Part shown: in pieces, positions 1-20,352 of the stretch
Layout of the letters: each line of letters opens with the position of its first letter
Numbering within the stretch: position 1 is the first letter of the stretch
DNA from: a virus
IMG/VR virus record: IMGVR_UViG_3300024344_000164
Location: 1-20,352 of that record
Length of the DNA stretch: 20,352 nt
Strand: one strand, 5' to 3'
Program-made: the position numbers and the translations under genes
The notes under the pieces: model-generated
Seen by the model: the letters and a program-made list of their open reading frames with translations, nothing else
What the model was told of the DNA's origin: nothing
The model's database searches: none

Positions 1-1
1 A

Positions 2-31
2 TTATTTGAGAAAGATAATGTTGCTGTATAA
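2..31 (+). CDS. 3' end of an upstream gene (partial)
   Basis: An open frame enters from the left edge and ends at a TAA at 29-31; the last residues read LFEKDNVAV. The final A of the stop is the A of the ATG of the next gene (TAATG), the same coupling used at several other junctions in this window. Only nine codons are visible, so no function can be given and the reading rests on the junction alone. Confidence 0.4.
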   Translation, partial: LFEKDNVAV

Positions 32-174
32 TGGACGAATTTTGGAAATGGTGGATTTTAAGCATGGTTACAATTAATACTGTAATTAATTCTGTAGTTT
101 TTATTGTAGGTCGTAAGTTTAATACTACTAGTCTATATAAGTTTAAAAATAGAAAAAAAATAGAGGGGAAATGA
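31..174 (+). CDS. Small single-span membrane peptide, 47 aa
   Basis: The frame starts at an ATG that overlaps the preceding TAA and ends in a TGA inside the ATGA that starts the DUF6378 gene, so it is coupled at both ends. The peptide begins MDEFWKWWILSMV. It has a hydrophobic, Trp-rich stretch over about residues 4-28, then a short basic tail (KFKNRKKIEGK), as expected for a small inner-membrane protein with its C-terminus in the cytoplasm. The AGAGGGG Shine-Dalgarno of the next gene lies within its last codons. No family is recognised. The evidence is the junction structure and the TM-plus-basic-tail pattern, not homology. Confidence 0.6.
   Translation: MDEFWKWWILSMVTINTVINSVVFIVGRKFNTTSLYKFKNRKKIEGK
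162..168 (+). promoter_or_regulatory. Shine-Dalgarno of the DUF6378 gene
   Basis: AGAGGGG ends two bases before the ATG at 171. It fixes this start and lies inside the 3' end of the upstream 47-aa frame. Confidence 0.7.
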
Positions 175-461
175 AAACATCAGAAATTTTGAGTGAAGCA
201 AAGAATCTTGTAGATGGGGATAGGCATAAGGATTATGGGGATAAAACAGAAAACCATAAAAATATAGCTAAACTATGGTCAGCTTATTTAGATACAAAAG
301 TAGAACCACATGATGTAGCAATTATGATGGCTTTATTGAAAATGGCTAGAACAAAATTAGGTGCTGTAAGTAAAGATACTTACATAGATATGGCTGCGTA
401 TGGTGCGATAGCCGGTGAAATACAATTTAAAAAGGAAAGTAATGAAACAGATAACAGTTGA
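171..461 (+). CDS. DUF6378 domain protein
   Basis: The 96-aa protein matches the DUF6378 family, a small helical domain widespread in phages and prophages whose biochemical role is unknown to me. The diagnostic features are the glycine- and charge-rich GDRHKDYGDKTENHKNIAKL at about residues 16-35, the LWSAYL helix, then DVAIMMALLKMARTKLG and the closing DMAAYGAIAGE. The domain fills almost the whole protein, so it appears complete. The start is set by a strong Shine-Dalgarno at 162-168. The gene overlaps the 47-aa peptide by four bases (ATGA) and the following 49-aa gene by 20 bases, so the run from 1 to 1320 is probably one operon. In phages this family usually sits among early or accessory genes (general knowledge). 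Confidence 0.88.
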   Translation: MKTSEILSEAKNLVDGDRHKDYGDKTENHKNIAKLWSAYLDTKVEPHDVAIMMALLKMARTKLGAVSKDTYIDMAAYGAIAGEIQFKKESNETDNS

Positions 462-591
462 ACAATTAAATGCTCTGTTAAAATATCTAGGAACTAGACC
501 TTATACTGAGGTTTTTAGTTTGATAACAATATTAACACAACTGCCAGATGTAGAGAAGAAAAATGGCAGAAAAGAAGATACCAAACAGTAA
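442..591 (+). CDS. Hypothetical 49-aa protein
   Basis: A short frame begins at the ATG at 442, inside the end of the DUF6378 gene (20-base overlap), and ends in TAA at 589-591, inside the start of the next gene (29-base overlap). An AAAGGAAAG purine tract immediately upstream can serve as ribosome binding site. The product starts MKQITVEQLNALLKYLGTRP and continues as an amphipathic helix-rich segment, then a charged tail (VEKKNGRKEDTKQ). I have a loose memory of small phage proteins with a similar LKYLGTRPY motif but cannot name a family. It fills the only non-coding gap in the + strand operon, which supports it being real. Confidence 0.65.
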   Translation: MKQITVEQLNALLKYLGTRPYTEVFSLITILTQLPDVEKKNGRKEDTKQ

Positions 592-802
592 TGAAGCAGT
601 ACTACAATTATTATATTTTGGAATTGATTCAAAGGGTAATTTTTTTTCGGAGAAATGGACTTGCCCACCAGAGGAGTTTCGTAAACACATGGATAAGTGG
701 AACGATAATTACGTAGATACAATAAGGTACGAGAACGTGATAAAATATATAGATAATCTATTTGAACGAGATATTAAAGATGTTAGAGGATATTTAGGAT
801 GA
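563..802 (+). CDS. Hypothetical 79-aa protein
   Basis: The small, charged, probably cytoplasmic protein begins MAEKKIPNSNEAVLQLLYFG. It has no membrane segment and no cysteine pair (one Cys, in TCPPEEF). Aromatic residues are frequent (FFSEKW, KWNDNY, RYENV), which suggests a compact fold. It overlaps the 49-aa gene upstream and shares an ATGA overlap (799-802) with the next gene, which supports co-translation. A GAGAAG-type purine tract lies a few bases upstream of the start. I do not recognise the family. Confidence 0.8.
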   Translation: MAEKKIPNSNEAVLQLLYFGIDSKGNFFSEKWTCPPEEFRKHMDKWNDNYVDTIRYENVIKYIDNLFERDIKDVRGYLG

Positions 803-1320
803 CAAAAACTATTGTAAATATAGTGCAAAATGATTCTGGCGGAACTAATCCAGATACCCACGCACATGAAGATAAAATTTGGGAATTAACTTTTGAGGAT
901 AATGATACAACAAATCTAACAAGAATGAAAATGATGGAATTGTTGACAAAGGGAACTGTACCTACAAAAACAGTACATTCATTTAGGAAATGGGAATTAA
1001 CAACAACACATGGTGCTCATATTAGAACTTGGGTTGTTGTATATGATGATAAGTCTCATGTACAATTAACTAACACCGATTTTTATTCGCTGTTATCTAA
1101 TGGTCATAAAAATAGAGGGGAAGAACCTAAGGTTGAAGAACCTAAGAAAGAAAGTAGTGCACCTGTTAATCCTGTATTGTTTCAAGAGAAAAAATCTTTA
1201 ACAACTCCCGAAGAACGAGAGCAACTAAAAGAATTAAGGCAAGGATTAAGGGAAAATTATGTTCCTGTTTATGGTAAAAAGGTAGATACACTAACCAATT
1301 TAGAGGAAGAAGTTAGTTAG
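799..1320 (+). CDS. Hypothetical 173-aa protein
   Basis: The last gene of the + strand block starts in an ATGA overlap with its neighbour. Residues 1-105 look like a small folded beta-rich domain (alternating segments such as IWELTFEDND and THGAHIRTWVVVYDDKSHVQL). Residues about 105-135 are a Lys/Glu/Pro linker with a doubled EEPK motif (EEPKVEEPKKESS). The C-terminal 40 residues are a charged helix (TTPEEREQLKELRQGLRENY) followed by an acidic tail. No signal peptide or membrane span is present. Its last eight bases overlap the end of the opposing gene. Function is not recognised; the two-part shape with a tethered helix would suit an adaptor, but that is speculation. Confidence 0.82.
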   Translation: MTKTIVNIVQNDSGGTNPDTHAHEDKIWELTFEDNDTTNLTRMKMMELLTKGTVPTKTVHSFRKWELTTTHGAHIRTWVVVYDDKSHVQLTNTDFYSLLSNGHKNRGEEPKVEEPKKESSAPVNPVLFQEKKSLTTPEEREQLKELRQGLRENYVPVYGKKVDTLTNLEEEVS

Positions 1321-1813
1321 ATAGAGGATTATTTGATTCTAATTTAATTTCTTCTATTTGTGTATTCTGTAATTCATTTTCTTTTAAAGCTATTGCAATT
1401 TGTTTAGATAGTTCTGATATTAAACTTTCAATTGATTTAATAGTCTCACGAATTGGTGCTATAATAGGGTCTATAATAAAAGGTTCTGGTATATCAAGCA
1501 TAGCCATTTCTTCTCTTATTTTTCCTATCTCTTTAAATACAGCAGTTAAATCAACAGGTTGTATTTTATCATCAACCTTTTTAATTCTATCAATTAAATC
1601 TACTTTATATTCATTAGCATACAACAATACTTCATCGAATTGTTCTGCTAATTCTTTATCTTTTTCTACTAGTGGTTGTAAATTTACTGGTGGTTCGTTT
1701 TCCAATGCAGAAAGTCTAGTATTGAACTCGCCCCACGCATAAAAACCTCCACCGATAGCTCCAATTACACCTACTAGTGCGGCATACGTGCTAAGTTTAT
1801 CCATTATTTTCAT
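1313..1813 (-). CDS. Membrane-anchored coiled-coil protein, 166 aa
   Basis: The last gene of the long - strand block. A single hydrophobic, Gly/Ala-rich span covers about residues 8-27 (ALVGVIGAIGGGFYAWGEF). The remainder is almost entirely charged helix with heptad-like leucines and isoleucines, interrupted by a Pro/Ile-rich segment (LDIPEPFIIDPIIAPI, about 107-122). An N-terminal anchor followed by a coiled coil is the layout of inner-membrane spanins (Rz-like), and equally of tail-chaperone or tape-like membrane proteins, so the role is open. The start at 1813 overlaps the stop of the 629-aa gene (ATGA); a second ATG three codons on is also possible. The 3' end overlaps the convergent + strand gene by 8 bp. 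Confidence 0.85.
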   Translation of the reverse strand: MKIMDKLSTYAALVGVIGAIGGGFYAWGEFNTRLSALENEPPVNLQPLVEKDKELAEQFDEVLLYANEYKVDLIDRIKKVDDKIQPVDLTAVFKEIGKIREEMAMLDIPEPFIIDPIIAPIRETIKSIESLISELSKQIAIALKENELQNTQIEEIKLESNNPLSN

Positions 1814-3699
1814 TGTTTAAGTGCCTCCAGTTCAGCGATTAGTTTGTTTTTTTTATTGTTTATCTCTATTAATTTAACTCTGTGTACTTCTACAGCATCA
1901 TTATCTGTGTAGGAATTTAGAGATGCTCCTACATATATCTCTCCAGAATAGGAAGATAAATCTATCTGTAAAAATAGCCCCGCATTCGCTTGTTCATATA
2001 TATCCTTTGCAGAATAAAATGCTAAATCTTTATACGAATCGAGGCTATTACTTTTAAAAAATAAATCCTCTTTTGATAAGTTTTCAGTTGTTTCTTTTGT
2101 AACTTTAGCTATTTGTTTAGCTATTTTTTTTAAATTCTGTTTTAATTTGCTTTCTATTTTTGTAACATCTGTAACAATCCTGTCATCGGTGTCCACTTCT
2201 CGGTCTTCCGATTGTATATCATCTTGCTCTCCACTTTCTTCTGTCTGTACATCGGATTCCTCAGTTGTTTCGCTATCGGATTCCTCCTCTTGTGTATCTT
2301 CTTGTGGCTCTGGTTCATTTGTTGATTCATTATTTGCTACTTCTGTTTCTTCTTCTATCGTTTCAGCTTCTGGCTCAAGCTCCACTGTTTCTTCCTCAGT
2401 TTCAATAACCTCTGGTGTGCTTTCTTCAACTGTCTCGACTTCTTCAAACTCTTCTTCAAACTCTTCAAAAGATTCCGTAGTAGGTTCATCATTAAACTCC
2501 TCCTCGGTTATCTCCTCAAAAAACTCTTCGGCTGTTATGCCTTCGTCTTCTAGAAACTCCATGAACTCTTCTTCCATGCCAGTCTCTTCTAAAAATTCAG
2601 TAAAATCCTCCTCAAATTCTTCAGTAAATATTTCCTCCATCATTTCCATAGGTGGAGGTTCTAACATATAATTCTCTTCAAAAAATACCTCTTCTATCAC
2701 AGGCATTTCTTCAAAAGTTTCAAACTCTTCAAATATTGGCGGCTGTTCAAAATCACCTATGTCAAACTCTTCCATTTCAAATTCTTCAAAGTACATATCT
2801 TCTTCCATCATATACTCGTCTTCAAAATAGAAATCAGTCCCTATCATATACTCATCTTCTTCCCAAGTATATGTATCTTCAAATACTATATCATCATTAT
2901 ACCAATCAAAATCTTCTGGAATATCTTCTATTATATCTACAATATCTTCAATAGATTCTTGAGTATCATCATCAATAGGACTATACTCTGTGTTATTATA
3001 AGTCATCGTTAAAGATGAACCTAATAAATTTGGGCCTTGTCTAGATTGATTAGTGTAGTTACTATCTGTACCTTGCCATGACCAATCTACTTTATTAGAA
3101 CCAACACCTAAGTATATAATTCTATCATTGTATTGGCCACAATTTGCAGTTATACCTGTAGTAGTTGTACCCGGATATCCGTTACAGTTACCTTGAAATC
3201 CTGTAACCTCAGTTCTAGTTTGTGTTGTAGTAGATAATATATTACCACTAGAATCTTTTAATACAATAGTTGTAGTATGAGAATCATTACTACCACCTTT
3301 GGATTCACAGTTACCTTCCGTACTTTCACAATTTGCTACATCAATATAACTATTTAATGTAATGCCATTATCTAGCATTGATTGATTAATAGAATTATTT
3401 GTTAATGCTATATCATCAACACTAACTTTTGCAGTTCCTGTTACTTCAAAGTCACCGCCTACACTATATTTGTATCCACAGTTAGATTGATTAGTACAAG
3501 TAATATCAAAGCCATTAACTGTAGAGCCATTAGTAACATACCCAGAAGAATTAGCAGAATTAATTTGGTCTGTGCTACTAGAACCCCAGTCTACTCCATC
3601 ACCAGAGTTAGGTAATAAATTACTTGTAGTTACTTCGGTGCTATTCGTGTATGTTGATAGGAGTAGGGTCAACAATAATGTCGGTATCCACAATCTCAT
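1810..3699 (-). CDS. Secreted hyperacidic protein, 629 aa
   Basis: A signal peptide at residues 1-20 (MRLWIPTLLLTLLLSTYTNS) has no lipobox. It is followed by a Ser/Thr/Asn/Gly-rich beta-type domain to about residue 240 with six cysteines at 68, 74, 124, 131, 172 and 187, which could form three disulfides after export. Residues 221-499 contain no Lys, Arg or His and about 117 Asp/Glu, often alternating with Phe, Tyr or Met (EEFEMEEF, EEFEEEFEE). A short lysine-rich helix follows (514-536), then a small folded C-terminal domain (FYSAKDIYEQ to the end). A strong AGGAGG at 3706-3711 sets the start, 59 bases inside the upstream 261-aa secreted gene. The pair is probably made and exported together. 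I recall similar C-terminal segments in marine phages, without a named function. Confidence 0.88.
   Translation of the reverse strand: MRLWIPTLLLTLLLSTYTNSTEVTTSNLLPNSGDGVDWGSSSTDQINSANSSGYVTNGSTVNGFDITCTNQSNCGYKYSVGGDFEVTGTAKVSVDDIALTNNSINQSMLDNGITLNSYIDVANCESTEGNCESKGGSNDSHTTTIVLKDSSGNILSTTTQTRTEVTGFQGNCNGYPGTTTTGITANCGQYNDRIIYLGVGSNKVDWSWQGTDSNYTNQSRQGPNLLGSSLTMTYNNTEYSPIDDDTQESIEDIVDIIEDIPEDFDWYNDDIVFEDTYTWEEDEYMIGTDFYFEDEYMMEEDMYFEEFEMEEFDIGDFEQPPIFEEFETFEEMPVIEEVFFEENYMLEPPPMEMMEEIFTEEFEEDFTEFLEETGMEEEFMEFLEDEGITAEEFFEEITEEEFNDEPTTESFEEFEEEFEEVETVEESTPEVIETEEETVELEPEAETIEEETEVANNESTNEPEPQEDTQEEESDSETTEESDVQTEESGEQDDIQSEDREVDTDDRIVTDVTKIESKLKQNLKKIAKQIAKVTKETTENLSKEDLFFKSNSLDSYKDLAFYSAKDIYEQANAGLFLQIDLSSYSGEIYVGASLNSYTDNDAVEVHRVKLIEINNKKNKLIAELEALKQ
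2203..3039 (-). repeat. Low-complexity acidic coding region
   Basis: This stretch encodes residues 221-499 of the 629-aa protein. The coding strand is purine-rich, with short recurring GAA/GAG-TTT/TTC codon blocks; the clearest near-repeat is at about 2439-2470 (CTTCAAACTCTT on the + strand). Such sequence can expand or shrink by slippage. Confidence 0.75.
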
Positions 3700-4426
3700 C
3701 TACTTCCTCCTGCTCTTTTAGTGTAGCTAACTTTTTCTTTTGCTTCTCTATTTTTATAGCAAGTTCTTCTTGTTCTTTTTGTATTCTTATAGCTTCTAAT
3801 CTTGCTTCTTCTTCCGCTATTTGTCTATCTATTCTAGCAATAGCTTCAGATTTTATTAAATAATCTTCATAGTCAGGTCTAAGTTCAGGATATTTATCCC
3901 ACATTTCTTGAGCATCTTTACCTATTTTACCATTCCACGGACATGGAGTTCCTGCACTTTGCATTGCGGCATGAACACGAGAATCTTGACAAAGTATAGA
4001 AACAGCAGCCACTTTCATTCCATAATCATATAGAACTTTAGATAACTTTATGCGTTCACAATTTAAATCCCTGACGTGTTTGCCAACAGAAGCACCAAAC
4101 CCCAAAGTAGAAACGGAACCACTAAGACCCATGCTACACACATCTTGAGACATTGAAGAGTAACTTGGTGAGTTTGCTGAGTTGACAGGTACGTCTGACC
4201 CATTGGTAGTTGTAGTATTTGTTGTTGTACTTGTTGTTGTGTTTGTTTGCCCATCATTATTATTTGTTGTTGTTGATGTATAGCCACCCGTTATCTGAGT
4301 GTTACTGCCTGAAGAATTTGTCTGGTCATTATCATCATTTGTTGAATCTGCTATAACAGGCTTTGCCCATACAGCTATTAATATTAATATCATTAACAAT
4401 ATAAAATTGTTTAGCACCCACTTCAT
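3641..4426 (-). CDS. Secreted protein with Asn/Thr linker and Cys domain, 261 aa
   Basis: A signal peptide covers residues 1-27 (hydrophobic FILLMILILIAVWA, likely cleavage after PVIA). Residues 28-88 are an Asn/Thr/Ser/Gly low-complexity linker. A compact domain with four cysteines (97, 123, 146, 162) spans about 90-185 and includes DYGMKVAAVSILCQD and AGTPCPWNGKIG. Residues 186-240 are a strongly charged continuous helix, and the tail is acidic with prolines. I recall similar Cys-domain motifs in marine phage hypothetical proteins but know no function. The gene follows the 77-aa gene by 16 bases with a GGGAGAA ribosome site. Its last 59 bases contain the start of the 629-aa secreted protein, which suggests coupled expression of two exported partners. 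Confidence 0.87.
   Translation of the reverse strand: MKWVLNNFILLMILILIAVWAKPVIADSTNDDNDQTNSSGSNTQITGGYTSTTTNNNDGQTNTTTSTTTNTTTTNGSDVPVNSANSPSYSSMSQDVCSMGLSGSVSTLGFGASVGKHVRDLNCERIKLSKVLYDYGMKVAAVSILCQDSRVHAAMQSAGTPCPWNGKIGKDAQEMWDKYPELRPDYEDYLIKSEAIARIDRQIAEEEARLEAIRIQKEQEELAIKIEKQKKKLATLKEQEEVDEIVDTDIIVDPTPINIHE
3706..3711 (-). promoter_or_regulatory. AGGAGG Shine-Dalgarno of the 629-aa gene
   Basis: A perfect AGGAGG on the - strand lies six bases before the ATG at 3699, inside the coding region of the 261-aa gene. It decides the start of the downstream gene and explains the long overlap. Confidence 0.8.
4205..4277 (-). repeat. Asn/Thr codon repeat
   Basis: Tandem ACA/AAC-type triplets (seen as GTTGTTGTT on the + strand) encode the Asn/Thr linker of the 261-aa secreted protein. 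The tract is prone to slippage and gives an overlapping shadow frame. Confidence 0.7.
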
Positions 4427-4442
4427 TTACTTCTCCCTAGTA

Positions 4443-4676
4443 TTAATATTTATCTTCTATAATTTTATAAATTTTTAAGTTACCTTCTGAATCGGGTCTA
4501 AGTTCTGCCTTGACTCGACCACATTCATACCGAATAGTATTAACTCTATTATCCGATAAATTTCTTTCAGCTTCTCTTTTAGCTTTTAAGCAATGAGATA
4601 AACCATCAGTTATCATGTGACCATCCAATGACCCATTAACAAACATACATAAACTAAACACATATTCTATTATCAT
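4443..4676 (-). CDS. Small Cys-containing protein, 77 aa
   Basis: A hydrophobic N-terminus (MIIEYVFSLCMFVNG, about residues 1-15) could be a short signal or anchor. It is followed by DGLSHCLKAKREAERN, then RYECGRVKAEL and a short beta-like end (LKIYKIIEDKY). The cysteines are at 10, 29 and 52; Cys29 and Cys52 could pair if the protein is exported. The start codon directly abuts the stop of the 132-aa gene (TAAATG), so translation is probably coupled. I recall marine phage proteins with a similar CLKxKR...C layout but cannot assign a family. Its position between a membrane protein and two secreted proteins supports an envelope location. Confidence 0.8.
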   Translation of the reverse strand: MIIEYVFSLCMFVNGSLDGHMITDGLSHCLKAKREAERNLSDNRVNTIRYECGRVKAELRPDSEGNLKIYKIIEDKY

Positions 4677-5075
4677 TTAAAGACTTCCATTTTTATTTTC
4701 TCTTACTTTATCTTTTAATTTTTCTACATCCTCTTGTAATTTTAAAACTTGTGTTTTTAGAAAATCAATATTTACAGTATTGCTCATCATTGATTCCATT
4801 TCTGTTTGCATAACTTCTACTTGTGATGCCATAAATTCTATTAACATATACTGTTCAGAATCAGCAGGTAAACTACCCATTTCACCTCTAGGCCACTTAA
4901 TTCTAAATTCTGTATTCTTTTCTAAATCTTTTTCTGCTAATACTAATGAGGTTTCTATGGTTGTAATTCTTGATACCACTCCAAAATAAGCCCACACTCC
5001 CAATGCTACTGCTGCTATAATACTTAGCAGGTTTCGAACAGGCATTGCTACACTTGTGCTATCACTTAATTTCAT
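4677..5075 (-). CDS. Single-span membrane protein with coiled coil, 132 aa
   Basis: A transmembrane segment lies at about residues 16-35 (LSIIAAVALGVWAYFGVV). A juxtamembrane helix follows (VSRITTIETSL), then a motif centred on WPRGEMGSLPADSEQYMLIE (61-80), and a C-terminal coiled coil (90-125) with regular Leu/Val heptads. The N-terminal anchor plus coiled coil resembles inner-membrane spanins, but the WPRGE...ADSEQ motif is not a spanin feature. I recall the motif from marine phage membrane proteins of unknown role. The ATG lies within the last codons of the 58-aa gene (14-base overlap), preceded by the purine tract AGAGGAAAG. Confidence 0.85.
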   Translation of the reverse strand: MKLSDSTSVAMPVRNLLSIIAAVALGVWAYFGVVSRITTIETSLVLAEKDLEKNTEFRIKWPRGEMGSLPADSEQYMLIEFMASQVEVMQTEMESMMSNTVNIDFLKTQVLKLQEDVEKLKDKVRENKNGSL

Positions 5076-5238
5076 TTTTTGTTCTTTCCTCTTTTTGTTT
5101 TAAAGATTCTTTCATAGATATATCTAAAACTTCTTGTTCTTTTTTTATGTGAGTATAAAAATCATTTACAACAGGATTATTTTTTTTCATAGCTCTGTTG
5201 CGTTTTGTTAAAAACCATTTATATTTTTTATTAGCCAC
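5062..5238 (-). CDS. Small basic/charged protein with GTG start, 58 aa
   Basis: This frame fills the gap between the 144-aa and 132-aa genes. It starts at a GTG whose G is the last base of the upstream TAG stop (TAGTG), the same re-initiation layout as the TAATG junctions nearby, and ends in TGA at 5062-5064. The product begins VANKKYKWFLTKRNRAMKKN (initiator read as Met), is rich in Lys and Glu, and is probably helical and soluble. A shorter form could start at the internal ATG, residue 17. No family is recognised. Support comes from exact coupling and from filling 163 bases that would otherwise be empty in a gapless block. Confidence 0.65.
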   Translation of the reverse strand: MANKKYKWFLTKRNRAMKKNNPVVNDFYTHIKKEQEVLDISMKESLKQKEERTKNEIK

Positions 5239-5672
5239 TACTTTTTAACTAGACTTCCACCAAAGTACAATCCAATGATTGATGCCATTAAATGTGTATC
5301 CATTGGTGTTATTACAACACCTGCATACTGTCTATCAACAAGCATTTCTTTTTGTTCAATTAAGAACAAGAAACCTCTACTAAATTCTGTCCATGTTAAA
5401 AAGACACTTGTATCAAAAAACACAGGTACAAGTTTAGGCCATACAATAATAAAGAACACTGCTGTTAGTGCAATGATTCTTCTTGTAAATTGAAAACCTT
5501 TATTCTCATATTTTCTGGCTTTATCTATTTCATCCATTTGAAATTTTCCACGAGCAAGTAACATTTTTTGTGATTCTTGTTTTGCTTTTATGCTTTGACC
5601 CCAAATAGTCATAACACCGCCTAGTACACTAGACCCTAACATCGTAATCATTTCTACTGGTAATCCAAACAT
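5238..5672 (-). CDS. Multi-span membrane protein, holin candidate, 144 aa
   Basis: Three hydrophobic stretches are visible: residues 8-24 (MITMLGSSVLGGVMTIW), 66-86 (IALTAVFFIIVWPKLVPVFF) and a shorter one near 128-139 (LMASIIGLYFGG). Between the first two is a long charged amphipathic helix (28-60, KAKQESQKMLLARGKFQMDE). The size, spans and a charged C-terminus (LVKK) would suit a class I holin, but the long central helix is unusual and no adjacent endolysin is seen. I recall close relatives in many marine phages annotated only as hypothetical or membrane protein. Ribosome site GAGGAT; the start lies one base after the stop of the 75-aa gene. Confidence 0.85.
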   Translation of the reverse strand: MFGLPVEMITMLGSSVLGGVMTIWGQSIKAKQESQKMLLARGKFQMDEIDKARKYENKGFQFTRRIIALTAVFFIIVWPKLVPVFFDTSVFLTWTEFSRGFLFLIEQKEMLVDRQYAGVVITPMDTHLMASIIGLYFGGSLVKK

Positions 5673-5673
5673 A

Positions 5674-5901
5674 TTATCCTCTATTATCTTTCCAATTTGA
5701 TTGTTTTTTTCCTGCTTGTGCTGTATTCCAAAGTTGTTCTCTTACTTTATTTTCATTACTACTAATTAAATTTGCTATTTTAAAAGCAGTAGGTATCTGT
5801 ACTAAATCTTTATTTTCCAGATACCTATCATGCTCTTCAAAAGTTAATAGCTTTTCAAAAGTACGGCCTGTTTTTTTATTTTTAAATTTATAAAACGGCA
5901 T
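5674..5901 (-). CDS. Small protein with FmdB-like start but no zinc ribbon, 75 aa
   Basis: The first 30 residues (MPFYKFKNKKTGRTFEKLLT, then FEEHDRYLENK) follow the pattern of small phage proteins that start like FmdB/zinc-ribbon regulators: MPxYxF, a beta hairpin, then a helix predicting 'dryLe'. The CxxC pairs of a zinc ribbon are missing; there is no cysteine at all. The C-terminal half is a charged helix ending in a basic, Gln/Asn-rich tail (AGKKQSNWKDNRG). Related small proteins, as I recall, occur in T4-like cyanophages and pelagiphages without assigned function. It overlaps the 35-aa membrane peptide upstream by 14 bases. Confidence 0.78.
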   Translation of the reverse strand: MPFYKFKNKKTGRTFEKLLTFEEHDRYLENKDLVQIPTAFKIANLISSNENKVREQLWNTAQAGKKQSNWKDNRG

Positions 5902-5995
5902 TATATATAACTATAAGTGCAATGATTACAACAGCAGTTAGGCCAATTTTACCCTTCTTGCTTAAACCATTCCACATTGTTTTAAGTTTTTCCAT
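5888..5995 (-). CDS. Tiny single-span membrane peptide, 35 aa
   Basis: The frame opens at an ATG preceded by an excellent AGGAGGAGAT ribosome site that overlaps the stop of the 64-aa gene, and closes with TAA 14 bases inside the next gene. The peptide begins MEKLKTMWNGLSKKGKIGLT, a basic amphipathic N-terminus, then a single span (AVVIIALIVIYNAVL). A positive N-terminus before a C-terminal span predicts an N-in, C-out tail-anchored peptide. Very small phage peptides of this shape can act as pinholins, antiholins or membrane modulators, but nothing here chooses between these. The ribosome site is among the best in the window, so high expression is likely. Confidence 0.78.
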   Translation of the reverse strand: MEKLKTMWNGLSKKGKIGLTAVVIIALIVIYNAVL

Positions 5996-6003
5996 ATCTC
6001 CTC

Positions 6004-6198
6004 CTAGTCAGTTATTTTCATAAAAGCCCATATAGCACCAAGCACACCACCTATTGCTAAAAATACTTTTATTCCTCCAACTCCCATGTTGGATGTAGCG
6101 TTCAAATCTCTAATTTGTTTTTGCATAATGTTTAAATCTTCTCTGATGTAGCGAACATCTGTTTTTAGTTCAGCTATTTCTTTTTCCCACTCAGCCAT
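6004..6198 (-). CDS. Coiled coil plus C-terminal TM, holin/XhlA-like topology, 64 aa
   Basis: Residues 1-33 form a charged coiled coil (EKEIAELKTDVRYIREDL, MQKQIRDL) and residues 41-60 a membrane span (GGIKVFLAIGGVLGAIWAFM), with a four-residue polar end. This is the layout of XhlA-type haemolysin/holin-associated proteins and of several phage small membrane proteins. The sequence is too short to assign the family firmly. Its ATG overlaps the TAA of the 1457-aa gene (TAATG), so its translation probably depends on ribosomes finishing that giant frame. It begins the membrane cassette that continues to 1313. Confidence 0.84.
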   Translation of the reverse strand: MAEWEKEIAELKTDVRYIREDLNIMQKQIRDLNATSNMGVGGIKVFLAIGGVLGAIWAFMKITD

Positions 6199-9100
6199 TA
6201 TACTATTCTATTTCTTCCGGGTTGATTTTTAATTTGTTCTTGATTTATACCAATTCCTTCATTGGCTTGTAAAGAACGTTCATCTTCGTTATCATAAAAT
6301 GATTTAGAATTAGTGTTAGCATAACTAGAAAATATTTCTTTAGCTCTTTCTTGAGATTCAAAATAAGGCATCCAATCTTTGTAAGGTGTTTCCCATTCTC
6401 CTTGACCACCAAATTTATTTGCAAATTCTGGTAATCCTTCTGTATCACCTCTAGATATTCTTATCATAGGTTTCATCCACCATTTCAAAAAGTCTTTTCT
6501 AATTGTTGGTTTTAATAATCCTTTGTCAAAAATAACAGTAGCTAAAAGATATGATGCCTCTGGGTCAGTTGCCATTTGTTCTAGCATTCTACCTTTTCTA
6601 AATCTCACATCTTGAATTAACAATTCTGTTAATACATAACGAGGAGATACAACACCTCTTGCAATTGAGTACATTCTAGATATAATTTGCTCAACTCTAA
6701 ATTGTCTTGGTAATTGGTCAACTGTTGCAGGTGTGATATCACCGACTACAACATTTAATAAAGAACGCATTTCTTCTAGTTCTTCAAATCTATTTTGTCC
6801 TGTTATAGGATTTTTACCCATAAACTTTTTTAAAATATTTCTATTACTATCAATATATTCTTCAAATACATCAATCTTCATATCAAGTACTCCTTTAAAT
6901 CCCTTTTTACCTCTGCTTCCTATATCTCCTATTTGTATTCCCTGTCTTCCGGCATTAGAAAATAAAGATTCCATTGCCCCATCATATAACATACGTTCAA
7001 AACCTTGCATAGCAACTTTATCACCACTATCTTTAATAATTTTTGCAACAGCAGAAGCTAAATCAGTATTGCCACCACCATAACTGCTATCTAAAATGGC
7101 TTTTCTAAAGTCCTCTTCTTTTGTTATTCCTTTTAATTGTTTTAGATTTTCTATATCTACATTACCTAAATCTTTTGTTAATGCCTCATCTACTCCTCGT
7201 TTCATTCTATCACCTACATATTGAACATCTTTTTCTAAACGTCTAAATACAGGTTCTAAAACTGTTTGTATTCTAGATATAGTTTCTTTATTTGTAGGGA
7301 AAGAACCTGATGCAATTTGTCCTGCAATTTTTCTTCCATACTCTGTTGTTTCTGGGTCATCTAATTTATGTCCTAAAACATCAGAAAATTCTTCGAACCA
7401 TCCATCTTTAGGTTTTTTATTTAATTCTAATTTATTTATTAATGCTTCATTCATTAATTTTTTTGCTGTTTTTAAATCTTCTGCATCATCAAAGATAGAA
7501 TTAAATAATCGTTTTGATTCAACAGGGTCTTTTGCATCCATAAATACATCAAAAAGATTTGTTGAACCTGTTAGTCTATCACCACTTCTGCTTTTAGCAA
7601 TTAATTTTTTAGCAATTCCTCTTCTCCATACTGAACCAATTGTTCTGTACCAATTATCATTTGCTTTTTTCCAAGCTATTGCTGATTTATCACCACCTTC
7701 TCCTGCAAATTTATTTAAACTTGCTGTAATGCTATCAGCTAAATCCATATTTAACCATGCATTAGTTTTATTTGTAGCATTTAATGCACTATTTGCTCCA
7801 CTGTATAGCCCCTGTCTCCATCTAACTAAATCTTTTAATGAAATTTTCAAATTAATTTCTGGTAATTGTGCTCCAGTATACAGAGCTAGTGACTCTATTA
7901 AAGCTTGTGGCCCATTAGTTTCCAGTATATTTGCTATTTCATCTGGTGTTTTCTTTAAAACTCCTTCTGCATATTGTGCTAAAGCTTCAACATTTGTTTG
8001 TTCACCACTACCAAATTTTTCTATTAATCCCTGTTCTCTTTTTTCTACAAGTTCATCATAGAATTTCATTTCTGGTGTCCCTAGTCCTGCTAATCTTCTT
8101 GCATCATCAGGATTTTCATCCATTAATTTATATATTCGTCCTCCAAAATCTGCTGCGATTTCATTAGCCATATTTTCATTTAAAGAAACATTATCTTTAT
8201 ATCCCGGAATTTCATCATACATTCTATGACCTGCATCAAAGTCTACTTTAGATACTTTATTAATTAATTTTTCTGATGCTGTTCCAAATTTATTTAATGA
8301 AGCATCACTAGATAGTCCTCTATCAACTAATAAAATACTACGATTATTTCCATTAACATCTTTATACCCATATCGTACAACACCATTTCTTGAAAATAAA
8401 TCTTTCATATTTGTAGAATCTGCACCTTGTACAAAAGATGGAATTTCATTATAATTAATACGTTTTAAAAATGTTCCCGGTTTATCTGGGTCTTCAAGTC
8501 TTAAAAATCCTGCTTCATCTAAATCAAATGCTCTTGATTCTAACAGTTCACTTGCCGCACCATCTATTTGCTGTGTTTCAATTTTTAATTTTGTAACGTT
8601 TGCATCAATTATTTTATTAACTTCATTATGATTATAACTTTGTAAACGTTCATAATTATCATTAACTTGTTTTTTAAATGCACGTAATAAACTTCCAAAT
8701 CTTGAATCACCATATTGTTGTGCACCATATTCCATTAATATTTCATTTAATGCATTAGATTGTTCCGCAATTCTTTTTTGCATTTCTAATTTATTTGGGT
8801 CTCTAAGTATATTTGTTATGCTTGGTAATTTACCTACATTAGCTCTACCCATAACTCGTGATTCAATTGTTTGTAACGCACTTAAATTAAGTGAATGTGA
8901 TAACATTGAATAAACTCTACCTGAACCATCATCATATTTACTTAACATTTCATGTAATACTTCTAATTGTAACTTAATATCTTCTCTCATTTCTCTAGGA
9001 AGTTTATCAATTTCATCAGCTAATCTTCTAAACTCTCTTAATTTAGTTCTTTCTGCTTTTTTAATTATACCTCCTGTCATTGATGGGAATGTTGTAGCCA

Positions 9101-10571
9101 TTCTTGAATAAGAAGCCTTAACTGAATCAGGCATATTTAATATTTCTCTTTCCTTAAACCCAATTCCACGTAAAAATGCATTTGTTTTTTCTGCATTATC
9201 TAATGTATCACTAGATTTCCATCTCATTGCGTTTACCCAGTCACCCCCATAACGAACAGCACCACCAATTAATCTAGGCCCCATTAAGCCGCCACCAATT
9301 TCTCCGATTACAGAAGCCCATCGTCCTAGAACTTCCTGTGCTGTCATTCCCATTGTTGCTGAAGCTAACATTGCATAAGTTTCTGCCTCTGCAAATGCTC
9401 CTGCCGGTAATGCTTTCATCCATAAACCTTCTGTTGTATACAAATCAACATTCTTAATCATTTTTTCAGCTTCTTTTGCACCTTGTTCAGCCGAAACTTT
9501 TTTTCTAATTTCTCTTGTAGTTACTCTTGATTTTTTCAAAGCTTCCATTTGTTCTTTAGTACTTTGTTTTACAATATTACCATTTTTATCTATAACTAAA
9601 CCTTTTCTAGCAATACTTTCAACTTCACCTCTACTCATACTTTTAACTTTAGCTACTTGTAATATCGCATCATCATATTTTGTTCCGCTTTCAACTAAAC
9701 TTTTAACCATTGTTGCAGCCCCAGTTCGTGCTTCTTTAATACCTGCTGCTTTATCTCCAAAATACCTAACATATTTTTTTGCTCTTAATACTCTTCCTAA
9801 ACCTAATGTTCCTATAGTCCCTAATTCAGCCGCTAAAATTTCAGCAAAATTTCCTATTTTTCCTAGTTCTTGTCCTTCAAATGGTGCTATAATATGACCA
9901 TCTGGTGTTAGTACTCCTTGCTCTTTATCAACCATTTTTAACCAGTAATGATGTTTCCATCTGTTTGCTGAATTATCATTTGGACGAGCTACATCTAATC
10001 GTACAAAATCTCTAGGATTTGCTGTAACATATGCCCAAGCTTCCATAGGGCCATCTGGATTACCTGTTGTCAATGCTCTACGTCTAGCATTTGCAATATA
10101 CTTTTCTATTGGGTCTTTTCTGCTATCATATTTAAAAGCAGGTAACCCCATATACCTATTATGAATCCAGTCAAGAGGTTTTGCTAAATTTTGTGGGTCT
10201 ACCCCTTCTCTTACTAAATCAACTAAACCATTCCATACTAAAGCAGTGCCTCTTATTGAGCCTTTTCTAGCACGTTCATGTACAGGGTCATTTTGTGCTG
10301 CATTTTTATTATAAATTAATCCTCCTTTAGGATTATTTGCATTCGTACTTGCTAATGAAAAAATTGCATCAGACGCTGCTTCTTCATCATCAATACGACT
10401 ATCCCATGTTTCTTGATTTTGCCTTTTAAAATATTCTGTTAAAGTATTTAATGAATTTGCACCATATTTTTCTTCAAAATCATATTCACCAATTTCTATA
10501 AACTCATCAAATAAATCTCTTGATTTCTGTTTAGCTATAAATTTTCTTTTTTCATCTGATGTCATTACCAT
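6198..10571 (-). CDS. Giant internal-virion/ejection-type protein, 1457 aa
   Basis: By far the longest gene, over a fifth of the window. It is mostly charged alpha-helix with coiled-coil potential. Two less polar zones stand out: about residues 241-262 (FAEILAAELGTIGTLGLGRV) and about 388-440 (Gly/Ala-rich, including GEIGGGLMGPRLIGGAVRYG). These could interact with membrane. No lytic transglycosylase, protease or other catalytic signature was found. Size, helix content, weak hydrophobic zones and position after the fibre and neck genes, directly after another large helical protein, resemble the internal core/ejection proteins of short-tailed phages (gp15/gp16-like). This is inference from architecture, not sequence homology. 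The first ATG (10571) is preferred over one two codons later because an AAGGAG lies about ten bases upstream. Confidence 0.9.
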   Translation of the reverse strand: MVMTSDEKRKFIAKQKSRDLFDEFIEIGEYDFEEKYGANSLNTLTEYFKRQNQETWDSRIDDEEAASDAIFSLASTNANNPKGGLIYNKNAAQNDPVHERARKGSIRGTALVWNGLVDLVREGVDPQNLAKPLDWIHNRYMGLPAFKYDSRKDPIEKYIANARRRALTTGNPDGPMEAWAYVTANPRDFVRLDVARPNDNSANRWKHHYWLKMVDKEQGVLTPDGHIIAPFEGQELGKIGNFAEILAAELGTIGTLGLGRVLRAKKYVRYFGDKAAGIKEARTGAATMVKSLVESGTKYDDAILQVAKVKSMSRGEVESIARKGLVIDKNGNIVKQSTKEQMEALKKSRVTTREIRKKVSAEQGAKEAEKMIKNVDLYTTEGLWMKALPAGAFAEAETYAMLASATMGMTAQEVLGRWASVIGEIGGGLMGPRLIGGAVRYGGDWVNAMRWKSSDTLDNAEKTNAFLRGIGFKEREILNMPDSVKASYSRMATTFPSMTGGIIKKAERTKLREFRRLADEIDKLPREMREDIKLQLEVLHEMLSKYDDGSGRVYSMLSHSLNLSALQTIESRVMGRANVGKLPSITNILRDPNKLEMQKRIAEQSNALNEILMEYGAQQYGDSRFGSLLRAFKKQVNDNYERLQSYNHNEVNKIIDANVTKLKIETQQIDGAASELLESRAFDLDEAGFLRLEDPDKPGTFLKRINYNEIPSFVQGADSTNMKDLFSRNGVVRYGYKDVNGNNRSILLVDRGLSSDASLNKFGTASEKLINKVSKVDFDAGHRMYDEIPGYKDNVSLNENMANEIAADFGGRIYKLMDENPDDARRLAGLGTPEMKFYDELVEKREQGLIEKFGSGEQTNVEALAQYAEGVLKKTPDEIANILETNGPQALIESLALYTGAQLPEINLKISLKDLVRWRQGLYSGANSALNATNKTNAWLNMDLADSITASLNKFAGEGGDKSAIAWKKANDNWYRTIGSVWRRGIAKKLIAKSRSGDRLTGSTNLFDVFMDAKDPVESKRLFNSIFDDAEDLKTAKKLMNEALINKLELNKKPKDGWFEEFSDVLGHKLDDPETTEYGRKIAGQIASGSFPTNKETISRIQTVLEPVFRRLEKDVQYVGDRMKRGVDEALTKDLGNVDIENLKQLKGITKEEDFRKAILDSSYGGGNTDLASAVAKIIKDSGDKVAMQGFERMLYDGAMESLFSNAGRQGIQIGDIGSRGKKGFKGVLDMKIDVFEEYIDSNRNILKKFMGKNPITGQNRFEELEEMRSLLNVVVGDITPATVDQLPRQFRVEQIISRMYSIARGVVSPRYVLTELLIQDVRFRKGRMLEQMATDPEASYLLATVIFDKGLLKPTIRKDFLKWWMKPMIRISRGDTEGLPEFANKFGGQGEWETPYKDWMPYFESQERAKEIFSSYANTNSKSFYDNEDERSLQANEGIGINQEQIKNQPGRNRIV

Positions 10572-10573
10572 TA

Positions 10574-12760
10574 TTATTCTTCTCCTTGTATATTTGGAAC
10601 TCTATTATCAATTGTTTCATCCGTACTCCCTATTTTATTTAATAAAGATTGAGGAACATTTGGTAAATATCGTTTTAAATAAGCTTCTTTCATAAGTTTT
10701 GCTATAGGTATATCTCCTTTATATCCGCTAAACATTGTATTAGCTAAACGTGCTATAGCTTTATCAAGACCATAGTATGCTGTTTCTGGTATATCAGGCA
10801 GTTGTCCCGGTTCTTGAATTTGAAACTCTTGTTGTACTTCTGTGCCTAATAAATCATGTATAGCTTGAGCAACATTCCAATAATTCATTTGTTTATCACC
10901 ACCATATGTAATAGTCTCACCTTTTAACCACTCGATTTGAGAAGCTAAAGGTTTATTTTCCCATTTATCTTCTATGCCAAAATCAGGTAATTGATTTATA
11001 TCACTTATTTTTTGTTCTAATTCATTATCTGGAATAATCATTAATTTTTGCCTATCACTCATTCCCTGAAATAAAGTTCCTATATCTTTATCATTAACAG
11101 CCGATACAAGTTGTCCTCTATCATCAAGTTTAACATCTGGTGCAGCACCATAATTATCATCCATAAATTTTCGTATTACTGCAACTCGTTTACTCATAAT
11201 TTTATTTGGTTTAAATATAGTTTCATATTCATCCCATAAATTTTGTTTAGCTTTTATAAAATTATTATATTTTGCCATAATTGCAGCCCCATGTTCAGAA
11301 GTTTCTCCAGAAAATATTTCTGCAGAAATTTGTGATTTACGTACAGAATCTTTAATAATATCTAATCGTGCTATTACCGAAGTTGCATCACTTAACCATC
11401 CACCTTTAACACGTTTTAATGCTTGTTCAAAGTCATTATCAGATACTGCTTTACCACCAGAACCTTGTTCAATTTTTGCTAATCTATAAGCAATGCTAAT
11501 TGTTAAAACATCTTTTTGAGCTTCAATTACTTGATTAACATAATCTTGTTTCATCCCTGAATCTTTCATTTTTCGATAAGCTGAATTTAATGTATCATAT
11601 GCTTCTTGCATTTGTATATGAGTTGTAGAATCAGCAGCCATGTCTCCAAAATCTACAATTCCAAGTTCTCTATTATGTCCACTAACAATTTCTCCCATCA
11701 AACTTGATAATTTTCTTAATTGAGCATCCGGGCCATAAACTGCTTCTGCTAAAATTTGAGAAATTGCTGCTGCGGCACCGGCTGTTCCAGACTCTTCATA
11801 AAATCCTCTTAATTTATCAATTTCTGTTATGAGAAGTTCTGTTTCAGCTAAAGCATTTTGTGCAACACCTGCCATTTGTTTTACTGTTTCTTCTGAGTTA
11901 CCCATAGATACTTTTGTATAGGAATCTCCACTTCTATTTAATTTATATTTTTTATGGCCTACATATAAAGCTTCAACAATTTGACTATCACTTAAACCAT
12001 AAGATGCTTGAAGTTCAGCTAATTCTCTCATATATGTATGTGTAGTAATATATTTTTTACTTCTTTGGTATCCTAATGTTGCTGCAACTTTCATCCAAGG
12101 CTGTTGATTTGATGCTTGTGTTTCTGACATATTACCATACTGACCATTTGTTAATACTTCATGTCCAAAATTGTCACCATAAGTTTCTTCAAAATTTGGT
12201 ATGTTTTCCCAATCAAAATCTTCAGGATGTTCTGTTACTATATCTTTATTAATATTTAATGTTTCCCCAGTTTTATCATCAATCTTTTTATCTAATTCCC
12301 ATGTTGGGTCAACACCTCTAATACCTTCAAAAAATCTGTTCCCTAAAACATTTTCTAAATTACTATAATCATAAGCCTGTATAACATTATTACCTTCACC
12401 ATCTGGACGATAATGAAAAAAATCATTTGCTTTTGCTACTAAATATGATTGTAAATTATCTAGGTCATATGCACTCATTGATTGTAATGCTTTTATATTG
12501 TCAGGATTATCAAAGGCTCTTACAGCATTATTAAACAATACTCTTCGTTTTGCAGGGTCATTAGGAGCATTTGTTAAATCAGAACCATATTGAATATGAA
12601 AATCACCAAAAAATTCATCATCTAATTCTTCATTTAGATGTTTTTGTTTTTGTAATGACATCGTTTCTATTTCTTTTTGACCTGCAAGATTTCTTTGTTC
12701 TTGCATAATATCTGAAAATTTACCGGCTGCTCCACCAATAAATGCGTATAATCCTGCCAT
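10574..12760 (-). CDS. Large helical virion protein, ejection-type candidate, 728 aa
   Basis: It begins with a short Gly/Ala-rich stretch (MAGLYAFIGGAAGKF). The rest is long charged helices broken by an acidic, aromatic segment at about residues 110-205 (including DDKTGETLNINKDIV and HPEDFDWENIPNFEE). There is no signal peptide, no clear transmembrane span and no recognised enzyme motif. The gene is joined to the 189-aa gene by a TAATG overlap and to the 1457-aa gene by a two-base gap, so the three are surely co-expressed. The pairing of a ~700-aa and a ~1400-aa helical protein parallels gp15 and gp16 of T7-like phages. A structural or internal-virion role is likely; the exact one is inferred. 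Ribosome site GAGGAGG. Confidence 0.9.
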   Translation of the reverse strand: MAGLYAFIGGAAGKFSDIMQEQRNLAGQKEIETMSLQKQKHLNEELDDEFFGDFHIQYGSDLTNAPNDPAKRRVLFNNAVRAFDNPDNIKALQSMSAYDLDNLQSYLVAKANDFFHYRPDGEGNNVIQAYDYSNLENVLGNRFFEGIRGVDPTWELDKKIDDKTGETLNINKDIVTEHPEDFDWENIPNFEETYGDNFGHEVLTNGQYGNMSETQASNQQPWMKVAATLGYQRSKKYITTHTYMRELAELQASYGLSDSQIVEALYVGHKKYKLNRSGDSYTKVSMGNSEETVKQMAGVAQNALAETELLITEIDKLRGFYEESGTAGAAAAISQILAEAVYGPDAQLRKLSSLMGEIVSGHNRELGIVDFGDMAADSTTHIQMQEAYDTLNSAYRKMKDSGMKQDYVNQVIEAQKDVLTISIAYRLAKIEQGSGGKAVSDNDFEQALKRVKGGWLSDATSVIARLDIIKDSVRKSQISAEIFSGETSEHGAAIMAKYNNFIKAKQNLWDEYETIFKPNKIMSKRVAVIRKFMDDNYGAAPDVKLDDRGQLVSAVNDKDIGTLFQGMSDRQKLMIIPDNELEQKISDINQLPDFGIEDKWENKPLASQIEWLKGETITYGGDKQMNYWNVAQAIHDLLGTEVQQEFQIQEPGQLPDIPETAYYGLDKAIARLANTMFSGYKGDIPIAKLMKEAYLKRYLPNVPQSLLNKIGSTDETIDNRVPNIQGEE

Positions 12761-13329
12761 TATATTCCTCCTCGTTTAGGCATAAATCCACCTAAGTCTT
12801 GTGGTAATTGTGCCATTTGTTCTTCAATAGCTTGAGCTTCTTCCATTTCCATATCTGGTTGCTCTTCCTGTTGCCCTTCTTGTGCTGCTAATAATGCTGC
12901 ATATTTATCAGGTTCATTTTCATTAAGCATCATCATTAAATCATTATCATCAACACTATTTTGTTCTTCAGGAGGAACATTAAATAATACAGCTTCTATA
13001 TTATTATTTCTTGCTTCTCCAATAAAATATGTCGCTAATGCAGGTTTAATTATTTCTGCTGTATCAGGAGACCATTTACCTTCTACAAATCCCATAAATG
13101 TAATCGTATTTACCATAGATTCTATAGGTGTACCTGCCGCCATTAAATCTAGCATATTAACTTTTACTTTTGGTTGACTTTCTATTTTTTCAATAATACC
13201 TATAGCTGCTTCATCTGGTTTAGAATGCTGTGGGGGATTTTCCCAAGGACGATTTTGTAATGTTGAAGTCATTCCTTCTCCGGGAATAGGTCTATTAAAT
13301 GGGTCAATATTTTGTAGTTGTTTTTTCAT
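12760..13329 (-). CDS. Conserved structural-region protein, 189 aa
   Basis: Three parts are visible. The N-terminus is Pro-rich with PFNRPIPGEGM and RPWENPPQ (10-35). A central helical domain carries LDLMAAGTPIE (60-70) and GFVEGKWSPD (80-89). The C-terminus is acidic, Gln/Met/Glu-rich (about 140-180, EGQQEEQPDMEMEEAQ) and ends in a short basic tail (PKRGGI). I recall the PGEGMT...PWE...PP and EGKWSPD motifs from structural regions of marine T4-like and other phages, without a defined function. The acidic tail could suit a chaperone or scaffold-like role, which is speculation. Both ends are TAATG junctions with the neighbouring genes. Confidence 0.86.
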   Translation of the reverse strand: MKKQLQNIDPFNRPIPGEGMTSTLQNRPWENPPQHSKPDEAAIGIIEKIESQPKVKVNMLDLMAAGTPIESMVNTITFMGFVEGKWSPDTAEIIKPALATYFIGEARNNNIEAVLFNVPPEEQNSVDDNDLMMMLNENEPDKYAALLAAQEGQQEEQPDMEMEEAQAIEEQMAQLPQDLGGFMPKRGGI

Positions 13330-13769
13330 TATGATAATTTCTCACTTCCTAAACCAATTGTTGGTGATGCAGCTTCAGATGATGTTGATTTACTATAAAT
13401 ATCATAGTTACCAATTCTATTTTTTCTGTATACAGCTTCCATATATGGTTGATTTGCTAAAGTATCCATTCCTGTTTTTACAGAAAAATTATTTTGATTA
13501 AATAATTCTTGTAATGCTTCTTTCATTGCTCTAACTTGTGCTTTATCACCACTAGGACTAGGAGCATAAGTTGTAATACCGGGTAATGTAAACCCTGCTT
13601 GTTGTACTCTTTCTTGTATTCCTGCAGTACCATCTTTATCAGCACCTAAAAATTTTCTACCTATATCTATAAATCCTTTTGCCTCCCCTAATTCTGCTGT
13701 CCCACTTAAAACTTTAGATACCAGTGGTGTACCTGCTACAATTAAAGGTAATATTGATTTTAAATCCAT
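13329..13769 (-). CDS. Hypothetical structural-region protein, 146 aa
   Basis: The N-terminus is mildly hydrophobic (LKSILPLIVAGTPLVSKVLSG, about 3-23), possibly an amphipathic or weak membrane segment. It is followed by Gly-rich and helical stretches (EALQELFNQNNF) and a Ser/Ala-rich end. No cysteine and no recognised motif is present. It is joined to the 189-aa gene by TAATG and follows the 578-aa hendecad protein by nine bases, with an AGGAG ribosome site overlapping that gap. Its place between a fibre-like protein and the ejection-type giants suggests a minor virion component. Confidence 0.83.
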   Translation of the reverse strand: MDLKSILPLIVAGTPLVSKVLSGTAELGEAKGFIDIGRKFLGADKDGTAGIQERVQQAGFTLPGITTYAPSPSGDKAQVRAMKEALQELFNQNNFSVKTGMDTLANQPYMEAVYRKNRIGNYDIYSKSTSSEAASPTIGLGSEKLS

Positions 13770-13778
13770 TCTAATCTC

Positions 13779-15515
13779 CTAACCAGTTGTTTTTTCTCCA
13801 GAACCTTTTAAGTTAAATATACCATCAATAACAGCAGCACCTAAATTCATCCACATTGCATCTTTTGCTTTTTGATTATAAGAACTCATTGAAAAATTAT
13901 TTTGCTGTGCTGTTAAAGCTGCTTGATGTGCTCTTGCTTCTCTTGATTCAACTAAATTAACAAACCATTCTGCTTCATCTCTATATCTATTCCACAATCT
14001 ATTTTGTGCTGTAGTAGTTAAATCTAAAAGATTCTGTGCATTGATTTGATTAACTCTATTTTGTTCTGCTGTATTTGTTGTATTAATAGCTCTTCTCCAT
14101 TGCACATTTGATTGGTTAATTAACTGTGTCATTTCAGCATTAAATTTATCACGACTATCTTCCATTTGTGCATCAAACTTACGTAAAGAGTTTGCTTGGT
14201 CAACGTTAAATTGTTGCTGTGCGGAAGTTCTATTAAAATTTGCTGCTTGTACTTGTGCTCCAAGCTGTGCAAAAAATTGACTAATTTGATTTTGACTAGT
14301 AGCATTAAATTGTTCAGCCGCATTAGTTGCCGCTTGGTCAGTAAATAATCCTTGATTTTTTGCTTGTGCATTTAATGCTGAAGCTTGTTGTTTATTGTCT
14401 AAATTTTTCATATCCATTTGTAAAAATTGTCTTGCATTTTCAACTGCTGAAGTTAATCGTGCGTCTAGATTTTTTGTATCCATACCTGCTAATGTTGCTG
14501 CATTTTGTAAAGCAGCTTGTTGATTATTATTTAAATTAGCAAGTTTCATTCCCTGCATCATTTTAGCATTTTCTAATGCTATTGTTTGCTCAGATGTAAA
14601 ATTTAAATTATTAACTTCAGAAATTTTTGCTGCATTTGCGGCTCTAGCTTGTTGCTCATTTGTTAATTCTTGTCCTTGCATTGCTGCTCTCATTTGAGCA
14701 TTTATAATAGCTGTCTGCTGTCTGTTACTTAAATTCTGTAATGCAAATTTTTGATGTACTTGGGCATCGGCTGCGGCAATAGGTACAACGGATTCCATCA
14801 TTGCATGAATAATAGCTTGACCGGCCATACTTGATTGTCCTAAACCTCTTTGAGCCATAACTGCATTTGCTTTAGTTATTGCAGGTGCCGCCCATTGTGG
14901 TATTTGACCATTATTAAATTGGCCCATTAATTGTTGTAGCTGATACTGTACAGTTGCTTCTTCTGGTGTATTAATTTCTTGAGCAGTCGCTGTTGTGTAA
15001 CCTCCAACATCTGATTGAGATGCGGCTGTAAATAATTCTGATGGGGAAAGTGTTCGTGTTACTTGAGTTGCTTGTGCTGCTGTTTCTTGAGCAGAAGTTG
15101 CTAATGCTTGTTGACTAACTGTACCTTGTGGAGCACTAATAGCTCCTTGAGAAACATTACCTAATTGAGCATTTGCTTCAGCTACAGAATTTAAAACATT
15201 TGTAGAAGAATAAGTTCCGGGGGTTGGTGTTGATGGTGCAGTTACACTTAAACCTGTAGTTGGAACTTGTTGTGAAGTAGTTGCTTGTACATCACCAACT
15301 GTTGTTCCTGTTGTAGTTTCTAATTCACCAGTTGCTAATGCTGCAGGAACTGTTGTTACTTCCGTACCACTAGGTAATGCGGTAGGTGTTGCCCCTGCTC
15401 CCTGTGCATTAATTCCTGCCTGTCCCATAGCTTGTTCAAGCTGTGGTTGATGTCTCTGCTCTAAAGTAGGAGTAGTTGTTCCGCCTGTTTGATATTTTTT
15501 CTTTTTAGTCGCCAT
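13779..15515 (-). CDS. Gln/Asn/Ala-rich hendecad-repeat virion protein, 578 aa
   Basis: Residues 1-20 are basic (KKKKYQTGG). Residues 20-240 are Thr/Ala/Gln/Pro-rich, probably extended or disordered. Residues 250-492 are a regular 11-residue repeat: Asn or Asp recurs at 250, 261, 272 and so on to 492, in 21 of 23 positions, usually followed by Leu, Ala, Val or Phe. Paired, this gives 22-residue units such as LSNRQQTAIINA and LNNNQQAALQNA. The period predicts a long straight or right-handed helical bundle. The C-terminus has aromatic helices (WNRYRDEAEWFVNL) and ends with a short hydrophobic patch (MNLGAAVIDGIFNL). It is coupled to the 44-aa gene by TAATG. A long fibrous virion part is the best guess; no family is recognised. 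Confidence 0.9.
   Translation of the reverse strand: MATKKKKYQTGGTTTPTLEQRHQPQLEQAMGQAGINAQGAGATPTALPSGTEVTTVPAALATGELETTTGTTVGDVQATTSQQVPTTGLSVTAPSTPTPGTYSSTNVLNSVAEANAQLGNVSQGAISAPQGTVSQQALATSAQETAAQATQVTRTLSPSELFTAASQSDVGGYTTATAQEINTPEEATVQYQLQQLMGQFNNGQIPQWAAPAITKANAVMAQRGLGQSSMAGQAIIHAMMESVVPIAAADAQVHQKFALQNLSNRQQTAIINAQMRAAMQGQELTNEQQARAANAAKISEVNNLNFTSEQTIALENAKMMQGMKLANLNNNQQAALQNAATLAGMDTKNLDARLTSAVENARQFLQMDMKNLDNKQQASALNAQAKNQGLFTDQAATNAAEQFNATSQNQISQFFAQLGAQVQAANFNRTSAQQQFNVDQANSLRKFDAQMEDSRDKFNAEMTQLINQSNVQWRRAINTTNTAEQNRVNQINAQNLLDLTTTAQNRLWNRYRDEAEWFVNLVESREARAHQAALTAQQNNFSMSSYNQKAKDAMWMNLGAAVIDGIFNLKGSGEKTTG
14040..14768 (-). repeat. Hendecad (11-residue) repeat tract
   Basis: This stretch encodes residues 250-492 of the 578-aa protein. 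Asn, or less often Asp, occupies every eleventh position without insertion or deletion over 23 positions (exceptions Glu283 and Phe415). Successive units differ widely at the DNA level, so the repeat is old and held by protein structure. Confidence 0.85.
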
Positions 15516-15649
15516 TATCTTCCTTGCCTGTTATACTTTTTCCATGATTTTAATTTATGTTTATTTTTAGGTTTACTTCTTGTTGAATTACCTATACTTG
15601 TCCTTTTTCTTACTGGTGTAAAATATGCTCTTGTTGTTTGTACAGCCAT
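15515..15649 (-). CDS. Small highly basic protein, 44 aa
   Basis: This frame fills the gap before the 578-aa gene. It starts at 15649, 17 bases after the 107-aa gene, and ends with TAA joined to the next ATG (TAATG). The sequence begins MAVQTTRAYFTPVRKRTSIG and is rich in Lys and Arg (14 of 44 residues), ending WKKYNRQGR. It is probably a nucleic-acid or virion-binding peptide, or a small structural adaptor. I recall similar MAV...YFTPVRKRTSIG peptides in marine phage structural clusters, without known function. No good Shine-Dalgarno lies directly upstream; the surrounding bases are AT-only. Confidence 0.75.
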   Translation of the reverse strand: MAVQTTRAYFTPVRKRTSIGNSTRSKPKNKHKLKSWKKYNRQGR

Positions 15650-15666
15650 TAAAATAATTTAATATT

Positions 15667-15990
15667 TTATCCTTTTGGATTATCACTACGAACTTTATTG
15701 TATGCTGTTTTATAAGCATCCCATTTAGTAGAACTACCACCTATTTCTTTTTCTGTATAAGCTTCCATAAAATCTTTAACACTTGGATATTCTTTTGCTC
15801 TTTTTCTTGCGTATGCTTTATTATCATAAGCTGTTTTTAATTCAGCTTGTTTTGCTTGAATGTCAGCTTTAGATATCTGTGCTGTTCCGTGATTCCATTC
15901 TATTGTATCAATATTTTCTTCTCTAATAGTAACTTGTGCTTTAGAGTTAATTGCTAAAATTGCTGCGAGTACATCATAATGTTCTTCCAT
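15667..15990 (-). CDS. Small protein after the fibre genes, possible fibre-associated factor, 107 aa
   Basis: The N-terminal half (MEEHYDVLAAILAINSKAQV) may be a small alpha/beta fold. The C-terminal half is charged and helical, with AYARKRAKEYPSVKDFMEAY followed by KWDAYKTAYNKVR. The YPSxxDxxEA.. pattern resembles tail-fibre-associated or XkdW-like phage proteins (similarity from memory, weak). Its place directly after three fibre-type genes supports a fibre assembly or attachment role. It overlaps nothing and lies one base after the stop of the 460-aa gene, using GGAG a few bases upstream. Confidence 0.82.
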   Translation of the reverse strand: MEEHYDVLAAILAINSKAQVTIREENIDTIEWNHGTAQISKADIQAKQAELKTAYDNKAYARKRAKEYPSVKDFMEAYTEKEIGGSSTKWDAYKTAYNKVRSDNPKG

Positions 15991-15991
15991 A

Positions 15992-17374
15992 TTATGCTCC
16001 TATTTCCATTAATGTTATACTAGAAGTAAACCCAACATTTCCACTTGTACTTCTATTAAAATGCATTCCGTTTGAAGCCGTTTGAGTACCTAAATAATAG
16101 GTAGTTGAACTTGTTGTATTCGGAGAATCAAGATACATAAAAGGTAATGAAATTGCTGAAGAATTAGAGTCATTTACATAATTATAAGAACCATTAAAAA
16201 AATCGTCATGGTCTGACCCACTATTTTTAAATACTGTACTATCTCTTTTTAATATTCCACCACATCTAGTATTATCATCATTTAGAGAAACAGTTAACAT
16301 ACCTAGTACTAAAACTTTACTATTAGATGAAGATGGTGTGATAGCTTGGTTAAGCCAGTAAACTGGAGAATCTGCTGTTGATGAAGTACTTTTAGAAGTG
16401 CTATAAGTTGAAACACATTGAAGCACCTTACCACCTCCTGCATCTGCAAAAGATAATGTACCACTTCCATCAGTTGTTATTGCTTGACCACTAGAGCCAT
16501 CAGAAGTTGGTAAGTTAAATGTAGTACCTCCAGATTCAATAATTATTTTAGAACCATCAGAAGTTATACTTTCACCACCATCATCATAGAATTGTAATTT
16601 TCTTGAATCATTGATACGCATAACTTCATTTCCATCATACTGTTGGAAAATAATATCTTTCGCATCAACTGTAGGTTTAATTATAATATTACTACTTGAA
16701 TTTGCTATGTCTAATACTTGTGTTCCTCCAGAAGAAAATTTAAAATTATTTCCTGCTGCGTCTAAAGTAATATCGGCTGCAGCATCAACAGTTAGGTTGT
16801 TTGCTGATATAGTCATATCAGTACCATCACCTTCAATCTTTTCTGAATCACCGCCAAATATAACACCTACATTGTTAGGTATATGTACATCACTTGTTGC
16901 TGTTAAATTAATTTTTGCACTAGAAGCAATAGTTAAATCAGTACCATCTCCTTCGATTTTTTCACCATCATCGCCAAAGGTTAAACCTATATTTGCAGGT
17001 ACATTAATATCTCCACTTGACCCTACTTCAAAAGTAATGTCTGTACCATCGCCTGAAAGTGTTTCTTCAGCCGCACCTAACATTAACTTTTTACCAGATG
17101 CCATTTTAAGTGCAGAAACATCTCCATCAAATCTAGCAACTTCTGTAGCAGAGCCACCATCATTAACTTTAAATATAATATCTTTATCAGATACTTTAGA
17201 TTCTATTACAAAATCAGAAGATGAATTAGAAAAATCACCAATAGCTGTTCCACCATCTTTAATAGTTACATTTGCTCCATCTGCATCTAATATAATATCT
17301 CCTGCAACATCTACAGTTAAATCTCCAGAACCTGTTTTTTGAGATATAGTATCTACTTTTATTTCACTTGCCAT
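15992..17374 (-). CDS. Fibre-like protein with distinct tip domain, 460 aa
   Basis: It begins MASEIKVDTISQKTGSGDLT, the usual start of phage fibre proteins built from short beta repeats. Two units share LDAxGxN..GGT...DxxNSSS...DxKDIIF (about residues 24-85 and 199-256). A second repeat, EKIEGDGTD, recurs exactly 40 residues apart (138 and 178), with a looser third copy at 104-112. The linker LPTSDGSSGQAITTDGSGTL (288-307) leads to a different C-terminal domain (317-460) with Ser/Thr/Asn-rich beta strands, ending SSITLMEIGA. No S74 chaperone dyad or terminal coiled coil is present. The tip probably binds a receptor or closes the fibre. It follows the 417-aa fibre gene by five bases. Confidence 0.88.
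   Translation of the reverse strand: MASEIKVDTISQKTGSGDLTVDVAGDIILDADGANVTIKDGGTAIGDFSNSSSDFVIESKVSDKDIIFKVNDGGSATEVARFDGDVSALKMASGKKLMLGAAEETLSGDGTDITFEVGSSGDINVPANIGLTFGDDGEKIEGDGTDLTIASSAKINLTATSDVHIPNNVGVIFGGDSEKIEGDGTDMTISANNLTVDAAADITLDAAGNNFKFSSGGTQVLDIANSSSNIIIKPTVDAKDIIFQQYDGNEVMRINDSRKLQFYDDGGESITSDGSKIIIESGGTTFNLPTSDGSSGQAITTDGSGTLSFADAGGGKVLQCVSTYSTSKSTSSTADSPVYWLNQAITPSSSNSKVLVLGMLTVSLNDDNTRCGGILKRDSTVFKNSGSDHDDFFNGSYNYVNDSNSSAISLPFMYLDSPNTTSSTTYYLGTQTASNGMHFNRSTSGNVGFTSSITLMEIGA
16607..16786 (-). repeat. Internal fibre repeat, copy 2
   Basis: Encodes residues 197-256 of the 460-aa protein. It matches copy 1 (17120-17311) in LDAxGxN, GGT, NSSS and DxKDIIF positions; an old, diverged duplication. 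Confidence 0.6.
17120..17311 (-). repeat. Internal fibre repeat, copy 1
   Basis: Encodes residues 22-85 of the 460-aa protein. It is the partner of 16607-16786, with the same order of beta-strand motifs and one region of length difference. Confidence 0.6.
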
Positions 17375-17379
17375 TTATT

Positions 17380-18633
17380 TTATCCCTCCAATGCTGCTAC
17401 TTTAGTTTCTAAAGTTTCTATTTTTGTTATTGCTTCTTGTAATGCTCCAGTTAGTAAAGGAACTAATTTTGACTGGTCAATACCTTGCATATTTTCACCA
17501 TCTTTTTCTCCACTAATAGCTTCTGGTACAATACCAGAAACCTCATGTGCAAAGAAACCATCTACAGTTTTATCTTTATCTACTTTAAAATTAAATTTGT
17601 AAGGTTTAAGTTGTTTAACTCTTGTTATACCATCAGTAATAGCTGTTTCATTTTCTTTTAATCTGTAATCTGAAGATGTGTTGTATTGAGTAGCAGAACT
17701 TGTTCTATTAATTGTTCCTACTTCATTACCACCAACCTTAAACATATATAATGTTGTAGTGCCAGTTGCTGTGCCGTTGTGAACTACATAAGCCTCAGTT
17801 GAGCCACCTTTAATAGTCATATAGCCATCACCAGCAGTACCGGGAATATGAATATCTCCATTACTTGCTAGTTGCATTCTTTCTGTAGCATTGGTAACAA
17901 ATTTCATCATATTAGTGTCGTGATGATACCTTAATTGTCCTATATCATTATCTCCACTATCACCAAAATTTATAAAACTTTCACCACTTGTAGAATTAAG
18001 AAATGTCATTCCGTTATCACCATTTCTTTCTATAATTAATTCATCAGCACTACTATGAACATCAGCACCTGTATCAGAAATTCTGATATGAATACCTGCA
18101 CCTAAATCTTTAGCTGTAACAACACCTAAAGTTGGAAGTAGTGTTGTACCAGAAACATCTAAGTTTCCATTTAAATCAACTAAAGTAGCAGCTAATTCTA
18201 TTTCATCTGTTGCCGCAATATCTAAAACAGTTGCACTAGCACCTTGTATATATTGTGAAGCGTCATTAAAACAAAGTTTGTTTGTGCTATTTAAAGTTAA
18301 TCCTGTTCCATCAGTATGTGTTAAAATAGTATCTTGGTCATTACCAAATTGAATTGTTCCACCATCAGCTAAAAATAAATCACTCCATTCAGCAGAAGCT
18401 GTACCTAAAGAATCTCCATCAGCAGAACTTGGGTCAGCAGAACTTGCTGTTGCCCATGATAATGTACCACTACCATTTGTTGATAGCATTTGACCACTAG
18501 AACCATCAGCACTTGGTAAAACCCAAGCTACATTAGAACTTACAGTTCCTGCTGATTTAAATGAAACATAATTTGAATCATCTGAATCATAGAGCTTTAG
18601 TTCTCCGGTTGCGTTTACTCTTATCTCTGCCAT
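17380..18633 (-). CDS. Tail fibre with C-terminal S74 chaperone domain, 417 aa
   Basis: The N-terminal part is a beta-repeat shaft with the linker LPSADGSSGQMLSTNGSGTL (39-58), close to the one in the 460-aa protein. A module at about 176-255 starts DLGAGIHIRI and includes FGDSGDNDIG; it is paralogous to one in the 493-aa fibre. The S74 intramolecular chaperone begins at Ser321 in the motif SDYRLKEN, with Lys326 as the second member of the Ser-Lys dyad. In endosialidase-type fibres this self-cleaves before the serine, so about 97 C-terminal residues should be released after trimerisation. The end is a trimeric coiled coil (TKIETLETKVAALEG). The gene follows the 493-aa fibre directly; its own last codons carry the ribosome site of the next gene. 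Confidence 0.93.
   Translation of the reverse strand: MAEIRVNATGELKLYDSDDSNYVSFKSAGTVSSNVAWVLPSADGSSGQMLSTNGSGTLSWATASSADPSSADGDSLGTASAEWSDLFLADGGTIQFGNDQDTILTHTDGTGLTLNSTNKLCFNDASQYIQGASATVLDIAATDEIELAATLVDLNGNLDVSGTTLLPTLGVVTAKDLGAGIHIRISDTGADVHSSADELIIERNGDNGMTFLNSTSGESFINFGDSGDNDIGQLRYHHDTNMMKFVTNATERMQLASNGDIHIPGTAGDGYMTIKGGSTEAYVVHNGTATGTTTLYMFKVGGNEVGTINRTSSATQYNTSSDYRLKENETAITDGITRVKQLKPYKFNFKVDKDKTVDGFFAHEVSGIVPEAISGEKDGENMQGIDQSKLVPLLTGALQEAITKIETLETKVAALEG
17383..17673 (-). other. S74 chaperone domain of the 417-aa fibre
   Basis: Residues 321-417, from the SDYRLKEN motif (Ser321, Lys326) to the terminal coiled coil. Cleavage is expected between Ser320 and Ser321 by analogy with the family. 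Confidence 0.85.
17384..17389 (-). promoter_or_regulatory. GGAGGG ribosome site inside the 3' codons of the 417-aa fibre gene
   Basis: The codons for Leu-Glu-Gly at the end of the fibre coiled coil read TTGGAGGGA, placing GGAGGG nine bases before the ATG at 17374. The C-terminal residues and the next ribosome site share the same bases. Confidence 0.7.
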
Positions 18634-20115
18634 CTAACCCTCCAATGCCTTAACTTTAGTTTCTAAAGTTTCAATTCTTGTTTGTGCTTCTTGCAATGCT
18701 TTAATTGCTTTCATATATAATACAGAATATTTTATTGATTTAACTTTTTGTTTTTCTTCTCCAACTTTTTTATTATATATAACATTACCACTACCATCTA
18801 ATTTTTCATCACCAATTTTTTTACCACTTGGTATTGTATCTCCATCTTGATAATACTTAGGACTACTTGTATCATCTACTAATGTACCAAAAGCACTATC
18901 TGATAAAACATCATTAACTGAAGGTGGATTTTCTTTTATTAATTTTGGAGAAACTAATTCAGCTTCTTGTGCTACTAAACCAATTTCTGTCCATGCTTTA
19001 TCCTCTCCGTATTGTCTAACATCATCTTTCTTTTTAAAATTTCTTACTTTTAATGCTTTAATATCATTCCATTGAGAGTTTGCATCAACTATATTTTGTT
19101 TAATTCGTTGGTCAGATATTGCTCCATAAGAATTATCGTGATTTACAACATCACCATCTACAAAAACCATGAAACGCATAGCACTTGAATCTTGTGCGGC
19201 ATAAAACTTTTGAGCAGTAGAGTCATTATTACTACCACTTGTATTAATAATAAGTCCACTTGGGTCACCTGCGTGAACATTATCAGCATTAATCCACCAA
19301 TTACCACTAATTCCTGTACCATCTTTAATTGTTAAAAAAACATCAGAAGCTGATGTAACACCTAATCCCATAGTGTTAGTATCACCATTAGTAAATATCA
19401 TATGAGTATTACCATTAGATTCTACTCTAAAATCTACATCGTCTGAATCATTATTTACTACAACTTCAGCACCACCAACTTGTAGTGTATGATTTGCACC
19501 CGCACCAAATATCATTCTTTCGTTATTGTGTTCATAAGTAATAAAACCTACATCATTATCTCCACTATCTCCAAAAAATATATTTCCACTATTACTCGTA
19601 CCACTTAGTATGGACATACCAGAATTACCACTACCTTCAATAACCAACTCATCTGCATCTGAACTAACACTTGCACTACTATCGGCTGTTTTAATATGAA
19701 GTCCTGCACCTAAGTCACCTTCCGCACCTACTCCAACAACATCATTACCACCACTAACAAATAGCATATTAGCATTACCATTAGATTCAACTCTAAAATC
19801 CAAGTCATCAGAATCTTCATTAATAACAACTGCTGTATCCGTAATTGTTAATTGGTCATCATTAGAAGATGTTTGGTCATCAATACCTGCTAACGCACCA
19901 AATCCATTTGCTGTACCACTATTTGTAATAGTTGCTCCAGAATCAATTGTTAGAGTAGTGCCAGATAATACATTAATAGCATTAGCCCCAATTCGTAAAT
20001 CTTCTGCACCAGAAACATATACTTTTAATGTATCGTCTGTTGCTCCTTCTATATATGTATCACCATCAGAATCTAAAATTAATTTCTGATTAGCACCATC
20101 TACTTCAATACCCAT
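18634..20115 (-). CDS. Tail fibre with C-terminal S74 chaperone domain, 493 aa
   Basis: It begins MGIEVDGANQKLILDSDGDT and has a beta-repeat shaft. An internal duplicate has the motif DSDDxDFRVESNGNxxMxF at about 101-119 and 223-241. The module starting DLGAGLHIKT (134-213) is 37/70 identical by hand count to one in the 417-aa fibre. A GNWWINADNV patch (271-280) is distinctive. The S74 domain begins at Ser334 in SDQRIKQN with Lys339; self-cleavage would release about 160 residues. That is longer than the 97 of its paralogue because of an insertion (about 395-455) with YYQDGDTIPSGKKIGDEKL. The terminal coiled coil matches that of the 417-aa fibre at 18 of 21 residues. Start one base after the 57-aa gene. 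Confidence 0.93.
   Translation of the reverse strand: MGIEVDGANQKLILDSDGDTYIEGATDDTLKVYVSGAEDLRIGANAINVLSGTTLTIDSGATITNSGTANGFGALAGIDDQTSSNDDQLTITDTAVVINEDSDDLDFRVESNGNANMLFVSGGNDVVGVGAEGDLGAGLHIKTADSSASVSSDADELVIEGSGNSGMSILSGTSNSGNIFFGDSGDNDVGFITYEHNNERMIFGAGANHTLQVGGAEVVVNNDSDDVDFRVESNGNTHMIFTNGDTNTMGLGVTSASDVFLTIKDGTGISGNWWINADNVHAGDPSGLIINTSGSNNDSTAQKFYAAQDSSAMRFMVFVDGDVVNHDNSYGAISDQRIKQNIVDANSQWNDIKALKVRNFKKKDDVRQYGEDKAWTEIGLVAQEAELVSPKLIKENPPSVNDVLSDSAFGTLVDDTSSPKYYQDGDTIPSGKKIGDEKLDGSGNVIYNKKVGEEKQKVKSIKYSVLYMKAIKALQEAQTRIETLETKVKALEG
18637..19116 (-). other. S74 chaperone domain of the 493-aa fibre, with insertion
   Basis: Residues 334-493: SDQRIKQN motif (Ser334, Lys339), the core chaperone fold, an inserted Gly/Lys/Asp-rich segment before the end, then the conserved coiled coil. 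Confidence 0.85.
18638..18643 (-). promoter_or_regulatory. GGAGGG ribosome site inside the 3' codons of the 493-aa fibre gene
   Basis: The same Leu-Glu-Gly codons as in the neighbouring fibre place GGAGGG four bases before the ATG at 18633. The two fibre genes share this junction design. Confidence 0.7.
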
Positions 20116-20116
20116 A

Positions 20117-20290
20117 CTATACCACCACTAAGTTTCCATCAACTGTTACAGTTGCGTTAATTGTTATAGGCCCTGCTACTACAGAATTTTTTACTATTTG
20201 ATTTATATCAATAGTAGAATCATTCTCCGGAAGAGTTTCTCCTCCCGGTGCATCACCAATATATATTGGGCCTCCTACACTTTCCGTCAT
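20117..20290 (-). CDS. Small fibre-region protein, 57 aa
   Basis: It starts at ATG 20290 behind AAGGAGAAATAAT and ends with TAG one base before the 493-aa fibre. The product begins MTESVGGPIYIGDAPGGETL and ends with a beta-type segment (GPITINATVTVDGNLVVV) that resembles the short shaft or cap repeats found at fibre ends. There is no membrane span and no cysteine. The position at the head of the fibre block suggests a connector between tail and fibre or an adaptor peptide, which is inference. No named family is recognised. Confidence 0.78.
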   Translation of the reverse strand: MTESVGGPIYIGDAPGGETLPENDSTIDINQIVKNSVVAGPITINATVTVDGNLVVV

Positions 20291-20291
20291 A

Positions 20292-20351
20292 TTATTTCTC
20301 CTTATGTACTAATTGCATCAACATAGCTAATCCATACGTGGCATCCATTTG
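20292..20351 (-). CDS. 3' end of an upstream gene (partial)
   Basis: A frame enters from the right edge and ends with TAA at 20292-20294, one base before the 57-aa gene. The visible part reads QMDATYGLAMLMQLVHKEK. The ribosome site of the 57-aa gene (AAGGAG) lies in its last codons. The gene is probably another tail or neck gene, but too little is visible to say. Confidence 0.55.
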   Translation of the reverse strand, partial: QMDATYGLAMLMQLVHKEK

Positions 20352-20352
20352 A

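Follow-up and report, generated by a model that had tools for sequence, protein, structure and literature searches.

A protein family of abundant marine bacteriophages, which includes a 578-aa protein of the window (here the whole 20,352-base stretch of DNA that was analysed, 33% G+C), possesses a central rod with asparagine or aspartate at every eleventh residue and a length that changes in whole 11-residue steps. Among the matches listed, 287 of 288 distinct sequences have a rod length equal to 8 mod 11, over a range of 151–778 residues (fivefold). The whole 11-residue steps suggest that the rod is a structural component of the virion with strict phasing, probably one that belongs to the DNA-delivery machinery. 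Neither the register nor the step rule appears to have been described in the literature searched. Based on its G+C content and its relatives, which also indicate the host, the window is probably a fragment of an HMO-2011-type pelagiphage.

Within the window protein, Asn or Asp falls at residue 250 (from nt 14768) and at every eleventh residue thereafter to residue 492 (ending at nt 14040) in 21 of the 23 positions (18 Asn and 3 Asp; exceptions Glu283 and Phe415), with coordinates exactly as given in the original prediction, and the residues in this register read DNNENNNNNNNNNDNFNNDNNNN. The 21 observed compare with a mean of 7.4 (sd 1.1) and a maximum of 12 in 2000 composition shuffles with the same period, each scored as the best over 18 start offsets. 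A formal scan of periods 2–39 confirmed 11 as the top period for Asn/Asp (z 14.4), followed by 22 and 33. The residue after the Asn/Asp is mostly Ala, Leu, Val or Phe, as had been claimed, and switches between Leu and Ala with a weaker 22-residue period; the rod contains neither Pro nor Cys. The hendecads also differ at the DNA level, as reported earlier: Tandem Repeats Finder returned no tandem repeat for them and only two short chance rows in the window DNA, and with the Asn codon left out the mean identity of the codon blocks is 0.35, compared with 0.32 for shuffled codons. On these two results, tandem repetition of the DNA and a recent expansion were both rejected for the window. The original prediction understated the register, which is common to the family and is obeyed by the rod length.

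Table 1. The rod gene, its parts and the genes downstream of it in the window
Feature	Positions	Strand	Description
1457-aa gene	6198..10571	-	Downstream of the rod gene; location and size range fit a gp16-type ejection protein (positional evidence only)
728-aa gene	10574..12760	-	Downstream; location and size range fit a gp15-type ejection protein (positional evidence only)
189-aa gene	12760..13329	-	Downstream; conserved neighbour of the rod gene
146-aa gene	13329..13769	-	Downstream; cassette position kept, sequence not conserved
578-aa rod protein, whole gene	13779..15515	-	Homologues in phage records and IMG/VR contigs
Residues 1-179	14979..15515	-	N-terminal segment, T/A/P/Q/G-rich, predicted mostly disordered
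Residues 183-250	14766..14969	-	Conserved helical domain, N-terminal anchor of the rod
Residues 250-403	14307..14768	-	Rod region I, 14 hendecads; hydrophobic faces {1,5,9} and {3,7,10}
Residues 404-502	14010..14306	-	Rod region II; Phe-Asn dyads in 9 hendecads, stripe 3/7/10 hydrophobic, helix modelled with confidence by AF2
Residues 470-535	13911..14108	-	Conserved C-terminal helical segment (NVQWRR...LWNRYRDEAEW), C-terminal anchor

Searches of Pfam and PHROG gave no match to the window protein, and tblastn located homologues in 27 phage records, with best figures of 2e-89 to CRP-1 and 3e-79 to HMO-2011 gp25. The homologues belong to HMO-2011, the roseophages CRP-x, the pelagiphages HTVC033P/103P/104P/115P, Vibrio CHOED, Aeromonas MQM1, Pseudoalteromonas Slicky01, Sinorhizobium phiM6, Rhizobium RHph and a spring-water podovirus, and at least about 320 additional rod loci are present in IMG/VR. 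The family occurs throughout the HMO-2011-type podoviruses, and the window protein is placed in it by homology across the N- and C-anchor domains, which were aligned in 24 proteins (N-anchor consensus IPxWA...RGLGxSSxAGxAxxxAxxESxLPIAxxDA; rod region I consensus NLxNxQQxAxL / NAxxFLxMDMx). The last part of the register lies within the C-terminal anchor, and the N-terminal segment varies freely in length, in some relatives carrying LysM, RTX or DUF4214 domains. Relatives with the same period were sought and found, 11 being the strongest Asn/Asp period in every isolate homologue. A profile search of genome contigs with a CRP-3-like alignment returned one truncated relative, in a Rhodobacteraceae MAG, and thus the rod family is essentially virus-only at that sensitivity. 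The rod protein of the spring-water podovirus (MW202701, 1351–3942) is annotated as huntingtin, surely a misannotation and probably one prompted by the abundance of Gln in the rod.

Across the 24 proteins aligned first, the spacing between the Pro of the PIA motif (P245) and the Trp of the WRR motif (W473) takes eight values between 151 and 338, all of them 8 mod 11. The count across the larger set was made with profile anchors, since a plain regular-expression anchor (213 of 224 at 8 mod 11) hit false anchors in the variable N-termini; with only literal Pro and Trp anchors kept, the rule holds in 239 of 240 sequences among the matches listed. An anchor slipping by one repeat alters the length class and not the mod-11 result, and such slips are unlikely because the Pro and Trp are conserved. 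Rod lengths fall into at least 20 classes (151, 162, 173, 184, 217, 228, 239, 272, 283, 305, 316, 317, 338, 426, 448, 536, 558, 646, 668 and 778), and the sole exception among the matches listed (L219, length 317) carries one additional residue near the C-anchor (NSNLAIEQSN), which may come from a sequencing error or may be an insertion that the rod tolerates. The flanks of the same proteins have at least 170 N-terminal and at least 61 C-terminal distinct lengths, which cover all residues mod 11. On a tree of the anchors (FastTree, 140 columns of anchor segments) there are at least 39 length changes and at least nine switches between odd and even hendecad number, and as this tree has few columns, a safe lower bound for the changes is 19, one fewer than the number of lengths. 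With all hendecads stacked, Asn or Asp occupies position 0 in 75%, and position 0 is the best conserved phase (0.93) among rods of length 228. Selection on structure, originally suggested as the keeper of the hendecad phase, is supported.

The larger rod lengths form two series, 228+110n and 316+110n, and self-comparison of the longest rods is strongest at a lag of 110, with amino acid identity up to 0.56. Adjacent 330-bp blocks of ten hendecads are up to 87% identical in L134, L136 and L166 (778) and in L135, L140 and L176 (668), so some of the changes in the rod are recent whole-block duplications. Taken with the 110n series and the lag of 110, these similar blocks indicate that the rod lengthens mainly by duplication of ten-hendecad blocks, and changes of one and two hendecads occur too.

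The strict 11-residue period without insertions agrees with a hendecad (11/3) repeat, and by structure prediction this repeat is very probably alpha-helical. Two AF2 runs, one of the full protein with 44 sequences (pLDDT 62, pTM 0.29) and one of residues 180–578 with 66 relatives of the same rod length (pLDDT 61.5, pTM 0.26), modelled the single-chain rod as helix throughout with zero strands. A continuous helix of 36 nm had been proposed, and this stands for one part of the rod, as a long single helix was modelled at residues 392–541 (pLDDT about 72–86 for 400–530, the confident part being about residues 392–510, mostly at 70–86), but not for about residues 280–390, where confidence is low and the helix has breaks, several of them at NLxN motifs. 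Neither the rod model, by Foldseek, nor the rod protein has a match in the PDB, and the best Foldseek matches in BFVD have no informative names. A beta-solenoid with an Asn ladder, considered in view of the 2.75- and 2.2-residue harmonics of the hydrophobic residues, was set aside on the helix-only model, a weaker ground in the low-confidence stretch (about residues 300–390), and a leucine-rich repeat was rejected because the rod spacing is unlike LxxLxLxxNxL.

On an 11/3 wheel, the rod has four faces: positions 0, 4 and 8 (Asn and charged residues), the hydrophobic faces 1, 5, 9 and 3, 7, 10, and positions 2 and 6 (Gln, Ser and Thr). Charged residues fill 23–31% and hydrophobic residues 22–27% of the cells of the face that holds the Asn (0 deg). 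The 1, 5, 9 face is strongest in residues 261–393 and the 3, 7, 10 face in residues 404–502, and the family-wide hydrophobic moments lie at about 104–117 deg and 301–312 deg, respectively, not at 0 deg. Because the Asn flanks hydrophobic contact faces and lies off the centre of the stripe, the idea of a buried Asn ladder in a coiled-coil core is not supported. The pattern suggests that the rod helix has neighbours on two sides, and with hydrophobic faces on both sides of the Asn line its most likely packing is lateral, against further copies of the protein or against a partner. In a permutation test on the harmonics, which has just 11 positions to work with, the wheel asymmetry is not significant (p 0.12 or more), so the face pattern is descriptive only.

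The cassette order of rod, small protein, about 180 aa, several hundred aa and giant protein is kept in most isolates, and a relative of the 189-aa gene lies near the rod in 244 of the 288 loci listed (blastp). A tblastn search of 50,697 phage records detected no relatives of the 1457-aa protein, even though its cassette position is conserved, and the Slicky01 counterpart of this giant matches virion structural PHROGs. One CRP-3-like rod also matches a PHROG named virion structural protein. Upstream of the rod gene are a 107-aa gene and three long genes; positions 17380–18633 (minus strand) encode an S74 domain (Pfam) and 18634–20115 (minus strand) an S74-like one, identified by eye. Across 17380–20115 the two adjoining fibre-like proteins have paralogous stretches in common (GAGLHI...SGDNDVG / SGDNDIG), and both have C-termini of the S74 type. 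Pfam detects no Peptidase_S74 domain in the window rod protein and a C-terminal S74 on four isolate rods (CRP-3, CRP-235, CRP-738 and CRP-212). Directly after the rod gene of HTVC115P (3512–3961) is an HlyC-family acyltransferase (PF02794, E 1e-15), the kind that activates RTX proteins, and with RTX repeats in some rod N-termini, fatty acylation of the rod protein is possible. Elsewhere in the window, a 629-aa protein (1810–3699, minus strand) is hydrophobic at its N-terminus and extremely acidic in its middle, which is rich in Glu, Asp, Phe and Met; another part, rich in Ser, Thr and Asn, is related to proteins of pelagiphages that carry a carbohydrate-binding annotation. The overlapping gene at 3641–4426 (minus strand) encodes 261 aa with a signal-like N-terminus, Thr/Asn repeats and a weak Pfam New_glue match under the cut-off.

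The best explanation for the rod protein, and one that we would give an even chance, is that it is a virion protein of the DNA-delivery (pilot/ejection) set of an HMO-2011-type podovirus. The cassette at 6198–15515 would encode this set, and the rod protein would be carried in the particle and released on infection, whereupon it would form or brace a helical conduit in the host envelope. Its central rod would be a long alpha-helix of 11-residue (three-turn) units with Asn/Asp on one line, and this phased amide line may set the helix-helix register or line the conduit. The gene position, the S74, LysM and RTX additions in relatives and the layout of Salmonella phage 7-11 point to such a role, and LysM or RTX at some N-termini fits with envelope contact. 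Against it, rods of 778 residues would extend 117 nm as one straight helix (by arithmetic), too long for the periplasm or the capsid unless folded. The literature searched held no virion proteomics showing the rod protein. Phages of a single host strain, FZCC0040, have rods of 162 (CRP-3, CRP-235 and CRP-212) and 217 (CRP-207), so the host envelope does not by itself dictate how long the rod is, and the same difference contradicts rod length as a gauge of the host periplasm.

Comparison with known systems yielded likenesses in layout and working, and the rod showed no homology to known ejection proteins. As in the gp14/gp15/gp16 gene order described for podoviruses, the cassette has smaller genes followed by one of ~700 aa and one of ~1300–1450 aa (PMC8954989), whereas the rod gene is an extra upstream member. 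No homology of the rod to T7 gp13, gp14 or gp15 was found with hhalign (probability at most 0.3% for gp14/gp15). To our knowledge, T7 has no such phased repeat. In phage 7-11, a gene annotated as DNA ejection protein (gp20; phiEco32/7-11-type) occupies the equivalent place in a similar cassette and shares the C-terminal S74 of the CRP-3-like rods; the window rod differs in having no S74, and gp20 has no 11-residue Asn register and, outside S74, no similarity to the rod.

The closest working parallel, drawn by analogy, is phiX174 H (PDB 4JPP as cited), ten copies of which form an alpha-helical DNA tube with a lumen where 18 of 23 residues are Asn, Gln or Arg (PMC7354561). Like the rod, H is a long Pro-free helix with hendecads each starting with the same amide residue (Gln in H: QKELTKMQLDN / QKEIAEMQNET / QKEIAGIQSAT), and its N+Q+R content is 30%, compared with 34% in the window rod. 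Unlike the rod, H has only three hendecads followed by heptads, measures 17 nm, belongs to an ssDNA microvirus and has a different hendecad face pattern. The likeness does not amount to membership, as there is no significant similarity between the two (hmmsearch E 0.49; hhalign probability 0.4%) and H is a known decamer, whereas the rod is known here from sequence and a single-chain AF2 model. A 37-residue stretch of H that looks similar (MENTNLSKQQQ) falls short of significance. It would be unlikely, in our judgement, that the ejected protein of these tailed dsDNA phages of the sea makes an envelope-spanning tube, analogous but unrelated to H, with one Asn ring per hendecad lining the DNA channel and a length that evolves digitally, by hendecad steps of 1.65 nm and ten-hendecad modules of 16.5 nm.

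The main rival to a role in DNA delivery is an external trimeric tail fibre, whisker or needle, in which the rod would be a parallel hendecad coiled-coil stalk fixed at one end, with a C-terminal S74 chaperone trimerising some relatives; this we regard as somewhat unlikely. For MyRF and tailspikes, the S74/ICA fold is tied to trimerisation (PMC8326128), which favours a stalk for the CRP-3-like members that end in S74, large length variation through module duplication is typical of stalks, and rods of 117 nm would fit more easily outside the particle. However, conservation is among the highest at the C-anchor and the variable end is the N-terminus, the reverse of a receptor-binding fibre, and the phage 7-11 protein annotated for DNA ejection also ends in S74. 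Further, since the window encodes separate fibre-like proteins upstream, the rod is not needed as a fibre.

Tail tape measure proteins are long, helical and ejected, and 11-residue repeats are described for some of them. A tape-measure-like ruler or scaffold, determining how long an internal core or short tail becomes with the hendecad as length unit, would match the alteration of rod length by whole units only (287 of 288 among the matches listed), and the rod resembles tape measures in being long, helix-rich and length-variable with modular repeats. Such a ruler is nevertheless very unlikely, given that there is no tape-measure family match in Pfam or PHROG, that the constant residue of the rod is Asn and not aromatic, that rods differ in length on one host strain and that the phage group is short-tailed (PMC9038755) while the rod varies fivefold. 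Even less probable is an amphipathic 11-mer helix that binds the host membrane in the manner of alpha-synuclein, perilipin or apolipoproteins and either disrupts it or coats it: the 11/22-residue periodicity, the high Gln/Ala/Asn content, the absence of Pro and the envelope pointer of LysM or RTX in relatives would suit it, but the rod is low in Lys/Arg, has two hydrophobic faces instead of one and in region I shows a weak single-face alpha moment (0.52). That the step rule reflects unequal recombination between tandem repeats, with no structural meaning, is scarcely credible, as the recent block duplications of the longest members would fit it but the hendecads of the window have low DNA identity, indels of other sizes were almost never kept in the 288 sequences listed and the neighbouring segments vary freely.

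With at least 20 rod lengths and one 11-residue step, the family is a natural experiment on the phase that a long helical assembly must keep. It also offers length and Asn-ladder variants that lend themselves to direct testing with a cultivable phage such as phiM6, which grows on Sinorhizobium meliloti 1021.
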